DNA from: Bacteroidia bacterium
GTDB lineage: Bacteria > Bacteroidota > Bacteroidia > Flavobacteriales > Schleiferiaceae
Reading direction: 5' to 3'
NCBI GenBank assembly: GCA_030424545.1
Contig: JAUHWL010000008.1
Coordinates: forward strand, 1 to 64,000
Length of the DNA stretch: 64,000 nt
A model generated the notes under the pieces. That model made no database searches. It was not told the DNA's origin and was given only the letters and a program-made list of their open reading frames with translations. Positions 1 through 64,000 of this stretch are shown here, one piece after another. Both the position numbers and the translations under genes were made by a program. Each line of letters starts with the position of its first letter. The first letter of the stretch is position 1.

Positions 1-1312
1 GCGCTTGCGGATATTCATCATCAATAACGGTAACGTTTTTCATGTCTACATTTGTTTGATAACACCCGGTAACCTTTAGTTGGATGGTATCAAATTCGTC
101 CATGGGGAAACCGCATTTGTTTAATAGAGTGTTGCCATCATTGCCCAACTTAGAGTAGAGAAAATATTTGCCATTTATAGCCAAAGGCTTGTGCAATTTT
201 ACTGTTATCTGATAGGTTTCATTATTCACATCGCACAAAGCTGCCATTGCTTTGACAGGTATGGGTTGTCCATCTGGAGCGGTTAATCTAAAATCGGTAC
301 CATCAGGAGAAATGGTGCTGCAATCTAATTTTGTTAAAAAATCAAGAACCACAGAACTGTCTAAGCATGTGTAATCTACGGTAGGCAACCCGTTTATAGG
401 GTCTGTATAGGAAGCTGATGGGTCTAACTTAACACCAGCTTGCGCAGATTGACTGCATGCAGGGGAAACGGTAATTTGCATATCTCTGGTAGACTCTCCA
501 ATTTTTATCCATTGAGAATAAAGTGTGTCAAATCTATATTCTTCTACCGCGATGGCAACAACATCTACCTCTTGCATGCTTGGAGTAAAGGTTATTGTGC
601 CCGTTTGTTCGTTTAAAATTACGGTAGTTCCTGTAACGGTTCTAATGGGTTGTGTAACACTCCATCCTCCATTATAGCCATAAGAACCCGGGGCACAGGT
701 TGTTCCTCCTGTACCTTTTGGGGTTGTAAATCTGTAGAGTAATGAATCGCCATCAGGCTCTATGGTAGATTGTGCCCAATTAAATTTTTTGTTCACACAA
801 AACGCACGTACAGGTTCGCTTATAAATTTTGGCGAAGAATTGTTTCCAAGTTGATTGTTTAATGAGGCTTCAATTACCAAGCTACCCACAGTACTTAAAT
901 TGTTTATAGCACCATTTCTTGCATTTAGAATTTGAGTGACAAAGTTATAGTCAGAACAGAGTCCTGGTAAGGTGGCTACTTGCCTATATTCATAAACTTC
1001 CATCGTCACCGTACCCGGTGCATTGGGCTCTACACAATCAAAAAGCGTTGGCGCCAATTGGGCTGGCCCTATTTGAGGCATGCTAATAGTAGTGTTGGCA
1101 AAACAAGAAGAACACAAGTTTAAAGTGATGGCATTAGGCATAGGAATTCCTGATACATCTCTATACAATCTCAATATAAATTGATATTGATTGCTAATCC
1201 CAGTTGAGTCTCCGATATATTTATATTGTAAGTCTCCTCCGGCAAAATGGCTTGCTTCTGTAAAAACAAAACTTGAAATAATGGTAACGATGGTAAGAAG
1301 TAATTTTCTCAT
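1..1312 (-). CDS. Large secreted protein, N-terminal part (3' end outside window)
   Basis: About 437 codons are visible and the frame runs open off the left edge, so the C-terminus is missing. The protein opens with a Sec signal peptide (MRKLLLTIVTIISS, then a hydrophobic run ending near FTEA) followed by SHFAGGDLQYKYIGD. That opening resembles the many very long Bacteroidota surface proteins whose C-terminus carries a gliding-motility/T9SS type B sorting domain. The visible part is rich in Thr, Asn and Gly, has scattered Cys pairs, and looks like extracellular beta-sandwich sequence with no enzyme motif. The predicted location is cell surface or secreted through T9SS, but this rests on the N-terminus only. 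The start codon is the first ATG in front of the signal peptide. A divergent promoter region is not obvious. Confidence 0.75.
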   Translation of the reverse strand, partial: MRKLLLTIVTIISSFVFTEASHFAGGDLQYKYIGDSTGISNQYQFILRLYRDVSGIPMPNAITLNLCSSCFANTTISMPQIGPAQLAPTLFDCVEPNAPGTVTMEVYEYRQVATLPGLCSDYNFVTQILNARNGAINNLSTVGSLVIEASLNNQLGNNSSPKFISEPVRAFCVNKKFNWAQSTIEPDGDSLLYRFTTPKGTGGTTCAPGSYGYNGGWSVTQPIRTVTGTTVILNEQTGTITFTPSMQEVDVVAIAVEEYRFDTLYSQWIKIGESTRDMQITVSPACSQSAQAGVKLDPSASYTDPINGLPTVDYTCLDSSVVLDFLTKLDCSTISPDGTDFRLTAPDGQPIPVKAMAALCDVNNETYQITVKLHKPLAINGKYFLYSKLGNDGNTLLNKCGFPMDEFDTIQLKVTGCYQTNVDMKNVTVIDDEYPQA

Positions 1313-1436
1313 GGCAGTATATAGTTTTAACTATTAAATGCAGCTTAAAGTAAAACTGCATAGCAAATAGAAAACTTAAATACCGCCTTAGAAAGACCTG
1401 TTTAGCATAGAATGCACTTTCATAGACTAATTGAAA

Positions 1437-2105
1437 CTAGAATAAAAACAACCCTAATGAGACACAAAAAAGTCCCAGAATAAATCCCAAGTACACTTCC
1501 TTGGGTGTATGTGCACCTAAAACTAATCGGGAGGTGCCAAGCAAGCCAGCAAGAAGAATAGCTCCTGCAATCACAATTAGAAGTTGGATGTTGAAACTAT
1601 AACTTAAATAGAGCACAAGTGCAACCAAGCCACCTAATCCTGCCATGTGCATGCTTAACTTAATATAGTTTAAAAAGAGAAACGCTATGCCAATAATTAA
1701 AACACCAGCCATTAAATACTTGGCTACATAATCCGGAATAGGAAAATTATGCATGCTTTGTGCCGTGAGGTAGAAAAAGAAGGCACCAGAAATATACGGA
1801 TAGCGCCTTTCTTGCGCATTGGCCAATTTTAAGCTTGAAATTACTCCAAAGGTTTTTAAAAACAACATAAACAATAACGGAAAAATGTAGGTTCCTAAAA
1901 GAACAAAACCTGCCACCAATAAAAAGAGGTTGTCGGAAATGTAAAAAGGTGAAAAAATGAAAATCGTGGTAAGACCTACTAGCGGAATAATAGCCGGGTG
2001 AAGCAAATAAGAAAAAAAAGAGGCCAACGTTTTAATCATGCTGCTAAAGTAATTTAATTGCATAGTTACGGTAAACATTACTTCTGTAAAACTCCCTAAT
2101 TTCAA
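1437..2105 (-). CDS. PAP2-like polytopic membrane protein
   Basis: A 222-residue protein with about six hydrophobic membrane segments. The C-terminal part has KLSMHMAGLGG and then TSRLVLGAHTPKEVYLGF. This matches the spacing of the PAP2/phosphatidic-acid-phosphatase-like signature (a SxxH segment, then R followed by GxH), although the first KxxxxxxRP element is not clear. It may act on an isoprenoid or lipid phosphate, or be a catalytically diverged family member. The true start may be the internal Met 23 (MIKTLASFF, at position 2039), because the first 22 residues look less membrane-like. It is divergent from ricT, with about 58 bp between them. Confidence 0.6.
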   Translation of the reverse strand: MKLGSFTEVMFTVTMQLNYFSSMIKTLASFFSYLLHPAIIPLVGLTTIFIFSPFYISDNLFLLVAGFVLLGTYIFPLLFMLFLKTFGVISSLKLANAQERRYPYISGAFFFYLTAQSMHNFPIPDYVAKYLMAGVLIIGIAFLFLNYIKLSMHMAGLGGLVALVLYLSYSFNIQLLIVIAGAILLAGLLGTSRLVLGAHTPKEVYLGFILGLFCVSLGLFLF

Positions 2106-2163
2106 AATAAGGCTTTATGGTCAATTCAATTATTTTAGCAGCTTAAATTAAAGAAAGAAAATA

Positions 2164-3324
2164 ATGGGATGCAGTAGTTGCTCTAATGATGGTGGTGTTC
2201 CCAAAGGTTGCAAAAGCAACGGTTCTTGCAGTAGTGGAGGTTGTAATAAGCTTTCTGTTTTTAATTGGTTGAGTAACATGAGTTTGCCCAACGGCCAAGA
2301 GGTTTATGATTGGGTCGAAATTCGGTTTAAAAATGGAAGAAAAGAGTTTTATAAAAACGTAAATAATTTAAGCCTTCAAGCTGGAGAAGCTGTTGCGGTT
2401 GAAGCGCATCCTGGACACGATATTGGTACAGTATCGTTGGTAGGTGAGCTTGTAAAATTGCAAATGAGAAAGAAAGGTTTCAAACCTTCGGAAGAAAACA
2501 CCAAAAAAATATATAGAAAAGCATCGCAACGCGATATAGATAAATGGCAAGAAGTACAAAAGCTTGAGTCTGAAACCATGTATAAATCTAGAGAAATAGC
2601 CAAGCGCTTAGATTTAGATATGAAAATTAGCGATGTAGAATATCAGGGTGATGGTGCCAAAGTAATTTTTTATTACACCGCCACAGCTCGCGTAGATTTT
2701 AGAGTTTTAATTAAAGAGTTGGCTAGCGCGTTTAGCTCGCGCATAGAAATGCGCCAAATTGGTTCTCGGCAAGAAGCAGCCCGCTTGGGCGGCATTGGTA
2801 GCTGTGGTAGAGAATTGTGTTGCTCTACATGGTTGTCAGATTTTAGGTCTGTGAATACGTCCGCAGCGCGCTATCAACAACTCTCTTTAAACCCCATAAA
2901 GCTTGCGGGGCAATGCGGTAAACTAAAATGCTGCTTAAACTATGAGCTTGATAGTTATTTAGATGCCATTAAAGATTTTCCGGAATTAGGATTAAAACTG
3001 AAAACCAAAAAAGGTTTAGCTACCACCATAAAGCAAGATATATTTAAACGTATCATTTGGTTTGCATATGCCGAAACACCCATGGCTTGGGTGCCGGTTA
3101 GCGTAGATAGAATTAACCAAGTGGTAGAAATGAATAAAAATGGCGAAAAGCCTGAAACACTTGAAGAAGAAGCTGTAATGGTAGAGGCTTCAGCGCCAGA
3201 CTTTAGTGCAAACGATAGCCATGGCAGCTTAACCCGTTTTGACGCGAAAAAGCCGCAGAGAAAAAGTAATAAAAGACGTAAAAAACCCTTTAGAAAACCC
3301 AATGCCCAAAAGCCTAAAAAATAG
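2164..3324 (+). CDS. ricT: PSP1-domain protein, RicT/YaaT family
   Basis: A 386-residue cytoplasmic protein of the PSP1 family. The N-terminus is short and Cys-rich (CSSC, then CKSNGSCSSGGC). The conserved PSP1 core follows, with the cysteine clusters GSCGRELCC (residues 212-220) and CGKLKCC (251-257). In Bacillus RicT these positions take part in Fe-S cluster binding by the RicA/F/T complex, which modulates RNase Y. In Bacteroidota the role is not established. The C-terminus is a Lys/Arg-rich tail. Its 3' end overlaps the start of gldH by 23 bp, so the two are probably translationally coupled. Family assignment is secure; function in this organism is inferred. Confidence 0.88.
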   Translation: MGCSSCSNDGGVPKGCKSNGSCSSGGCNKLSVFNWLSNMSLPNGQEVYDWVEIRFKNGRKEFYKNVNNLSLQAGEAVAVEAHPGHDIGTVSLVGELVKLQMRKKGFKPSEENTKKIYRKASQRDIDKWQEVQKLESETMYKSREIAKRLDLDMKISDVEYQGDGAKVIFYYTATARVDFRVLIKELASAFSSRIEMRQIGSRQEAARLGGIGSCGRELCCSTWLSDFRSVNTSAARYQQLSLNPIKLAGQCGKLKCCLNYELDSYLDAIKDFPELGLKLKTKKGLATTIKQDIFKRIIWFAYAETPMAWVPVSVDRINQVVEMNKNGEKPETLEEEAVMVEASAPDFSANDSHGSLTRFDAKKPQRKSNKRRKKPFRKPNAQKPKK

Positions 3325-3784
3325 TTTAACCCTTTTGTTGGTTGTTTTATTTCTTGCTGGTTGTGGTGAGAAACCACTCTTTGATGAAATAAAACCCATT
3401 GCAAAAAGTGGGTGGCACCAAGACAGTATCCTCACGTTTGTAGTAGATGTAAAAAGTACAGAATTGCAATATCTACCCAGCATAAAAGTGCGGCACAACG
3501 CCAATTACAACTATGCCAACCTGTATTTGTTTAGAACAATAACTACAGACGAGGGACTAGAATTTAGCGATACCGTAGATTTAACTCTGGCAAATGATGT
3601 TGGCAAATGGTTGGGTAGCGGCATTGGCGAAGTAAAAGTAATGGAGTGGGGCTACGGCCGCGGTGGTTTGCGCTTTACAAAAGATGAAGAATATACCTTT
3701 ACCTTACAACATGGCATGAGAGATACAGTGCTTGTAGGTATTATGGATGTTGGATTAAAGGTAGTTGAGATAAAACAAGATTAA
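3302..3784 (+). CDS. gldH: Gliding motility lipoprotein GldH
   Basis: A 160-residue lipoprotein. I chose the ATG at 3302 because it gives a compact signal peptide with lipobox LAGC (Cys 21); an upstream in-frame start would only add a charged extension read from the ricT tail. The body (GWHQDSILTF, NYNYANLYLFR, then DTVLVGIMDVGLKV) matches GldH, a periplasm-facing lipoprotein needed for gliding in Flavobacterium and present in many non-gliding Bacteroidota. It overlaps ricT and sits 2 bp before the class A PBP, so the three genes look like one transcription unit linking envelope functions. The biochemical role of GldH is unknown. Confidence 0.88.
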   Translation: MPKSLKNSLTLLLVVLFLAGCGEKPLFDEIKPIAKSGWHQDSILTFVVDVKSTELQYLPSIKVRHNANYNYANLYLFRTITTDEGLEFSDTVDLTLANDVGKWLGSGIGEVKVMEWGYGRGGLRFTKDEEYTFTLQHGMRDTVLVGIMDVGLKVVEIKQD

Positions 3785-3786
3785 GC

Positions 3787-6090
3787 ATGGCCGATTCTAA
3801 AAAAAACAAAGAATCTTACGACTATAGAAAATACGTAAAGCTATTTTGGCTTGGCGTATTAAGCATTCCGGTAGGTATATTTTTGCTTTTCTTCGTTACC
3901 TGGTTAGGCTTATTCGGAGCACTGCCATCGGTAGAAGCTATAGCCAATCCACCAACAAAACTCGCCTCAGAAATTATTAGTAGCGATGGCGAAGAAATAG
4001 GAAAATTCTATTTAGAAAACAGAACAACGGCTACGTTTGATGAGCTTTCTCCGTACTTATCGCAAGCTTTAATTGCTACAGAAGACGAGCGTTTTTACGA
4101 GCACTCGGGCATTGATTTTAGAAGTTTAGCCCGTGCCATTTATGGTTTAGGCAGCAAAGGTGGGGGGAGTACCATTACCCAACAGCTAGCCAAAATGCAG
4201 TTTACAGAGCGCAGCAGAAACATTGTTTTGCGCATAATTCAAAAAATTAAAGAGTACATCATTTCTATTCAAATAGAAAGTCAGTACACCAAAAAAGAGA
4301 TTATTGCCGCCTACTTCAACCAAATGGATTTTATCCATCAAGGCGTTGGAATAAACTCGGCATCACGCATTTATTTCAACTCAACCCCAGATAGCCTAAA
4401 ATTAGAGCAAGCCGCAGTTTTTGTGGGAATGTGTAAAAACCCTGTGTCATTCAACCCAAAAGGAAATCCAAACGATTCTTTTGGTAGAAGAAATCAAGTT
4501 TTTATTCAAATGCATAAAAATAAAATGATTACTGATGAAGAGCTTGATTCGTTAAAGCAATTACCATTGGTTTTAGATTTTAAACCACAAGGTCACGATC
4601 AAGGTTTGGCGCCTTACTTCAGAGCGTATTTACGCAATTACATGAAAAACTGGTTGCAAGAATATGAAGAGAATACAGGAAATAAATTAAATCTTTATAC
4701 AGACGGATTAAAAATTTACACCACCATGGACTCGCGCATGCAGCGCTATGCCGAAGAGGCCGTGCAAGAGCACATGAGCAATTTGCAACGCGTATTTTTT
4801 AAAATAGAAAAAGACCGAAAATACAGACCATTTCACTTCCAAGGAAACTCTGATAAACAGATTGAACAAATTCTTACCCAAGCCATGAAACGCACGCCAC
4901 GGTACAAAACCATGAAAAAGGCGGGTGCTAAAACAGAAGAGATAGAAAAAGTATTTAATACGCCAAGAGCCATGAGCGTATTTGCGTGGGGCGGAGATAT
5001 TGATACGGTAATGACCCCCATGGACTCCATTCGCTATTACAAACATTTTTACCAAGTAGGTATGCTCAGTGTAGAGCCTCAAACAGGTTTTGTTAAAGCA
5101 TGGGTTGGCGGCATAGATTACAGGCACTTTAAGTACGATCACGTAAAACAAGGTAAACGCCAAGTGGGCTCTACCTTTAAGCCGTTTGTTTATGCTGCGG
5201 CAATTACGCAAAAGCACTACTCGCCATGCATGCAAGTGCCCAACGTAAAAACTTGTATAGAAAAAGGTACGTTTGATTTGCTTAAAGATTGGTGCCCCGG
5301 AAATAGCGATAATGAATACGGAGGCATGCTTACCTTAAAAGAAGCACTTGCAAAAAGTAAAAACACGGTTACAACCTATTTAATGAAACAAATAGGTCCA
5401 GGGCCGGTAATTGAGCTTGCGCGTAAAATGGGGGTAGAAGAAGATATTCCAATTCAACCTTCTATTGCATTGGGTACGGTAGATTTATCGGTGTATGAAA
5501 TGGTTGGTTCTTACACAACCTTCGCCAACAAAGGGGTTTACACAGAGCCCATTATGGTTACCCGCATAGAAGATAAAAATGGAGTAGTTTTAGACGAGTT
5601 CATCCCCCTAACCAATGAGGTTATGGGCGAAGAAGATGCCTATGTAATTACCAACCTGCTTAAAGGTGTAACGCTTTCGGGTACGGGCCGCAGACTAAGG
5701 TTTAAGTCAGAAGACCATTATGCCAACAATGTTGTAACCGGATTTCCTTATGGCTTTGAAAACCCCATTGCCGGCAAAACCGGAACAACACAACGCAATG
5801 CCGATGGCTGGTTTATGGGCATGGTGCCAAACCTTATTACTGGGGTGTGGACGGGTTGCGAAGATCGTGCAGCACATTTTGGTAATACCTATTACGGCCA
5901 AGGTGCTACCACAGCATTGCCCATTTGGGGGCTATACATGCGTAAATGTTATGCCGATGCCGCATTAAAAATTAGCAAAGAAGATTTTGAAAGACCAGAA
6001 TCAGAAATATCTATTCAGCTAGATTGCGGAAAATATAATAATGCTGAAGAGCCGGGAGAATTAGGCGATCCTACCGATGAATTTAATTAA
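3787..6090 (+). CDS. Bifunctional class A penicillin-binding protein (PBP1A-type)
   Basis: A 767-residue inner-membrane peptidoglycan synthase. A short cytoplasmic tail and one membrane anchor (about residues 17-42) precede a GT51 transglycosylase domain with the catalytic motif ATEDERFYEHSGID (Glu 99) and GGSTITQQLAK. The transpeptidase domain follows with STFK (Ser 462), SKN (524-526) and KTGT (664-667). All catalytic motifs are intact. It polymerises lipid II and crosslinks stem peptides in the periplasm. It begins 2 bp after the gldH stop, which indicates co-transcription. Domain order and length are normal for the family. Confidence 0.95.
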   Translation: MADSKKNKESYDYRKYVKLFWLGVLSIPVGIFLLFFVTWLGLFGALPSVEAIANPPTKLASEIISSDGEEIGKFYLENRTTATFDELSPYLSQALIATEDERFYEHSGIDFRSLARAIYGLGSKGGGSTITQQLAKMQFTERSRNIVLRIIQKIKEYIISIQIESQYTKKEIIAAYFNQMDFIHQGVGINSASRIYFNSTPDSLKLEQAAVFVGMCKNPVSFNPKGNPNDSFGRRNQVFIQMHKNKMITDEELDSLKQLPLVLDFKPQGHDQGLAPYFRAYLRNYMKNWLQEYEENTGNKLNLYTDGLKIYTTMDSRMQRYAEEAVQEHMSNLQRVFFKIEKDRKYRPFHFQGNSDKQIEQILTQAMKRTPRYKTMKKAGAKTEEIEKVFNTPRAMSVFAWGGDIDTVMTPMDSIRYYKHFYQVGMLSVEPQTGFVKAWVGGIDYRHFKYDHVKQGKRQVGSTFKPFVYAAAITQKHYSPCMQVPNVKTCIEKGTFDLLKDWCPGNSDNEYGGMLTLKEALAKSKNTVTTYLMKQIGPGPVIELARKMGVEEDIPIQPSIALGTVDLSVYEMVGSYTTFANKGVYTEPIMVTRIEDKNGVVLDEFIPLTNEVMGEEDAYVITNLLKGVTLSGTGRRLRFKSEDHYANNVVTGFPYGFENPIAGKTGTTQRNADGWFMGMVPNLITGVWTGCEDRAAHFGNTYYGQGATTALPIWGLYMRKCYADAALKISKEDFERPESEISIQLDCGKYNNAEEPGELGDPTDEFN

Positions 6091-6129
6091 ATGAAATCGA
6101 CCAGATTTGATAGCATAAAATAATTACAG

Positions 6130-6831
6130 ATGATAAACAAAGTAATTGAAAATACACAAGAAGCCATTAAAGACCTTGAAAGCGGAATGACCGTGATGTT
6201 TGGTGGATTTGGCTTATGCGGAATTCCAGAAAACGCCATAGAAGCTATACACAAAGCAGGCATAAACAACCTAACGTGCATTAGCAACAATGCAGGAGTA
6301 GATGGTTTTGGCCTAGGCATTTTGCTAGAAAACAAGCAAATGAAAAAAATGATTGCCAGCTACGTGGGAGAAAATGATGAGTTTGAACGCCAAATGCTAA
6401 GTGGCGAGTTAGATGTAGAGTTAATTCCACAAGGCACATTGGCCGAGCGTTGTCGTGCTGCAGGTGCAGGCATACCCGCCTTTTTTACCCCAGCCGGCTA
6501 CGGAACCGAAGTTGCCGAAGGCAAAGAAGTACGCGAGTTTAACGGCAAGCCTCACATTTTAGAGCACGCTTTTCAAGCCGATTTTGCTTTTGTTAAAGCC
6601 TGGAAAGGAGATGAAGCAGGCAACCTAATCTTTAAAGGAACTGCTAGAAATTTTAATCCGCTCATGGCCATGGCCGGTAAAATTACCGTGGCTGAGGTAG
6701 AAGAACTAGTTCCTGCAGGCCAGCTAGATCCCAACCAAATACATACCCCCGGCATTTTTGTAAACCGAATTTTTAAAGGCGAGAAATTTGAGAAACGAAT
6801 AGAGCAAAGGACGGTGAGGGCAAGAGTTTAG
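6130..6831 (+). CDS. scoA: 3-oxoacid CoA-transferase subunit A
   Basis: A 233-residue alpha subunit of a succinyl-CoA:3-ketoacid (or acetoacetate) CoA-transferase. It has the typical N-terminal [15 protein letters not shown] segment and a C-terminus ending [10 protein letters not shown]. With ScoB it moves CoA between succinyl-CoA and acetoacetate in ketone-body, butyrate or branched-chain catabolism in the cytoplasm. The subunit A and B genes are normally adjacent or overlapping. Here they are 664 bp apart because a four-helix-bundle gene with two repeat arrays lies between them. The last residues (ARV after RTVR) may have been altered where the extra DNA joined. Confidence 0.92.
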
Positions 6832-6844
6832 TGTTGGAGGATTG

Positions 6845-6907
6845 GAGACGGGAGACCGGAGACTGAAGACGGGAGACCGAAGACGGAAGACAGAAGTCTG
6901 AAGATAG
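6845..6907 (+). repeat. Left degenerate 7-bp repeat array, unit RAGWCNG (9 units)
   Basis: Nine contiguous heptads in strict register: gagacgg, gagaccg, gagactg, aagacgg, gagaccg, aagacgg, aagacag, aagtctg, aagatag. Eight fit RAGWCNG exactly and the last has one mismatch. Positions 2, 3, 5 and 7 (A, G, C, G) are nearly fixed, while positions 1 (G/A), 4 (A/T) and 6 (any base) vary. The plus strand is purine-rich. The array starts just after the scoA stop codon and ends about 45 bp before the four-helix-bundle gene. Confidence 0.9.
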
Positions 6908-6952
6908 AGCTCATTGTGATGGCAAAATAAAAATTGCATAAAGTGAACACGA

Positions 6953-7315
6953 ATGGAGGCAAAATTTAAATTTGAAAAATTGCGGATTTGGCAAATTTCA
7001 ATGGATTTTGGTGAAGAGCTGAATGAAGTGTCGATGGCGCATTTTCCGGAAAAAGAAAAATTTAACTTAACCTCTCAAATGGTACGTGCGGCAGACTCGG
7101 TAGCGTTAAATATAGCCGAAGGCGCAATTGGGCAAAGTAACCCAGAACAAAAACGCTTTATGAACTATGCAATACGTTCATTAGCCGAAGTAGTAACCTG
7201 CCTGCACAAAGCCAAAAGAAGAAATTATATAGATAAACAGAATTTTGATAAATACTATAGCCAGTCATTCGATTTGATGAATATGATGATTGCCTTTAAA
7301 AACACACTGAATTAA
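6953..7315 (+). CDS. Four-helix-bundle protein (S23 / 23S rRNA intervening-sequence protein family)
   Basis: A 120-residue, almost entirely helical protein. The family signature is in the middle: QMVRAADSVALNIAEGAIGQ with NIAEG at residues 53-57, followed by FMNYAIRSLAEVVTCLHKA. Members of this family are encoded in 23S rRNA intervening sequences of Leptospira, occur as orphan genes in Bacteroidota, and share their fold with the Avd accessory protein of diversity-generating retroelements. Their proposed role is nucleic-acid binding, but no activity is established. Here the gene is centred between two inverted arrays of 7-bp repeats and lies inside the scoA-scoB pair. There is no rRNA and no reverse transcriptase nearby. 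The start ATG gives the expected KFEKLRIWQ opening. Confidence 0.88.
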   Translation: MEAKFKFEKLRIWQISMDFGEELNEVSMAHFPEKEKFNLTSQMVRAADSVALNIAEGAIGQSNPEQKRFMNYAIRSLAEVVTCLHKAKRRNYIDKQNFDKYYSQSFDLMNMMIAFKNTLN

Positions 7316-7380
7316 AAACAAAACAATATTTACATTTTGGTTGATTAATTGGAAAGGTTACGACTAAGATTTTTGGTCCA

Positions 7381-7471
7381 CAGACTCCCGACTCCAGTCT
7401 CCGGTCTTCAGACCCCCGACTTCGGTCTCCGGTCTTCAGTCTCCCGACTCCCGTCTCCCGACTCCAAGCTC
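7381..7471 (-). repeat. Right degenerate 7-bp repeat array, unit RAGWCNG on the minus strand (13 units)
   Basis: Thirteen contiguous heptads in strict register. Read on the minus strand from 7471 they are gagcttg, gagtcgg, gagacgg, gagtcgg, gagactg, aagaccg, gagaccg, aagtcgg, gggtctg, aagaccg, gagactg, gagtcgg, gagtctg. Eleven fit RAGWCNG exactly. This is the same family as the left array but inverted, so a transcript reading through both arms could pair them. The array has no stop codon in the scoB frame, which creates a spurious 49-codon upstream extension of scoB. Confidence 0.9.
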
Positions 7472-7495
7472 TTCAACCCAACAAAAAACAAAACT

Positions 7496-8158
7496 ATGGC
7501 ACTAGATAAAAACGGAATTGCAAAAAGAATAGCCAAAGAAATGCAAAGCGGCTGGTACGTAAATTTAGGAATAGGCATACCCACTTTGGTGGCTAACCAC
7601 ATTCCTGAAGGTATCTCAGTAGAGTTTCAAAGTGAGAACGGAATTTTGGGCATGGGCCCATTTCCGTTTGATGGCGAAGAAGATGCAGACCTAATTAACG
7701 CGGGTAAGCAAACCATTACCGCGTTGCCCGGTGCTGTTTACTTTGATAGCGCCAATAGCTTTGGCATGATTCGCGGGCAACACGTGCAAATGACTGTTTT
7801 GGGCGCCATGGAAGTAGCCGAAAATGGCGACATCGCTAACTGGAAAATTCCAGGTAAGATGGTAAAAGGCATGGGTGGTGCCATGGATTTAGTGGCCAGT
7901 GCCGAGAACATTATTGTGGCCATGACGCACGCCAACAAATACGGAGATTCTAAACTTTTAAGCGCTTGCACCTTGCCTATTACGGGTGTAAAATGCGTAA
8001 AGAAAATTGTAACCGATTTGGCTGTTTTAGAAATTGACCCGAAGGGAAAAGGCTTTGTTTTAAAAGAGCGCGCCCCCGGAGTTTCGGTAGAAGAAATAAA
8101 AGCAAAAACGGCTGGTAACTTAATTGTAGAAGGCGATATTCCGGAGATGGAATTGTAA
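7496..8158 (+). CDS. scoB: 3-oxoacid CoA-transferase subunit B
   Basis: A 220-residue beta subunit partnering ScoA. The start at 7496 (MALDKNGIAKRIAKEM) matches the usual N-terminus of the family. The upstream in-frame extension to 7349 is translated repeat array and was rejected. The catalytic glutamate lies in EFQSENGILGMGP (Glu 47), which forms the covalent CoA thioester intermediate. YVNLGIGIPTLVANH is the usual glycine-rich loop. The pair should act in the cytoplasm in acetoacetate/succinyl-CoA exchange. A terminator-like hairpin follows. Confidence 0.93.
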   Translation: MALDKNGIAKRIAKEMQSGWYVNLGIGIPTLVANHIPEGISVEFQSENGILGMGPFPFDGEEDADLINAGKQTITALPGAVYFDSANSFGMIRGQHVQMTVLGAMEVAENGDIANWKIPGKMVKGMGGAMDLVASAENIIVAMTHANKYGDSKLLSACTLPITGVKCVKKIVTDLAVLEIDPKGKGFVLKERAPGVSVEEIKAKTAGNLIVEGDIPEMEL

Positions 8159-8183
8159 CTACGAATTTGAATAGAAATGGATG

Positions 8184-8217
8184 AGCCCTTCAATAATTCT
8201 ATCGGAGGGTTTTTTTA
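8184..8217 (+). terminator. Probable rho-independent terminator after scoB
   Basis: An imperfect stem: CCCTTC with an AATA extension pairs with TATC and GGAGGG, including one G-U pair and one mismatch. A run of seven T follows. It lies about 25 bp after the scoB stop. Confidence 0.6.
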
Positions 8218-8258
8218 TGAAAAGCCTAATATTGTAGGCATATAAAAATAATCTTCGG

Positions 8259-9800
8259 TTGGGCAGAATAAAACCTTCTTTCTTCTTTATACTTTTAATA
8301 GGTGCCTTGTTTTTAGCGCTGAGTATGCAAGATTATTTGTTACTCCGCCCACAAGGGCCGCACCAATGGCGCCAAACAGATTGTTTGAGTTTTGCCCTGA
8401 ATTATGCGCAACAAGATAACTCTCTCTTAGAGCCCGAATTGCACAACTTAATGAGCGATGGTGGCGAATCTGGAAAGACCATTGGCGAATTTCCGTTGCT
8501 ATACTTTATGGTTGGCAAAATCTGGAAAATCACAGGAGTTCATGAATGGATTTTTCGTCTGCTTAACTTTTTAATTTTTGCAGGAGGGTTGTATGGCGTG
8601 TTTCAATTTTTACGTATAGAAACACAATCGTTCATTGTGCCTGCTTTTGCCATTGCAATGATTTTCACTATCCCGGTGCTCACATTTTACGCCCCAAATT
8701 TTTTATCTAACATAACCGCTTTTAGCTTGGTTTTAATGGGTTGGTACCAAGGTTATTTGGTTTATAAGCGAAACAAATGGACCAATGGCGTTTTAATGAT
8801 TCTCCTTTTCGCGCTTGCCGGACTGCTAAAAATAACTGCACTTATAAGCGTTTTGGCAATGGTGGGTGTTTTTGTTGTTCATTTAATTTCGGGCAATAGG
8901 GTGTTTAAAAATGCTATAACAAAGCAAATGTGGCTACTAGTTGGAGTAGGTACGACTTTTATTCTAACAGTTAACATAAGCTGGTATATGTATGCTCGTG
9001 CTTTTAATACGTTACATGGAGGTTGGTTTACGTTTAACGATTTGTGGCCCATTTGGGAAATGGAACCAGAACAGTTTGAGCAAACCATTTCATTTGTAAA
9101 GCTAGTATGGGTGTTAGAGTATTTTACACCGCAAGGGTATTGGCTTTCGGCTATTTCTGTTGGAGTTTTGTTGGTGTTCTTTCGTTCTGTTCCGGCCTTT
9201 GTAAAATGGTTGTTGCTATTTATATTTTTAGGATGTACGCTCTATCTCCTGCTATGGTTTAAGGCACTTATGGATCATGATTATTACCTGATTAACCTCT
9301 ACATACTTCCCGTATTTTTATGGGTAACGATGTTGTATGTGCTGCATAAAAAGGTTCATAAAAACTGGATTTCTACTGTAGCTGGAGGAGCAATTGCGAC
9401 ATATATGGTTGTGCAAAGCATGGCTTATAGCAGGGGGCATTTGGCTTTTCGGTACAATGGTTTCTTTAATGATTACGGCAACAATAAGTTTTCTTCGTTT
9501 TTTGATATTACCCCGTATTTGCGCAATACGCTTGGGCTTACCAATGAAACGCGAATTGTTACTTATGCCGACCCTAGCTATAGCATCTCGCTATATTTAG
9601 CCAACCAAAAAGGGTGGCCAATGAAAGCTACAGAAGGCGCAGACGTTTTACAGGGTAGAATAGATTTGGGCGCAGAATACATTCTCGTAAACGATTCTTC
9701 GTTTTATCAAATTCCCAACATCAATAAAATACCGCTTACCAAAGTTGGGCAGCACAAAACAGTTACCATTTGGGCGGTTGATAAAAGCAACGAACAATGA
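8259..9800 (+). CDS. GT-C-type membrane glycosyltransferase (GT39/ArnT-like)
   Basis: A 513-residue polytopic inner-membrane protein with about ten hydrophobic segments. After the first segment comes RPQGPHQWRQTD, a loop motif typical of the Bacteroidota branch of the GT39/PMT-like glycosyltransferases that use polyprenol-phosphate sugars. The C-terminal 100 residues form a soluble periplasmic domain. The start is a TTG that keeps the first membrane segment intact; no upstream ATG fits. The stop overlaps the next ATG (ATGA), so it is coupled to the following gene. The sugar donor and acceptor cannot be read from the sequence. Confidence 0.7.
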   Translation: MGRIKPSFFFILLIGALFLALSMQDYLLLRPQGPHQWRQTDCLSFALNYAQQDNSLLEPELHNLMSDGGESGKTIGEFPLLYFMVGKIWKITGVHEWIFRLLNFLIFAGGLYGVFQFLRIETQSFIVPAFAIAMIFTIPVLTFYAPNFLSNITAFSLVLMGWYQGYLVYKRNKWTNGVLMILLFALAGLLKITALISVLAMVGVFVVHLISGNRVFKNAITKQMWLLVGVGTTFILTVNISWYMYARAFNTLHGGWFTFNDLWPIWEMEPEQFEQTISFVKLVWVLEYFTPQGYWLSAISVGVLLVFFRSVPAFVKWLLLFIFLGCTLYLLLWFKALMDHDYYLINLYILPVFLWVTMLYVLHKKVHKNWISTVAGGAIATYMVVQSMAYSRGHLAFRYNGFFNDYGNNKFSSFFDITPYLRNTLGLTNETRIVTYADPSYSISLYLANQKGWPMKATEGADVLQGRIDLGAEYILVNDSSFYQIPNINKIPLTKVGQHKTVTIWAVDKSNEQ

Positions 9801-11065
9801 ATTGGAAACACATTTTTTTTCCATTCATCATTACCATTATTTTGGGAAGCATTGCGTTGAATTATGTTAGCAAACAACCCTATGGATTTTTTAGAAGTTC
9901 GTTTTTTGCTGATAAAGCAGGGTACTACGTTTACTTGCCCTATGTGTTTAAATATGGCCTAGAAACAAGCCAATTGCCGGATAGCGTTGTGGTAAAAACG
10001 GGGCTCGGGTTTAACCTAGAAAACGAAAAAATTTACACCAAATACCCCATAGGGGTGGCCTACATGGAGGCTCCTTTTTTTCTGAGCGCCTACACCATAG
10101 ATGCCGTTTTTTTAAACGGGGTAAACAGCAATCCTTTTGGCGATTATTACAAAGAAGCTATGGTTTGGGCGCCCTCGTTTTATGTGGCTATAGGTTTGTA
10201 TTTACTCTTTTTAAGCTTACAATTGTTGCAGGTGCCCTGGGGTGTTTCTCTGGTTGCAACAGGTTTTACGCTTTTAGGTACCTCGCTGTTTTACTACACC
10301 ATTTTAGATGGGTTAATGTCGCACAGTTTTAGCTTTTCGTTGTTCTCGGCTTTTTCGTATTTGTGGCTTAAACTGCTATATGGTTCATCGCAAAAAATCA
10401 TAAAATGGTTACTGGCGCTTGTGGTTGTTTTCATTGTTTTGGTTCGCCCTTTTAATGCCATCATGATTCCCGTATTTGCCATTGCACTAGCGTACATCAG
10501 CCAAAAGCCCCTTGTTTTTGCGGTTGAAATTGCCTTAAAACTCCTTGCGTATATCGTACCCATGGCCATTGTATTCATCATTCCACAACTGTTGTATTAC
10601 AAATTTGTGCGGGGCAGTTGGTTGCTTTATTCGTATGGCGAAGAGTCGTTTAATTTTTTGAACCCAGAACTTTTTAAAGTCTTTTTTCACCCCACCCAAG
10701 GCCTACTGTATTATGTGCCTTCGTTTATTTTTCTGTTTCTAATCTTGTATTATCAAGCCCTAATAAAACCAAAGCATTGGTTGTTTATGGCAATTAGTGT
10801 AGCGGGGTTAATTTATGTTTTGTCTAGCTGGCACAGTTGGAGTTTTGGTTGCGGGTTTGGCATACGCGCTTATGTAGATTATTTGCCGTTGCTCATTTTG
10901 CCGTTGGCATTTTTCCTTAGTAAAAGCCGCAATGCATTGCTTTGGTCTGCGCCCCTTTTGGCACTTTTGGTGTTTGTAAACATTCGTCTTTCTTATCAAT
11001 GGTCGGGTTGCTGGTTTGGTAAGGAGCCCACGTTTGCCGAATACATTAAATTGTTTTGGCAATGA
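9797..11065 (+). CDS. Polytopic membrane protein, GT-C-like, paralogue of the next gene
   Basis: A 422-residue protein with about ten membrane segments. The luminal loop after the first segment (AGYYVYLPYVF), the HSFSFSLF segment, LVRPFNA and the C-terminal SWHSWSFGCGFGIRAY all have counterparts at the same places in the next gene. This marks a tandem duplication. The architecture is GT-C-like, but I recognise no named family and no strict DxD motif. It starts in ATGA overlap with the preceding gene and ends in ATGA overlap with the following one. It probably works in periplasmic sugar transfer onto lipid or protein. Confidence 0.65.
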   Translation: MNWKHIFFPFIITIILGSIALNYVSKQPYGFFRSSFFADKAGYYVYLPYVFKYGLETSQLPDSVVVKTGLGFNLENEKIYTKYPIGVAYMEAPFFLSAYTIDAVFLNGVNSNPFGDYYKEAMVWAPSFYVAIGLYLLFLSLQLLQVPWGVSLVATGFTLLGTSLFYYTILDGLMSHSFSFSLFSAFSYLWLKLLYGSSQKIIKWLLALVVVFIVLVRPFNAIMIPVFAIALAYISQKPLVFAVEIALKLLAYIVPMAIVFIIPQLLYYKFVRGSWLLYSYGEESFNFLNPELFKVFFHPTQGLLYYVPSFIFLFLILYYQALIKPKHWLFMAISVAGLIYVLSSWHSWSFGCGFGIRAYVDYLPLLILPLAFFLSKSRNALLWSAPLLALLVFVNIRLSYQWSGCWFGKEPTFAEYIKLFWQ

Positions 11066-12396
11066 GTAACCTCCCCAATAAAGCTAAGGCGTTGGTTTTT
11101 GCCATTTTGTTTGTGGCAATGTACAGCACGTATTTTATCATTCAACCATTTAGCAACCAAGTTATCCGGTGGGATGTAAGCCTTTATTACACCTATTTGC
11201 CGGCAGTATTTATTTACCAAGATGTGGGTATGCAGCAAGATTGGCCTGCCGATTTACACGGTCACCAAGTTACTGTTGATAGAAAACACAATGGCAAAGT
11301 GGCGCTAAAAATGAGCATGGGCATGGCTTATACGTATGTGCCATTTTTTGCAGCCGGACATCTTTATGCGTTGCTAAGCTCAAGTTTTGCTGCCGATGGC
11401 TATACGCAACCTTACCACATTGCCATTGGCATTGGGGCAGTTTTTTGGTGCACCATTGGACTGTATTTTTTGTTTCTTTTTTTAAGGCGATTTGTTTCTA
11501 ATATCGCTGCGGGCATCACCGTTTTCATCATTATTGCAGGCACCAATTTGGGGTATTATACCTTTTGGGAAGGCGCCATGAGCCATTCCATACTCTTTAC
11601 TTTGTTGGCCATTTTTTTAGAAGTGGCCGAACGCTATATTGATAAACAACGATTAAAATACGCACTTGTACTTGGGGCTGTAGCAGGATTGGCGGTGCTG
11701 ATTAGGCCCATTCTTTTGGCTCATTTTTTAATCTTAATTGGCTTTTATGTGTATCGCGTACGCGGAAGAATAAACAGCAAACACATCTTTTTTGCCGTGC
11801 TGATGGGGGTGTTGTGGTGGTTACCGCAATTGGCCTATTGGAAATACATAACAGGCGATTGGCTATATTATTCGTACACCAACGAAACCTTTTTTTGGGC
11901 CGACCCAAAAATCTGGGATGGCCTGTTTTCTTGGCGCAAAGGTTGGTTTGTTTATACGCCAATCATGCTTTTTTTGTTGCCAAGCATGGCGGTTTTGTAC
12001 GGCAAAAGTAAATCGTGGTTTTGGCTAATTGTGTTGCTCTTTGTTGCTCACGTTTACATTATTTTTAGCTGGTGGTGTTGGTGGTACGGAGGGAGTTTCG
12101 GCCTGCGCGCCATGATAGAAATGTATGCGCTGTTTGCCTTGCCGCTGGCATATTTTGTTCAGTATTTAAGTAAAAAAAGTTGGGTAATTAAATTGCCCTT
12201 TGCTATGGTTGTTTTACTTGTGGTTGCCTTCAATATGTTTAATTCGTGGCAATACTGTTCGGGCATCATTCACCATGATGGGATGACGTGCGAGGCGAAC
12301 AAACAAATCTTTTTAAGGGTTGATTTCCCAAACAATTATGATCAGTATTTAGATCACCCGGATTATGATAAAGCCAGAAATGGCCAACGCGATTGA
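11062..12396 (+). CDS. Polytopic membrane protein, GT-C-like, paralogue of the previous gene
   Basis: A 444-residue protein with about ten membrane segments. I chose the ATG at 11062 because it overlaps the upstream TGA (ATGA); a TTG two codons earlier is also possible. Shared features with its neighbour include YYTYLPAVF, an SHSILFTLL segment, VLIRPILL, LPQLAYWKY and the aromatic loop SWWCWWYGGSFGLRAM near the C-terminus. The third gene in a translationally coupled trio. No catalytic residue can be assigned with confidence. Confidence 0.65.
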   Translation: MSNLPNKAKALVFAILFVAMYSTYFIIQPFSNQVIRWDVSLYYTYLPAVFIYQDVGMQQDWPADLHGHQVTVDRKHNGKVALKMSMGMAYTYVPFFAAGHLYALLSSSFAADGYTQPYHIAIGIGAVFWCTIGLYFLFLFLRRFVSNIAAGITVFIIIAGTNLGYYTFWEGAMSHSILFTLLAIFLEVAERYIDKQRLKYALVLGAVAGLAVLIRPILLAHFLILIGFYVYRVRGRINSKHIFFAVLMGVLWWLPQLAYWKYITGDWLYYSYTNETFFWADPKIWDGLFSWRKGWFVYTPIMLFLLPSMAVLYGKSKSWFWLIVLLFVAHVYIIFSWWCWWYGGSFGLRAMIEMYALFALPLAYFVQYLSKKSWVIKLPFAMVVLLVVAFNMFNSWQYCSGIIHHDGMTCEANKQIFLRVDFPNNYDQYLDHPDYDKARNGQRD

Positions 12397-12422
12397 CGCT
12401 TAAAAGTTACGTTGTAAAGGTA

Positions 12423-13304
12423 TTATTGCTGCGAAATTTTAATGGCTTTTAGCACGCGCTTATGGGCAAGTTTTTCTTTTCTCTTAAACCACTTTTGGCC
12501 CAAAATCTTGTTCATGGTTTTATCAAAAGGCAAAGAAAAAATCAAGAAGCTTACCCCTTTCCAAAGTCTGGCGGGGGTGTTTGCCATTTTTCTGTACGCT
12601 ACCGAAATGCCACCGTTGTTGTACGTCATGTAATGCCAATAGCCACTTGGCATAAAAATGCCATCGCCAGCTTCTTGCTCTATTTCGTACCCTTTGGCGT
12701 ACTTAATGCCCGGAAATTTTTCAGGATCGGCATTTTTTAAATCAAGTAAACTGTGCGTATTAAAAGGCACCTTGTATAAAAATTTAGATTGATCGGGTGG
12801 AAACAAAACAACCCGTTTGGTCCCGCAAATTTGGGTGAGCAATACGTTAGAGTAATCTACATCGTAATGCAAGCGTACATCGGTAGCTTTTCCGCCCAAA
12901 AACATGAATCCCATATTTTTAAAAATGCCTTTGTTTATAAAGCTCGGGCAAGCAAAATCTTTGCGTAATGCAGGGTTTTGTTTAAACAAATCGTACCGAA
13001 ACATGCGCACCGTGCTGGGTTCATCTTTCGAGATAATATCTAAAAATTTACGGAAGGGCATTTTAAAATCTGGATCCACAGTGGTAGAGTACACGTGGCG
13101 TTTTTCAGAATTATCAAATACAGCAATGTCTAAATCGCCCATGGTTTCTTTAAACCAATCAATTGTCCATTTTTCGCCAGCGGGTTGCAATTTTGCCAAT
13201 CCCTTTAGCAAAACAGGTTTCTGCGGAATAAAGTACTTCCTTAAAAAATCTTTTTGCGTAAGTTCGGCAGCGTCTTCAACGGCACATTTTAAGCTTAAAT
13301 CCAA
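12423..13304 (-). CDS. Cupin-like / JmjC-domain Fe(II) 2-oxoglutarate oxygenase family protein
   Basis: A 293-residue protein of the cupin_8/JmjC type. The metal triad is visible: His 146 and Asp 148 in RLHYDVDYSN, and His 224 in SGYWHYM. The core strand CGTKRVVLFPP and the late motif GDGIFMPSGYWHYM are typical of FIH/JmjC hydroxylases. It may hydroxylate a protein or small-molecule side chain in the cytoplasm; the substrate is unknown. It is convergent with the GT-C trio and divergent from another GT-C gene, so an association with cell-surface glycosylation is possible but unproven. Confidence 0.8.
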   Translation of the reverse strand: MDLSLKCAVEDAAELTQKDFLRKYFIPQKPVLLKGLAKLQPAGEKWTIDWFKETMGDLDIAVFDNSEKRHVYSTTVDPDFKMPFRKFLDIISKDEPSTVRMFRYDLFKQNPALRKDFACPSFINKGIFKNMGFMFLGGKATDVRLHYDVDYSNVLLTQICGTKRVVLFPPDQSKFLYKVPFNTHSLLDLKNADPEKFPGIKYAKGYEIEQEAGDGIFMPSGYWHYMTYNNGGISVAYRKMANTPARLWKGVSFLIFSLPFDKTMNKILGQKWFKRKEKLAHKRVLKAIKISQQ

Positions 13305-13502
13305 TGTATGATAATCTTTAAATTTTATTTAAATCAGTAAAGCTAAAAGGGCGATGAATTCTTTTTATGGATGCTTTTTCTGGTATATGGTTACTTACAA
13401 ATAAAATAAATTAATCTTTTTGAATGCAAGGTTTCCCAATAATTATCATCGAAATTTAATTCACCTAGAATTGGATTGTGCGAGAAAAAATTTACGGGAT
13501 TA

Positions 13503-15317
13503 ATGGATAAGCAAGAACAATATTTATCCGTGATAGGCGTGATGATTTGCGCTGTGTTTTACCTGCTAAATATTTATTTCTCAACGGGCATTTATGATTT
13601 AAATGATGGTTTGGCACATTATACCATTGCGCGGTATGCACCAGTTCACCCTGAGCTTTATTTAGATCATTGGGGTAAACCGCTTTTTACGCTTTTTGCT
13701 TCTCCCTTTACTGGGTTAGGCATTAAAGGCGTAATGCTGATGAACACGTTGCTGTACGTAGCTACATCTTGGATCCTACTTAAAATTAGTCAACTACTTA
13801 AGTTAGAGTTTGGGTGGGCGGCTCCTGTTTTACTGGCTTTTATGCCGGTTTATTTTGCAACCGTTATGGGTGGTTTAACCGAAGTGCTTTTTGCTATGGT
13901 TCTGCTTGCTGGTCTATTTGCATTTGGCAAAGAGCGTTTTTTACAGGCGGCATTTATTATTTCATGGTTGCCTTTTGCGCGTAGCGAAGGGTATTTAATA
14001 CTGCCTCTTTTCGCGCTTGCTTTTGCACTAAAAAAACAACTTTGGCCAATAGTAATGTTAGGTTTTGCGCTGGTGTTAATGAGTATTGTTGGTGGTTTTG
14101 TGCTAGGCGATTTTTATTGGGTGATACACAACAACCCTTATGTAGGGGCAGCAGATATTTATGGGGCTGGCCATTTGTGGCATTTTGCTAAGCATGCTGG
14201 TGCTATATTAGGTTGGAGTAATGCATTTTTGCTTTTGGGTGGTGCATTGTTTTTTGTGGCAACAACAAAGCGCAATTTTTTAGAGACCAAAAATTTAATG
14301 TTGGCACTTTCTGTAACTAGTGTGCTGGTTGTGTTTTTTGCTCATTCTATTTTTTGGGCAAATGGTTTATATGGATCGCTTGGTTTATTGCGTGTAATGG
14401 CGGTTGTTCTGCCGCCTACTGTGCTTATTATAGTGTATTTCTTTCAGCAACTTGGTCAACGTATTCATCCGTATTTCACCAAAACGCTTGTGTTATTATG
14501 TATTGGGTTTACCGTAATTTCTCTTTGGTTTTATCAGCCAATATATAAACAGCCTGAGGCGCAAGAAGCTTTGGTTAAAGAGTTGGCGGTTTGGTATGAT
14601 TCCTCTGCTTATGCGGGTAATTCAAATGTTTGGTTTATGTATCCACCCGTAGGGTATTATTTAGGAATTGATGTTTACAATTCGCTTCATTCTCGTCAGC
14701 TTTGGTTTTTAAATTGGATTACGCCCAGCAATTCTATACGCAATGGAGGGTTAATTATTTATGATGGAGCCCGTGCGCCAAACGAAGGAATCACAAGCAA
14801 AGAAAAACTCCTTGCCGATCCGCACCTCAATCTTGTGCATCGCATAGCGCCAGATACAGAAATGTTGGATATGAACGATAGCCCTTTTGAGTTTTTGGTT
14901 TTTGAAAAGAAGTTAAACCTTAAAACGGATACGCTGATTGACGAAAGTTTTATGGCTTCGCGACCTATTTTAGAAGAAAGATTGAATAAAATAGGAACCG
15001 ATAGTTTAGGTAGAAGATACTTTTCTTTGCTAAATCAAACACACTATATGCACGTGTTTACTTTTTGGAAAAGTGATAGAAAAGATTGGGATGCCGCAAA
15101 GCATGAAATTGCGTATCACGCCAGCGAGAGGCTCGAAGTTTACCTATCTGTGGTGCATGAAGATGGCACTGAAGACGATATTAAATGGCATCATGGCGTT
15201 TTTGAGCTTCCTCCTTTTGATGATGATGTGGTTAACATTTCGGTTTCGTTGCGCAATCCTCATCCCAATAAAGAGATACGCGTGTATCGTTGGGTGGTGC
15301 GAAAAGTGGAGGACTAA
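13503..15317 (+). CDS. GT-C-type mannosyltransferase-like membrane protein
   Basis: A 604-residue protein with about ten membrane segments in the first 370 residues and a soluble C-terminal region of about 230 residues. The first loop has DLNDGLAHYTIARY, and a later loop has PFARSEGYLILPLF, which resembles the RxEG loop of GT22/PIG-M-like GT-C enzymes. I chose the ATG at 13503; the frame extends nine codons upstream to a TTG. It is separated from the JmjC gene by about 200 bp in which I see no feature. Its 3' end overlaps the convergent outer-membrane protein gene by 4 bp. Confidence 0.65.
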   Translation: MDKQEQYLSVIGVMICAVFYLLNIYFSTGIYDLNDGLAHYTIARYAPVHPELYLDHWGKPLFTLFASPFTGLGIKGVMLMNTLLYVATSWILLKISQLLKLEFGWAAPVLLAFMPVYFATVMGGLTEVLFAMVLLAGLFAFGKERFLQAAFIISWLPFARSEGYLILPLFALAFALKKQLWPIVMLGFALVLMSIVGGFVLGDFYWVIHNNPYVGAADIYGAGHLWHFAKHAGAILGWSNAFLLLGGALFFVATTKRNFLETKNLMLALSVTSVLVVFFAHSIFWANGLYGSLGLLRVMAVVLPPTVLIIVYFFQQLGQRIHPYFTKTLVLLCIGFTVISLWFYQPIYKQPEAQEALVKELAVWYDSSAYAGNSNVWFMYPPVGYYLGIDVYNSLHSRQLWFLNWITPSNSIRNGGLIIYDGARAPNEGITSKEKLLADPHLNLVHRIAPDTEMLDMNDSPFEFLVFEKKLNLKTDTLIDESFMASRPILEERLNKIGTDSLGRRYFSLLNQTHYMHVFTFWKSDRKDWDAAKHEIAYHASERLEVYLSVVHEDGTEDDIKWHHGVFELPPFDDDVVNISVSLRNPHPNKEIRVYRWVVRKVED

Positions 15318-16159
15318 CGATTTTTTGGTTTTTTTCTAACATTCACCAAAGCACTGCGTTCTTTATTTTGCAACCGGTAACACAGCCTTAGTGAAAGTTG
15401 GTTGGCCAGAAAAAAATTGATGTGAGTGGTTTTACCAAACCAAGCAGATTCGCTGGTATATTTAGACGTTGTTACCGAATTACCTTCCCAAATAGCCATA
15501 AGTTGCCAGTTTTTATTGAGCTCGTAACCCATGCCCGCGCCATATACTAGGCCAAAATCGGTTTTTCTAAAATAGTCTTGATTAGCCGGTAATGTGCTTG
15601 TTGTGCCGTCATCTACACGCAAGGTTGCATGATAATTTTTGGCAAAACCGCTTGTAAAGCCGTACCCTATACGCAACATTATTTTTTTAATGCGGTAGGC
15701 GAGTACAATTTTAAATTTCCACCGCCACTCTGTTCCGTTAAAATCTAACCGTGCTTGTTGGTTCTTGAATGCAGCGGTTTGCTGTGAAGCGTAGCTGAGG
15801 TAGCTAATATCTGCTTCTAAACCTCCGCCAAAATTGTTTTTACGAAGCTCTACAAAGTTGGTTCCTAATGTAAACTGGGGTTGCATGGTCCATGTTGCAG
15901 GTGCATTCTGCAAGCGTTCTAAAATTGCGCTATATTTTAAAAAATCAGATGATAATGGTTGGTAATAAAAATATTTGTTAATGTCCAACGGAGCCTTTTC
16001 TGAAAGGGAAAATGCATATCCACCTTGCACAAACGCTTCGGCTATAAAGGTAACAGGCGTATACGTCAGATCCCATTTTGTGGAGTCTCTATACCCTTGA
16101 GCTTGTGAAATAACCGGCATTACACAAGAAATCAAAAAATATAAACAAACCTTTTTCAA
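15314..16159 (-). CDS. Outer-membrane beta-barrel-like protein of unknown function
   Basis: A 281-residue exported protein. The signal peptide is MKKVCLYFLISCVMPVISQ, ending at AQA-like residues. The rest alternates polar and hydrophobic residues with many Tyr, Trp and Phe, consistent with transmembrane beta strands (for example RWKFKIVLAYRIKK and GLVYGAGMGYELNKNW). I recognise no named family. It is the last gene of a minus-strand run, 20 bp downstream of the ABC ATPase, so it may be co-transcribed with it. Confidence 0.6.
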   Translation of the reverse strand: MKKVCLYFLISCVMPVISQAQGYRDSTKWDLTYTPVTFIAEAFVQGGYAFSLSEKAPLDINKYFYYQPLSSDFLKYSAILERLQNAPATWTMQPQFTLGTNFVELRKNNFGGGLEADISYLSYASQQTAAFKNQQARLDFNGTEWRWKFKIVLAYRIKKIMLRIGYGFTSGFAKNYHATLRVDDGTTSTLPANQDYFRKTDFGLVYGAGMGYELNKNWQLMAIWEGNSVTTSKYTSESAWFGKTTHINFFLANQLSLRLCYRLQNKERSALVNVRKKPKNR

Positions 16160-16178
16160 TTGTTTTACTGTATTAAAA

Positions 16179-17858
16179 TCATACTACGCCAGGTATGGCA
16201 GCTAGCAGGGTTTTGGTGTATTCGTTTTGGGGCGATTTATAAATCTCATCAGAGGTATTCAGTTCTACAATTTCGCCTTTGTTCATAACGGCAACACGGT
16301 CAGAAAAATATTTTACAACACTTAAATCATGGCTGATAAAAATGTAAGTCAAGCCAAATTCGTCTTTTAAATCATTCAATAAATTAAGTACTTGGGCTTG
16401 CACAGAAACATCTAGGGCCGAAACAGATTCATCGCAAATAATGAGTTCGGGTTCTACAGCCAAGGCGCGCGCAATGCCTATGCGTTGGCGTTGGCCACCG
16501 CTAAACTCGTGCGGGTAACGATTAAATTGCGCTGCCGTTAAACCAACTTTTTCTAATAGGGCAATGGCTCTTTCTTTTCGTGCGGCTGCATTTTCATGCA
16601 GTTTGTGCACGGTCATAGGTTCTACTATGGCTTCGCCAACCGTTTGTTTTGGGTTGAGGCTAGAATAAGGGTCTTGAAAAATAAGCTGAATTTCTTTGCG
16701 CAGTTTGCGCAAAGCAGCACCTTTTAAGTGCGTAATGTCTTGGCCCTTATAGATAATTTCGCCTTCTTCTGGCGTTAAAAGCCGGATAATGCTGCGGCCT
16801 AGGGTACTTTTTCCGCAACCGCTTTCGCCCACCAACCCTAGTGTTTCACCTTTAAATACTTCTAAAGTAATCCCTTTTAAAACATCAATTTGCGTTGGTT
16901 TATTAAACAAGCCTTTGGCAGGTTGCGTAAAAAATTTGTGGAGGTTGGTGATTTTTAATATTGGTGTTGAAGATTGAATGTTCAACGTAGAAGGTTGCTG
17001 CACAAGTGGAAAACTTTGAACCTTAAATTTTGAACTTTTAACCATAAAATCCTCCACCGTTTTTAGTCTTCTGGGTTTTTCGTTTAAGGGTGGGCGGCAT
17101 GCCAGGAGGCCTTTGGTGTAGTTGTCTTGTGGATTGCCAATCACATCGGCCACTGCGCCATGTTCTTTTACCTCGCCTCGGTACATCACCAAAACTTCAT
17201 CAGCAATTTCTTTTACTACGCCCAAATCATGCGTAATAAAAAGCATGGCCATGTTCATTTCTTTTTGCAAATCGCGCAGCAATTGCAGAATGTTTTTTTG
17301 CACTGTTACGTCAAGGGCAGTGGTGGGCTCATCGGCAATAAGCAGTTTAGGCTTGGTGCACATGGCCATGGCAATCATAACGCGTTGGCGCTGGCCGCCA
17401 CTTAATTGGTGCGGATATTTATTAAAAACACTTTCAGGATCGGGCAAACGCACTTTTTCAAACCAAGAAATGCACTCTTTTTTGGCCGCTTCGGGCGAAA
17501 GGTGATCATGTAAAACCAATATTTCGGTAAGCTGTCGGCCGCATTTCATGGCCGGATTTAAGCTCGTCATAGGTTCTTGAAAAATCATGGTCATGGCTTT
17601 GCCGCGCAGTTTTCGGTATTCTTCATCGCTTAGATTACGCAGGTCCGTACCTAGAAATTCTAGTGTGTTGGCGGTAATTTTTGCGGTGTTGGGTAGCAAT
17701 CCCATCAATGCCAAACTGGTTACCGATTTTCCCGAACCACTCTCGCCAACAATGGCCAAAGTTTTACCTGGCTTTAGGCTGAGGTTTAAATTTTTTACAA
17801 CGGGTTTTCCTCCATGAAAAGATATGGATAGGTTTTCTATTTGTAAGATGTTTGTCAT
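16179..17858 (-). CDS. Double ABC transporter ATPase, peptide/nickel type (DppD-DppF / YejF-like fusion)
   Basis: A 559-residue cytoplasmic ATPase with two complete nucleotide-binding domains. Domain 1 has Walker A GESGSGKS (38-45), signature LSGGQRQRV (152-160) and Walker B LLIADEP. Domain 2 has Walker A GESGCGKS (344-351), FSGGQRQRIG and Walker B LIICDES. Each ends with the oligopeptide-type C-terminal region. It would power an oligopeptide or related importer, but no permease or binding-protein gene is nearby. The linker (about residues 272-298) is encoded by an in-frame degenerate 7-bp repeat array and is unlike the flanking sequence. The start is the first ATG, overlapping the exonuclease stop. 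Confidence 0.92.
   Translation of the reverse strand: MTNILQIENLSISFHGGKPVVKNLNLSLKPGKTLAIVGESGSGKSVTSLALMGLLPNTAKITANTLEFLGTDLRNLSDEEYRKLRGKAMTMIFQEPMTSLNPAMKCGRQLTEILVLHDHLSPEAAKKECISWFEKVRLPDPESVFNKYPHQLSGGQRQRVMIAMAMCTKPKLLIADEPTTALDVTVQKNILQLLRDLQKEMNMAMLFITHDLGVVKEIADEVLVMYRGEVKEHGAVADVIGNPQDNYTKGLLACRPPLNEKPRRLKTVEDFMVKSSKFKVQSFPLVQQPSTLNIQSSTPILKITNLHKFFTQPAKGLFNKPTQIDVLKGITLEVFKGETLGLVGESGCGKSTLGRSIIRLLTPEEGEIIYKGQDITHLKGAALRKLRKEIQLIFQDPYSSLNPKQTVGEAIVEPMTVHKLHENAAARKERAIALLEKVGLTAAQFNRYPHEFSGGQRQRIGIARALAVEPELIICDESVSALDVSVQAQVLNLLNDLKDEFGLTYIFISHDLSVVKYFSDRVAVMNKGEIVELNTSDEIYKSPQNEYTKTLLAAIPGVV
16967..17043. repeat. Degenerate 7-bp repeat array, unit TTNAANN, inside the ABC ATPase gene (11 units)
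   Basis: Eleven heptads in one register on the plus strand: ttgaaga, ttgaatg, ttcaacg, tagaagg, ttgctgc, acaagtg, gaaaact, ttgaacc, ttaaatt, ttgaact, tttaacc. Seven fit TTNAANN, one has a single mismatch, and three central units have decayed without breaking the register. The 77 bp lie within the ABC ATPase linker and are read through in frame. TTNAA is self-complementary apart from its centre, so orientation is undefined. Unit length equals that of the arrays around the four-helix-bundle gene, but the sequence differs. Confidence 0.75.
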
Positions 17859-18583
17859 TGAGGTAAGATTACTTCAGCATCTGTTAAAATTTTTTCTCCA
17901 CGATATGCCAAAACCAATTGTGCCACGGTAAGAGCGTCTTTTTCGCAATATCGTGCAATGCGCTCTAGGTTTTTTTCTTGCCAAAATACGGGACCAACTT
18001 GGCTGCCGTCCATATCATCTTTTGGGGTGGGGATGTTAAAAAGGGCGCAGAGCAATTTTAGGCTGGTGTAATGTTTATAGTCGCCAAACTTCCAAAGTTC
18101 TAGCGTGTCAAGGTGCTGTATTTCCCAAGGCTTTTTACCAGCGGTATTTAGGCCTCGGGGCAGCTCAATTTGGTTTACTAACATTCTACGGCTCAAGTAC
18201 GGAAAATCGAATTCTTTGCCATTGTGCGCACAAAGCAAATGGTGTACTTCACTAAAATGTTGGTTGAGCAAATCGGCAAATTCTTGCAAGAGAATTTTCT
18301 CATCTTCCCCGTAAAAAGATTTAATTCTAAACTCACGCGTTTGTAGTCCGTATCGTGAAAAGAACCCGCAGCTGATGCACACAATTTTGCCAAATTCGGC
18401 TAGAATTCCAGCACGTTCAGGATAAAATTCTTCGGGTGTTTTTTCTTCTTTTTCGCGTTGAAATTTAGTTTTATCGGCCCATAAATTTTGCCAGATTTCT
18501 GGCATATCAGAAAAGCTTGCATATGCGGGAACCGTTTCTATATCTAAATAAAGTACGTTTTGTAGGTTGATTTGTTTCAGCAT
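17855..18583 (-). CDS. 3'-5' exonuclease, DEDD type (PolB-like exonuclease family)
   Basis: A 242-residue RNase H-fold exonuclease. ExoI motif: LYLDIET (Asp 14, Glu 16). ExoII: LLCAHNGKEFDFPYL with Asp. ExoIII: RYCEKDALTVAQLV with Asp. The Tyr four residues before the last Asp suggests the DEDDy subclass. This is the stand-alone predicted 3'-5' exonuclease family related to the PolB proofreading domain, probably acting on DNA ends in repair. It overlaps the ABC ATPase gene by 4 bp and is about 11 bp downstream of the small membrane protein gene, so it lies in a compact minus-strand operon. Confidence 0.85.
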   Translation of the reverse strand: MLKQINLQNVLYLDIETVPAYASFSDMPEIWQNLWADKTKFQREKEEKTPEEFYPERAGILAEFGKIVCISCGFFSRYGLQTREFRIKSFYGEDEKILLQEFADLLNQHFSEVHHLLCAHNGKEFDFPYLSRRMLVNQIELPRGLNTAGKKPWEIQHLDTLELWKFGDYKHYTSLKLLCALFNIPTPKDDMDGSQVGPVFWQEKNLERIARYCEKDALTVAQLVLAYRGEKILTDAEVILPQ

Positions 18584-18594
18584 GAATCATGTAT

Positions 18595-19077
18595 TTAGAA
18601 GTTGCTGTCTAGAACGTCATCGCTTTTAAATTCATTGTCTTGGTAGCGTGCATCGCCAAAGGCTAAAATGGCAAAGAAAATAAGGTTTAAAAACATAAGT
18701 CCAAATGCAAATGAGGGGCTCTTGCCAAAGTTAACCGCAATGCCTTTGTATATGGGGTAAGTAATTATTAATACGGCAATGGCGGTAATCATCATCACGG
18801 CAAGGCCAATATATACGGCTTCCATATCGCCTTGGTTTGCTAGCATCATATACATGTATAAGGCATAACCAACAAAACCCACAACCATGCCCAATATGGC
18901 TTTGCTGCGGCTCACTTTAGCAATATCGGCCATTATTAAAAAATTGTAAATAGGTATAAGACATGCCCAGCCTGGCTGACCGGCTTTTGTGTAGGTTTTC
19001 CAAAAGGTCATAATTGAAAATACGATAAACCCTAAGTAAATTATTGAAAATACGATTGCGAAAATTCCTCCTGCCAT
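18595..19077 (-). CDS. Small polytopic membrane protein (DUF5684-like)
   Basis: A 160-residue protein with four or five membrane segments. The first segment is followed by WKTYTKAGQPGWACLIPIYNFLIMADIAKVSR, the typical opening of the DUF5684 family, in which KAGxPGWxxxIPxYN is conserved. This segment also occurs at the N-terminus of some signal peptidase I proteins of Bacteroidota, but the peptidase domain is absent here. The C-terminus is a short acidic tail. Function unknown. It is adjacent to the exonuclease on the same strand. Confidence 0.7.
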   Translation of the reverse strand: MAGGIFAIVFSIIYLGFIVFSIMTFWKTYTKAGQPGWACLIPIYNFLIMADIAKVSRSKAILGMVVGFVGYALYMYMMLANQGDMEAVYIGLAVMMITAIAVLIITYPIYKGIAVNFGKSPSFAFGLMFLNLIFFAILAFGDARYQDNEFKSDDVLDSNF

Positions 19078-19118
19078 GATGTTTTATGATTTGTTAGTTT
19101 GATTTCAAATATGAGTAA

Positions 19119-20252
19119 TTAATTGAATTGCTTTAACATTTCCTCAACAATCACCAAAAATTCTTTGTTGTGTACGCCAACTTTTTCATCGCGTTTATGC
19201 CCTAATCTCACCACCACCAATTTGTGTTTGGGGATTACAATTACGTATTGGCCAAGGATGCCGCGCATGGCGTAAATGTGCGTGTTGTAGTCATCAATAA
19301 TCCAAAAACCATGGCCGTAATACGGAACGGCATAAGGGCTTGTGGCTATTTCTACAAAATTGCTGTCTAAAATTTGTGTGCCATTAAAATTGCCTTTTTG
19401 CAACAATAATTGGCCAAATCGGGCAAAGTCTCGGGCGTTGCTATTGAAACAACAAAAAGAAAGTTCGGTGCCGTTTTTACTGTCTAAGTGCCAAGTAGCA
19501 GGGTGTTTTGCACCAAGAGGTTTCCAGAGTTTTTCTGATGCATACGAGCTTAAGGGTTGCCCAGTGGCTTTTATAACCACCATGCCTAGCCATTGCGTAG
19601 CACCACTTTGGTATTCATAATTTCCAGGTTTTTGGGTAGCGCCCACTTCATCCACCATCAATTGCCAAATATTGGGGCCGTAATAGGTGCGGGCAGTAAT
19701 ATCGAACGGGTTTGTGTAATGCTCGTTAAAGTTTAACCCAGCCGTCATGGTGCTCAAGTTTCGCAGGGTGAGTTCTTCAGCATACTCTCCTTTTAATTCG
19801 GGAATAAAATCAACAACTTTTTGGTCCCAACTTTTTATAAACCCATCCTGTATAGCACATTGCACCAGCATGGTGGTAATGCTTTTGGCCATGCTAAAAC
19901 TGTTGCTTCGCGATGAATCTGAATAGTCGTCCCAATATTGCTCGTACACGAGTTTGTTGTTTTGCGCAATTAAAAAGGCCACCGATTCATTTTTTTCCAG
20001 TACACGCAGCAGTGTGTCAGAAAGCGAAACCTCGTTATAGTTAGCGGACGTTTGCCACGGAATGGTTTTTTGCGTAGCTATTTCTCCCACATCAAAAAAC
20101 CGGGCATCATCAATACTAGCTGTTTTGTGGCCATGCAGATAAACCGCCCATATGCCTTTTAGTAAAAATTGATTGCCCGTAAAATACAAGCCAGCCATGG
20201 CAATTAATACGATGATGATGAGCCATTTGAAGAAGGATAGAAGGTGTTTCAT
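19119..20252 (-). CDS. Serine hydrolase, beta-lactamase / class C-like family
   Basis: A 377-residue protein with an N-terminal membrane anchor or signal (MKHLLSFFKWLIIIVLIAMAG). The beta-lactamase/DD-peptidase fold motif SMAK gives the nucleophile Ser 120 and Lys 123. NYEYQSG carries the Tyr of the second motif, with Ser where class C enzymes usually have Asn. The third motif is less clear. Likely a periplasmic esterase or peptidase of the family often annotated as serine hydrolase; a true antibiotic-hydrolysing role is not implied. I chose the ATG at 20252: the 35-codon upstream extension is translated 7-bp repeat array. Confidence 0.85.
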   Translation of the reverse strand: MKHLLSFFKWLIIIVLIAMAGLYFTGNQFLLKGIWAVYLHGHKTASIDDARFFDVGEIATQKTIPWQTSANYNEVSLSDTLLRVLEKNESVAFLIAQNNKLVYEQYWDDYSDSSRSNSFSMAKSITTMLVQCAIQDGFIKSWDQKVVDFIPELKGEYAEELTLRNLSTMTAGLNFNEHYTNPFDITARTYYGPNIWQLMVDEVGATQKPGNYEYQSGATQWLGMVVIKATGQPLSSYASEKLWKPLGAKHPATWHLDSKNGTELSFCCFNSNARDFARFGQLLLQKGNFNGTQILDSNFVEIATSPYAVPYYGHGFWIIDDYNTHIYAMRGILGQYVIVIPKHKLVVVRLGHKRDEKVGVHNKEFLVIVEEMLKQFN

Positions 20253-20258
20253 TTTTGG

Positions 20259-20307
20259 GATTGATGAATGCGGATTTGTGATTTGTGATTTTGGAATGTT
20301 GATTTTC
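20259..20307. repeat. Degenerate 7-bp repeat array, unit GAWTNNN (7 units)
   Basis: Seven contiguous heptads on the plus strand: gattgat, gaatgcg, gatttgt, gatttgt, gattttg, gaatgtt, gattttc. G, A and T at positions 1, 2 and 4 are invariant, position 3 is T or A, and the rest vary. The array begins 7 bp upstream of the serine-hydrolase start codon and so lies in its leader region. It contains no stop codon in the hydrolase frame. It is a third heptad family in this window, with the same period as the arrays at the four-helix-bundle gene and in the ABC gene. Confidence 0.75.
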
Positions 20308-20386
20308 TTTAAAGTGATAAATTTAAAAATTGAATAAAATATGGTGCCATCAATCAAATGAACTTATCAACTTATTCACCTATTAT

Positions 20387-21517
20387 TCATTCCACCCAAA
20401 ACAAATCCGCAATAATCCCATCGCTCAGCATCCAATATTCTTCTGGAATAGTGAGTGTGTTTTTGTGGAGGGCGAGTTTGCCGCATTCTAATTTGCTTTG
20501 CGCATCGGCCAACAGTTGGTCGGCTATTTGGGCGCCAAAACGCGTTTCTATGGTTTGCAACGAAATGCCTTTTGCGGTGCGCAATCCGGTCATTACAAAT
20601 TCGTTAAAACGGTCTTTCTCAGCAATGTTTTCTTTCTCGAACCATGTGTTTTTTGTGCCGATATTTTTGGCGTATGCCGCGTTGTTGGCCACATTCCATT
20701 GGCGGATTTCGCCATTAAAACTGTGTGCGCTGGGGCCGATGCCGAGGTACGGAGTGCCGTTCCAATAGCTGGTGTTGTGGCGGCTTTCGAAACCAGGTTT
20801 ACCGTAATTGCTAAGTTCGTAATGCGCAAAGCCGTTGGTTTTTGCGGCAGCGCAAAGGGCGCGGTATTGCGCCAAACTTTCTTCTTCGGTGGGCAAAATA
20901 ACTTGGCCATTTTCCACCATTTTATGCAGTGCTGTTTTCGGTTCGATGGTGAGCGAGTAGGCCGAAAAATGGGGCACTTGCAATGCCATGGCGGTTTTTA
21001 AATTTTCGTTCCATTTGGCCAAAGTTGATTTCGGCATGCCAAAAATCAAATCGATGGTGATGTTTTCTAGACCCACATCTTGCGCGCGCTTTACGGCCGA
21101 AATGGCTTGTTGGGCGTGATGCGAGCGGTTCATCAGTTCGAGCTCATCATCAAAAAAACTTTGTGTGCCAATGCTCAATCGGTTTATACCGATGTTTTTG
21201 TAGAAGCGCAATTTGTCGGCCGTTAAATCGTCAGGGTTGGCCTCTAAAGTAATTTCGGCATCAGCTTGCACCTCAAAATTGCGGTGTGCTTTTTCGATGA
21301 AATTTCCCAAATCAACATCGGGCAAAAGCGAAGGTGTGCCGCCACCAAAATAAACAGACGTAAGTTTTTTATCAGCCAGAAAGTTGGCTTGTAAATCCAT
21401 TTCCGCCAGCATGGCATCCATCACGGGGCGATATGTTTTTTGCACCGTGCTAAAATGAAAATCGCAATAATGACAGGCTTGTTTGCAAAACGGAATGTGA
21501 AAATAGAGGCTGCTCAA
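20387..21517 (-). CDS. hemW: Radical SAM haem chaperone HemW (oxygen-independent coproporphyrinogen oxidase-like)
   Basis: A 376-residue radical SAM protein. The [4Fe-4S]-binding CxxxCxxC is at Cys 11, 15 and 18 (FCKQACHYC). The SAM-binding YFGGGTPS and the later NRLSIGTQSF segment follow. The missing upstream extension of HemN and the immediate start with SSLYFHIPFC assign it to HemW rather than to a true coproporphyrinogen III dehydrogenase. HemW is thought to insert haem into respiratory enzymes, which fits the cytochrome-rich content of this window. The gene starts 10 bp after the sensor kinase gene. Confidence 0.9.
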   Translation of the reverse strand: MSSLYFHIPFCKQACHYCDFHFSTVQKTYRPVMDAMLAEMDLQANFLADKKLTSVYFGGGTPSLLPDVDLGNFIEKAHRNFEVQADAEITLEANPDDLTADKLRFYKNIGINRLSIGTQSFFDDELELMNRSHHAQQAISAVKRAQDVGLENITIDLIFGMPKSTLAKWNENLKTAMALQVPHFSAYSLTIEPKTALHKMVENGQVILPTEEESLAQYRALCAAAKTNGFAHYELSNYGKPGFESRHNTSYWNGTPYLGIGPSAHSFNGEIRQWNVANNAAYAKNIGTKNTWFEKENIAEKDRFNEFVMTGLRTAKGISLQTIETRFGAQIADQLLADAQSKLECGKLALHKNTLTIPEEYWMLSDGIIADLFWVE

Positions 21518-21526
21518 TTGGAGTTT

Positions 21527-22714
21527 TTAGTTTTTCGGCAAAGTTATTCTAAAGGTGGTGCCTTTTCCTATTTCGCTTTTGGCTACGCTAATTTTCCCTT
21601 TGTGGTAATCTTCAATAATGCGTTTTGCCAAAGAGAGTCCTAACCCCCAGCCGCGCGATTTTGTAGTGAAGCCGGGCCTAAAAATAGTTTTTGTTTGGGC
21701 AGGCGATATACCCTTTCCTGTATCAGATACCTCAATGATAACATTGCTGCTATTTTCAGAAAGCAGCACGTTTATTTGTCCTTTTCCTTCAATCGCATCA
21801 ATGGCGTTTTTTACTAAGTTTTCTATCACCCAACCATAAAGCTGTATGTTTAAGGGTAAGATAATGGGGTGTGCCAACAGGTTTTTGTAAGACATTTCTA
21901 TACGTTTAGAAGATCGCCTTTTCATGTACCCTGTTGTTTTTTCTGTGGCTTCGGCAATATTTTCTAATTGTAGTTGCGGCTGCGAGCCAATCTTAGAAAA
22001 CCGATCGGTTATGGTTTGAAGCCGATCTATGTCTTTTTCCATTTCCTCTAGGGCCGTTTCGTCTGTGTTTTGTTCTCGTAAAAGGGCTATCCATCCCATT
22101 AAACTAGAAAGGGGAGTGCCTATTTGGTGAGCTGTTTCTTTGGCCATGCCCGTCCACACTCGGTTTTGTTCACTTCTCCTAACATTGCTAAAGGCCATGT
22201 AGGCAATCATGATAAAGAGGGCAATTACGCCAAGCAATACAATGGGGTAAATTCTAAGTTGTGTTAAGATGCTAGAGTCTCGGTAAAAGATGTAATTCTT
22301 GGTGTTGTTGGGTAACTCCACAATAATTGGTTCACTTTCTTTCGCCATGGTTTGCACCAATTCTTTTAAAAAAGCGTCTTGGTTTTTCTTGGGTAATTTT
22401 ATATTCCTATCCAATACAATGTTCGAGTCCTGATCAATCATAATAATAGGAATGGTGGTGTTTTTTTCGGCCACCAGCAGGGCAAGCAAAAACTGTTCGT
22501 CTGTTTCGGCATTTACCAAAATCTTTGTTGCTTCTGCCCATATTTGGGCTCTGTTTGCTTCTTCCTTTCTAAGTTCTTTAAGAAAAGATTCTGTGTACCA
22601 CAAAGTGCCAAGGGCTATAAGTACAGCCACAACCAGCAATACAAATTTCCAGCTGTTTTTGTAGTTATATAATTCTAATTGCATACCATTTGTTTGGGTG
22701 TTAAACATAAACAA
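21527..22714 (-). CDS. Membrane sensor histidine kinase (orphan)
   Basis: A 395-residue kinase. Two membrane segments (about 24-41 and 153-175) flank a small periplasmic sensor domain of about 110 residues. The dimerisation helix carries the phospho-acceptor in AKETAHQIGTPLSSLMGW (His 196). The HATPase domain has its N box around NLVKNAIDAI, and G boxes DTGKGI and GWGLGLSL. No HAMP domain is obvious. No response regulator is adjacent. The start could also be Met 3 or Met 11. It precedes hemW with a short gap, so the two may be co-transcribed. Confidence 0.85.
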   Translation of the reverse strand: MFMFNTQTNGMQLELYNYKNSWKFVLLVVAVLIALGTLWYTESFLKELRKEEANRAQIWAEATKILVNAETDEQFLLALLVAEKNTTIPIIMIDQDSNIVLDRNIKLPKKNQDAFLKELVQTMAKESEPIIVELPNNTKNYIFYRDSSILTQLRIYPIVLLGVIALFIMIAYMAFSNVRRSEQNRVWTGMAKETAHQIGTPLSSLMGWIALLREQNTDETALEEMEKDIDRLQTITDRFSKIGSQPQLQLENIAEATEKTTGYMKRRSSKRIEMSYKNLLAHPIILPLNIQLYGWVIENLVKNAIDAIEGKGQINVLLSENSSNVIIEVSDTGKGISPAQTKTIFRPGFTTKSRGWGLGLSLAKRIIEDYHKGKISVAKSEIGKGTTFRITLPKN

Positions 22715-22798
22715 ATGCTAATTATTGTTTGATGTACTGTGTAATTCTTTTTCGCACAAATCTTAAAATGTAGGTAGAAGGTAACCCAACAATCGGTT

Positions 22799-22806
22799 TA
22801 AATTTG
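22799..22806 (+). promoter_or_regulatory. Possible -7 box TAAATTTG next to murI start
   Basis: Matches the Bacteroidota -7 consensus TAnnTTTG. It ends only 4 bp before the murI start codon, so if used it would give a nearly leaderless transcript. No clear -33 TTTG is visible at the usual spacing, so confidence is low. Confidence 0.25.
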
Positions 22807-22810
22807 CTGC

Positions 22811-23608
22811 ATGGCAAATGATGCACCAATTGGTATTTTTGATAGTGGCGTTGGCGGCTTAACCGTTGCACGCGCACTAGCTAATTTACTGCCTAGAGAA
22901 AATTTTATCTATTTTGGAGATACTGCTCATTTGCCCTATGGCGAAAAAAGTGCAGAAGCTATAACAAGCTACAGTTTGGCCATTGGCGATTTTTTAATGA
23001 GCAAAGGTGCCAAAGCATTGGTTATTGCATGCAACTCCGCAAGCGCTGTAGCCTTTGAAGCCATGCAAGAAAAATTTGGCCATTTGGTACCTGTTTTTAA
23101 TGTAATAGACCCCGTGGTAGATGCCACCCTTGCCCATGGTCATAAAAAAATTGGGGTTATAGGTACTAGAGCCACCGTGCTTAGTGGTGCATACAAATCA
23201 AGGTTGCAAAAAAATGATGCAACTGTAACGGTTAACTCCTTGGCTACGCCACTTTTGGTTCCGGTAATAGAAGAGGGTTTGGCGCAATCTAACATCAGCA
23301 ATGATGTTTTGGCGCATTATTTAAATAAACCGGAACTGGCAGGTGTTTCTTCTTTAATATTGGGTTGTACGCATTACCCTATTCTGCACAATAAAATTGA
23401 AGAATATTTAAAAAACAGGGTAGCCGTTATTGATTCGCCTTTAATCGTTGCCGAAACTATATCTCAAGTATTGGCCGCTAAACATTTATTAGCAACTAAA
23501 AAATGGGGCAAACACATTTTTTATGTGTCAGATTATACCGAGACTTTTGAGCAAATTGCCCGCCAATTTTTTGGCAATGATTTGCGTTTACAAGAACAAA
23601 CCTTGTAA
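22811..23608 (+). CDS. murI: Glutamate racemase
   Basis: A 265-residue cytoplasmic enzyme making D-glutamate for peptidoglycan. It opens with IGIFDSGVGGLTVARAL. Both catalytic cysteines are present: Cys 74 in VIACNSAS and Cys 186 in LILGCTHYP. YFGDTAHLPYG is the usual substrate loop. Length and motifs are normal. It is divergent from the sensor kinase gene, with about 96 bp between them. Confidence 0.96.
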   Translation: MANDAPIGIFDSGVGGLTVARALANLLPRENFIYFGDTAHLPYGEKSAEAITSYSLAIGDFLMSKGAKALVIACNSASAVAFEAMQEKFGHLVPVFNVIDPVVDATLAHGHKKIGVIGTRATVLSGAYKSRLQKNDATVTVNSLATPLLVPVIEEGLAQSNISNDVLAHYLNKPELAGVSSLILGCTHYPILHNKIEEYLKNRVAVIDSPLIVAETISQVLAAKHLLATKKWGKHIFYVSDYTETFEQIARQFFGNDLRLQEQTL

Positions 23609-23685
23609 GTAAACTGCAGATTTGATAAAACATTTTAACAAAGAAATCGTTGCTAATTTTTCAATATTAAAATCATTGCAATAGT

Positions 23686-23693
23686 TACTTTTG
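23686..23693 (+). promoter_or_regulatory. Probable -7 box TACTTTTG upstream of the sugar transferase gene
   Basis: Fits TAnnTTTG and is followed by GCCGTC, a context common just before transcription starts in Bacteroidota. It is 18 bp upstream of the ATG. The -33 element is weak. Confidence 0.4.
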
Positions 23694-23711
23694 CCGTCTT
23701 AAAAATCATCC

Positions 23712-24440
23712 ATGTCTAAACCACTTGTAATTGTACCCACGTACAATGAAAAGGAAAACATTTCCCAGATCATTAAAGCAGTCTTTGTTTTAGAAGGGGG
23801 TTTTCATGTGTTGGTTATAGATGATGGAAGCCCCGATGGTACTGGCCAAATTGTAAAAGATGCGCTAAAAGATTACCCAGGTAAGTTGCATTTAATAGAA
23901 CGTAGTGGCAAGCTGGGTTTAGGCACAGCATACATAGCTGGGTTTAAATGGGCACAGGCAAACGGGTATGATTTTGTAATAGAAATGGATGCCGACTTTA
24001 GCCATAACCCAAAAGATCTGGTGCGTTTGTACGCAGCCGCCCAACAAGATGGTAACGAAGTGGTGATTGGCTCTAGATATATAAAAGGTGTAAACGTAGT
24101 AAATTGGCCCATGAGCCGGGTGTTGCTATCGTACTTTGCATCGGCATACGTACGCTTTATTACAGGCATGCCCGTGCAAGATGCCACCGCAGGATTTGTT
24201 TGTTACCGCAGCAGCGTTTTAGAAAAAATAGATCTAAGCAAAATAGATTTTGTGGGATATGCATTTCAAATAGAAATGAAATTTACCGCCTGGAAATACG
24301 GGTTTGGTATAAAAGAGATTCCGGTAATATTTACAGATCGTACCGCAGGCGAATCTAAAATGTCGGGCGGAATTATAAAAGAAGCTGTTTTTGGCGTGAT
24401 TATGCTAAAGTTAAAAAGCTTCTTTAGAAAATGGAATTAA
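23712..24440 (+). CDS. Polyprenol monophosphomannose synthase-like GT2 glycosyltransferase
   Basis: A 242-residue GT-A enzyme. It opens with KPLVIVPTYNEKENI and has the nucleotide/metal motifs VIDDGSPDGT and EMDADFSHNPKDL. It lacks the C-terminal membrane domain of GtrB-like proteins and so corresponds to the soluble Dpm1 type. It should transfer a sugar from GDP-mannose or a similar donor to a polyprenol phosphate at the inner leaflet. That product is the kind of donor the GT-C proteins encoded at 8259-15317 would use. A separate transcription start is likely. Confidence 0.9.
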   Translation: MSKPLVIVPTYNEKENISQIIKAVFVLEGGFHVLVIDDGSPDGTGQIVKDALKDYPGKLHLIERSGKLGLGTAYIAGFKWAQANGYDFVIEMDADFSHNPKDLVRLYAAAQQDGNEVVIGSRYIKGVNVVNWPMSRVLLSYFASAYVRFITGMPVQDATAGFVCYRSSVLEKIDLSKIDFVGYAFQIEMKFTAWKYGFGIKEIPVIFTDRTAGESKMSGGIIKEAVFGVIMLKLKSFFRKWN

Positions 24441-24484
24441 GTTTATAGTGAAAGATTGATATAAAAAGACCTAACGGTTTTTAG

Positions 24485-25831
24485 ATGATGAATAGATTTT
24501 TAATTAAGAATGCCAACATTGTAAATGAAGGCGAAATAAAACACGGAGACGTGTTGATTGTGAATGGTAGAATTGAGCAGATAGATGATAATATCTCTCA
24601 GAAAAACAGCGAAATAAAAATTATTGACGCCAGCAACCAGTACTTAATTCCGGGGGTAGTAGATGATCAGGTGCACTTTAGAGAACCCGGTTTAACCCAA
24701 AAGGGAAACATCTATACCGAAAGTAGAGCTGCTGTGGCCGGTGGAATTACCAGCTACATAGAGCAACCCAACACGGTGCCTCAAGCTACAACCATTAAGT
24801 TGTTAGAAGATAAATATGCACTTGCCGCCACCAAAAGTTTGGCCAACTTTGGCTTTAACCTTGGCGCAACAAACAGCAATTTAGAAGAGCTTAAAAAGGC
24901 CGATAAAAGCAAACACGCAGGCATAAAAATATTTATGGGCAGCAGCACCGGTAATATGTTGGTAGATGACCATGCCGTGCTCGAAAAGATATTTGGCGAA
25001 ATAGATCTTCAAATATTTACACATTGCGAAGATGAGGCAACCATTAAAGCTAATTTAGAAAAGGCCAAAGCCGAGTATGGAAATGCCATCCCTATGAAAA
25101 TGCATGGTGTGATTAGAAGTGCAGAGGCTTGCTATTTATCGTCTGAGTATGCCGTAAATCTAGCCAAGAAGCTAAATACCAAATTGCACGTATATCATCT
25201 TTCTACGGCAATAGAAACTAAACTTTTTGCCAACAAATTGCCGCTAGAAAAAAAGCGTATTACAGCTGAGGCATGTGTGCATCACCTGTGGTTTACAGAT
25301 GCAGATTATGAGCAAAAAGGTTCGCTAATAAAATGGAACCCGGCCGTAAAAACAGCCGAAGACCGTGCCGGTGTTTGGGAAGCCTTGCTTGATGATAGAA
25401 TTGATGTAATTGCTACAGACCATGCACCTCATACCTTAGAAGAAAAACAAAACCCGTATACAAAAGCGCCCAGTGGTGGCCCGCTTGTACAACACGGTTT
25501 GGTGGCCATGATGGAGTTTGTGCATCAAGAAAAAATAACCATACAAAAGTTGGTAGATAAAATGTGCCACAACCCTGCAAAATTGTTAGGGTTAAAAGAG
25601 CGCGGTTTTATACGCGAAGGTTACCATGCCGATTTGGTTTTGGTAGATCCGCACAGACCTTGGCAAGTAAATTCTAGCAATGTGCTGTATGATTGTGGTT
25701 GGTCTCCGTTTATGGGCCAAAACTTTAAATCTAGAGTTACGCACACATTTGTAAATGGCCATTTGGTTTATAAAAACGGAGATTTTAACGAATCTGTAAA
25801 AGGCACTAGACTTGAATTTGACCGCGGCTAA
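24485..25831 (+). CDS. pyrC: Dihydroorotase
   Basis: A 448-residue amidohydrolase of the dihydroorotase/hydantoinase class, acting in pyrimidine synthesis. Visible features are the metal-site strand GVVDDQVHFREPG (residues 57-69), the Lys in GIKIFMGSSTGNML, the His residues in FTHCED and LHVYHLST, and the Asp in IATDHAPHT. The usual first motif is DxHxH; here the first His is Gln 62. The substrate-binding Arg in HFREPG is kept. Start ATG-ATG, with either Met possible. Its 3' end overlaps the DUF4296 gene by 20 bp. Dihydroorotase is more likely than hydantoinase given the FREPG motif. Confidence 0.9.
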   Translation: MMNRFLIKNANIVNEGEIKHGDVLIVNGRIEQIDDNISQKNSEIKIIDASNQYLIPGVVDDQVHFREPGLTQKGNIYTESRAAVAGGITSYIEQPNTVPQATTIKLLEDKYALAATKSLANFGFNLGATNSNLEELKKADKSKHAGIKIFMGSSTGNMLVDDHAVLEKIFGEIDLQIFTHCEDEATIKANLEKAKAEYGNAIPMKMHGVIRSAEACYLSSEYAVNLAKKLNTKLHVYHLSTAIETKLFANKLPLEKKRITAEACVHHLWFTDADYEQKGSLIKWNPAVKTAEDRAGVWEALLDDRIDVIATDHAPHTLEEKQNPYTKAPSGGPLVQHGLVAMMEFVHQEKITIQKLVDKMCHNPAKLLGLKERGFIREGYHADLVLVDPHRPWQVNSSNVLYDCGWSPFMGQNFKSRVTHTFVNGHLVYKNGDFNESVKGTRLEFDRG

Positions 25832-26234
25832 ATATTTTACATTGCTGCTTTGCATGGGCTTGTTTACCTTTTGTACAAGCTATAAAAAAGAGCTGCCAAA
25901 AGGCTATTTAACACAAGAGCAATTGGTGCCTATTTTGGTAGATATACACTTGGTAGAAGGTGCCAGATCTGGAAAGCTTGTTTTAGGAGACACCAACTCT
26001 TTGCCGGATTATTACGCCAAAATCTATCAAAAACACAACATAACACAAGCGAAATTTAAAGAGAGTTTTACATGGTATTCTCGCCATCCAGAAATTCTTA
26101 AAGTTGTGTTTGAAGAAGTTCTTGTAGAGCTGAGTAAAAAAGAAGCCAGCTTGGGCATTAAAGCAGAAACGCCAGAAGAGGATATGCTAAAAGTAGAAGA
26201 CGCAGAGGTATTTACGGACGGAAAAGAAGAATGA
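25812..26234 (+). CDS. DUF4296 lipoprotein
   Basis: A 140-residue small lipoprotein. A TTG start is used because it gives a signal peptide with lipobox-like LFTFC (Cys 21); the only Met before the Cys is too close to it. The body (LTQEQLVPILVDIHLVEGA, YYAKIYQKHNIT, FTWYSRHPE) matches DUF4296, which has no known function. It overlaps the dihydroorotase gene and is presumably co-translated with it. The C-terminal 30 residues are acidic. Confidence 0.75.
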   Translation: MNLTAAKYFTLLLCMGLFTFCTSYKKELPKGYLTQEQLVPILVDIHLVEGARSGKLVLGDTNSLPDYYAKIYQKHNITQAKFKESFTWYSRHPEILKVVFEEVLVELSKKEASLGIKAETPEEDMLKVEDAEVFTDGKEE

Positions 26235-26272
26235 ACTATCCAAGGCAATACACTTGTGCCACCTTCTAAAAA

Positions 26273-27283
26273 TTAATTTTGGGATTTATAAAACGCCACA
26301 AACTCAGCAATACTTTGGTGTATTGGCCTAAAGGTATGTTGTAAAACTTCGGTTGCTTTGTTGTTTGCATATTGCCAAGACGACATGGCGCTGTGCGTGG
26401 TTTCTTTTGTAATTAAGGGGCTTGTATTCGTAAGCGTTGTGCGCAGTTTTTCTGCCCGCCAAAGTAAATTTAGCATCCACTTTTTTGCTGCAATGTGTGG
26501 TGGTTTTTGGTTAAATGCTGTAGCAATTTGCGAGGTAAGCGCTTTGTAGGAAATGTTTTCTCCAACGGCAATAAAGCGCTGGTTGTTTATTTTTTGGTCA
26601 GATATTTTTAGGAGTAGATCAACCACATCTCTAACATCTACAAACCCATTACAACCGTTGGTGTAAAAGGCATAAGGTTTAGAAAATTTTTTAAAAAGGG
26701 TGTTGCTGCTGTTGTTCCAATTGCCGGCACCAAGCACTACTGTAGGGTTAATCATGGCGGCACACAGGCCTTCTTCAATTCCGCGCCACACTTCAAGTTC
26801 GGCCAAATGTTTGCTTACGGCATAGTTGCTATTGTCGGGGCCGTTTTTCCACTCGGTTTCTTCGGTAATTATTTGGTTAAAATCTTTGGTTCTGCCAATG
26901 GCTGCCACAGAGCTTACATGTGCAAAATGCACCACGTTTCTTTGCAAAGCCTCGTTTACCAAAATACTGGTTATGGCGGGGTTTTCGTGTATTAGTTTGT
27001 ACTTGTCTTTTGGATTAAAACTAACCAAAGCCGCACAATTAAACACATGTGTTACGTCTTCAAACAAGTCTTCAACATCAGCCGGATTAAGCAAATCTGC
27101 ATCTACCCACTCAATGTTTTCTAACCATTTGGTTTCGTGCTTGCCATAAAAAGAAAATGCCAAGGCAACAACATTTACATGGCTTGTTGGCCTCTTGGTG
27201 GCTCTAATTTTTTCGCCCCGCTTTGCCAATGCATATAGCAAATGAGAACCCACTAAACCCGTTGCCCCTGTTACTAGTATCAT
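26273..27283 (-). CDS. NAD-dependent epimerase/dehydratase (extended SDR) family protein
   Basis: A 336-residue Rossmann protein. The start at 27283 (MILVTGATGLVGSHLLYAL) places the GxxGxxG dinucleotide motif at the N-terminus; the longer upstream frame encodes an unlikely hydrophobic extension. The active-site NYAVSKH (YxxxK) and the upstream Ser are in place. The substrate (nucleotide sugar, flavonol-like or steroid-like) cannot be deduced. It is convergent with the DUF4296 gene and divergent from mrp. Confidence 0.85.
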   Translation of the reverse strand: MILVTGATGLVGSHLLYALAKRGEKIRATKRPTSHVNVVALAFSFYGKHETKWLENIEWVDADLLNPADVEDLFEDVTHVFNCAALVSFNPKDKYKLIHENPAITSILVNEALQRNVVHFAHVSSVAAIGRTKDFNQIITEETEWKNGPDNSNYAVSKHLAELEVWRGIEEGLCAAMINPTVVLGAGNWNNSSNTLFKKFSKPYAFYTNGCNGFVDVRDVVDLLLKISDQKINNQRFIAVGENISYKALTSQIATAFNQKPPHIAAKKWMLNLLWRAEKLRTTLTNTSPLITKETTHSAMSSWQYANNKATEVLQHTFRPIHQSIAEFVAFYKSQN

Positions 27284-27377
27284 GCAGCGAAAATAGAAGA
27301 AATGGAATGGTTTTACGACAAAAAAAATTATCAATAAAACCATGACTTTTAGAATGAGTTAGCAACCTTTTGGTTAC

Positions 27378-27385
27378 TACCTTTG
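27378..27385 (+). promoter_or_regulatory. Probable -7 box TACCTTTG upstream of mrp
   Basis: Fits TAnnTTTG, about 22 bp before the start codon, in the divergent gap with the epimerase gene. Confidence 0.4.
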
Positions 27386-27407
27386 TTGTCTTTCTTAACA
27401 ATATAGA

Positions 27408-28556
27408 ATGATGAATAAAACGGATGTGATGCAAGCGCTGGAACACGTGCAAGCTACAAACGATCATGGTAATTTAGTTGCTGCCGGACACGTAAAAAAT
27501 GTACAAGTTTTTGGAGATGAAGTAATGCTAGATGTGTACTGCATGAACCCTACGTTGCAGGCTAAGAAAAAATTAGAAGTAGATATTTTAAAAGCTATAC
27601 ATACCCATGCGTATGAAAAAGCAAAAATAAAGGTGAATGTAATTGTGCCCGAAGAAGTAAAGCAGCAGGCGCAAAAACCACAACAAATTAAAGGCGAAGC
27701 ATTACCCGGAGTAAAAAATATTATTGCTGTTGCATCGGGCAAAGGGGGCGTTGGTAAAAGTACCATTACCGCCAACCTTGCCGTTTCTTTAGCTCAAATG
27801 GGTTTTAAAGTGGGTGTTGTAGATGCCGATATTTACGGGCCAAGCATGCCTTTAATGTTTGATGTTACTACGGCCAAACCGCGTGGCTTAAACATAGATG
27901 GTGTAAGTAAAATGGAGCCTGTAGAAAGCTACGGAGTAAAAATGCTGAGCATTGGCTTTTTTGCCGGAGCAAACCAAGCTGTAGTTTGGCGTGGGCCTAT
28001 GGCATCTAAAGCGTTAAATCAAATTGTTAGAGATGCGCATTGGGGCGAGCTAGATTTTATGCTTATAGATTTACCTCCGGGTACGGGCGATATACATTTA
28101 TCTATTGTGCAATCTGTGCCCATTACAGGTGTAGTAATTGTAAGTACACCACAAGCCGTTGCCCTTGCCGATGCCAGAAAAGGAGTGGGCATGTTTAAAA
28201 TGGATTCTATAAACGTACCCGTTTTAGGCATTGTAGAAAACATGGCCTACTTTACTCCAGAAGAATTGCCAAACAATAAGTATTACATTTTTGGTAAGGA
28301 AGGCGCGCAAAATTTGGCCAACGAGTTGCAAGTGCCATTTTTAGGAGAAATACCACTGGTGCAAAGTGTTCGCGAAGCTGGAGATGTTGGCCGCCCGGCT
28401 GTATTGCAAGAAAATACAGACATTGCCCAGCAGCTTAAAGAAATGGCAAAAAATGTAGTTACAGAGTTGGTGAAAAGAAATGACGAATTGCCGCCCACAG
28501 AAGTAGTGAGAATTACAACCATGGCGGGTTGCAGTCCTAAAAAAGTAGAAGCCTAA
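27408..28556 (+). CDS. apbC: Mrp/NBP35 Fe-S carrier ATPase (ApbC)
   Basis: A 382-residue Fe-S cluster carrier. The N-terminal 90 residues form a MIP18/DUF59 domain. The ParA/Mrp domain follows with the deviant Walker A IAVASGKGGVGKST, ADIYGPSMP, and a Walker B-like LIDLPPGTGD. The usual C-terminal CxxC of many Mrp proteins is not obvious; the C-terminus reads MAGCSPKK. Its stop shares one base with the ATG of the NifU-domain gene, so the two are coupled and probably cooperate in Fe-S delivery. Confidence 0.92.
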   Translation: MMNKTDVMQALEHVQATNDHGNLVAAGHVKNVQVFGDEVMLDVYCMNPTLQAKKKLEVDILKAIHTHAYEKAKIKVNVIVPEEVKQQAQKPQQIKGEALPGVKNIIAVASGKGGVGKSTITANLAVSLAQMGFKVGVVDADIYGPSMPLMFDVTTAKPRGLNIDGVSKMEPVESYGVKMLSIGFFAGANQAVVWRGPMASKALNQIVRDAHWGELDFMLIDLPPGTGDIHLSIVQSVPITGVVIVSTPQAVALADARKGVGMFKMDSINVPVLGIVENMAYFTPEELPNNKYYIFGKEGAQNLANELQVPFLGEIPLVQSVREAGDVGRPAVLQENTDIAQQLKEMAKNVVTELVKRNDELPPTEVVRITTMAGCSPKKVEA

Positions 28557-28798
28557 TGGAAAGTAGATTAGCAGAAATAGAAGAAATTCATAAAGCCTTA
28601 GACGAAATTCGTCCGTTTTTAAAATCAGACGGGGGCGATATTAAATTTTTAGAGCTAACCGAAGACAACGTTGTGAAGGTGAAATTTTTAGGCGCCTGTA
28701 CAGATTGCTCTGTTAATCAGATGACCTTAAAAAGTGGTGTGGAAATGACCATTAAAAAATATTTACCGCACATCAACCAAGTAATAGAGGTTAGCTAA
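28556..28798 (+). CDS. NifU-like C-terminal domain Fe-S scaffold/carrier
   Basis: An 80-residue NifU/NfuA-type domain with the cluster-ligating CxxC in GACTDCSVNQMT (Cys 48, Cys 51) and the common FLKSDGGDIKFLE opening. It probably carries a [4Fe-4S] cluster as a dimer. It is coupled to Mrp upstream and followed 44 bp later by korA, whose enzyme has Fe-S clusters. Confidence 0.93.
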   Translation: MESRLAEIEEIHKALDEIRPFLKSDGGDIKFLELTEDNVVKVKFLGACTDCSVNQMTLKSGVEMTIKKYLPHINQVIEVS

Positions 28799-28842
28799 AA
28801 CCCATCTAAAATTAGCGACAAAACAGTTTAGAGCAGCAGTAA

Positions 28843-30678
28843 ATGGCCCTATTAAAAGATAACAAAAGAGAAAAAGTTACCATCATATTTGCCGGAGATA
28901 GCGGAGACGGAATTCAACTTACAGGGTTTGAGTTTAGCAACACCACGGCATTGTTTGGCAACGATTTAAGCACATTCCCCGATTTTCCAGCAGAAATTAG
29001 AGCCCCACAAGGAACCGTGAGTGGGGTAAGTGGTTTTAAAATAAATTTTGGAAGCACAGAAATTTTTACCCCAGGCGGGCTGGCCGATGTGTTGGTGGCC
29101 ATGAATGCTGCAGCCCTTAAAAAAAATCTCTCGCAACTAAAAAAGAATAGCTTAATTATTGCCAACGAAGCCGGTTTTGATGCCAGAAACTTAAAACTTG
29201 CGGGGCACATAGATGCTGCCGATCCGCTAAAAGAGCAAGAAGCGCATCACCAAGTAATAAAGCTAGATGTTACGCGGCTTACGCGCGAGGCTCTGAAAGA
29301 TTCTGAGCTAAGCATGAAAGAAAGAGACCGCAGCAGAAACATGTTTGTGCTTGGGTTTATTTACTGGTTGTTTCACCGCGAACTTAGCCATACCGAAAAA
29401 TTTATTGCCGAAAAGTTTAAGAAAAACCCTGAGGTTGCAAACGCCAACATTACCGTTTTAAAAGCCGGATATAGCTACGGAATTACCACAGAATCTGCTT
29501 ATGAGCGCATCAATATAGAACCTGCCTCTTTGCCCAAAGGTGTTTACCGCAACATTGTGGGTAACGAAGGTTTATCGTTAGGACTTGTGGCTGCAGCACA
29601 AAAATCGGGATTAGAGCTGTTTTACGGCAGTTACCCCATTACGCCTGCAACCGATATTTTACATCATTTGGCAAGACACAAAAATTTTGGTGTAAAAACT
29701 TTTCAAGCCGAAGACGAAATTGCTGCAGCAACCTCGGTTATTGGAGCAAGTTTTGGTGGCGATTTGGGCATAACCGCTTCTTCTGGTCCGGGCATTGCAC
29801 TTAAAGCTGAGGCCATTGGTTTGGCACTTATGCTAGAGTTACCCATGGTGATCATTAATGTTCAGCGCGGTGGGCCAAGCACAGGATTGCCAACAAAAAC
29901 AGAGCAAGCCGATTTATTTCAAGCCATGTATGGCCGCAATGGCGAAGCTCCGCTTCCGGTGCTCGCGGTTTCATCGCCTGCAGATTCTTTTAGCACCGCG
30001 TATGAGGCTTGCAAAATTGCCATAGAACACATGACCCCCGTTATGATTCTTAGCGATGGTTACATTGCCAATGGGGCAGAACCATGGCGTTTCCCTAAAA
30101 AGGCAGATTTAGAGCCTATAAAAACAAACTTTGCCAAACCAATCGAAGAAGCCTATATGCCATACAAGCGAGATGCCAATGGTGTGCGCCAATGGGCAAT
30201 ACCAGGGGTTGCTGGATTAGAACACAGGCTAGGCGGATTAGAAAAAGAAGACATTACCGGAAACGTGAGTTACGAAGCAGATAACCACGAAATCATGGTA
30301 AAACAACGCGCAGCTAAGGTTGATAATATTGCCAATTTTATTCCGCTATTAAAAAGCGATATAGAAGAAGGAGATCTGCTTATTTTAGGTTGGGGAAGCA
30401 CATATGGATCTATTAAAGTGGCCATTGACCGTTTGAGGAGTGAAGGCGTATTGGTTGGGCAAGCGCACCTTCGTCATTTAAATCCTTTTCCTAAAAACTT
30501 GGGCGAAGTGCTAAGTAAATTTAAGCATGTGCTTATCCCAGAAATGAACAACGGACAGCTAGTACAACTTATTAGAGCCAAATATTTGGTAGATGCCAAA
30601 GGCCTAAATAAGATAAAAGGTATGCCGTTTTTAGCAGACGAAATTGTAGCTGGTGCAATGGCTGTAATTAAAGAATAG
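28843..30678 (+). CDS. korA: 2-oxoacid:ferredoxin oxidoreductase, fused gamma-alpha subunit
   Basis: A 611-residue fusion. The N-terminal part (about 1-190) is the gamma domain (FAGDSGDGIQLTG). The alpha domain follows with GNEGLSLGLVAAA, YPITPATDILHHLA and QAEDEIAAATSVIGASFGG, which bind the TPP pyrimidine. The C-terminal domain has LGWGSTYGSIK. With KorB it oxidatively decarboxylates 2-oxoglutarate (or another 2-oxoacid) to the CoA ester and reduces ferredoxin. Such KorAB pairs occur in aerobic Bacteroidota, where they can serve the TCA cycle. The substrate is inferred from family resemblance. Confidence 0.92.
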   Translation: MALLKDNKREKVTIIFAGDSGDGIQLTGFEFSNTTALFGNDLSTFPDFPAEIRAPQGTVSGVSGFKINFGSTEIFTPGGLADVLVAMNAAALKKNLSQLKKNSLIIANEAGFDARNLKLAGHIDAADPLKEQEAHHQVIKLDVTRLTREALKDSELSMKERDRSRNMFVLGFIYWLFHRELSHTEKFIAEKFKKNPEVANANITVLKAGYSYGITTESAYERINIEPASLPKGVYRNIVGNEGLSLGLVAAAQKSGLELFYGSYPITPATDILHHLARHKNFGVKTFQAEDEIAAATSVIGASFGGDLGITASSGPGIALKAEAIGLALMLELPMVIINVQRGGPSTGLPTKTEQADLFQAMYGRNGEAPLPVLAVSSPADSFSTAYEACKIAIEHMTPVMILSDGYIANGAEPWRFPKKADLEPIKTNFAKPIEEAYMPYKRDANGVRQWAIPGVAGLEHRLGGLEKEDITGNVSYEADNHEIMVKQRAAKVDNIANFIPLLKSDIEEGDLLILGWGSTYGSIKVAIDRLRSEGVLVGQAHLRHLNPFPKNLGEVLSKFKHVLIPEMNNGQLVQLIRAKYLVDAKGLNKIKGMPFLADEIVAGAMAVIKE

Positions 30679-30712
30679 CCATGTTTTTATTGATTAACAA
30701 GAACAAAACGTA

Positions 30713-31723
30713 ATGACAACATATACAGCTAAAGATTTTTCTACCGATCAAGACGTACGTTGGTGTCCTGGCTGTGGAGATTATAGCATCTTAAAGCAAG
30801 TACAAACCGTAATGCCAGAATTGGGTATTCCCAAAGAAGACATTGTGTTTATTTCGGGTATTGGATGCTCCTCTCGCTTTCCGTATTATATGAATACGTA
30901 CGGCATGCACAGCATACATGGCCGAGCAACCGCAGTAGCTACAGGTTTAAAATCTTCTCGCCCAGAACTTAGCGTTTGGATTATTACCGGAGATGGCGAT
31001 AGCCTTTCTATTGGCGGAAACCACTTGATTCATTTGCTTAGAAGAAATTTAGACGTAAATATTATGTTGTTTAACAACGAGATTTACGGGCTTACAAAAG
31101 GTCAATATTCGCCAACATCACAAATGGGTAAACTAACCAAAAGTAGCCCCATGGGTGTAATAGATCATCCGTTTAATCCGCTTACGTTGGCATTGGGTGC
31201 AGATGCTACCTTTATTGCCAGAACCATGGATAGAGATCCCAAACATTTGCGCGAAATTTTATTGAGAACGCATAACCACAAAGGGTCTTCGTTTTTAGAA
31301 ATCTATCAAAACTGCAATGTTTTTAATGATGGAGCCTTTACCATATTTACCGATAAAAAATCGAAAGCCTTAGAAACCGTTTTTCTAGAACACGGCAAAC
31401 CCATAGTGTTTGGCGAAGGCAATACCAAAGGGCTAGCCTTAGATTGTTTAACCCCAAAAGTTGTAGATGTAGAAGAGTACGGCATAGACAATTTATGGGT
31501 GCATGACGAAACCGACTTAACCAAAGCCAACTTGCTTGCACGTATGTTTGATGGTCCGCTAAACGGTGTACAATTTCCAAGGCCATTTGGTGTTTTTTAT
31601 GCCGTAAATAGACCGTGCTACGAAGATTTAATGACTGCACAAATTAAAAACGCAAAAGAGCTAAAAGGAGAAGGAGATTTGGATGCTATTCTGGGAGGTA
31701 AAAACACATGGGAAGTAAAGTAA
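30713..31723 (+). CDS. korB: 2-oxoacid:ferredoxin oxidoreductase beta subunit
   Basis: A 336-residue TPP-binding subunit. WCPGCGDYSIL (Cys 18, Cys 21) and the later Cys in GIGCSSR are [4Fe-4S] ligands, and ITGDGDSLSIGGNH is the Mg-TPP motif. NIMLFNNEIYGLTKGQYSPTS completes the site. It pairs with KorA 35 bp upstream. Length and motifs are normal. Confidence 0.94.
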   Translation: MTTYTAKDFSTDQDVRWCPGCGDYSILKQVQTVMPELGIPKEDIVFISGIGCSSRFPYYMNTYGMHSIHGRATAVATGLKSSRPELSVWIITGDGDSLSIGGNHLIHLLRRNLDVNIMLFNNEIYGLTKGQYSPTSQMGKLTKSSPMGVIDHPFNPLTLALGADATFIARTMDRDPKHLREILLRTHNHKGSSFLEIYQNCNVFNDGAFTIFTDKKSKALETVFLEHGKPIVFGEGNTKGLALDCLTPKVVDVEEYGIDNLWVHDETDLTKANLLARMFDGPLNGVQFPRPFGVFYAVNRPCYEDLMTAQIKNAKELKGEGDLDAILGGKNTWEVK

Positions 31724-31790
31724 GTAGCAAATCATCATGCTTTAAAAAGTAGAACCAACATCATATATTTTTTAAACACAGGGTAAAAAT

Positions 31791-31798
31791 TAAATTTG
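31791..31798 (+). promoter_or_regulatory. Possible -7 box TAAATTTG upstream of the YebC-family gene
   Basis: Matches TAnnTTTG, 26 bp before the start codon, in a 100-bp gap that holds nothing else I can recognise. Confidence 0.4.
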
Positions 31799-31823
31799 CC
31801 AACCTAAAAAATAAGTCAAAGTA

Positions 31824-32537
31824 ATGGGTAGAGCATTCGAGTTTAGAAAGGAAAGAAAATTTAAGCGCTGGGCAAGTATGAGCAAAATTTTTACGCGCCT
31901 AAGTAGAGATATAATCATGGCCGTAAAAGAGGGTGGACCCAGCCCCGAAAGCAATTACAGGTTAAAATTACTCATCCAAAATGCCAAGGCAGCCAACATG
32001 CCAAAAGATAATGTTGAGCGCGCCATAAAAAAAGGTGGTAGCACAGACCAAAGCGACTACAAAACCTTAGTTTACGAAGGATATGCAGCTCACGGAATTG
32101 CCGTTCTTGTAGAAACCGCTACAGATAATCCTACCAGAACTGTTGCCAATGTGCGCAGCTATTTTAATAAATGCAATGGTAGTTTAAGCACAAGCGGAAG
32201 TGTAGAGTTTATGTTTGAGCACAAATGCCATTTTAAAATTGCGGCAGCCGAAATAAACATTGAGGACTTTGAGCTTGAAATGATAGATTATGGCGTAGAA
32301 GAAATTTTTAAAGACGAAGAAGAAGACGTAATTATGCTTTACGGCCCCTTTGAAGAGTTTGGAAACATTTCTAAAGGTCTAGATGAAAAGGGAATTGAAA
32401 TTATAGAATCAGGCACAGAGTACATTCCTACCACAACCAAAGAATTAAGTGAGGAAGAGCAAAAAGACGTGGATAAACTGATAGAGAAAATGGAAGAAGA
32501 TGATGACGTGCAAAACGTATATCATAATTTGAGGTAA
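31824..32537 (+). CDS. YebC/PmpR-family protein
   Basis: A 237-residue protein with the usual N-terminus MGRAFEFRKERKFKRWASMSKIF and the segments NAKAANMPKDNVERAIKK and YEGYAAHGIAVLVE. YebC proteins were described as transcriptional regulators, and for some members a translation role at proline stretches has been proposed; which applies here is open. The C-terminus has the typical acidic tail. A strong terminator follows. Confidence 0.92.
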   Translation: MGRAFEFRKERKFKRWASMSKIFTRLSRDIIMAVKEGGPSPESNYRLKLLIQNAKAANMPKDNVERAIKKGGSTDQSDYKTLVYEGYAAHGIAVLVETATDNPTRTVANVRSYFNKCNGSLSTSGSVEFMFEHKCHFKIAAAEINIEDFELEMIDYGVEEIFKDEEEDVIMLYGPFEEFGNISKGLDEKGIEIIESGTEYIPTTTKELSEEEQKDVDKLIEKMEEDDDVQNVYHNLR

Positions 32538-32560
32538 TACACAGCCTAAAACAAAAGAAT

Positions 32561-32587
32561 AAAAAACCCGCATAAGCGGGTTTTTTT
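32561..32587 (+). terminator. Rho-independent terminator
   Basis: Perfect stem CCCGC/GCGGG around an ATAA loop, extended by A/T pairs, with seven trailing T. It closes the korA-korB/yebC region. Confidence 0.9.
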
Positions 32588-32651
32588 ATACCGATTGCCT
32601 TGAACAAAAAAGTAGTATTACCTTTACAAGACCAACAAATCAATCACCAAA

Positions 32652-33071
32652 ATGAATCAGCATAAAATAGAAACGGTGCATGGCACTGGTATGGAGTTTA
32701 ACACCGATTTAAATGGCCATACCTTAACCATTGATGCCAGCCAGGATTTTGGCGGTAATAACGCGGGACCAAGCCCAAAAATCTTGCTGTTAAATTCTCT
32801 ATCGGGTTGTACAGGAATGGATGTTATATCGATGCTAAATAAAATGCGTGCAAAGTATAGCCACTTTAGCATTGTGGTATCTGGCCATTTAACCGATGAA
32901 CACCCCGTAGTTTACCACACCATAAAAGTAGAGTATAGAATAAAAATGCCTAAGAGTGAGTATGCCAAGATGGAGAAAGCGGTAAAACTTTCGGTAGAGC
33001 GATATTGTGGAGTAAGTGCCATGATTGCAAAAGCCGCCATCATAAGCCATGAAATCACTTTTTTAGTGTAA
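32652..33071 (+). CDS. OsmC family protein
   Basis: A 139-residue OsmC/Ohr-fold protein. SGCTGMDVISMLNKMR carries the conserved first cysteine region and YCGVSAMI the second, so the peroxidatic pair appears kept. It belongs to the general OsmC/YhfA branch, not clearly to Ohr. A role in hydroperoxide handling is likely. It is monocistronic, between a terminator and the S9 peptidase gene. Confidence 0.88.
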   Translation: MNQHKIETVHGTGMEFNTDLNGHTLTIDASQDFGGNNAGPSPKILLLNSLSGCTGMDVISMLNKMRAKYSHFSIVVSGHLTDEHPVVYHTIKVEYRIKMPKSEYAKMEKAVKLSVERYCGVSAMIAKAAIISHEITFLV

Positions 33072-33168
33072 ATATTTATTTTTAAGCAATCTTTAACAGG
33101 CTTGTTTTTTCAAATGGGTTAATACACAACTTCCTTTTGTATTTTGCCGCAAATTCTAAGTTTTAGGC

Positions 33169-36057
33169 ATGAAAAAAATATTTACCCTTTTGTTTATTGC
33201 GGCTTTTGCAACGGTTGTAAACGCACAAAAAAAATCCTTATCACCAGAAGACTTTAACAGCTGGAATTACCTTTCAGGGAAATCGATAACAGACGATGGG
33301 CTTTTTGTAATGTGGTATAAATCTCCGCAAGAAGGAGACAAAACATTATACGTTTATAATACAAATACAGAAGAAACACTAGAATTTAACAGAGCATCAA
33401 ACGCGTTTTTAACCAAAGACAATAATTATTTGGTATTTAAAGTATCTCCCGAATACGAAGAGGTTAGAGAGTTAAAACGCAAAAAAACCAAACGAAAAGA
33501 TATGCCGAAGGACAAGCTTGTTATTTATAAAATGGCAAGCGGAGTTTCGGATACCATTGCTGATATAAAAAGTTTTAGCATGCCAGCCGAGTCTGGAAAT
33601 TGGCTAGCTGTGAATCTAGAAGAATTGCCTAAAGTAGAAACACCTCCCTTAACAGAAGAAGAAAAAAAGGCAAAAGAAAAAGCAGAGAAAAAAGCTAAGA
33701 AGAAAAAAGAAAAGCAAGCGAAGAAAAAGAAAAAGAACAAAAAAGGTGAAGCAGAAGAGAAACCTGCCAAGAAGAAAAAATCCGAAAAGCCTACGGGAAA
33801 TTATGTTCGCCTAATTAATTTAGAAGATGATTCTTTTATTGATATAAAATGGGTAGATGATTTTTTTATGCCCGATTTCGCAAATCAGTTTTACTACCTC
33901 AGAAACATTGGAGATTCTTTACAACACAAAGGTTTGTTTTCTGTTGATTTGGCCACATCAAAATCTACCCTTATAGATTCGGCATTTAAAAGTTGCGATG
34001 GCGTTTCCTTGAACAAAAGAGGAACAAAATTGGCCTACTTAACCACGCAAGATTCTGCCAAAGCAGATATTCAATACTACACCTTAAAACTTTGGGATGG
34101 CGAAAAAACCGTTGCATTGCTAGATACAGCTACCGCAGGTTTGCCAGAAGGCTGGATGCCATCAGCAGATTTTAGAACTGTTATAGACGAAAACAATAAC
34201 TATTTATTGGTAGGCACAAAACCAATTCCAACCATCTACCCAGAAGATACCATGGCGCTAGACGAAGAAAAAGTTAGGCTTGATATATGGAATTGGCAAG
34301 ATGAAGAAATACAGCCAATGCAAAAGCTAAACGTGCGCAGAGAAGCCCAAAAATCTTATTTAGGAAGAATTAAATTAAGCGATAATAGCTTTGTGCAACT
34401 GGGTAACGAGGAGTATGAAATTGCAAGCTACCCTAGAGATACGGTTAAAACATACGTTACTGCCTATGCAGATAAGCCTTATAGAAAGGAAGCATCTTGG
34501 CTTATACCTACGCACAGGGATGTTGCCTTGGTGAATATAGAAACCGGGAAATTTATGCCGGTACAAAAAAGTATACGTACGGGATTACAATTATCTCCAG
34601 ACGAAAATTATGCGTATTGGTTTGATAGAGCAACGCGCCACTGGTATGCCTATAACATTGCTACCGGCAAAACGGTAAACCTTTCTAAAAACATAAAATA
34701 TCCGGTTTGGAATGAGTCGAATGACATTCCTGATGAACCAACCTCTTACGCTGCATATGGATGGATTGCAGATTCTTTGTTTGTTTTTACAGATAAATAT
34801 GATATCTGGGCAGTAAACCCTATGCGACCAGGAAAGCCCAAATGTTTAACCAAAGAAATGGGCCGTAAATCAAAAACAGAATATGGCTTTATTTATTTAA
34901 GCGATCAAGACAATCAGCTAAATAAGGAGTGGTGGTTGTTATCTACTTTAAATGACGAAACCAAAGAAGAAGGGTATGTGTCTTTTCATTGGGAAACTGG
35001 CGAAACGAAGGTTTTGGTTGCGCCAAGTAAATTTGGCTTTGGCTATCCTTCAAAAGCAAAAGATGCGGATAAGTTGATTTTTACGAAAGGTAATTATGAG
35101 GTGTACCCTGAATTGTATATCTCCAATACCGCGTTTGCTTCTCCAAAAAAACTTACAGACACCAATCCTCAGCAAGCAGATTTTAAATGGGGAACAGTAG
35201 AAATGGTTGAGTGGAAAGCCTACAACGGTAAAATGGCGAAAGGCCTCTTGTATAAGCCTGAAGATTTTGACGAAACTAAAAAATACCCAATGCTTGTTTA
35301 TTTTTATGAAACGTCCTCAGAAAGAATCTTTAGTTATAAAACACCTGCGCCAAGTGCATCGGTTATTAACTTTCCTTATTTCATTAGTCATGATTATTTA
35401 ATTTTTGTACCAGATATCCATTATAAAACGGGCCAGCCCGGGCAAGATGCGTACGATTACATCGTGAGCGGTGCTAAAGAAATGGCAAAGAATGCTTGGG
35501 TAGATGAAGAAAACATGGCCATACAAGGGCAAAGTTGGGGAGGTTACCAAGTAGCTTATCTGGTTACAAAAACTAACATGTTTAAATGTGCCATGGCCGG
35601 TGCACCCGTAAGCAATATGACAAGTGCGTATGGAGGAATAAGATGGGGATCTGGCATGAGCAGAGAGTTTCAGTATGAGCGCACGCAAAGCCGTTTGGGT
35701 GCAACGCTTTGGGAAAACAGAGAGGTTTACATAAAAAATAGTCCGGTATTTTTTGCTGATAAAGTAGAAACACCCCTTTTAATGATGCACAATGATGATG
35801 ATGGTGCAGTGCCTTGGTACCAAGGGATAGAATATTTTATGGCATTGCGTAGATTAGGAAAACCTACATGGATGTTAGTTTATAATGGCGAGCAGCACAA
35901 CCTAATGAAAAGACATAACAGAAAAGATCTAAGTCAAAGAATGGCGCAGTTTTTTGATCATTATTTAAAAGGCGCACCCGCACCAGAATGGATGGAAGTT
36001 GGAAGGCCGGCCATAGAAAAAGATGATAATCCCGGGTTTAACTTAATGGCCGAGTAG
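33169..36057 (+). CDS. Exported S9 family (prolyl oligopeptidase-like) serine peptidase
   Basis: A 962-residue protein. The signal peptide is MKKIFTLLFIAAFATVVNAQ. A long beta-propeller region follows, then the alpha/beta-hydrolase domain with the nucleophile in GQSWGGYQ (Ser 789), the acid in HNDDDGAVPW and the His in NGEQHNLMK. Residues about 161-207 are an extreme Lys/Ala/Glu-rich insertion between propeller blades. It is probably a periplasmic or outer-membrane-associated peptidase for peptide scavenging. It heads a run of three exported peptidases on the same strand. Confidence 0.92.
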   Translation: MKKIFTLLFIAAFATVVNAQKKSLSPEDFNSWNYLSGKSITDDGLFVMWYKSPQEGDKTLYVYNTNTEETLEFNRASNAFLTKDNNYLVFKVSPEYEEVRELKRKKTKRKDMPKDKLVIYKMASGVSDTIADIKSFSMPAESGNWLAVNLEELPKVETPPLTEEEKKAKEKAEKKAKKKKEKQAKKKKKNKKGEAEEKPAKKKKSEKPTGNYVRLINLEDDSFIDIKWVDDFFMPDFANQFYYLRNIGDSLQHKGLFSVDLATSKSTLIDSAFKSCDGVSLNKRGTKLAYLTTQDSAKADIQYYTLKLWDGEKTVALLDTATAGLPEGWMPSADFRTVIDENNNYLLVGTKPIPTIYPEDTMALDEEKVRLDIWNWQDEEIQPMQKLNVRREAQKSYLGRIKLSDNSFVQLGNEEYEIASYPRDTVKTYVTAYADKPYRKEASWLIPTHRDVALVNIETGKFMPVQKSIRTGLQLSPDENYAYWFDRATRHWYAYNIATGKTVNLSKNIKYPVWNESNDIPDEPTSYAAYGWIADSLFVFTDKYDIWAVNPMRPGKPKCLTKEMGRKSKTEYGFIYLSDQDNQLNKEWWLLSTLNDETKEEGYVSFHWETGETKVLVAPSKFGFGYPSKAKDADKLIFTKGNYEVYPELYISNTAFASPKKLTDTNPQQADFKWGTVEMVEWKAYNGKMAKGLLYKPEDFDETKKYPMLVYFYETSSERIFSYKTPAPSASVINFPYFISHDYLIFVPDIHYKTGQPGQDAYDYIVSGAKEMAKNAWVDEENMAIQGQSWGGYQVAYLVTKTNMFKCAMAGAPVSNMTSAYGGIRWGSGMSREFQYERTQSRLGATLWENREVYIKNSPVFFADKVETPLLMMHNDDDGAVPWYQGIEYFMALRRLGKPTWMLVYNGEQHNLMKRHNRKDLSQRMAQFFDHYLKGAPAPEWMEVGRPAIEKDDNPGFNLMAE

Positions 36058-36091
36058 CCGTTTTTTAAAAAAGATTTATAACACAGGTTGC

Positions 36092-37954
36092 ATGAATAAA
36101 TTAATTGCGCTTTTGCTATTGCCGTTTATCACATCGGCATTTGCACCTATACAAAATACAGAGGGCTACCAAGTACAAATGGATTTAACAAACATTGTTG
36201 AAGACAAAATAAAAGTAACCATGGTAGTACCCATTTTAGAACAAGAAAGCACGGTGTTTACCATGCCTAAAATAATTCCGGGTACGTATAAGGTTTATGA
36301 TTATGGCCAGTTTGTGCATGATTTTAAAGCTTATAACAGCCAAGGCGAAGAGTTGAGTGTAGAGACGCTAAATGTAAACCAATGGCAAATTGGCAATGCC
36401 AAAGAATTGTACAAAATAGAATATTGGGCAAGTGCGAGTTATAACAATCCGAAATCAAAAATATTTGCCCCAGGCGGCACTGGCATTTCAGAAGAAGCAT
36501 TTATGCTAAATAATTTTGGTTTTATTGGGTATCTAGATAATCACGATAAACGTGCATATCAGCTACACATTAAAAAACCTGTTGAGATGTATGGTGTAAC
36601 ATCTTTGCAAAATTTAAAGCGTATGGATTCTTTAGACCTATTTACCGCGGCCAATTATTTTGAGGTGCATGATTGCCCAATTTTATACGCGGCTCCAGAT
36701 ACTGCAAGCATGGTTGTGGCAGGCATACCCATCATGATTGGGGCTTACTCCAAAGAAAAAAATGTAGATGCCACCAAGATTAGAGACGGACTAAAAGATT
36801 TGTTTAAAGCAGCGGCCGCATATTTTAACGGAAACTTACCCGCAGAAAAGTACACCATATTAATTTATGGCTTAGAACCCAGGGTTGCCATTAGAAATAC
36901 CGGTGCCTTAGAGCATCATACTTCTACACTGCTTACGGTGCCTGATGCCAATGATCAAGTTATGCGAATGTTCTTTGAAGGAGAGCCTATGCAGCTCTAT
37001 AGAGATATTGTGGCGCATGAGTTTTTTCACATTGTAACCCCTCTAAATATTCATTCTAAGCAAATAAATGAATTCGATTTTATTAGCCCACAAATGAGTG
37101 AGCACCTTTGGTTTTATGAAGGCGTTACCGAATACAATTCAATGATTTCTCAGGCTCGGGGCGGCATATTAACGCTACAGCAATTTGTAGATGAAACAAA
37201 GTCTAAAATAAAATGGGCTAAAAGATATAATCAGTACGTACCTTTTACTCAGCTTAGCAAACACGCTTTAGATGTATATGAAAATCAATACGGAAATGTT
37301 TACATGAAAGGTGCCCTTATTGGCATGACGTTAGATTTAAAATTGCGTGTTCTCTCTGAAGGTGAAATGGGATTGAATGATTTGCTGGAGAAATTATGGA
37401 ATGTATATGGTGCAGATACTTTTTTTGTTGATGACGACTTTTTTAGCATTATAGCCGAAAATTCTTTTGCAGAAATAGAAACGTTTTTAGTAAAACATGT
37501 AGCCAGCGCAGAACCACTTCCTTTAAAAGATTTGTTCGCAGAGGTTGGTATAACCTACATAGAAAGTAGAGAATCAGAAGAAATATCATTTGGCAATATT
37601 TCTTTTTCGCCCGTTAAGGATAAAGATTTGGTAAGGGTAACAAGATTTGATGACGATAATCCCTTTATAAAAGACCTGGGCATACAAAAGGGAGATTATA
37701 TAAAATCTTGGAACGGACAAAAAGTAAACAAGCACACCGCATATGCTGTAGCCTCAGAAGCAAAAAAAACTACCCAAGTTGGAGATAAAATAACTGTAGT
37801 TGTAGTAAGGGAAAACAAAAAAGGAAAGAGTGTAGAAGTGGAGCTAAAAGCCAAAGCAATAAAAACAGTGCAAGTAGAAAGTGACGTGCTTTTCATTAAC
37901 GAAAACTTAACAGATAAACAACGTAATTTGCGCCACATTTGGATTAATCAATAA
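36092..37954 (+). CDS. Exported M61 family metallopeptidase with PDZ domain
   Basis: A 620-residue protein with a short signal peptide (MNKLIALLLLPFITSAFA). After an N-terminal beta domain comes the zinc motif HEFFH (309-313) with the downstream Glu in WFYEGVTEY, as in glycyl aminopeptidases. A C-terminal PDZ-like domain begins near residue 500 (LGIQKGDYIKSWNGQKV). Likely periplasmic. It is 34 bp after the S9 peptidase gene, so co-transcription is plausible. Confidence 0.9.
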   Translation: MNKLIALLLLPFITSAFAPIQNTEGYQVQMDLTNIVEDKIKVTMVVPILEQESTVFTMPKIIPGTYKVYDYGQFVHDFKAYNSQGEELSVETLNVNQWQIGNAKELYKIEYWASASYNNPKSKIFAPGGTGISEEAFMLNNFGFIGYLDNHDKRAYQLHIKKPVEMYGVTSLQNLKRMDSLDLFTAANYFEVHDCPILYAAPDTASMVVAGIPIMIGAYSKEKNVDATKIRDGLKDLFKAAAAYFNGNLPAEKYTILIYGLEPRVAIRNTGALEHHTSTLLTVPDANDQVMRMFFEGEPMQLYRDIVAHEFFHIVTPLNIHSKQINEFDFISPQMSEHLWFYEGVTEYNSMISQARGGILTLQQFVDETKSKIKWAKRYNQYVPFTQLSKHALDVYENQYGNVYMKGALIGMTLDLKLRVLSEGEMGLNDLLEKLWNVYGADTFFVDDDFFSIIAENSFAEIETFLVKHVASAEPLPLKDLFAEVGITYIESRESEEISFGNISFSPVKDKDLVRVTRFDDDNPFIKDLGIQKGDYIKSWNGQKVNKHTAYAVASEAKKTTQVGDKITVVVVRENKKGKSVEVELKAKAIKTVQVESDVLFINENLTDKQRNLRHIWINQ

Positions 37955-37974
37955 TTTATAAAAACAAATTTTTA

Positions 37975-40008
37975 ATGAATCTTAAGTATTTAACTATCGG
38001 GGCTGTTGTAATGCTTTCAGCATGTACAGATCCAAAACCTGAAGAAGAAAGTTCAGAAAAAACAGGAGGATTTGATGTTTCAGCTATCGATTCTTCAGCA
38101 TCTCCTTGCAATGACTTTTTTCAGTTTACTGCCGGAAGTTGGATTAAATACAATCCTATACCGGAAACAGAAAGTAGCTGGGGACGATTTTCAAAATTGG
38201 CAGAAGACAACAAGATTCGCATTAAAGGTATCTTAGAAGAATATGCTGCAAAAGAAGGTCAAGCCAAAGGCAGCGATGGTCAGTTAATTGGCGATTTCTT
38301 TTATAGCGGGATGGACTCTTTGGCTGTAGAAGAATTAGGCACCAAAGCGTTTGATCCATATATGGAGCGCGTAGATGCTACCACAAACATGAGTGAACTT
38401 TTTGCTTTAATGGCAGAATATGGTTACAACAATGTTAGTGCACCTATTGGCATTGGTGTTCAAGCAGATTTGATGAACTCATCTGTAAACGCACTTTACC
38501 TAGAACAAGGTGGGTTGGGTATGCCAGACAGAGATTATTATTTAAAAACCGATTCTGTAAATAAAGAAATACAAGCCAAATACAAGAAGCATCTTGCCAA
38601 CTTATTTGTGCTTTACGGAATGGATGAGGCTGCAGCTACAGATCAAGCAAACCGTATTTACAATGTAGAATACAAAATGGCAGAGCAGCACATGAGTCGT
38701 GTGGAAATGAGAAACATTCCTGCTTTGTATAACCCCATGTCTTTAGATGAGGTAAAAGCCCTTGCCCCAAATGTAGATTTTGACGCTTATTTTAACGTTT
38801 ACGGATTAACATTTGATGAAGTAATAGTAACAGGCCCTAAGTATATTAAAGCTCTTAATAAGCTTGTAAAAGATATACCATTTGAAGATTGGAAAGCATA
38901 TTACAGATGGCATGTACTAGATGCTGCCGTACTTTATTTGCCATATGAGTATGGTAAATTAAACTTTGAGTTCTACAGCAAAACACTTAGCGGAACTAAA
39001 AAAATGCAACCAAGATGGAAACGCATTCAAGGCGCCATTGGTGGATTAAACGAACAGTTAGGCCACTTGTATGTAGAAAAGTATTTCCCAGAAGAAAGCA
39101 AAAAACAAGTAGAGCAAATGGTAGAAGATTTGCGCAGTGCATATCGTGTGCGTATTGCTAACCTTACTTGGATGAGTGATACTACAAAACAAAAAGCATT
39201 AGAAAAATTAAATGCATTTACCTACAAAATTGGATATCCAAACAAGTGGAAAGATTATTCAGATTTAGAGATTTCTCGCGATTCTTATTTCCAGAATGTA
39301 CTAAATATGTCTAAATATTTAAGCGAAGAAAACCTTGCGAAATTAGGCCAGCCTGTAGATAGAGATGAGTGGGGAATGGGTGCGCACATTGTAAACGCAT
39401 ATTATAATCCGTTAAATAATGAAGTTGTTTTCCCAGCCGGAATTTTACAACCTCCATTCTTTGATCCTAATGCAGACGATGCCCTAAATTACGGTGCTAT
39501 TGGAGGTGTAATAGGTCATGAATTTAGCCATGGTTTTGATGACCAAGGAAGTAATTTTGATGCGCAAGGAAACATGACCAATTGGTGGACTAATGGAGAT
39601 AAAGCTCGTTTTAACGCCCTTACATCAGCACTTTCTGAGCAATACAGCGCTTACGAAGTTTTGCCTGGAGTACACGTAAACGGAGATTTAACGCTTGGTG
39701 AAAACATTGCAGATTTAGGTGGACTAACCTTAGCTTATTATGCATATAAAATTCATATGGACGGTAAAACACCAGAAGCTAATATTGATGGGTTTACACC
39801 AGAGCAACGTATATTTTTAGGTTGGGCACAAGTTTGGCAAAAACATGGTACTGATGAGTATTTGAGAAATCAGGTAACAACAGACCCTCATTCTCCTGCT
39901 TCTTTTAGAGTAGTTGGACCAATGAGCAACATGCCAGAGTATAGCGAAGCGTGGGGCTGCCAAGATGGTGATGCCATGAAGAAAGCAGAGCCAATAGTTA
40001 TTTGGTAA
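37975..40008 (+). CDS. Exported M13 family (neprilysin/PepO-like) zinc endopeptidase
   Basis: A 677-residue lipoprotein: N-terminus MNLKYLTIGAVVMLSAC with lipobox LSAC. The zinc motif is HEFSH (515-519) in GGVIGHEFSHGFDDQG, the third ligand is in GENIADLGGLTLAYYAY, and NAYYNPLNNEVVFPAGILQPP is the substrate-binding NAYY. The C-terminal CxxW of many relatives is changed to IVIW, while an upstream WGC is kept. It probably cleaves peptides in the periplasm or on the outer membrane. A terminator follows closely. Confidence 0.94.
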   Translation: MNLKYLTIGAVVMLSACTDPKPEEESSEKTGGFDVSAIDSSASPCNDFFQFTAGSWIKYNPIPETESSWGRFSKLAEDNKIRIKGILEEYAAKEGQAKGSDGQLIGDFFYSGMDSLAVEELGTKAFDPYMERVDATTNMSELFALMAEYGYNNVSAPIGIGVQADLMNSSVNALYLEQGGLGMPDRDYYLKTDSVNKEIQAKYKKHLANLFVLYGMDEAAATDQANRIYNVEYKMAEQHMSRVEMRNIPALYNPMSLDEVKALAPNVDFDAYFNVYGLTFDEVIVTGPKYIKALNKLVKDIPFEDWKAYYRWHVLDAAVLYLPYEYGKLNFEFYSKTLSGTKKMQPRWKRIQGAIGGLNEQLGHLYVEKYFPEESKKQVEQMVEDLRSAYRVRIANLTWMSDTTKQKALEKLNAFTYKIGYPNKWKDYSDLEISRDSYFQNVLNMSKYLSEENLAKLGQPVDRDEWGMGAHIVNAYYNPLNNEVVFPAGILQPPFFDPNADDALNYGAIGGVIGHEFSHGFDDQGSNFDAQGNMTNWWTNGDKARFNALTSALSEQYSAYEVLPGVHVNGDLTLGENIADLGGLTLAYYAYKIHMDGKTPEANIDGFTPEQRIFLGWAQVWQKHGTDEYLRNQVTTDPHSPASFRVVGPMSNMPEYSEAWGCQDGDAMKKAEPIVIW

Positions 40009-40029
40009 TAGATAAAAGTTATCGAAATT

Positions 40030-40067
40030 CAAAAAGCCGCTTTACATTCGTGTAAAGCGGTTTTTTT
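40030..40067 (+). terminator. Rho-independent terminator after the M13 peptidase gene
   Basis: Long perfect stem GCCGCTTTACA / TGTAAAGCGG with a small TTCG-containing loop and seven T. Confidence 0.92.
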
Positions 40068-40077
40068 ATGAAATAGA

Positions 40078-40111
40078 GTGTGAAAACTGTAAATAGAAAC
40101 GCGTGTGAAAA
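40078..40111. promoter_or_regulatory. Direct repeat GTGTGAAAA (two copies) upstream of the rhodanese operon
   Basis: Two identical 9-bp copies at 40078-40086 and 40103-40111 are spaced 25 bp start to start, so roughly on the same helix face. They sit about 45-75 bp upstream of a -7-like box. Possible regulator-binding site; chance cannot be excluded. Confidence 0.25.
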
Positions 40112-40154
40112 ATTGCTTTTTGTGAAATTCAAAATTTCAATTAACCATCTTGAT

Positions 40155-40162
40155 TACATTTG
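40155..40162 (+). promoter_or_regulatory. Possible -7 box TACATTTG upstream of the rhodanese operon
   Basis: Matches TAnnTTTG, 37 bp before the first rhodanese start codon and after a terminator, so a promoter is expected in this gap. Confidence 0.4.
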
Positions 40163-40198
40163 CTCCAACAAAAAAATAGAAAACAAAAATTAAGATAA

Positions 40199-40483
40199 AT
40201 GGAAATAAAAGACGCAATAAATCACCCAAATGCAACAATTATAGATGTGCGTAGTACGGATGAATTTGAAAGTGGAAACGTAGCGGGTTCTAAAAACATT
40301 CCTCTACATTTAGTGCCACATCATATAGAGGACTTTAAAAATATGAGCAAGCCAGTTGTACTTTGTTGCTTAAGCGGAGGAAGAAGCGGACAAGCTGTTG
40401 CTTTTTTAAAACAGCAAGGATTAGAAGAAATGTACAACGGTGGTGGCTGGGCTCAAGTTAATCAGCTTAAAAACGGGAACTAA
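40199..40483 (+). CDS. Single-domain rhodanese (cytoplasmic)
   Basis: A 94-residue rhodanese without a signal peptide. IIDVRSTDEFESGNVAGSKNIPL is followed by the active-site loop CLSGGR with nucleophile Cys 57, preceded by a second Cys (VVLCCLSGGRSG). It handles sulfane sulfur as a persulfide. The stop shares its last base with the start of the next rhodanese gene, so the two are tightly coupled. First of a six-gene redox/sulfur run. Confidence 0.9.
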   Translation: MEIKDAINHPNATIIDVRSTDEFESGNVAGSKNIPLHLVPHHIEDFKNMSKPVVLCCLSGGRSGQAVAFLKQQGLEEMYNGGGWAQVNQLKNGN

Positions 40484-40797
40484 TGGGATTTTTTCAAAAA
40501 CTGTTCGGGCTTGGTCCAAAAGTAGATTTAGCAGATATCATCAACAATCAGAAGGCATTAATTGTTGATGTACGTACACCAGGCGAATTTAAACAAGGGC
40601 ATGTAAAAGGTTCTATAAATATTCCGTTAAATACAATAGCACAAGCTGATAAAAAGCTAAAAGGAAAAGAACCAATAGTACTTTGTTGTGCAAGTGGTAT
40701 GCGCAGTGGTAATGCCACAAGTCAGTTAAAGAGCAAAGGTTATAGCCAAGTCTTTAACGGTGGTAGTTGGAATAAAGTAAATAGATTAAAACAATAA
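40483..40797 (+). CDS. Single-domain rhodanese (cytoplasmic), second copy
   Basis: A 104-residue rhodanese with an extra N-terminal GFFQKLFGLG segment. IVDVRTPGEFKQGHVKGSINIPL precedes the active loop CASGMR (Cys 69), again as a CC pair. It is similar in order to its upstream neighbour, indicating duplication. No signal peptide. Confidence 0.9.
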   Translation: MGFFQKLFGLGPKVDLADIINNQKALIVDVRTPGEFKQGHVKGSINIPLNTIAQADKKLKGKEPIVLCCASGMRSGNATSQLKSKGYSQVFNGGSWNKVNRLKQ

Positions 40798-40812
40798 TAA
40801 ATAAATAACAAA

Positions 40813-41256
40813 ATGAAAAAGTTGATCGTTAGCTTGCCTTTAATGGCCTCATTATTTCTAGCTTCTTGCGGAAATGCTCAAAATAATGAGACAGAAACGG
40901 AAAATAATAATGCAGAAGAAAAAGTTGTTGTAGAACAAATTAATATTGATGTGGACGCGCAAACTTTTTCAGAATTAATAGCCAAAGAGAATGGAGTTGT
41001 TCTGGATGTTCGTACAGACAATGAGTTTTTCGCAGGACATATAAGTGGAGCTCTTCATTTTGATTTTTATCGTGATGACTTTAAAGTATTATTAACTGAT
41101 TTAGATCCGAAAACCCCTGTGTATGTATATTGTAAATCGGGTGGAAGAAGTGGTAAAACCGCTAATATGCTAAAAGGAATGGGTTTTTCTGAAGTTTACA
41201 ATTTAGAAGGTGGTATTACGGCTTGGGAAAATCAAGGTAAACCTGTAGAAAAATAA
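40813..41256 (+). CDS. Lipoprotein rhodanese (periplasmic side)
   Basis: A 147-residue protein with signal MKKLIVSLPLMASLFLASC (lipobox Cys 19), an acidic Asn/Glu linker, and a rhodanese domain with VVLDVRTDNEFFAGHISGA and active loop CKSGGR (Cys 107). Unlike its two cytoplasmic neighbours it is exported and membrane-anchored, so the operon has rhodanese activity on both sides of the membrane. The stop overlaps the next start. Confidence 0.9.
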   Translation: MKKLIVSLPLMASLFLASCGNAQNNETETENNNAEEKVVVEQINIDVDAQTFSELIAKENGVVLDVRTDNEFFAGHISGALHFDFYRDDFKVLLTDLDPKTPVYVYCKSGGRSGKTANMLKGMGFSEVYNLEGGITAWENQGKPVEK

Positions 41257-41468
41257 TGACGAAAAAAAGAGTTGCAATAATTTCTTTAGGCTTGGCCATT
41301 GGTGCCATTGCTGGATACTTGTACTACTATTTTATAGGTTGTGCTTCGGGTACGTGCTCTATAACGTCAAAACCACTAAACAGCACATTGTATGGCATGT
41401 TTATGGGCGGGTTGCTGTTTGATATGTTTAATGATTGGTTCTTTAAAAAACAAAAAAGTAATGACTAA
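41256..41468 (+). CDS. DUF6132 small membrane protein
   Basis: A 70-residue protein with two membrane segments and a short loop containing two Cys (IGCASGTCSITSKP). This matches DUF6132, a family found beside rhodanese and thioredoxin genes in Bacteroidota. The Cys pair between the segments could serve thiol or persulfide transfer across the membrane; that is inference. It overlaps both neighbours by a few bases. Confidence 0.8.
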   Translation: MTKKRVAIISLGLAIGAIAGYLYYYFIGCASGTCSITSKPLNSTLYGMFMGGLLFDMFNDWFFKKQKSND

Positions 41469-42060
41469 GTATTTTTATTTATTGATTGTTTCGTCAATTA
41501 TTTGGTCTTGCAATCAGGAAGCAGATGTTCCAGTTGTAGAGCAAAATGAAGAATCTCTCGCCATGGACTATCAGCAACAAGGAACAATAATCGTAGCAGA
41601 ATCTAAGAAAGCTCTAGGGGCCAACTTAAAGGCCGCTATGGGCCGCGGTGGCGTAGAAGAAGCAGTAGGTTTTTGTAACCTTAAAGCGCTAGATTTAACG
41701 GATTCATTGGCTAATTTGTATGCGGTAGAGATTAAGAGAGCTACTTTAAAACCAAGAAATAGCCTAAATGCGGCCAATGTTAGTGAAGCTCAAATTTTAT
41801 CAGTTTGGCAAGATAAATTGGATGAGAGTCAGGAAATACTGCCAACTCAATTTGAAGAAGAAGATAAAGTCAATTTTTATTCACCAATCGTTATGGAATC
41901 ACTTTGTGTTACCTGCCATGGTGTAAAAGGAGAATCTCTAACTCCAGAGGTGGAAAAAATAATAAGTAGTAAATACCCAAATGATGCAGCAACAGGTTAC
42001 AAAGTAGGCGATTTACGCGGCCTGTGGCACATTTCATTTACAAAGCCAACAATTCAATAA
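41461..42060 (+). CDS. DUF3365 haem-binding lipoprotein
   Basis: A 199-residue lipoprotein; I chose the ATG at 41461 because it gives a signal peptide with lipobox Cys 17 (IIWSC). The DUF3365 (Tll0287-like) domain carries a single c-type haem motif CVTCH (Cys 149, Cys 152, His 153) near the end. Such proteins act as redox or gas sensors or small electron carriers in the periplasm; the specific role is unknown. It overlaps DUF6132 by 8 bp and the thioredoxin start by one base (TAATG). Confidence 0.85.
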   Translation: MTKYFYLLIVSSIIWSCNQEADVPVVEQNEESLAMDYQQQGTIIVAESKKALGANLKAAMGRGGVEEAVGFCNLKALDLTDSLANLYAVEIKRATLKPRNSLNAANVSEAQILSVWQDKLDESQEILPTQFEEEDKVNFYSPIVMESLCVTCHGVKGESLTPEVEKIISSKYPNDAATGYKVGDLRGLWHISFTKPTIQ

Positions 42061-42362
42061 TGAGCAGTTTTAACGAAATTATTAATTCAAACAAGCCAGT
42101 TTTAATCGATTTTTTCGCAGAGTGGTGCGGCCCATGTAAAATGATGCCGCCTATTTTAAAAGAGGTTTCAGACGTTTTAGGCGAATCAGTTCGAGTGATA
42201 AAAATAGACGTAGATAAAAATCAATCCTTGGCATCTAAGCTCAACGTTCAAGGTGTGCCCACATTAGTGCTGTATCAAAACGGACAACAATTGTGGAGAC
42301 AGAGCGGTGTAATTCCTGCTCATCAACTCATTCAAATCGTAAAAGAAAAAGCACTTAAATAG
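42060..42362 (+). CDS. trxA: Thioredoxin
   Basis: A 100-residue thioredoxin with FFAEWCGPCKMMPP (Cys 23, Cys 26) and the cis-Pro loop VQGVPTLVLY. No signal peptide, so cytoplasmic. The start at 42060 overlaps the preceding stop. It is the last gene of the rhodanese run and could reduce rhodanese persulfides. Its 3' end overlaps the convergent SPOR gene by 8 bp. Confidence 0.93.
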   Translation: MSSFNEIINSNKPVLIDFFAEWCGPCKMMPPILKEVSDVLGESVRVIKIDVDKNQSLASKLNVQGVPTLVLYQNGQQLWRQSGVIPAHQLIQIVKEKALK

Positions 42363-42804
42363 GTTTTTTTTCGATAGGTAAAGGCGGTAGGTCTATTAAT
42401 GTTTTTACCAAAAATGCACTTTTAAATAAGGGCCAAATTTCTTGCATGGCGCGTTCTGCCTCTAATTTTGTTCTATAATTACCAACTTGTAGTTTAAAGT
42501 CTGGACTCTCATAGACAACACTAGCAGGAGTGCCTTCTACTGTGTTTATAAAAGATTTTTTTAAATCAAAAGCTCCTTGTCGGGTACCACTGTACAGTTG
42601 TATTCTAAAACCAGCTATTTGTTTTCCTTTATTGCTTTTGTAAAAACTCTTCATGTAAATGTCAAGCCTTTGGTCGGCCTTTACTTCTACGTAGCCTTTT
42701 TTTAACGAATCGTTAATTGGATTAATTGAATCTAGGGGTAAGACTTGAGCCTTCAAGTAGAAACCTGGTGATAATAAGGTGATAAAAAGTATAATTCGTA
42801 ACAT
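42355..42804 (-). CDS. Exported SPOR-domain protein
   Basis: A 149-residue protein. The start at 42804 (MLRIILFITLLSPGFYLKAQ) provides a signal peptide; the longer upstream frame is not credible. The C-terminal half (IAGFRIQLYSGTRQGAFDLKKSF, FKLQVGNYRTKLEAERAMQEI) is a SPOR domain, which binds denuded peptidoglycan glycan strands. It is divergent from actA with a 176-bp gap. Confidence 0.8.
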   Translation of the reverse strand: MLRIILFITLLSPGFYLKAQVLPLDSINPINDSLKKGYVEVKADQRLDIYMKSFYKSNKGKQIAGFRIQLYSGTRQGAFDLKKSFINTVEGTPASVVYESPDFKLQVGNYRTKLEAERAMQEIWPLFKSAFLVKTLIDLPPLPIEKKPI

Positions 42805-42980
42805 TTTCAAAACTATATTGCGGCTGTAAAAATACAATAATGAGTGAACCTCAGGCGGTTCGCTAAATTTATTATTTAGAATGATTATAAATTGAAAAAG
42901 CCTAATTAGGTTAAACGTCAACTATGCCTTTAAATTTTAAATTTGCCACCTTAATTTCAGTAACGACACATTTACGCTTT

Positions 42981-44249
42981 ATGCTTCGTATTCAATTTAA
43001 GAGGTTTTTTACGTTTTTGATCCTCGTTTTAGCACTTGGCTTTCACACATCAGCTCTGGCTTTTGAGGGAGATGCGGCCAATGGAAAAAAACTTTTTAAA
43101 GCAAATTGTGCTGCTTGTCATAAATTAGATAAAAAGCTTATTGGTCCTGCTCTTGGAGATATGACGGAGAGAAGATCCGCAGAATGGTTAGTAGCGTGGA
43201 TTAGAGATAATGGCGCGCTAAGAGCTTCTGGAGATGCAGATGCACAAGCTGTTTTTGATGAGTATAACGGAATGCCAATGACGGCTTTTCCGGCTCTGTC
43301 AGATCAGGATATTTACGATATTTTACAATATTCAATAGAAGGTGATGCACCTGCAGTTCCGCAAGGAGGAACGCCAACACCTACTGGAGAGCCAGTTGCT
43401 ACCACGCCAGATTACGTTTTACCAATGCTATTTGTATTGGGGGCTGTATTTGTTTTGCTGCTTATTCTGCTCATAAAAATGAAAAACACTTTACGTGTTG
43501 TTCAAGGAAAAGATGCGGAAAGCATAGGAGACGAAATAAGCGCGTTTAGAAAAGGATTGGTTGCTAACAAATTTCTAATGACCATTGGTACATTGGCTGT
43601 TGGGATTTTTGTGTTGTATTTCGCTTATTGGTGGTTAATGGGGATTGGTGTTGAAAAAGATTATCAGCCTGTACAGCCAATTGCATTTTCGCACAAGGTG
43701 CATGCTGGCCAAAATAAAATAGACTGTAACTATTGTCATTCAAGTGCACGTCATTCTAAAACATCAGGTATACCATCAACCAATGTGTGTATGAATTGTC
43801 ACAAATATGTAGATGGGTCTGAAATTGTTGATGAATCAGGTCAATTAAAATATGGTGGAGATCGTTCTCCTGAAATAGCAAAAATTTATGCGGCCATAGG
43901 ATGGGATGTTGATAAGCTAGCATACATCGAAGGTTATGAGCAGAAAGCCGTACAATGGGTGCGCGTACACAACTTACCAGATTTGGTTTATTTTAATCAT
44001 GCCCAGCATGTTACTGCAGGTGGAGTTGATTGCGAAACTTGTCATGGTCCGGTTAGCGAAATGGACGTGTTAAAGCAATACTCTGACCTGACAATGGGAT
44101 GGTGTGTAGAATGCCATAGAGAAACAGAAGTAAATACAGATAACGGTTATTATGACGGTTATCATGAAAATATAAAAGAAAAATATCACACAGATAAAAT
44201 CACGGTTGATAAAATTGGTGGTTTAGAATGTGGTAAATGTCACTACTAA
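42981..44249 (+). CDS. actA: Alternative complex III subunit ActA, multihaem cytochrome c
   Basis: A protein of 422 residues from the ATG at 42981 (a start at 42924 would add 19 residues). Signal peptide MLRIQFKRFFTFLILVLALG. First comes a monohaem cytochrome c domain (CAACH, Cys 43), then a membrane segment, then five CxxCH motifs (CNYCH, CMNCH, CETCH, CVECH, CGKCH), so six in all. It feeds electrons within the quinol:cytochrome c oxidoreductase ACIII in the inner membrane, periplasmic side. First gene of an eight-gene respiratory run that ends with the terminal oxidase. Confidence 0.92.
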   Translation: MLRIQFKRFFTFLILVLALGFHTSALAFEGDAANGKKLFKANCAACHKLDKKLIGPALGDMTERRSAEWLVAWIRDNGALRASGDADAQAVFDEYNGMPMTAFPALSDQDIYDILQYSIEGDAPAVPQGGTPTPTGEPVATTPDYVLPMLFVLGAVFVLLLILLIKMKNTLRVVQGKDAESIGDEISAFRKGLVANKFLMTIGTLAVGIFVLYFAYWWLMGIGVEKDYQPVQPIAFSHKVHAGQNKIDCNYCHSSARHSKTSGIPSTNVCMNCHKYVDGSEIVDESGQLKYGGDRSPEIAKIYAAIGWDVDKLAYIEGYEQKAVQWVRVHNLPDLVYFNHAQHVTAGGVDCETCHGPVSEMDVLKQYSDLTMGWCVECHRETEVNTDNGYYDGYHENIKEKYHTDKITVDKIGGLECGKCHY

Positions 44250-44276
44250 TTGTTGAACAAACCTTTCGGATAAATA

Positions 44277-47200
44277 ATGGCAAATAGCAAGAAATACTGG
44301 CAGGGTTTTGAAGATCTAGTTGATTCTCCACTTGCGAAGAAGTTTCAGCAAAATGAATTTGCAGAAGATATTCCCTCGGATGAGTTTTTGGGAAACAATG
44401 AAGCTCTGGGTAATTCGCAAACAACGCGAAGAGATTTTTTAAAGTATTTAGGGTTTTCTACGGCAGCGGCTACGCTTGCGGCTTGTGAGACTCCAATCGT
44501 AGAATCTATACCCTATGTTGTAAAACCAGACAGTATAACACCTGGTGTACCAACCTTCTATGCAAGTACCTTTTTTGATGGATATGATTACGCACCAGTT
44601 CTTGTAAAGACTCGTGAAGGTCGCCCTATAAAATTAGAGCCAAACAATTTGGCAACGTTTAATAAAGGAACAAATGCACGTGTTCAGGCTTCGGTACTTT
44701 CATTGTATGATTCTGAAAGGTTACGTGAGCCTCTAGTTGATGGTGCAGAAACAACCTGGAAAGATGCCTTAGCTAAAGTAAAAAGTGCATTAGATGGAGC
44801 GGCTGGTAAAGAAGTTATTTTTATGACAGCCACCGTAATAAGCCCTTCTACAAAAAAGATAATTGCAGAGTTAAAAGAAAAGTATCCAAATCTTACCCAT
44901 GTAACGTATGATGCTGTTTCTGTTTCTCAAAAATTAGATATTTATCAGAACTTATTAGGAGAACGCGCTATGCCGCGTTATCGCTTAGATAAAGCTGAAT
45001 TGGTTGTGAGTTTTGCTGCCGACTTCTTAGGAGATTGGAATGGTCAGGATGTTGCGGCAGAATATGCAGCGGCACGTAAACCAGGTAAGAACATGTTGCG
45101 TCACGTACAGCTTGAGTCTGTTATGTCGTTAACGGGTTCTAATGCTGATAAAAGAATAAAACTAAAACCATCTGAATACGGTGCAGCGTTGGTATACTTG
45201 ACTTCTAAAGTTGCAAGTGGTACAGGACATGCATCTGCATTTGAAGTTGGGTCATTAAACGATCAATTAAAACCTCAATTAGACGAGATTGCAAAAGAAT
45301 TGGTTGCTAAAGGTGGGAAAAGCTTGGTGCTTGTAGGAGGAAACGATATTCATTTAGAACGTTTTGCTGCCGCTATGAATATGATGCTAGGCAATGAAAG
45401 TGCTGCAGTTGATTATACAGACCGAGTTTATTTGCGTCAAGGAAATGATAAAGAAGTAGAAGCTGCATTGAAAAACATGGCTGCTGGTAATGTTGGTGTT
45501 GTTATGACAAGCGGAATTAATCCCGCATATACACTTCATGGTTATGCAGAAGCTGTTTCTAAGGTGGGAACTACGGTGTCATTGACCGATCGTCTAGACG
45601 AATCAGCTTCATTGAGCAACATAGTGCTACCTACAAGTCATTTCTTGGAAAGTTGGGGAGGATTTCATCCAAAAAGAAAAACTTACACATTGGCTCAGCC
45701 AACAATTAACCCATTGTTTAATACAATTCAGGTTGAAGATATTTTGTTGAGTCTTACTGGAAATACCCTGTCATATAAAGACTATTTAAAGGAGTTCTAT
45801 CAAACAATGGTAGAGCCTAAGGCACCTGAAAACACGTGGAATATTGCGTTACAAAATGGTGTTGTTGAAAAAGAAGAAACCGATTTAGACTACTTTATTA
45901 CAGAAGCAGAGATATTTAGTATTCCAGATTTAAAACAAAGAATTATTGAAGCGCTTGTAGATTCTTCTACCGCTTTAGCTAAGCAAAAGGCAGGATCTTA
46001 CGAAATAGTTTTCTATCAAAAAATTGGTATTGGTTCTGGAAACATGGCCAATAACCCTTGGTTACAAGAATTACCTGATCCGGTATCTAGAATATCTTGG
46101 GATAACTACTTAACCATCTCTGCTGCGGATGCTGTTGCACTTGGTTTTGAAATGAGCAATGATACAAACGGAGGATTAAACGGTAACTACGCCAACATTA
46201 CAGTTGGTGGGGTTAAACTTGAAAAAGTTCCTGTGTTTGTTCAACCAGGACAAGCCATTGGTACAGTTGGTATAGCTGTTGGATACGGACGTACCGCGTG
46301 TGGTAAAGCGGCCAATAATTTGGGGGTAAATGCTTATACGTTAATCAGTGGATTAGAACACTGGAATACTGATGTAACAATAGAGAATATTGGTGGTAAG
46401 CATGAATATGCTAGTATACAATTGGGTCACACCATGATGGGGCGTAAAATTGTAAACGAAGTAACGCTTGCTGATTATATGAATGTTGATCCGCATGATT
46501 GGAACCATCACCATGAATTTGCTACTTATAAAGGAAAATTAAGTGCCAACGAAACAAACATCTGGGATGATTTAGACCATGAAACACTGCATATGTGGAA
46601 CATGAGTATAGATCTAAACAGTTGTACGGGTTGTGGTGCTTGTGTGGTTTCTTGTCACTTAGAAAACAATGTTCCTGTTGTTGGAAAAGAAGAAGTTAGA
46701 AACCACCGTGATATGCACTGGTTAAGAATTGATCGCTATTACTCTAGCGACATGAGCAAAGCCGAAGCTGCAAAACAAGGCTATTCTGGTGTTGGATTAA
46801 TTGGCAAAGGCGCTACGGACATGTATGCTGAAATGGAAATTCCGTCAGAAAGTCCTGATGTAGTTTTCCAGCCCGTTATGTGTCAACATTGTAATCACGC
46901 ACCTTGCGAAACGGTTTGTCCAGTTGCGGCAACTTCGCATAGCCGAGAAGGTTTAAACCACATGGCTTACAACAGATGTATTGGTACTAGATATTGTGCA
47001 AACAACTGCCCATATAAAGTACGTAGATTCAACTGGTTTAACTACATGGGCAATAGCAAGTTTAAAGATGTTAACCCCGCACAAGACGACTACGGGCGTA
47101 TGGTACTTAACCCAGACGTAAACGTACGTTCTCGTGGAGTTATGGAAAAATGCTCTATGTGTATACAACGCATCCAGTATGCGAAATTAGAAGCCAAGAA

Positions 47201-47405
47201 AAAAGGTAAAAAAATAGAAGATGGATCCTTTACAACAGCTTGTGCACAAGCTTGTTCTACCGGAGCCATTACATTTGGAGATGTAAACAATAAGAAAAGT
47301 GAAGTTTCTGCTTTAAAAGAAGATGAAAGAGCCTACCACTTATTAGAAGAAGTAGGAACACAGCCAAGTGTATTTTATCAAACAAAAGTTAGAAACAGAG
47401 CCTAA
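44277..47405 (+). CDS. actB: Alternative complex III subunit ActB, molybdopterin-oxidoreductase-like Fe-S protein
   Basis: A 1042-residue subunit. A 50-residue N-terminal extension precedes the twin-arginine motif TTRRDFLKYLGF (Arg 51-52), the variant Tat arrangement typical of ActB. TLAAC follows as a possible lipidation site. The large middle region is the catalytically inactive molybdopterin-type domain, and the C-terminal ferredoxin domain carries several Cys clusters (CTGCGACVVSC, CQHCNHAPCETVC, CIGTRYCANNC, CSMC). It carries electrons to the haem subunits. Confidence 0.94.
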   Translation: MANSKKYWQGFEDLVDSPLAKKFQQNEFAEDIPSDEFLGNNEALGNSQTTRRDFLKYLGFSTAAATLAACETPIVESIPYVVKPDSITPGVPTFYASTFFDGYDYAPVLVKTREGRPIKLEPNNLATFNKGTNARVQASVLSLYDSERLREPLVDGAETTWKDALAKVKSALDGAAGKEVIFMTATVISPSTKKIIAELKEKYPNLTHVTYDAVSVSQKLDIYQNLLGERAMPRYRLDKAELVVSFAADFLGDWNGQDVAAEYAAARKPGKNMLRHVQLESVMSLTGSNADKRIKLKPSEYGAALVYLTSKVASGTGHASAFEVGSLNDQLKPQLDEIAKELVAKGGKSLVLVGGNDIHLERFAAAMNMMLGNESAAVDYTDRVYLRQGNDKEVEAALKNMAAGNVGVVMTSGINPAYTLHGYAEAVSKVGTTVSLTDRLDESASLSNIVLPTSHFLESWGGFHPKRKTYTLAQPTINPLFNTIQVEDILLSLTGNTLSYKDYLKEFYQTMVEPKAPENTWNIALQNGVVEKEETDLDYFITEAEIFSIPDLKQRIIEALVDSSTALAKQKAGSYEIVFYQKIGIGSGNMANNPWLQELPDPVSRISWDNYLTISAADAVALGFEMSNDTNGGLNGNYANITVGGVKLEKVPVFVQPGQAIGTVGIAVGYGRTACGKAANNLGVNAYTLISGLEHWNTDVTIENIGGKHEYASIQLGHTMMGRKIVNEVTLADYMNVDPHDWNHHHEFATYKGKLSANETNIWDDLDHETLHMWNMSIDLNSCTGCGACVVSCHLENNVPVVGKEEVRNHRDMHWLRIDRYYSSDMSKAEAAKQGYSGVGLIGKGATDMYAEMEIPSESPDVVFQPVMCQHCNHAPCETVCPVAATSHSREGLNHMAYNRCIGTRYCANNCPYKVRRFNWFNYMGNSKFKDVNPAQDDYGRMVLNPDVNVRSRGVMEKCSMCIQRIQYAKLEAKKKGKKIEDGSFTTACAQACSTGAITFGDVNNKKSEVSALKEDERAYHLLEEVGTQPSVFYQTKVRNRA

Positions 47406-47429
47406 TCATATTTTAAACGACTGACGCAA

Positions 47430-48818
47430 ATGCATTACGAAGCGCCAATTAGAGAGCCATTAATTATAGGAGACAAATCCTATCACGACATTACTGTAGA
47501 AGTGGCTCGCCCAATTGAAACAAAGGCTCCACGAATTTGGTGGTTTGCTTTTTCACTTGCCCTTCTTTTATTCCTTTGGGGTATTGGATGTATTCTTTAT
47601 ACCATAGGTGAAGGTATAGGAACATGGGGATTGAATAAAACAGTAGGCTGGGCCTGGGATATTACCAACTTTGTTTGGTGGGTAGGTATTGGTCACGCAG
47701 GAACACTAATTTCTGCGGTATTGTTGCTTTTCCGCCAAAAATGGAGAATGGCTATTAACCGCTCTGCAGAAGCAATGACAATTTTTTCTGTTGTTCAAGC
47801 AGCATTGTTCCCTGGAATTCACATGGGACGTTTATGGTTAGGATGGTATGTATTCCCATTCCCAAATCAATACGGTTCTTTATGGGTAAACTTTAACTCG
47901 CCTCTTCTTTGGGACGTGTTCGCCATCTCTACGTACTTCTCAGTTTCACTTGTATTCTGGTATGTAGGTTTGGTTCCAGATTTTGCAATGATTCGCGACC
48001 GCGCAATAAACCCAGTTCAAAAACACATCTACAAGATTTTAAGTTTTGGGTGGGGTGGAAAAGCCAAACACTGGCAGCGTTTCGAAGAATTGTCTTTGGT
48101 ACTTGCAGGTTTAGCTACACCTCTTGTACTTTCTGTACACACCATTGTATCTATGGACTTTGCAACGTCTGTAATACCAGGATGGCACACAACAATTTTT
48201 CCTCCATACTTTGTGGCGGGAGCAATTTTCTCTGGGTTTGCGATGGTACAAACGCTACTGTTAATTGTACGTAAGATGTACAAAATGGAGCATTACATCA
48301 CTTTACAACACATAGAGATGATGAACATTGTAATTATGCTTACGGGTTCTATTGTTGGTGTGGCCTACATAACTGAGTTGTTTATGGCTTGGTATAGCGG
48401 TGTAGAGTACGAACAATATGCATTCTTAAACAGAGCTACGGGTCCTTATTGGTGGGCATACTGGAGTATGATGACCTGCAACGTATTCTCACCTCAGTTT
48501 ATGTGGTTTAAAAAACTTCGTACCAATTTAATATTCACCTTTATTATTTCTATAGTAGTAAACATCGGTATGTGGTTTGAGCGATTTGTAATTATCGTAA
48601 CTTCATTACACAGAGATTATCTACCATCTTCATGGAGTATGTTCTCCCCATCTTTTGTAGATATAGGAATCTTCTTAGGTACAATTGGTTTCTTCTTTGT
48701 TTTATTCTTGCTATATACGCGCACATTCCCGGTAATTGCACAAGCAGAGCTTAAAACAATTTTAAAATCTTCTGGAGAGTATTATAAAAAAGAACAAAAA
48801 GATCATGGCGAGCACTGA
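47430..48818 (+). CDS. actC: Alternative complex III subunit ActC, NrfD/PsrC-type quinol-binding membrane protein
   Basis: A 462-residue polytopic protein with about ten membrane helices of the NrfD family. It forms the quinol-binding membrane core with ActF. Its 3' end overlaps actD by 14 bp, so they are coupled. Motifs and length are normal. Confidence 0.93.
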   Translation: MHYEAPIREPLIIGDKSYHDITVEVARPIETKAPRIWWFAFSLALLLFLWGIGCILYTIGEGIGTWGLNKTVGWAWDITNFVWWVGIGHAGTLISAVLLLFRQKWRMAINRSAEAMTIFSVVQAALFPGIHMGRLWLGWYVFPFPNQYGSLWVNFNSPLLWDVFAISTYFSVSLVFWYVGLVPDFAMIRDRAINPVQKHIYKILSFGWGGKAKHWQRFEELSLVLAGLATPLVLSVHTIVSMDFATSVIPGWHTTIFPPYFVAGAIFSGFAMVQTLLLIVRKMYKMEHYITLQHIEMMNIVIMLTGSIVGVAYITELFMAWYSGVEYEQYAFLNRATGPYWWAYWSMMTCNVFSPQFMWFKKLRTNLIFTFIISIVVNIGMWFERFVIIVTSLHRDYLPSSWSMFSPSFVDIGIFLGTIGFFFVLFLLYTRTFPVIAQAELKTILKSSGEYYKKEQKDHGEH

Positions 48819-49332
48819 GAAACACATAATAGTACGCGCCCTCTATGATGACGATGACGTTGTTTTAGATGCTGTAAAAACAGTGCGCGATAAAGGGTAT
48901 CATGTACATGAAGTTTTTAGTCCTTTCCCGATTCACGGATTGGATAAAGCTATGGGATTAGCCCCAACAAGGCTATCTGTTGCTGGATTTCTATATGGGC
49001 TAGCGGGTTTGGCTACATCCATAGTAATGACGTATTACATGATGATTACGGACTGGCCTCAAAACATTGGGGGTAAACCAAGTATGAGTTGGGGGTTAAA
49101 CATGCCTGCTTTTGTGCCGATTATGTTTGAATTAACGGTATTCTTTGCAGCGCACCTTATGGTTTGGACATTTTGGATGAAAAATAAATTATATCCAGGA
49201 GCCGAAGCACAAAATGATGACCCAAGACTTACAGATGATAAATTTTTAATGGAAGTTGAATTGAAAGGAGACAAAGAAGCTTTAACAGCTTTATTAAAAG
49301 AATCTGGAGCAATTGAAATTTCTGAAGCCTAA
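48805..49332 (+). CDS. actD: Alternative complex III subunit ActD (DUF3341)
   Basis: A 175-residue protein with two membrane segments after an N-terminal soluble domain (VHEVFSPFPIHGLDKAMGL is characteristic of DUF3341). A structural, non-redox subunit of ACIII. It overlaps actC; actE follows after 16 bp. Confidence 0.92.
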   Translation: MASTEKHIIVRALYDDDDVVLDAVKTVRDKGYHVHEVFSPFPIHGLDKAMGLAPTRLSVAGFLYGLAGLATSIVMTYYMMITDWPQNIGGKPSMSWGLNMPAFVPIMFELTVFFAAHLMVWTFWMKNKLYPGAEAQNDDPRLTDDKFLMEVELKGDKEALTALLKESGAIEISEA

Positions 49333-49348
49333 ATCTACTGTAGAAAAG

Positions 49349-49975
49349 ATGAAAAACATTTCGCAATATATTTCGCTCTTTGCTCTAGCAATAGGAGTAT
49401 TGGCTTGTAATACGGATAAAACCACCCCTGGTTACACGTTTATGGACGATATGTACGTGGGGCCAGCTTTAGAAACGTACAGTCAAACAGACGAATTCGG
49501 GAATAATATGGCAGCGCAAAAACCTGTTGAAGGAACTGTGCCAAGAAATTATACGGTATATGAGTTCGAAAACACAACCGAAGGTTATGATTTAGCCAAA
49601 GTTGAGTTGCAAATGCCAGATGAATTTAAAGGTGAAGAATCTTTAAAGGAAGGTAAAGAGTTGTATGGAATTTTTTGTTCTAATTGTCATGGTGATAAAG
49701 GAGATGGTCAAGGGCATTTAGTGAAAATTGAAAAATTTCCACCAGTTCCTGGATATGACACAAGAGATTTAACCGCGGGAAGTATCTACCATGTAATAAT
49801 GTATGGAAGAGGGTTAATGGGTTCGCATGCGTCTCAATTGAACAACGAAGAGCGTTGGAAAATTGTAAGATACGTACAGGAACTTAGAGGAGATAAAGTC
49901 ACTACAGCAAACGCTACAGATACAGAAGTAAGCGAAGTTGTAGCCGAAGAAGAAGCAAAAGATCAACAAAGCTAA
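49349..49975 (+). CDS. actE: Alternative complex III subunit ActE, monohaem cytochrome c lipoprotein
   Basis: A 208-residue lipoprotein; I chose the ATG at 49349 because it gives the signal MKNISQYISLFALAIGVLAC (lipobox Cys). One CxxCH motif (FCSNCHGDKGDGQG) and a distal Met in YGRGLMGSH. It is the outer cytochrome c of ACIII, delivering electrons toward the oxidase. The C-terminus is acidic. Confidence 0.92.
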   Translation: MKNISQYISLFALAIGVLACNTDKTTPGYTFMDDMYVGPALETYSQTDEFGNNMAAQKPVEGTVPRNYTVYEFENTTEGYDLAKVELQMPDEFKGEESLKEGKELYGIFCSNCHGDKGDGQGHLVKIEKFPPVPGYDTRDLTAGSIYHVIMYGRGLMGSHASQLNNEERWKIVRYVQELRGDKVTTANATDTEVSEVVAEEEAKDQQS

Positions 49976-49985
49976 ATAGAGCGAC

Positions 49986-51305
49986 ATGTTTCAATTTACT
50001 AGCAAGGCTAAAACATTCTCATATATACTTATACTAGTTGGACTAGTATCTTGGGTAGCTGGATATGTTTTAAATAATAGTCATGAAGCCGATAGTGGTA
50101 ACCATACTGAAGTTGTGGCACACACGGAAAATACTGCACATGATGCACATGAATTAGATATGGCTCATGGCCATGCAACAGCACATGGTGATGGTATTAA
50201 TCATGAAACGCAAATCAATAACCGTCCTTGGTCTGCGTTAATGGTGAACTCGTTCTTCTTTTTAGCTTTGGGCTTAGGAACGCTATTCTTTTTAGCCGTT
50301 CAATATGCCGCACAGGCAGGTTGGGCATTAGGATTAACAAGAGTAATGGAGGCTATTGCCTTATTTATGCCAATTCCATTAATCGTAATTATTGTACTTA
50401 TTGTTCTTGGTCAGTTACACGTGCATCATTTATGGCACTGGATGGATCCTGAATTGTACATTGAAGGTGGAGAGCACTATGATTCTATCATAGCAGGAAA
50501 ACAAGGTTATTTAAACTTTGGATTCTTTTTAGCGCGTGCTATAATTTACCTTGTAGGGTGGACATATGCGGCACGTTGGTTCCGTAAAAACTCATTAAAA
50601 GAAGACGAAGTTGGAGGTGATGTATACTACAAGAAAAACTTTAAGATGGGTGCCATATTCTTGGTGTTCTACGGAGTTACTTCTTCTACATCTGCTTGGG
50701 ATTTTATCATGTCTATTGATACGCACTGGTTCTCTACCTTGTTTGGATGGTACACCTTTGCAGGAATTTTTGTAACAAGCATTGCAGGTTTAACTATGTT
50801 AACCATCTATTTGAAAGGGCAAGGTTATATGGAGTGGATTAATGAAAACCACTTGCAAGATTTAGGGAAATTTATGTTTGCATTTTCAGTGTTTTGGACA
50901 TATTTATGGTTCTCTCAGTTCATGCTTATTTGGTACGCCAACATCCCAGAAGAAGTAACGTATTACATGCAACGTTTTGGAGAATATAAATTGTTGTTCT
51001 TTACTATGGTTGCCATGAACTTTGTAATGCCAATATTAATTATCATGTCTAGAGATTCTAAGAGAATTTCAGGATTGTTAATATTTGCCGGTGTATTTGT
51101 TTTGGCAGGTCATTGGTTAGATCATTATATTATGATTATGCCAGGAACAGTAGGAAGCCATTATGGTTTTGGGTTATTAGAAATTGGACCTTTCTTGTTT
51201 TACTTTGGTTTGTTTATCCTTGTTGTGTTTAGAAACTTGGCTAAAGCACCATTATTACAGAAAAATCATCCAATGATTAAAGAGAGTGAATATTTCCATC
51301 AATAA
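49986..51305 (+). CDS. actF: Alternative complex III subunit ActF, NrfD-like membrane protein
   Basis: A 439-residue polytopic protein with about ten helices, the second NrfD-like subunit. Between helices 1 and 2 is a His-rich stretch (HDAHELDMAHGHATAHGDG), which may bind metal or simply be a soluble loop. It sits 10 bp after actE. Confidence 0.92.
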   Translation: MFQFTSKAKTFSYILILVGLVSWVAGYVLNNSHEADSGNHTEVVAHTENTAHDAHELDMAHGHATAHGDGINHETQINNRPWSALMVNSFFFLALGLGTLFFLAVQYAAQAGWALGLTRVMEAIALFMPIPLIVIIVLIVLGQLHVHHLWHWMDPELYIEGGEHYDSIIAGKQGYLNFGFFLARAIIYLVGWTYAARWFRKNSLKEDEVGGDVYYKKNFKMGAIFLVFYGVTSSTSAWDFIMSIDTHWFSTLFGWYTFAGIFVTSIAGLTMLTIYLKGQGYMEWINENHLQDLGKFMFAFSVFWTYLWFSQFMLIWYANIPEEVTYYMQRFGEYKLLFFTMVAMNFVMPILIIMSRDSKRISGLLIFAGVFVLAGHWLDHYIMIMPGTVGSHYGFGLLEIGPFLFYFGLFILVVFRNLAKAPLLQKNHPMIKESEYFHQ

Positions 51306-51324
51306 GTAAACGCAGGGTTTAGAA

Positions 51325-52350
51325 ATGAACGGATTATTAATAGCAGTTGTCATTTTATTAGCAGTCATAACCGTTGTACAGGTTATGAAGATCTTCGAAT
51401 TAAGCGGAGAAATAAATGGCGGAAAAGACAATGATGTAACAGAGAAAGACAATCAAATGCAAGGCACACTGATGCTTGTTATTGGATTCTTATTTGTAAT
51501 TAGTGTGGCCGCAATGTTTGTTGGCTGGTCAGATATCTTGTTACCAAGATCGGCATCAGAACACGGATTAGAAATAGACAGTTTATTCAACTGGTCGATG
51601 TTTCTTATATCTGTTGTATTCTTTATTGTACAACCAGTACTTTTTTACTTCGCGTATAAGTATCGTGGAGTTAAAGGTAGAAAAGCAACCTATTATGAGC
51701 ACAACAATAAATTAGAGCTTATTTGGACTGTTGTACCGGCAATGGTACTATGTGTGCTTATTATTTGGGGTTTAAATACGTGGGGAGATATAATGAACCC
51801 AGACAATGAAGAACAGCCAATAGTTGTTGAGTTATATGCGCAACAATTTGCTTGGACAGCTAGATATAGCGGAGGAGATAATGAATTAGGTTATGCCAAC
51901 GTAAACTTAATAGAGGGTTCAAATGCATTAGGTGTAGATTTATCAGACCCAAATGCTGGTGATGATTTTACAGCAAAAGAAATTCATTTACCAGTGGGTA
52001 AATCTGTATTGTTTAAATTCAGATCTCAAGACGTAATTCATTCTGCATTTATGCCTCATTTCCGTGCACAAATGAATTGTGTTCCTGGTATGGTTACTCA
52101 GTTTCAGTTTAAGCCAACTGTTACTTCAGAAGAAATGAGTCAGGATCCGCATGTTGTTAAGCAGATCACTGAGATTAATGAAATTAGAGCGAAAAACGGA
52201 GAAGATCCTTATGATTTTGGATACTTGGTTTTGTGTAACAAAATTTGTGGATCTGCACATTACAATATGCAGTTGCCCATAATTGTTGAGAGCGAAGAAG
52301 CCTATGAAAAGTGGGTGAAAGAACAAAAAACTTTGGCAGAGGCCTTATAA
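51325..52350 (+). CDS. coxB: Cytochrome c oxidase subunit II
   Basis: A 341-residue protein. Three N-terminal hydrophobic segments, one more than usual, precede the cupredoxin domain with the CuA ligands: His in VIHSAFMPHF, then CNKICGSAHYNM with two Cys, His and Met. It accepts electrons from the ACIII cytochrome for reduction of oxygen by subunit I. No cytochrome c domain is fused, unlike classic caa3 subunit II. Directly follows actF. Confidence 0.94.
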   Translation: MNGLLIAVVILLAVITVVQVMKIFELSGEINGGKDNDVTEKDNQMQGTLMLVIGFLFVISVAAMFVGWSDILLPRSASEHGLEIDSLFNWSMFLISVVFFIVQPVLFYFAYKYRGVKGRKATYYEHNNKLELIWTVVPAMVLCVLIIWGLNTWGDIMNPDNEEQPIVVELYAQQFAWTARYSGGDNELGYANVNLIEGSNALGVDLSDPNAGDDFTAKEIHLPVGKSVLFKFRSQDVIHSAFMPHFRAQMNCVPGMVTQFQFKPTVTSEEMSQDPHVVKQITEINEIRAKNGEDPYDFGYLVLCNKICGSAHYNMQLPIIVESEEAYEKWVKEQKTLAEAL

Positions 52351-52375
52351 TAAAATTTAGATTATTTACTTAGGT

Positions 52376-54202
52376 ATGTCTGATACAACTACTTCAAAAA
52401 ATACACATTTTCAAGATGAGCTTATGCACGGCCATCATGAAGAGACTTTTATAACCAAATACGTCTTTTCTACAGACCATAAAATGATTGGAAAGCAATT
52501 TCTAATTACGGGTATGGTAATGGGAGTTATTGGTGTAATGATGTCTATGTTCTTCCGTTTGCAATTGGCTTGGCCTGAGCAAAGCTTTGCAATTTTGGAA
52601 GCATTTCTTGGCGAATGGGCTCCTGGTGGGGTGATGAACCCTGAGATATACCTTGCATTGGTAACCATTCACGGTACAATCATGGTTTTCTTTGTACTTA
52701 CTGCAGGCCTAAGTGGTACATTCTCAAACTTACTAATTCCGTTGCAAATTGGCGCACGAGATATGGCTAGTGGTTTCATTAACATGTTGTCTTACTGGTT
52801 CTTCTTTGCATCGTCTATAATTATGGTAGCATCGTTGTTTGTAACAACAGGGCCGGCATCTGCAGGATGGACGATTTATCCTCCTTTAAGTGCATTGCCT
52901 CAAGCTATGTCTGGGTCAGGTTTAGGTATGACTCTTTGGTTGGTCTCTATGACTTTGTTTGTGGTTTCTTCTCTTTTGGGAGCATTAAATTACATTGTTA
53001 CCATTTTAAATATGCGAACAAAAGGAATGAGCATGACTCGCCTTCCGTTAACCATTTGGGCATTTTTCACAACCGCTATTATTGGTGTACTTTCTTTCCC
53101 AGTATTGGTGAGTGCTGTATTGCTTCTAATTTTTGATAGAAGTATGGGAACAAGTTTCTATCTATCTGATATTTTTATTGCGGGTGAGGCGCTTCACAAC
53201 ACGGGAGGTAGCCCAATTTTATTTGAGCATTTATTCTGGTTCTTAGGCCACCCTGAAGTATACATTATTATTTTACCGGCATTGGGTATTACGTCTGAGG
53301 TAATAGCAACGAATTCGCGTAAACCAATTTTTGGTTACCGTGCTATGATTGGTTCTATTTTGGCTATTGCATTTTTGTCTTTCATTGTTTGGGGACACCA
53401 CATGTTTATTACCGGAATGAATCCGTTCTTAGGCTCTGTATTTACCTTCACAACCCTTTTGATTGCTATACCATCTGCGGTAAAAGCATTTAACTACATA
53501 ACGACACTTTGGAAAGGTAACCTACAGTTTACACCGGCTATGTTGTTCTCAATTGGTTTGGTGTCAACGTTTGTTGCCGGTGGTTTAACTGGAATTATCT
53601 TGGGTGATTCTGCATTAGATATTAATGTTCACGATACATATTTTGTTGTGGCCCACTTCCATATCGTAATGGGGCTATCAGCAATCTTTGGGATGTTTGC
53701 TGGTGTCTATCACTGGTTCCCGAAAATGTATGGCCGCAGAATGAATAAAAAGTTGGGCTACGTTCACTTCTGGCTTTCATTCATCAGTGCGTATGGTGTT
53801 TTCTTCCCCATGCACTTTTTAGGGTTAGCAGGTTTACCACGTAGATATTATAGCAACACGGCATTCCCAATGTTCGATAACTTAGCAGACATTAATGTGT
53901 TGATTACATTCTTCGCTATAATTGGCGGAATAGCAATGTTTATCTTCTTGTTTAATTTCTTCTACAGTATATTTAGAGGTCCAGTAGCTACGCAAAATCC
54001 TTGGAACTCTAATACATTAGAGTGGACAACCCCAGTTGAGCATGTTCATGGTAACTGGCCTGGTGAGATTCCTGAAGTACACCGTTGGGCATATGATTAT
54101 AGCAAACCCAATGCAGATGGTTCTGATTATGTAATCCCAGGACAAGATTACGCGCCACAAACGGTGCCATTGGCTCCAGGAGAAGAAGAAGGAGGACACT
54201 AG
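52376..54202 (+). CDS. coxA: Cytochrome c oxidase subunit I
   Basis: A 608-residue haem-copper oxidase with about twelve helices. Visible are the proximal His in TIHGTIMVFF, the CuB His-Tyr segment in WFLGHPEVYIIILPALG, the CuB HH in VWGHHMFITG, and HDTYFVVAHFHIVMG with the haem ligands. HPEVY places it in family A. Subunits III and IV are not in the window; a terminator follows at once. It reduces oxygen in the inner membrane and pumps protons. Confidence 0.95.
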   Translation: MSDTTTSKNTHFQDELMHGHHEETFITKYVFSTDHKMIGKQFLITGMVMGVIGVMMSMFFRLQLAWPEQSFAILEAFLGEWAPGGVMNPEIYLALVTIHGTIMVFFVLTAGLSGTFSNLLIPLQIGARDMASGFINMLSYWFFFASSIIMVASLFVTTGPASAGWTIYPPLSALPQAMSGSGLGMTLWLVSMTLFVVSSLLGALNYIVTILNMRTKGMSMTRLPLTIWAFFTTAIIGVLSFPVLVSAVLLLIFDRSMGTSFYLSDIFIAGEALHNTGGSPILFEHLFWFLGHPEVYIIILPALGITSEVIATNSRKPIFGYRAMIGSILAIAFLSFIVWGHHMFITGMNPFLGSVFTFTTLLIAIPSAVKAFNYITTLWKGNLQFTPAMLFSIGLVSTFVAGGLTGIILGDSALDINVHDTYFVVAHFHIVMGLSAIFGMFAGVYHWFPKMYGRRMNKKLGYVHFWLSFISAYGVFFPMHFLGLAGLPRRYYSNTAFPMFDNLADINVLITFFAIIGGIAMFIFLFNFFYSIFRGPVATQNPWNSNTLEWTTPVEHVHGNWPGEIPEVHRWAYDYSKPNADGSDYVIPGQDYAPQTVPLAPGEEEGGH

Positions 54203-54228
54203 AATAAAAATGTTTATATAAATATGAT

Positions 54229-54257
54229 AAGCCCCGCGCCATTGGCGCGGGGCTTTT
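54229..54257 (+). terminator. Rho-independent terminator ending the respiratory operon
   Basis: Perfect 11-bp GC-rich stem AGCCCCGCGCC / GGCGCGGGGCT with an ATT(G)-type loop and five T. It lies 27 bp after coxA. Confidence 0.95.
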
Positions 54258-54285
54258 TGTTTCTTTGTGAATCTAGACTAAGCTC

Positions 54286-55308
54286 ATGAATCCAAATTTA
54301 AATCCGGAGAAAGAATACCTCTTACCAGAAGAATTAGACATGGAGCGCAAATTGCGCCCCCTCAGTTTTGATGATTTTGCTGGACAAGAAAAAGCCCTAG
54401 AAAATTTAAAAGTGTTTGTACAGGCCGCTAAAAACCGTGACGAAGCTATGGATCATGTGTTGTTGCACGGCCCACCCGGGTTGGGCAAAACTACCTTGGC
54501 GCACATATTGGCCAATGAGTTGGGCGTGAGCTTAAAACTAACCAGCGGCCCAGTGCTTGATAAGCCCGGAGATTTGGCAGGTTTGCTCACCAATCTAGAA
54601 GAACGTGATGTACTTTTTATCGATGAGATTCATCGCCTTAGCCCGGTTATCGAAGAATATTTGTACTCGGCCATGGAAGATTTTAAAATAGATATCATGA
54701 TTGATACAGGCCCCAATGCCCGCAGCGTACAAATCAACTTGAACCCGTTTACACTGGTGGGCGCCACCACGCGTTCTGGGTTGCTTACATCGCCCTTGCG
54801 CGCGCGTTTTGGTATCAATAGCCGATTAGAATATTACAGCACCGAATTGCTGAGCACCATTATTGAACGTAGCAGCAGTATTTTGCAAGTGCCTATGATT
54901 GGAAATTCGAGCATTGAAATTGCCCGCAGAAGCCGCGGCACACCAAGAATTGCCAACGCACTTTTGCGCAGAGTGCGCGATTTTGCTCAAGTAAAAGGCA
55001 ACGGCACCATCGATATGGAAATTGCCAAATTTGGCCTAAATGCGTTGGATGTAGATGAGCACGGATTAGATGAGATGGACAACAAAATTCTATCGACTTT
55101 AATTGAGAAATTTAAAGGTGGCCCAGTGGGTTTAAATACGCTGGCAACCGCTTGCAGCGAAGAAGCAGATACCTTAGAAGAAGTGTACGAGCCATACCTG
55201 ATTAAAGAAGGCTATTTAATGCGCACACCCCGTGGCCGATTGGCAACCGAAAAATCATATACGCATTTGGGGTTAGACAAAGGATTTACCCAAAACACCT
55301 TATTTTAA
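54286..55308 (+). CDS. ruvB: Holliday junction branch-migration ATPase RuvB
   Basis: A 340-residue AAA+ ATPase. [18 protein letters not shown] is the N-terminal signature; Walker [10 protein letters not shown]; Walker [10 protein letters not shown]; sensor 1 GATTRSG; and a winged-helix C-terminus ([16 protein letters not shown]). It works with RuvA, whose gene is about 6 kb away. The gene starts 29 bp after the terminator. Confidence 0.97.
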
Positions 55309-55312
55309 AAAA

Positions 55313-56236
55313 ATGTCGGCTTCCGCGTACGCAAAAATGATAAAAGCCGAAGCCGTGCGTCTTGGTTTTTTAGGCTGTGGTATTGCCAAAGCTGGCTTTT
55401 TAGAAAAGGAAGCCCGCGGCTTAGAAGCTTGGCTGAAACGCGATTATCATGGCGATTTAGCGTGGATGGAAAACCATTTCGACAAACGCGTTGACCCCAC
55501 AAAATTGGTAGAAGGCGCCAAGTCGGTGGTTTCTGTAGTGTTGAATTATTACCCCGAAAAAAGGCAAAACCCAGACGCCCCGCAGATTGCCAAATATGCC
55601 TACGGCACAGATTATCATTTTGTATTGAAAGACAAATTAAAGGCGCTGATGCATTTTATAAACGATGAAATTGGCGAGGTGAGTGGCCGCGCGTTTACAG
55701 ATTCGGCACCCGTTTTAGACCGAGCGTGGGCGGAAAAAGCTGGCCTTGGCTGGACAGGAAAGCACACTTTGCTCATCAATAAAAATGCAGGGAGTTTCTT
55801 TTTTATTGGCGAGCTCATCATCGATTTAGAATTAGAGCCCGATGCACCAACAACTGATCATTGCGGTACGTGCACGCGCTGCATAGACGCCTGCCCAACA
55901 GGAGCCATAGTAGAAGCTAAAGTGGTAGATGCTAGCAAATGTATTTCGTATCTCACCATTGAGTATAAAAAGGAGTTGCCAGTTTCGTTTCAGAACCAGA
56001 TGGAAAACTGGGCTTTTGGCTGCGATATTTGCCAAGATGTGTGTCCATGGAATCGCTTTTCGAAACCCACAAAAGTGGAAGAATTTACACCAGACGAGCG
56101 CTTACTAAACTTTAGCAAAAAGGATTGGGAAGAAATTACCGAAGAGATTTTCCGAGAAGTCTTTAAAAAATCTGCGGTAAAACGCACTAAGTATTCCGGC
56201 TTTAAGCGCAATTTAGATTTTCTGAAAAAGGGATAA
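55313..56236 (+). CDS. queG: Epoxyqueuosine reductase QueG
   Basis: A 307-residue cobalamin-dependent tRNA-modifying enzyme. The double [4Fe-4S] ferredoxin-like region has [15 protein letters not shown] and [11 protein letters not shown]. An aspartate in [19 protein letters not shown] matches the conserved QueG segment. It reduces epoxyqueuosine to queuosine in tRNA. It starts 4 bp after ruvB and is likely co-transcribed with it. Confidence 0.95.
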
Positions 56237-56268
56237 AAAAATCCTCAGTACATCAGCACTAAGGATTT
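56235..56268. terminator. Bidirectional terminator-like hairpin between queG and the Omp28 gene
   Basis: AAATCCT-C-AGT pairs with ACT-A-AGGATTT around a short loop, flanked by A-rich and T-rich ends. It is placed exactly between two convergent genes. Confidence 0.6.
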
Positions 56269-56290
56269 GTATGTTTGAGGTTGGAAATAG

Positions 56291-57139
56291 CTATTTCAAA
56301 CTTATTTCTTCGGCCTGTAAAATTTCTTGGGTTACATCATCTACTACATAAACAACTACATGGCAAAGATCTGCAATCCAAGTTGGGTCAAGTTTGCCTG
56401 TTACTTGTTTGGTGAATTTATCGCCTAGAACAATGGCATCAATATTCAATTCATTGCCTAACGCTGCTGTAAGAGTTTGGCGTAAAGTGTGGTCAAATTG
56501 ATAATCGGGGTTTCGCGTATTATCTGGCATTAATTGTGGACCAACAATACCCGATTCTAATAACATAACAACAAAATTTAAGTCGTTAGGATAAGTTTCG
56601 AGTGCTTCTACTTCAACATCTACAGAATAGTCTAAAGATGATGTACTGTAGTTAGAAGTTGCTTTAATTGAAAATTTGGCCGTATCGTCTACCATACTTG
56701 CCGTTAACGTAGGCCAGCTAGAATATGTTTTTAAGTGTCCTGTACCAGTAGATGTATAACCAACACGATTTACCATGCCCATGGGCAAAGCGGGGATGTT
56801 AAAGAAATTATAGATCTGCGTGCCTTCGGGTGTTGTAAAATCATCGGGGTAATCGGTGGTAACGCCTGTAAAGTTTGATGGACCTGCATGTAAGGCAATA
56901 CCAATAACTTGATCGCCATAGGCGGCCTGTAACGCTTTAATCTGCTTAGCCGCCAAAGGGCAGTTTTTACAAATATGTCCTGTAAAATCTTCAATAACAA
57001 CCTTGCGTAAGACTACGCCAGAAGTTGTATCTATTGGCCTAGAGGCTCCATTTTTAATGGGGTTTTCAATGACATCGCAAGCCGCAAACAAACCCGATAA
57101 TGCAATGCTGAATAAAAATAATTTTAATGTCGTTTTCAT
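56291..57139 (-). CDS. Omp28-related lipoprotein with thioredoxin-like fold
   Basis: A 282-residue lipoprotein with signal MKTTLKLFLFSIALSGLFAAC (lipobox Cys 21). VVIEDFTGHICKNCPLAAKQIKAL carries a CxxC in the position of a thioredoxin active site. This corresponds to the Omp28-related outer-membrane proteins of Bacteroidota. It may act as a periplasmic or surface redox protein; function unproven. Third gene of a minus-strand run with DUF6029 and TlpA. Confidence 0.85.
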   Translation of the reverse strand: MKTTLKLFLFSIALSGLFAACDVIENPIKNGASRPIDTTSGVVLRKVVIEDFTGHICKNCPLAAKQIKALQAAYGDQVIGIALHAGPSNFTGVTTDYPDDFTTPEGTQIYNFFNIPALPMGMVNRVGYTSTGTGHLKTYSSWPTLTASMVDDTAKFSIKATSNYSTSSLDYSVDVEVEALETYPNDLNFVVMLLESGIVGPQLMPDNTRNPDYQFDHTLRQTLTAALGNELNIDAIVLGDKFTKQVTGKLDPTWIADLCHVVVYVVDDVTQEILQAEEISLK

Positions 57140-57143
57140 TTCT

Positions 57144-58829
57144 CTAGAATGTACTTGTTATTGAAATGCCGATACCGTTTGATGGGGGAACTACACGGCA
57201 AACACCACCTACACAAAATATACCGCGCTGTTGGCGGCCATAGCTCAATTGGAATCGTGTTGTTCCTACAACATAAACGATTGATCCTAATGGATAGTGT
57301 ATACGATCAGACTCTACTGGGTTGCCATAATTATAGATATCTTGGATAGTAAAAAACCAGTGTGGAGAAATACTGTATTCTAATAATATCATGGCCATAT
57401 TTCCTCTGTCTTGTTCAGAAAATTGTGCTTGTAGTTCTGTTCGTAAATAGTGTTTAGGCTTCAATTTAATTAAAAATTCTGCAATACCTGTATTGATGTA
57501 CACCATTTCTGCTGAACTTGCGCCTGTCATTAGAGGCTCATCTGTTACACCATCTTCCAAAACACTTTTGTTGTATTGTAAATTTAGATAAGATAATGTC
57601 ATGGTAAAATCTCTACTTAGCTTTTGCGTCCACTTAATATTAAAGTCTTGAAAGTATCTTACTTGCCCTAGTTTAAACCATTCTGTTTTATACCCATATT
57701 TAACAATATCAAGCGTATCGGTTTCATCATAAAACTCCTTATACAAACTAGTTGCTAGAGAATAGTTGATGTGAATGTTGGCGCCATATTTTCCTCCAAG
57801 TTTAGATTTTCTTGGTACAGCGATATTAAACTCACTTTGTAGCCCAATTTCTCCGTTTAACTGTGTTGCATATTGGTATAGAGAAGGGAGTGCATAAGTA
57901 TGTACTTGGGTAGAAGCTGGCACATAATTTATTAATCCTTCTATAGTAGTTGCATCTCTTTCGCTTCGATAACTCATATTATCAACGCGTTTTGCTGAGA
58001 TAATTCCGCCAAACCCTTTTGTAGTGTATGACAAATTAACCAAGAGGGCTTGCCCGTTTCTAAAGATGTATTTGTTGTCTGCAGAAGGGTCGTTTGCTTT
58101 TAGTACGTACTCGCCACTCAACGACCATTTATTACGCATTATATCAAGTCTAACTGCACCTGCACCAACATTTTGAGGAAGATCTAAAAAAGGATCGTTG
58201 GCTTCTTGAAATTTACTTACATAACTACCACCAAGTATAAAGCGCGTTTTACTTTCACTTAAACTCCCAATTAACTCATTAAAAGAAAAGTTTACGTCTA
58301 GCGCTCTTACAATTCCTGGAGATTTTTCAAAATAAATACGTTGTCTACCAATAAGTCCTTTAAGCTGCAATCCTTTTATAGGTTCATATTTTAATCGAAC
58401 ACCATCAAACATATTGTCATATCCAAGTCCTCTTTCTTCATAAGCACGTAAAATCATTCCGGATCCAAATTGCTCATAAAAATTACCAGCTGTAATGTCT
58501 AAACCGTCTTTGCTCCATTGTATAAAACGGTACGTAATTCCTTCTCCCTTATATCCAGGAGGAAACCCTAACATAACATTTTGGTAATTTTCATAGCGAA
58601 TACCTGCTCTAAAATTTCCGTTAGAGTAAATTAAGTTGGCATAACCTTGTCCAAGAAAACGCTCGTCAGGGTAAAATTCTCCTGTAGAATCAATATTCTC
58701 GTCTCTTAAATAGTATTGACCGTCAAATTGAAAGTTTCCGTGCAACTCGCCCCAACTTTTTGGATTTATTTGAGCGAATACGCTTGCGGAAAGTAAAACA
58801 AGTATAAATAGGGGTAAAATTCTTTTCAC
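57144..58829 (-). CDS. DUF6029 outer-membrane protein
   Basis: A 561-residue exported protein. Signal MKRILPLFILVLLSASVFAQ, then a long stretch of alternating polar and aromatic residues typical of a beta-barrel (GNFRAGIRYENYQ, KSKLGGKYGANIHINYS, PHWFFTIQDIYNYG). It fits DUF6029, a family found beside Omp28-type proteins in Bacteroidota. A conserved CVGGVCR stands near the C-terminus. Function unknown; the context suggests it is part of an envelope redox or secretion module. It lies 4 bp upstream of the Omp28 gene. Confidence 0.8.
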   Translation of the reverse strand: MKRILPLFILVLLSASVFAQINPKSWGELHGNFQFDGQYYLRDENIDSTGEFYPDERFLGQGYANLIYSNGNFRAGIRYENYQNVMLGFPPGYKGEGITYRFIQWSKDGLDITAGNFYEQFGSGMILRAYEERGLGYDNMFDGVRLKYEPIKGLQLKGLIGRQRIYFEKSPGIVRALDVNFSFNELIGSLSESKTRFILGGSYVSKFQEANDPFLDLPQNVGAGAVRLDIMRNKWSLSGEYVLKANDPSADNKYIFRNGQALLVNLSYTTKGFGGIISAKRVDNMSYRSERDATTIEGLINYVPASTQVHTYALPSLYQYATQLNGEIGLQSEFNIAVPRKSKLGGKYGANIHINYSLATSLYKEFYDETDTLDIVKYGYKTEWFKLGQVRYFQDFNIKWTQKLSRDFTMTLSYLNLQYNKSVLEDGVTDEPLMTGASSAEMVYINTGIAEFLIKLKPKHYLRTELQAQFSEQDRGNMAMILLEYSISPHWFFTIQDIYNYGNPVESDRIHYPLGSIVYVVGTTRFQLSYGRQQRGIFCVGGVCRVVPPSNGIGISITSTF

Positions 58830-58849
58830 AGAAAATAGTTTTAGTGAAC

Positions 58850-59362
58850 TTAATGGTTGTCAGAATCAAGCGGTTCGCCAGCAGCAACTTTTCTAATTAT
58901 TTCAGCAAGGTAATCTTCATCGCCTGGATTGTACCCAGCATGTTGCCATACAACATTACCATTACCATCCAAAACAAAAGTGTGAGGTACGTTAACAATA
59001 CCTAAGTTTCTTTTTAAGTCTTGATTTTCATCAATATAAACTTCGTATTCCCATTCTTCACCAATTACCATTGGCCCCACCTTGTTAGAGTTGCGGCTAT
59101 CATCTATAGAAATGGCAACTAACTTAACACCGGTTTCTTCTTGCCATTCTTCATAGTAATCCATATAGGCATGCAATTCTCTTAAACAAGGTTTGCACCA
59201 TGTAGCCCAAAACGATATTATCATTGGTTTTCCTTCGTTTTTAATAACGGATGTGCTAACCCACTGACCATCTAAATTTTTAATTTTTACATCTGGCAAA
59301 GCTTGTGCTTGAGCAACCGAAAAAGCACCTAGAAATAAGATAATTGCGAATAGTTTTTTCAT
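58850..59362 (-). CDS. TlpA-family thiol:disulfide oxidoreductase (exported)
   Basis: A 170-residue thioredoxin-fold protein with signal MKKLFAIILFLGAFSVAQAQ. Active site SFWATWCKPCLREL (Cys 56, Cys 59). VPHTFVLDGNGNVVW contains the cis-Pro. It probably reduces exported Cys proteins in the periplasm. First gene of the TlpA-DUF6029-Omp28 run, so its partner may be the CxxC of the Omp28-type protein. Confidence 0.9.
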   Translation of the reverse strand: MKKLFAIILFLGAFSVAQAQALPDVKIKNLDGQWVSTSVIKNEGKPMIISFWATWCKPCLRELHAYMDYYEEWQEETGVKLVAISIDDSRNSNKVGPMVIGEEWEYEVYIDENQDLKRNLGIVNVPHTFVLDGNGNVVWQHAGYNPGDEDYLAEIIRKVAAGEPLDSDNH

Positions 59363-59511
59363 GATAATGATTTAAATTTTTTAGTGAGATTAAGCTACTT
59401 ACGCAATTTTACTGCCAAAATATTTTGTACTGCTTAAAATCGTTAAATAAAACAGGTGGCTAATATAAACTTTTGACCCTTTTAATCATTTAATCAAAAG
59501 ATTTTTCATCT

Positions 59512-59519
59512 TATATTTG
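59512..59519 (+). promoter_or_regulatory. Probable -7 box TATATTTG upstream of the T9SS cargo gene
   Basis: Perfect match to TAnnTTTG, followed by GCA, about 25 bp before the ATG. The intergenic gap with the divergent tlpA-like gene is about 180 bp. Confidence 0.45.
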
Positions 59520-59544
59520 CAAGCACATACAAACGAGAATGATT

Positions 59545-60255
59545 ATGAAAAAAGGATTACTGACTATATTAACGGTAATAGGTTTTATAGCGGCAACAAC
59601 AGCCCAAAGTTTACAAGTAGAAAGTTATGATGCGGTAACAAATGTGAACTCTGTTCATGGTGGAGTAGATTATGAGGCGCATGTAACCATTAAGAATATT
59701 GGTACTAGTGCAGTAAATGTTCTTTGTACACGTTACGAATATGGAGCTAATTGGTGTGCTTTTGATAGCAACTATTTCTGTTGGGATTTATGCTATGGAA
59801 ATGCAACAAGTCAAAGTATAGGTGGCTGGTTGATCCAACCAGAAGACATAAACAACCAGTTTTCTGGTCATGTTTACTCTCCGTATAGTTCTGCTACTTG
59901 TGTAGATTCTGTGCGTTATGTGTTTTACGTAGAGAATAACAGAAATGATAGTGTATCAGTTGTGCTTAAGTTTTCTGCTGCACCAAATGTTGGCGTAGAA
60001 GAAGATAATTTAAAATCGGTTACTGCGTACCCTAACCCAGCTAGATATTTCTTTTTTGTAGAATTTAAAAATCAACCCGAAGCAAATACAACGATTGAAG
60101 TGTATAACTTATTAGGGAGCAAAGTAAAGAGTGTATCTGCAAAATCTAAAAAGGTAGAAATAAATGTTTCTGGTTTAAAATCAGGCATATATTTATACAC
60201 CATTTCTAAAGACGGAAATGCTGTAGAAACCAGAAAAATTATGGTTAATAACTAG
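59545..60255 (+). CDS. Secreted protein with T9SS type A C-terminal sorting domain
   Basis: A 236-residue protein. Signal MKKGLLTILTVIGFIAATTAQ (the preceding Met-Ile is probably untranslated). The N-terminal domain of about 130 residues is Cys-rich (CTRYEYGANWC, FCWDLCYG, SATCVDS) and probably disulfide-bonded. The last 75 residues (SVTAYPNPARYFFFVEF, then IEVYNLLGSKVKS, GIYLYTI and a basic KIMVNN end) are a type A sorting domain, cleaved upon T9SS export. Function unknown. It is followed by a strong terminator. Confidence 0.88.
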   Translation: MKKGLLTILTVIGFIAATTAQSLQVESYDAVTNVNSVHGGVDYEAHVTIKNIGTSAVNVLCTRYEYGANWCAFDSNYFCWDLCYGNATSQSIGGWLIQPEDINNQFSGHVYSPYSSATCVDSVRYVFYVENNRNDSVSVVLKFSAAPNVGVEEDNLKSVTAYPNPARYFFFVEFKNQPEANTTIEVYNLLGSKVKSVSAKSKKVEINVSGLKSGIYLYTISKDGNAVETRKIMVNN

Positions 60256-60271
60256 TTTTATAATATTTGTT

Positions 60272-60303
60272 AAAAAAAGCCCTGCATCGCAGGGCTTTTT
60301 TTT
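60272..60303 (+). terminator. Rho-independent terminator after the T9SS cargo gene
   Basis: Perfect stem AGCCCTGC / GCAGGGCT with an ATC loop, preceded by A-run and followed by seven or more T. Confidence 0.93.
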
Positions 60304-60371
60304 ATGCTTGCTATATGAAAATGATATTTTTGGCGTTTAGTAGTCTATGTTAATAATTACCCAATAATTAA

Positions 60372-60956
60372 ATGTACAATCACATCCGCGGCAGGTTAAT
60401 AGAAAAAAACCCTGCTTACGTAGTTATTGAAGCTAACGGTGTTGGCTATCAGGTAAATATTAGCCTGAATACTTTTTCACAACTTACCAATAATGAGTCT
60501 GTTTTGCTTTATACCCATTTAGTAGTAAGAGAAAATGAATGGATACTCTTTGGGTTTTCAAATCAACATGAGCGAACTACCTTCAGAATGTTAATTAGTG
60601 TTTCTGGCGTGGGCCCAAATACAGCAAGGGTAATTTTATCATCATTAAGTGCAAAAGAGGTAGAGTCGGCAATAATGATGGAGAACGCTACGTTACTTAC
60701 GGCTATTAAAGGAATTGGTGCCAAAACCGCACAACGAATTGTTTTAGATTTAAAAGATAAAATAGGTAAAAACATTGCATCGTCTTCTGGATTGATGGAT
60801 GGATTGCCTTCTACGGCAAGAAGTGAGGCTATTTCTGCTTTAGAAATATTAGGGTTTAACCGATTGCAAATTGAAAAAGCAGTAACAAAGTTATTGCAGA
60901 ATGAAAGTGAACTGGGAGTAGAAGAAATTGTAAAAAAAGCATTAAAGTTGCTTTAG
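60372..60956 (+). CDS. ruvA: Holliday junction DNA helicase RuvA
   Basis: A 194-residue tetramerising junction-binding protein. It opens MYNHIRGRLIEKNPAYVVIEANGVGY. The helix-hairpin-helix motifs are VSGVGPNTARVILSS and IKGIGAKTAQRIVLDLKDK. The C-terminal domain III that contacts RuvB is present. Its gene is 7 bp before sprA, an arrangement common in Bacteroidota. Confidence 0.96.
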   Translation: MYNHIRGRLIEKNPAYVVIEANGVGYQVNISLNTFSQLTNNESVLLYTHLVVRENEWILFGFSNQHERTTFRMLISVSGVGPNTARVILSSLSAKEVESAIMMENATLLTAIKGIGAKTAQRIVLDLKDKIGKNIASSSGLMDGLPSTARSEAISALEILGFNRLQIEKAVTKLLQNESELGVEEIVKKALKLL

Positions 60957-60962
60957 AACATT

Positions 60963-63900
60963 TTGAAAAGAGCATTCGGATACATATTACTCATTTTATT
61001 TATTGCCCCGTTTTTCTGGGCCTTTAAACCAATAGCAAAAACATCTTATACATACGTTTCTGTTGGAGATACAAATGAACCAGACACTACTTTACCCTAC
61101 CCAATAAATGGTTCTGGGGGATTGTACTTAAACGATCCTAATAATTATACTACCGAAGTTATTTTCGATCCGGTGAGTGGGCAATACATCATCTATCAAA
61201 AAATTGGAGATCTTATAGCAAAGCCACCCATGTTTATGTCTCCAGAAGAATATCGGGAGTATATATACAGCAAACAAGTAGATGATTACTGGTCTTCTAA
61301 AGTAGCAAGCACAAGTAAAGCGAAAGAAGGTGTTGAAGGAGAGAGCGAAGGATTAATCCCTCAAATACAAATTAACAATGAAGCCTTTGGTAAAATTTTT
61401 GGTTCTGACATTATAGAAATTAGGCCGCAAGGAGCCGCAGAGTTAAGGTTTGGTATACGGTACCAAAAAATTGAAAACCCTGCACTACCTATTCGAAATC
61501 AGAAAACATTCAACTTTGATTTTGACCAACGGATACAAATGAACGTAACCGGAAAAATTGGAGATAGACTACAATTAGGCATTAATTACGACACAGAAGC
61601 AACATTTGCCTTTGAAAACAAAATGAAGCTTGAGTATGAGGGTGGAGAAGATGATATCATAAAACGATTAGAAATGGGTAATGTTAACTTACCCGTTAAT
61701 AGTGCCCTTATTACAGGAGCACAGAGTTTATTTGGTGTAAAAGGGCAATTTCAATTTGGAAAAACTACCATAACAGCCGTATTCTCGGAGCAACGCAGCC
61801 AAAGCCAAAGCATTAATGTACAAGGCGGAGGAACAACCAATGAATATGAAATTTGGGCTGATCAATACGAAGCAAATAGGCATTATTTTTTAGCACAACA
61901 TTTTAGAGATGTGTATGAAGAGAATTTGCAAACCATGCCCATAATCAATAGCACGGTGCAAATAACCAAGATTGAAGTTTGGGTTACCAACCGAAGGTCT
62001 AGTACACAAAATTTAAGAAATATAGTTGCATTTATGGATCTTGGGGAGGTTGAAGAAGATGCCTATAGAAACAGAAATGCAAGTTTGCCAGGATATCAAA
62101 TTTATCCGCAACCACAAGCCAACCAATTTAATTTACCAACCAACGGAAACAACCGATTAGACCCTAACACACTTAGCCAAGACATACCAGGCATTAGAGA
62201 TGTTGCCACCGTAAACGGAGACCTGGTAACCAATGGCTTTGAAGAAGCTACAGAATTTATTGAGCTTTCTAACGCAAGAATGTTAGAATCAAACCAATAT
62301 ACTTTTCATCCGCAATTAGGTTATATCACCTTAAACCAATCTTTAAATCAAGACGAAGTTTTGGCCGTTTCTTATCAATACACGGCCAAAGGAAGAACGT
62401 ATCAAGTTGGTGAATTTAGTAATGATGGAGTTGCTCCGCCTAAAACGCTGGTAACCAAAATGCTAAAAAGTACCATCTTAAACGTAAAAATTCCATTGTG
62501 GGATTTGATGATGAAAAACATCTATTCGCTGGGAGCTTTTCAGGTAGATAGAGAAGACTTTTATTTAGAAATAGCCTATTGGAATGCAGAGTCTGGGGTT
62601 CCTGTACCGTTTCTACCTTCTAAAGATAAGTCGGTAAGCCAAGAATTAATTCTTCGCTTAATGGAAATGGATAGGTTGAACAACAACAACGATCCGCAAC
62701 CCGATGGTATTTTTGACTTTGTTGAAGGAATTACCATTAACCCGAGGAACGGGCGAATCATGTTCCCTGTGCTAGAACCCTTTGGTAGCAATCTAGAAAG
62801 TAAATTAAATCTTCAGGCAGACAAGGAAAAATATGTCTTTCAACAACTCTATGATTCTACACGGTTTGTCGCCCAAAATCAAACCAGCCTCAACAAGTAT
62901 ATTATTCGAGGGAAATACAAATCCGCATCAGGCTCAGAAATTTCATTAAATGCGTTTAACATTCCCAGAGGTTCTGTCTCGGTTACGGCTGGAGGTACCA
63001 AGTTGGTAGAAAACCAGGATTACACGGTAGATTATACACTAGGTAGAATAAAAATATTGAATGAAGGAATTTTAAATTCTGGTGTACCCATACAAGTTAA
63101 CTTTGAGAATAACACGCTATTTAACGTGCAAACCAAAACGTTTATGGGGGCAACGTTTGATCATCGGGTTAACAAAAATTTAAACATTGGTGGTTCCATT
63201 TTGCACCTCACAGAAAAGCCGTTAACGCAAAAGGTTAACTTGGGAGATGAGCCCGTATCCAATACCATTTGGGGGTTAAACGGTACGTATGAAAATAGTG
63301 TGCCCACATTAACACGTTTTGTAGATGCCATACCATTTATAGATACAAAAGAAGAATCTAGAATTAGTGCACAAGGAGAATTTGCACATTTAATTCCAGG
63401 CTCGCCAAAAGGCATTAAAATAGACGGTAGTGAAACAACTTATATAGACGATTTTGAAAGTGCACAAACAACGATAGATTTACGCGGTTTAAGCAATTGG
63501 CAACTGGCTAGTGTGCCGGGCAATCAGCCAGATTTATTTCCGGAGGCAGACTACAACAATGATGTAACCTACGGATTTAACAGGGCAAAATTAGCATGGT
63601 ATATTATAGACCCTATTTTTTACAGCAATGATGCCAGCACCCCAGACAACATTAAGCAAGATAAAGCCATAACATCCGATCAGCGCCAACGCCAAGTTTT
63701 AATAGAAGAGGTTTTTCCTAATACATCTCTAGATAACAATCAGGTTAGAAACATTTCAATGTTCGACCTTTCTTTCTATCCGCGAGAACGCGGCCCTTAT
63801 AATTTTGATGTAGCAGGAGAACCCAACATATCTAGCGGATTAGATCAAAGCGGAAATTTATTAGACCCAGAATCTAGATGGGGTGGGATTATGCGTCCGC

Positions 63901-64000
63901 TTCAAATAAACAACTTTGAAGAACAAAACATTGAATTTATTCAGTTTTGGGTGATGGACCCGTTTTTAGAAGATCCAAACAACCAAGGTGGAGACCTTTA
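60963..64000 (+). CDS. sprA: Cell-surface protein SprA (T9SS translocon), N-terminal part
   Basis: About 1012 codons are visible and the frame runs off the right edge; full-length SprA is usually over 2300 residues. A TTG start follows ruvA by 6 bp, giving a signal-like opening KRAFGYILLILFIAPFFWAF. The N-terminal domain contains KIFGSDIIEIRPQGAAELRFG and the repeated element QRIQMNVTGKIGDRLQLGINYDTE, both characteristic of SprA/Sov. SprA forms the giant outer-membrane barrel through which T9SS cargo leaves the periplasm. No in-frame ATG fits the signal, so TTG is accepted. Confidence 0.93.
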   Translation, partial: MKRAFGYILLILFIAPFFWAFKPIAKTSYTYVSVGDTNEPDTTLPYPINGSGGLYLNDPNNYTTEVIFDPVSGQYIIYQKIGDLIAKPPMFMSPEEYREYIYSKQVDDYWSSKVASTSKAKEGVEGESEGLIPQIQINNEAFGKIFGSDIIEIRPQGAAELRFGIRYQKIENPALPIRNQKTFNFDFDQRIQMNVTGKIGDRLQLGINYDTEATFAFENKMKLEYEGGEDDIIKRLEMGNVNLPVNSALITGAQSLFGVKGQFQFGKTTITAVFSEQRSQSQSINVQGGGTTNEYEIWADQYEANRHYFLAQHFRDVYEENLQTMPIINSTVQITKIEVWVTNRRSSTQNLRNIVAFMDLGEVEEDAYRNRNASLPGYQIYPQPQANQFNLPTNGNNRLDPNTLSQDIPGIRDVATVNGDLVTNGFEEATEFIELSNARMLESNQYTFHPQLGYITLNQSLNQDEVLAVSYQYTAKGRTYQVGEFSNDGVAPPKTLVTKMLKSTILNVKIPLWDLMMKNIYSLGAFQVDREDFYLEIAYWNAESGVPVPFLPSKDKSVSQELILRLMEMDRLNNNNDPQPDGIFDFVEGITINPRNGRIMFPVLEPFGSNLESKLNLQADKEKYVFQQLYDSTRFVAQNQTSLNKYIIRGKYKSASGSEISLNAFNIPRGSVSVTAGGTKLVENQDYTVDYTLGRIKILNEGILNSGVPIQVNFENNTLFNVQTKTFMGATFDHRVNKNLNIGGSILHLTEKPLTQKVNLGDEPVSNTIWGLNGTYENSVPTLTRFVDAIPFIDTKEESRISAQGEFAHLIPGSPKGIKIDGSETTYIDDFESAQTTIDLRGLSNWQLASVPGNQPDLFPEADYNNDVTYGFNRAKLAWYIIDPIFYSNDASTPDNIKQDKAITSDQRQRQVLIEEVFPNTSLDNNQVRNISMFDLSFYPRERGPYNFDVAGEPNISSGLDQSGNLLDPESRWGGIMRPLQINNFEEQNIEFIQFWVMDPFLEDPNNQGGDL

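What the first reader, a model, noticed from the sequence alone, without database searches (positions are those of the whole stretch)
6845..7471. Four-helix-bundle gene bracketed by inverted arrays of a degenerate 7-bp repeat (RAGWCNG)
Seen directly: 9 contiguous heptads on the left and 13 on the right, in strict register, sharing one consensus in which A2, G3, C5 and G7 are nearly fixed while positions 1 (G/A), 4 (A/T) and 6 (any) vary. The right array is inverted relative to the left. The only gene between them is an S23/IVP-type four-helix-bundle protein, a family that shares its fold with the Avd accessory protein of diversity-generating retroelements and has no established biochemical role. 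Variation restricted to set positions of a short unit is not what simple slippage usually leaves. The arrangement looks like a defined unit, possibly one in which the protein recognises, maintains or diversifies the arrays. The functional link is inference.
Basis: partly seen in the sequence, partly recalled or inferred. Interest (0 to 1): 0.88.

Follow-up and report, generated by a model that had tools for sequence, protein, structure and literature searches.

The report
Operon-borne S23 elements with heptad arms
A small protein family with no known job turns out, across many bacterial phyla, to sit inside operons between two mirror-image arrays of a short (usually 7-letter) repeat whose letters go with the particular protein, which suggests what the protein recognises and makes its function testable.

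Summary
In detail: 9 heptads at 6845-6907 (+) and 12 (not 13) at 7381-7464 (-) bracket an S23/IVP gene (PF05635) lodged between scoA and scoB. RAGWCNG is only this element's own unit. The architecture holds across the family. In three locus sets (Bacteroidota; multi-phylum; Gammaproteobacteria) the two flanks are inverted-complementary beyond all 20 shuffles in 89/137, 60/77 and 19/22 loci; distal controls score 30 or more in 0/217. The unit is mostly 7 bp (also 8-10), differs between elements, and follows the protein rather than the genomic site. Arms start about 2 nt after the upstream stop codon, the gene is co-directional with its operon (178/206), and the 5' arm is G-rich and C-poor. The gene is under purifying selection (pN/pS 0.14). 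Relatives have an empty 0-90 nt scoA-scoB gap. Arrays of the same units also occur without the gene. The own genome has no reverse transcriptase, so a DGR is excluded. Closest relative: the 23S rRNA intervening sequence, whose Coxiella copy also carries heptamers. Best reading: an IVS-like element in mRNA whose S23 protein binds its cognate unit. Binding, RNase III processing and mobility are inferred.

The parts
6845..6907 (+). 5' array: 9 contiguous RAGWCNG heptads, purine-rich on the sense strand; 5' arm of the stem
7381..7464 (-). 3' array: 12 contiguous RAGWCNG heptads on the - strand, inverted relative to the 5' array; 3' arm of the stem
6953..7315 (+). S23/IVP four-helix-bundle gene (PF05635, TIGR02436), 120 aa; AlphaFold model pLDDT 95 with four helices, nearest solved structures 2GSC and 2RLD
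6844..7458 (+). best-pairing span of the two arms (6844-6904 with 7398-7458, 82% complementary); the transcript forms a long stem with the S23 ORF in the loop
6130..6831 (+). scoA, 3-oxoacid CoA-transferase subunit A: upstream host-operon gene; the 5' array starts 13 nt after its stop codon
   Evidence: gap analysis
7496..8158 (+). scoB, 3-oxoacid CoA-transferase subunit B: downstream host-operon gene
7478..7495 (+). short leader (about CAACAAAAAACAAAACT) before scoB, resembling the whole scoA-scoB spacer of an empty-site relative (L178: ACATTACAACAAAAAAAGAAAACG): likely right boundary of the insertion
   Evidence: resemblance read by eye

Best explanation
The feature is one copy of a widespread genetic element: a promoterless S23 (PF05635) gene bracketed by two inverted arrays of a short unit (here RAGWCNG) that is specific to that S23 lineage, inserted in sense orientation into an operon just after a stop codon. 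SHOWN: the anatomy, its recurrence in several phyla, unit-protein linkage, sense orientation, empty sites in relatives, purifying selection on the protein, and arrays of the same units elsewhere in the genome. INFERRED: (0) that the gene has no promoter of its own; (1) transcription of the host operon makes one RNA in which the C-poor 5' arm cannot fold on itself and pairs with the 3' arm, giving a long stem with the S23 message in the loop; (2) the stem is a substrate for RNase III, so the S23 message is cut out and the flanking cistrons survive, as known for the 23S rRNA intervening sequences that carry the same gene; (3) the S23 protein, a pentameric ring in its solved relatives, binds its cognate tandem units (RNA, or the DNA arrays) and so tolerates, protects or moves its own element; (4) solo arrays are spread or remnant arms of such elements, in the manner of REPINs and RAYTs. 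Architecture: about 0.95. Cognate binding: about 0.6. RNA-level processing as the main mode: about 0.5.
For: Family-wide anatomy: lag-7 self-similarity excess of +0.12 in both flanks against about 0 in distal controls, inverted flank match beyond 20 shuffles in 89/137, direct-orientation control 18/137; repeated on an independent multi-phylum set, 60/77 against 14/77, and on Gammaproteobacteria, 19/22 against 4/22. Match score of 30 or more in 113/236 loci against 0/217 distal pairs. Unit goes with protein: own arms 0.88 against 0.64 for other elements' arms; different-site pairs rise from 0.62 to 0.70 with protein identity, 0/2000 permutations; same-site pairs with 40-55% protein identity stay at background. 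Window and L059 (62% identical, different site) share the unit; L107 (Bacteroidota) and L338 (deltaproteobacterial MAG) share CAGTAGY. Sense orientation: 114/131 and 64/75 loci co-directional with both neighbours, antisense to both in 8 and 1. Arm starts a median 2 nt after the upstream stop; 5' arm G-skew positive in 96 of 103. Empty scoA-scoB sites. pN/pS 0.14. 23S IVS precedent with heptamers and RNase III (PMC4990558).
Against: The cleaned test for letter-by-letter mirroring of unit variants between the arms is not significant (17 loci, Wilcoxon p = 0.18), so pairing beyond sharing a unit is not shown. Solo arrays occur away from S23 genes, on either strand relative to genes, which an mRNA-only role does not explain. 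G021 carries about 20 GTTTAAN arrays with no detected cognate S23 element. In genus g58 the arms are direct, not inverted (L152/L162). About a third of S23 loci show no clear arms at these thresholds. No transposition intermediate, target duplication or excision was seen, and most near-identical copies are orthologous. No RNA or binding data exist here. Coxiella S23p is reported as probably not made in vivo (PMC4990558).
Confidence: 0.55

Rival explanations
1. DNA-level mobile element: the inverted arrays are tandem recognition sites at the two ends (like multi-site transposon ends or REPs), the S23 ring is the end-binding protein, and a host or trans-acting enzyme moves the unit; solo arrays are non-autonomous derivatives. 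The RNA stem is a by-product.
For: Solo arrays with the units of resident S23 elements; element-sized homology with unrelated flanks in L152/L162 and L140/L165; same unit and related protein in different phyla; unit shared but variant order not mirrored.
Against: No recombinase or nuclease domain in the 120-aa protein; most close copies are orthologous; strong sense-orientation bias and strand-asymmetric arms are not expected for a purely DNA-level element.
Confidence: 0.25
2. Ordinary slippage: heptameric simple repeats are common in some bacterial intergenic regions, and S23 genes merely sit in repeat-prone spacers.
For: Heptameric repeats are known to be over-represented in many bacteria (PMC4692102); copy number changes by whole units between orthologues; solo arrays exist.
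Against: In 464 kb of the own genome only five period-7 arrays pass the threshold; three are S23 arms and the other two use units of resident S23 elements (p about 2e-4 even if only intergenic DNA, taken as 10%, counts). Chance slippage does not make the same unit in inverted orientation on both sides, nor units that follow the protein.
Confidence: 0.07
3. Host regulatory cassette: the S23 protein binds its heptads in the operon mRNA, TRAP-like, with one unit per protomer of the pentamer, and opens or closes the stem to tune the downstream gene; solo arrays are further regulated sites.
For: Relatives with solved structures have five chains per entry (2GSC, 2RLD); commonest array length is 4-6 units (threshold-limited); purifying selection; long-term orthologous retention; solo arrays near gene ends.
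Against: Occupancy is patchy: the scoA-scoB spacer is empty in most relatives and elements sit in unrelated operons, which fits a selfish element better; array length varies from 3 to about 30 units.
Confidence: 0.12
4. A diversity-generating retroelement or its relic, in which an Avd-like protein helps a reverse transcriptase diversify the arrays.
For: Fold similarity to Avd (4DWL, 8UB7 chains, TM 0.64-0.77, Foldseek E about 0.3); Avd and PF05635 are considered homologous (PMC10053308).
Against: No RVT_1 match in the own genome, and in only 8 of 88 family genomes although 42 have PF05635; arrays are non-coding; no template/variable repeat pair was seen.
Confidence: 0.01

Closest known systems
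23S rRNA intervening sequences (IVS) with an S23p ORF (Coxiella, Leptospira and others; PMC4990558)
   Same: S23/PF05635 ORF in sense orientation inside a transcribed unit, bracketed by inverted complementary ends; similar size (428 nt against a median of 492 nt here); the Coxiella IVS carries tandem heptamers GACAGAT upstream of the ORF whose number varies between strains
   Different: Located between operon genes, not in a 23S rRNA helix; the arms are arrays with a protein-specific unit; RNase III excision not tested here; the S23 gene is intact and under purifying selection, whereas Coxiella's is thought to be decaying
REPIN/RAYT systems (PMC3116915)
   Same: Protein gene flanked by its own repeat type; the same repeat dispersed elsewhere in the genome, some as inverted pairs; repeat type goes with the protein lineage
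   Different: The protein is a small four-helix bundle, not a Y1 tyrosine transposase; repeats are tandem 7-10-mers rather than REP palindromes; the gene-bearing copy lies inside operons in sense orientation
GGGAATC and GGGGA(C/T)T heptamer repeats of Xanthomonas and Nostoc (PMC4692102)
   Same: Intergenic heptamer arrays, about 70 inverted pairs in X. campestris, G-rich; an S23 element with inverted GGGAATC arms lies between accB-like and accC-like genes in genome G652 (L392)
   Different: That paper discusses quadruplexes and has no mention of S23 or four-helix proteins; X. campestris itself was not examined here
TAACTGA repeats of marine Beggiatoaceae (PMC4679880)
   Same: Dispersed intergenic heptanucleotide arrays
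   Different: Direct arrays upstream of start codons; no S23 mention and only one inverted repeat
Avd of diversity-generating retroelements
   Same: Four-helix-bundle fold
   Different: No reverse transcriptase in this genome; no template/variable repeats seen

Membership tests
PF05635 / TIGR02436 (S23, four-helix bundle protein) | Score above the curated cut-off | tested here: met
   104.8 bits against 33.8; 97.1 against 24
PF05635 / TIGR02436 (S23, four-helix bundle protein) | Four-helix bundle fold of 2GSC/2RLD | tested here: met
   model pLDDT 95, TM 0.82-0.88 to 2GSC
PF05635 / TIGR02436 (S23, four-helix bundle protein) | Pentameric assembly | not testable with these tools
   only relatives are solved, with five chains each; Xcc0516 is described as a homopentamer in PMC4990558
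23S rRNA intervening sequence (IVS) | Insertion in a helix of the 23S rRNA gene | tested here: not met
   lies between scoA and scoB; no Rfam match in 6700-7600
23S rRNA intervening sequence (IVS) | Inverted complementary ends forming a stem | tested here: met
23S rRNA intervening sequence (IVS) | Excision by RNase III | not testable with these tools
   needs RNA experiments
23S rRNA intervening sequence (IVS) | S23p ORF in sense orientation (present in a subset of IVSs) | tested here: met
REPIN/RAYT | Y1 (IS200-like) tyrosine transposase gene | tested here: not met
   only PF05635 found in the element gene
REPIN/RAYT | Repeats flanking the gene are dispersed elsewhere in the genome | tested here: met
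Diversity-generating retroelement | Reverse transcriptase | tested here: not met
   no RVT_1 in the own genome
Autonomous insertion sequence | Recombinase or transposase gene within the element | tested here: not met
   single coding ORF between the arms, PF05635 only
Autonomous insertion sequence | Insertion with an empty counterpart in relatives | tested here: met
   scoA-scoB gap 0-90 nt in about 30 relatives, for example L178; occupied by S23 in G000, G002 and G030

The most novel reading that the evidence does not exclude
PF05635 proteins are sequence-specific binders of tandem 7-10-nt units and, with their inverted arrays, form a previously unrecognised class of genetic element across bacterial phyla, of which 23S rRNA IVSs are a special case. 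Much of the unexplained intergenic heptamer repeat content of bacterial genomes (for example GGGAATC in Xanthomonas) consists of arms or solo arrays of this class.
Probability: 0.45. Interest if true: 0.92.

Novelty: new variant of a known kind. Interest (0 to 1): 0.83.

Why it matters
S23/IVP proteins have had no established role since they were found in 23S rRNA intervening sequences, although 157 of 198 sampled Bacteroidota genomes carry them, up to 16 per genome. Finding that each S23 lineage is bracketed by its own short unit gives a concrete ligand to test. It joins three loose ends: rRNA intervening sequences, S23 genes in operons, and heptamer repeats of bacterial genomes. Dozens of natural protein-unit pairs would also allow the recognition code, if there is one, to be read.

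Tried and rejected
(2) A test of mirrored unit order between arms looked strong but included non-array edges; on trimmed arrays it is not significant and the claim is dropped. (3) Five-mer cosine comparison was replaced by a register-free unit matrix that separates same-site from different-site pairs. (4) DGR reading: rejected, no reverse transcriptase. (5) A pentamer-equals-five-units idea: commonest array length is 4-6 units, but the score threshold forces at least about 3.5 and arrays reach about 30, so this is only a hint. (6) A conserved core in the dispersed TGAGAYN arrays, suspected from L039: the core occurs only in L039; other solo arrays adjoin different dispersed repeats or IS ends. 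(7) Rfam: no match. (8) The first alignment for the named-genome scan was too diverse; a tighter one worked, which biases that set towards the SIPSNIAE type of S23. (9) Literature: no paper linking PF05635 to heptad arrays outside rRNA was found in the open-access library; subscription papers are not covered.

Full report
OBSERVATION. The left array is 9 RAGWCNG heptads at 6845-6907 (+). The right array is 12 heptads at 7381-7464 (-); the claimed 13th breaks the consensus. Three consecutive units match 13 times in the window and never in 100 shuffles. The two arrays are inverted and 82% complementary over 61 nt; the RNA folds into a long stem with the gene in the loop, z = -7.0 against shuffles. 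The gene (6953-7315) is PF05635/TIGR02436 well above the cut-offs. Its neighbours are scoA and scoB, co-directional, so the whole unit sits inside an operon.

THE UNIT IS AN INSERTION. In relatives of the same family the scoA-scoB spacer is 0-90 nt in about 30 measured genomes (for example 24 nt in L178). It holds an S23 gene in the own genome (664 nt), in G030 (610 nt, 9-bp unit about GTTTTAGGN) and in G002 (477 nt). Two other apparent gaps (L182, L193) rest on scoA alignments that stop early, and two long ones (L209, L215) were not resolved; loci without a scoA match were left out. So one spacer has received or kept S23 elements with different units in different lineages.

FAMILY-WIDE ANATOMY. 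The own genome has five S23 genes. Three of the other four have inverted arms or arm-like repeats of different short units: TTAGACN, a GGTGATA-like unit, and GTTATAN; the fourth (L004) has a short GTTBAAN array. For 137 loci of the same family and phylum, windowed self-similarity in the 300-nt flanks exceeds shuffles at lag 7 by 0.12, with harmonics at 14 and 21 and little at other lags; distal regions of the same loci show 0.003-0.004. Upstream flank against reverse-complemented downstream flank beats the best of 20 shuffles in 89/137 loci; the same comparison without complementing does so in 18/137. A named multi-phylum set, chosen by protein only, repeats this: 60/77 against 14/77, with periods 7 and 8. 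A gammaproteobacterial set does so too: lag-7 excess +0.258 against -0.025 distal, 19/22 against 4/22. Scores of 30 or more occur in 113/236 loci and in 0/217 distal pairs. The sets contain some orthologues, so loci are not fully independent, and about a third show no clear arms at these thresholds. Periods of 8, 9 and 10 also occur (L103, L096, L337, L358).

ANATOMICAL RULES. In 103 loci with strong arms the element has a median size of 492 nt. The 5' arm starts a median of 2 nt after the upstream sense stop codon (66 of 88 within -10 to +20). The 5' arm has positive G skew in 96 loci and negative in 4, with C at 10% against G at 29%. The S23 gene is co-directional with both neighbours in 114/131 and 64/75 loci, antisense to both in 8 and 1. 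Position next to the stop codon may only reflect the narrow room in tight operons. The orientation bias and strand asymmetry are harder to explain without a role for the transcript, or at least a need for read-through expression of the gene.

THE UNIT FOLLOWS THE PROTEIN. Own arms share a unit (similarity 0.88 against 0.64 between elements). Among elements at different genomic sites, unit similarity rises with protein identity (0.62 below 30% to 0.70 at 55-65%; the share above 0.85 rises from 1% to 13%; 0 of 2000 permutations reach the observed value). Same-site pairs with only 40-55% protein identity have unrelated units (0.60-0.65), but those above 55% share units (0.90). The window element and L059 (62% identical protein, another site) share GAAGACN-type units. 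L107, from a Bacteroidota genome, and L338, from a deltaproteobacterial MAG, share CAGTAGY. Shared descent as one mobile unit explains this as well as binding specificity does; the two are not separated here. Variation in unit order is not mirrored between the arms, so what is kept is the unit, not an exact palindrome.

SELECTION AND DYNAMICS. Pooled pN/pS over 17 related pairs is 0.14: the protein is maintained. Arrays change by whole units between orthologues: 14 bp in L071/L072, 49 bp in L048/L049, 16 bp in L131/L133. Most close relatives are at orthologous sites; L152/L162 and L140/L165 share only the element, with unrelated flanks.

ARRAYS WITHOUT THE GENE. In 464 kb of the own genome, five period-7 arrays pass the threshold: three S23 arms and two solo arrays whose units match resident S23 elements. 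RAGWCNG has three solo arrays, GTTBAAN about ten. TGAGAYN triples are found in six of the seven g7 genomes and three g12 genomes, of 88; the g7 genome without them (G016) has S23 arms with a different unit. Counter-example: G021 has about 20 GTTTAAN arrays, several as head-to-head palindromes, and no cognate S23 gene was found in its fragmented assembly.

WHAT IT MOST LIKELY IS. The nearest known thing is the 23S rRNA intervening sequence with an S23p ORF. In Coxiella it is 428 nt, ends in inverted repeats, is excised by RNase III, and carries tandem heptamers GACAGAT of strain-variable number upstream of the ORF (PMC4990558). The elements here share gene, orientation, inverted ends and heptamers but lie in operon mRNAs, so they are not rRNA IVSs. 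They resemble REPIN/RAYT systems (PMC3116915) in having a protein gene with its own repeat type that is also dispersed, but the protein is not a transposase. DGR membership fails for lack of a reverse transcriptase. The mechanism I commit to is a transcript-level element: arms pair, RNase III releases the S23 message, and the S23 ring binds its cognate units. All three steps are inferred. A DNA-level end-binding role is the main rival.

A PREDICTION THAT HELD. If heptamer repeats in other bacteria belong to this class, a GGGAATC-type S23 element should exist. Among gammaproteobacterial S23 loci found with the Xanthomonas Xcc0516 sequence, L392 has an S23 gene (apparently frameshifted) between a biotin carboxyl carrier protein-like gene end and a biotin carboxylase-like gene start, with GGGAATC arms in inverted orientation (neighbour names from reading the translation). 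The genome's species is not known, and X. campestris itself was not examined.

Noticed in passing
L257, L260-L263 (G019, G020): TGAGAYN arrays lie directly beside ends of IS3-like elements or of about 120-nt dispersed direct repeats (TTTTTTCTGTGTTCC...array...GTGCGTGC); arrays may be insertion targets or parts of other repeats.
   Followed up: partly
L275, L276, L279, L280 (G021): GTTTAAN heptads arranged as tight head-to-head palindromes inside a dispersed repeat containing GGCGCGGCGT, about 20 copies, no cognate S23 gene found.
   Followed up: partly
L152, L162 (G248, G232): S23 elements whose arms are TCAGCAC arrays in direct, not inverted, orientation and C-rich on the sense strand; the exception to the rule.
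   Followed up: partly
L002 (G000:C21:45024-45341): S23 gene with an internal TAG and ragged arms of mixed 7/8 period; looks like a decaying element.
   Followed up: no
L392:1466-1926 (G652): S23 element with GGGAATC arms between accB-like and accC-like genes; the S23 frame appears shifted near its middle.
   Followed up: partly
L001, L039, L048, L051, L052, L067: In many family genomes another S23 element occupies the same spacer upstream of a thiolase-like gene; an old, stably kept insertion.
   Followed up: partly
L006:1430-1480 (G000:C2:45780-45830): A GTTBAAN array next to a RAGWCNG array in one spacer: two different unit types side by side.
   Followed up: no
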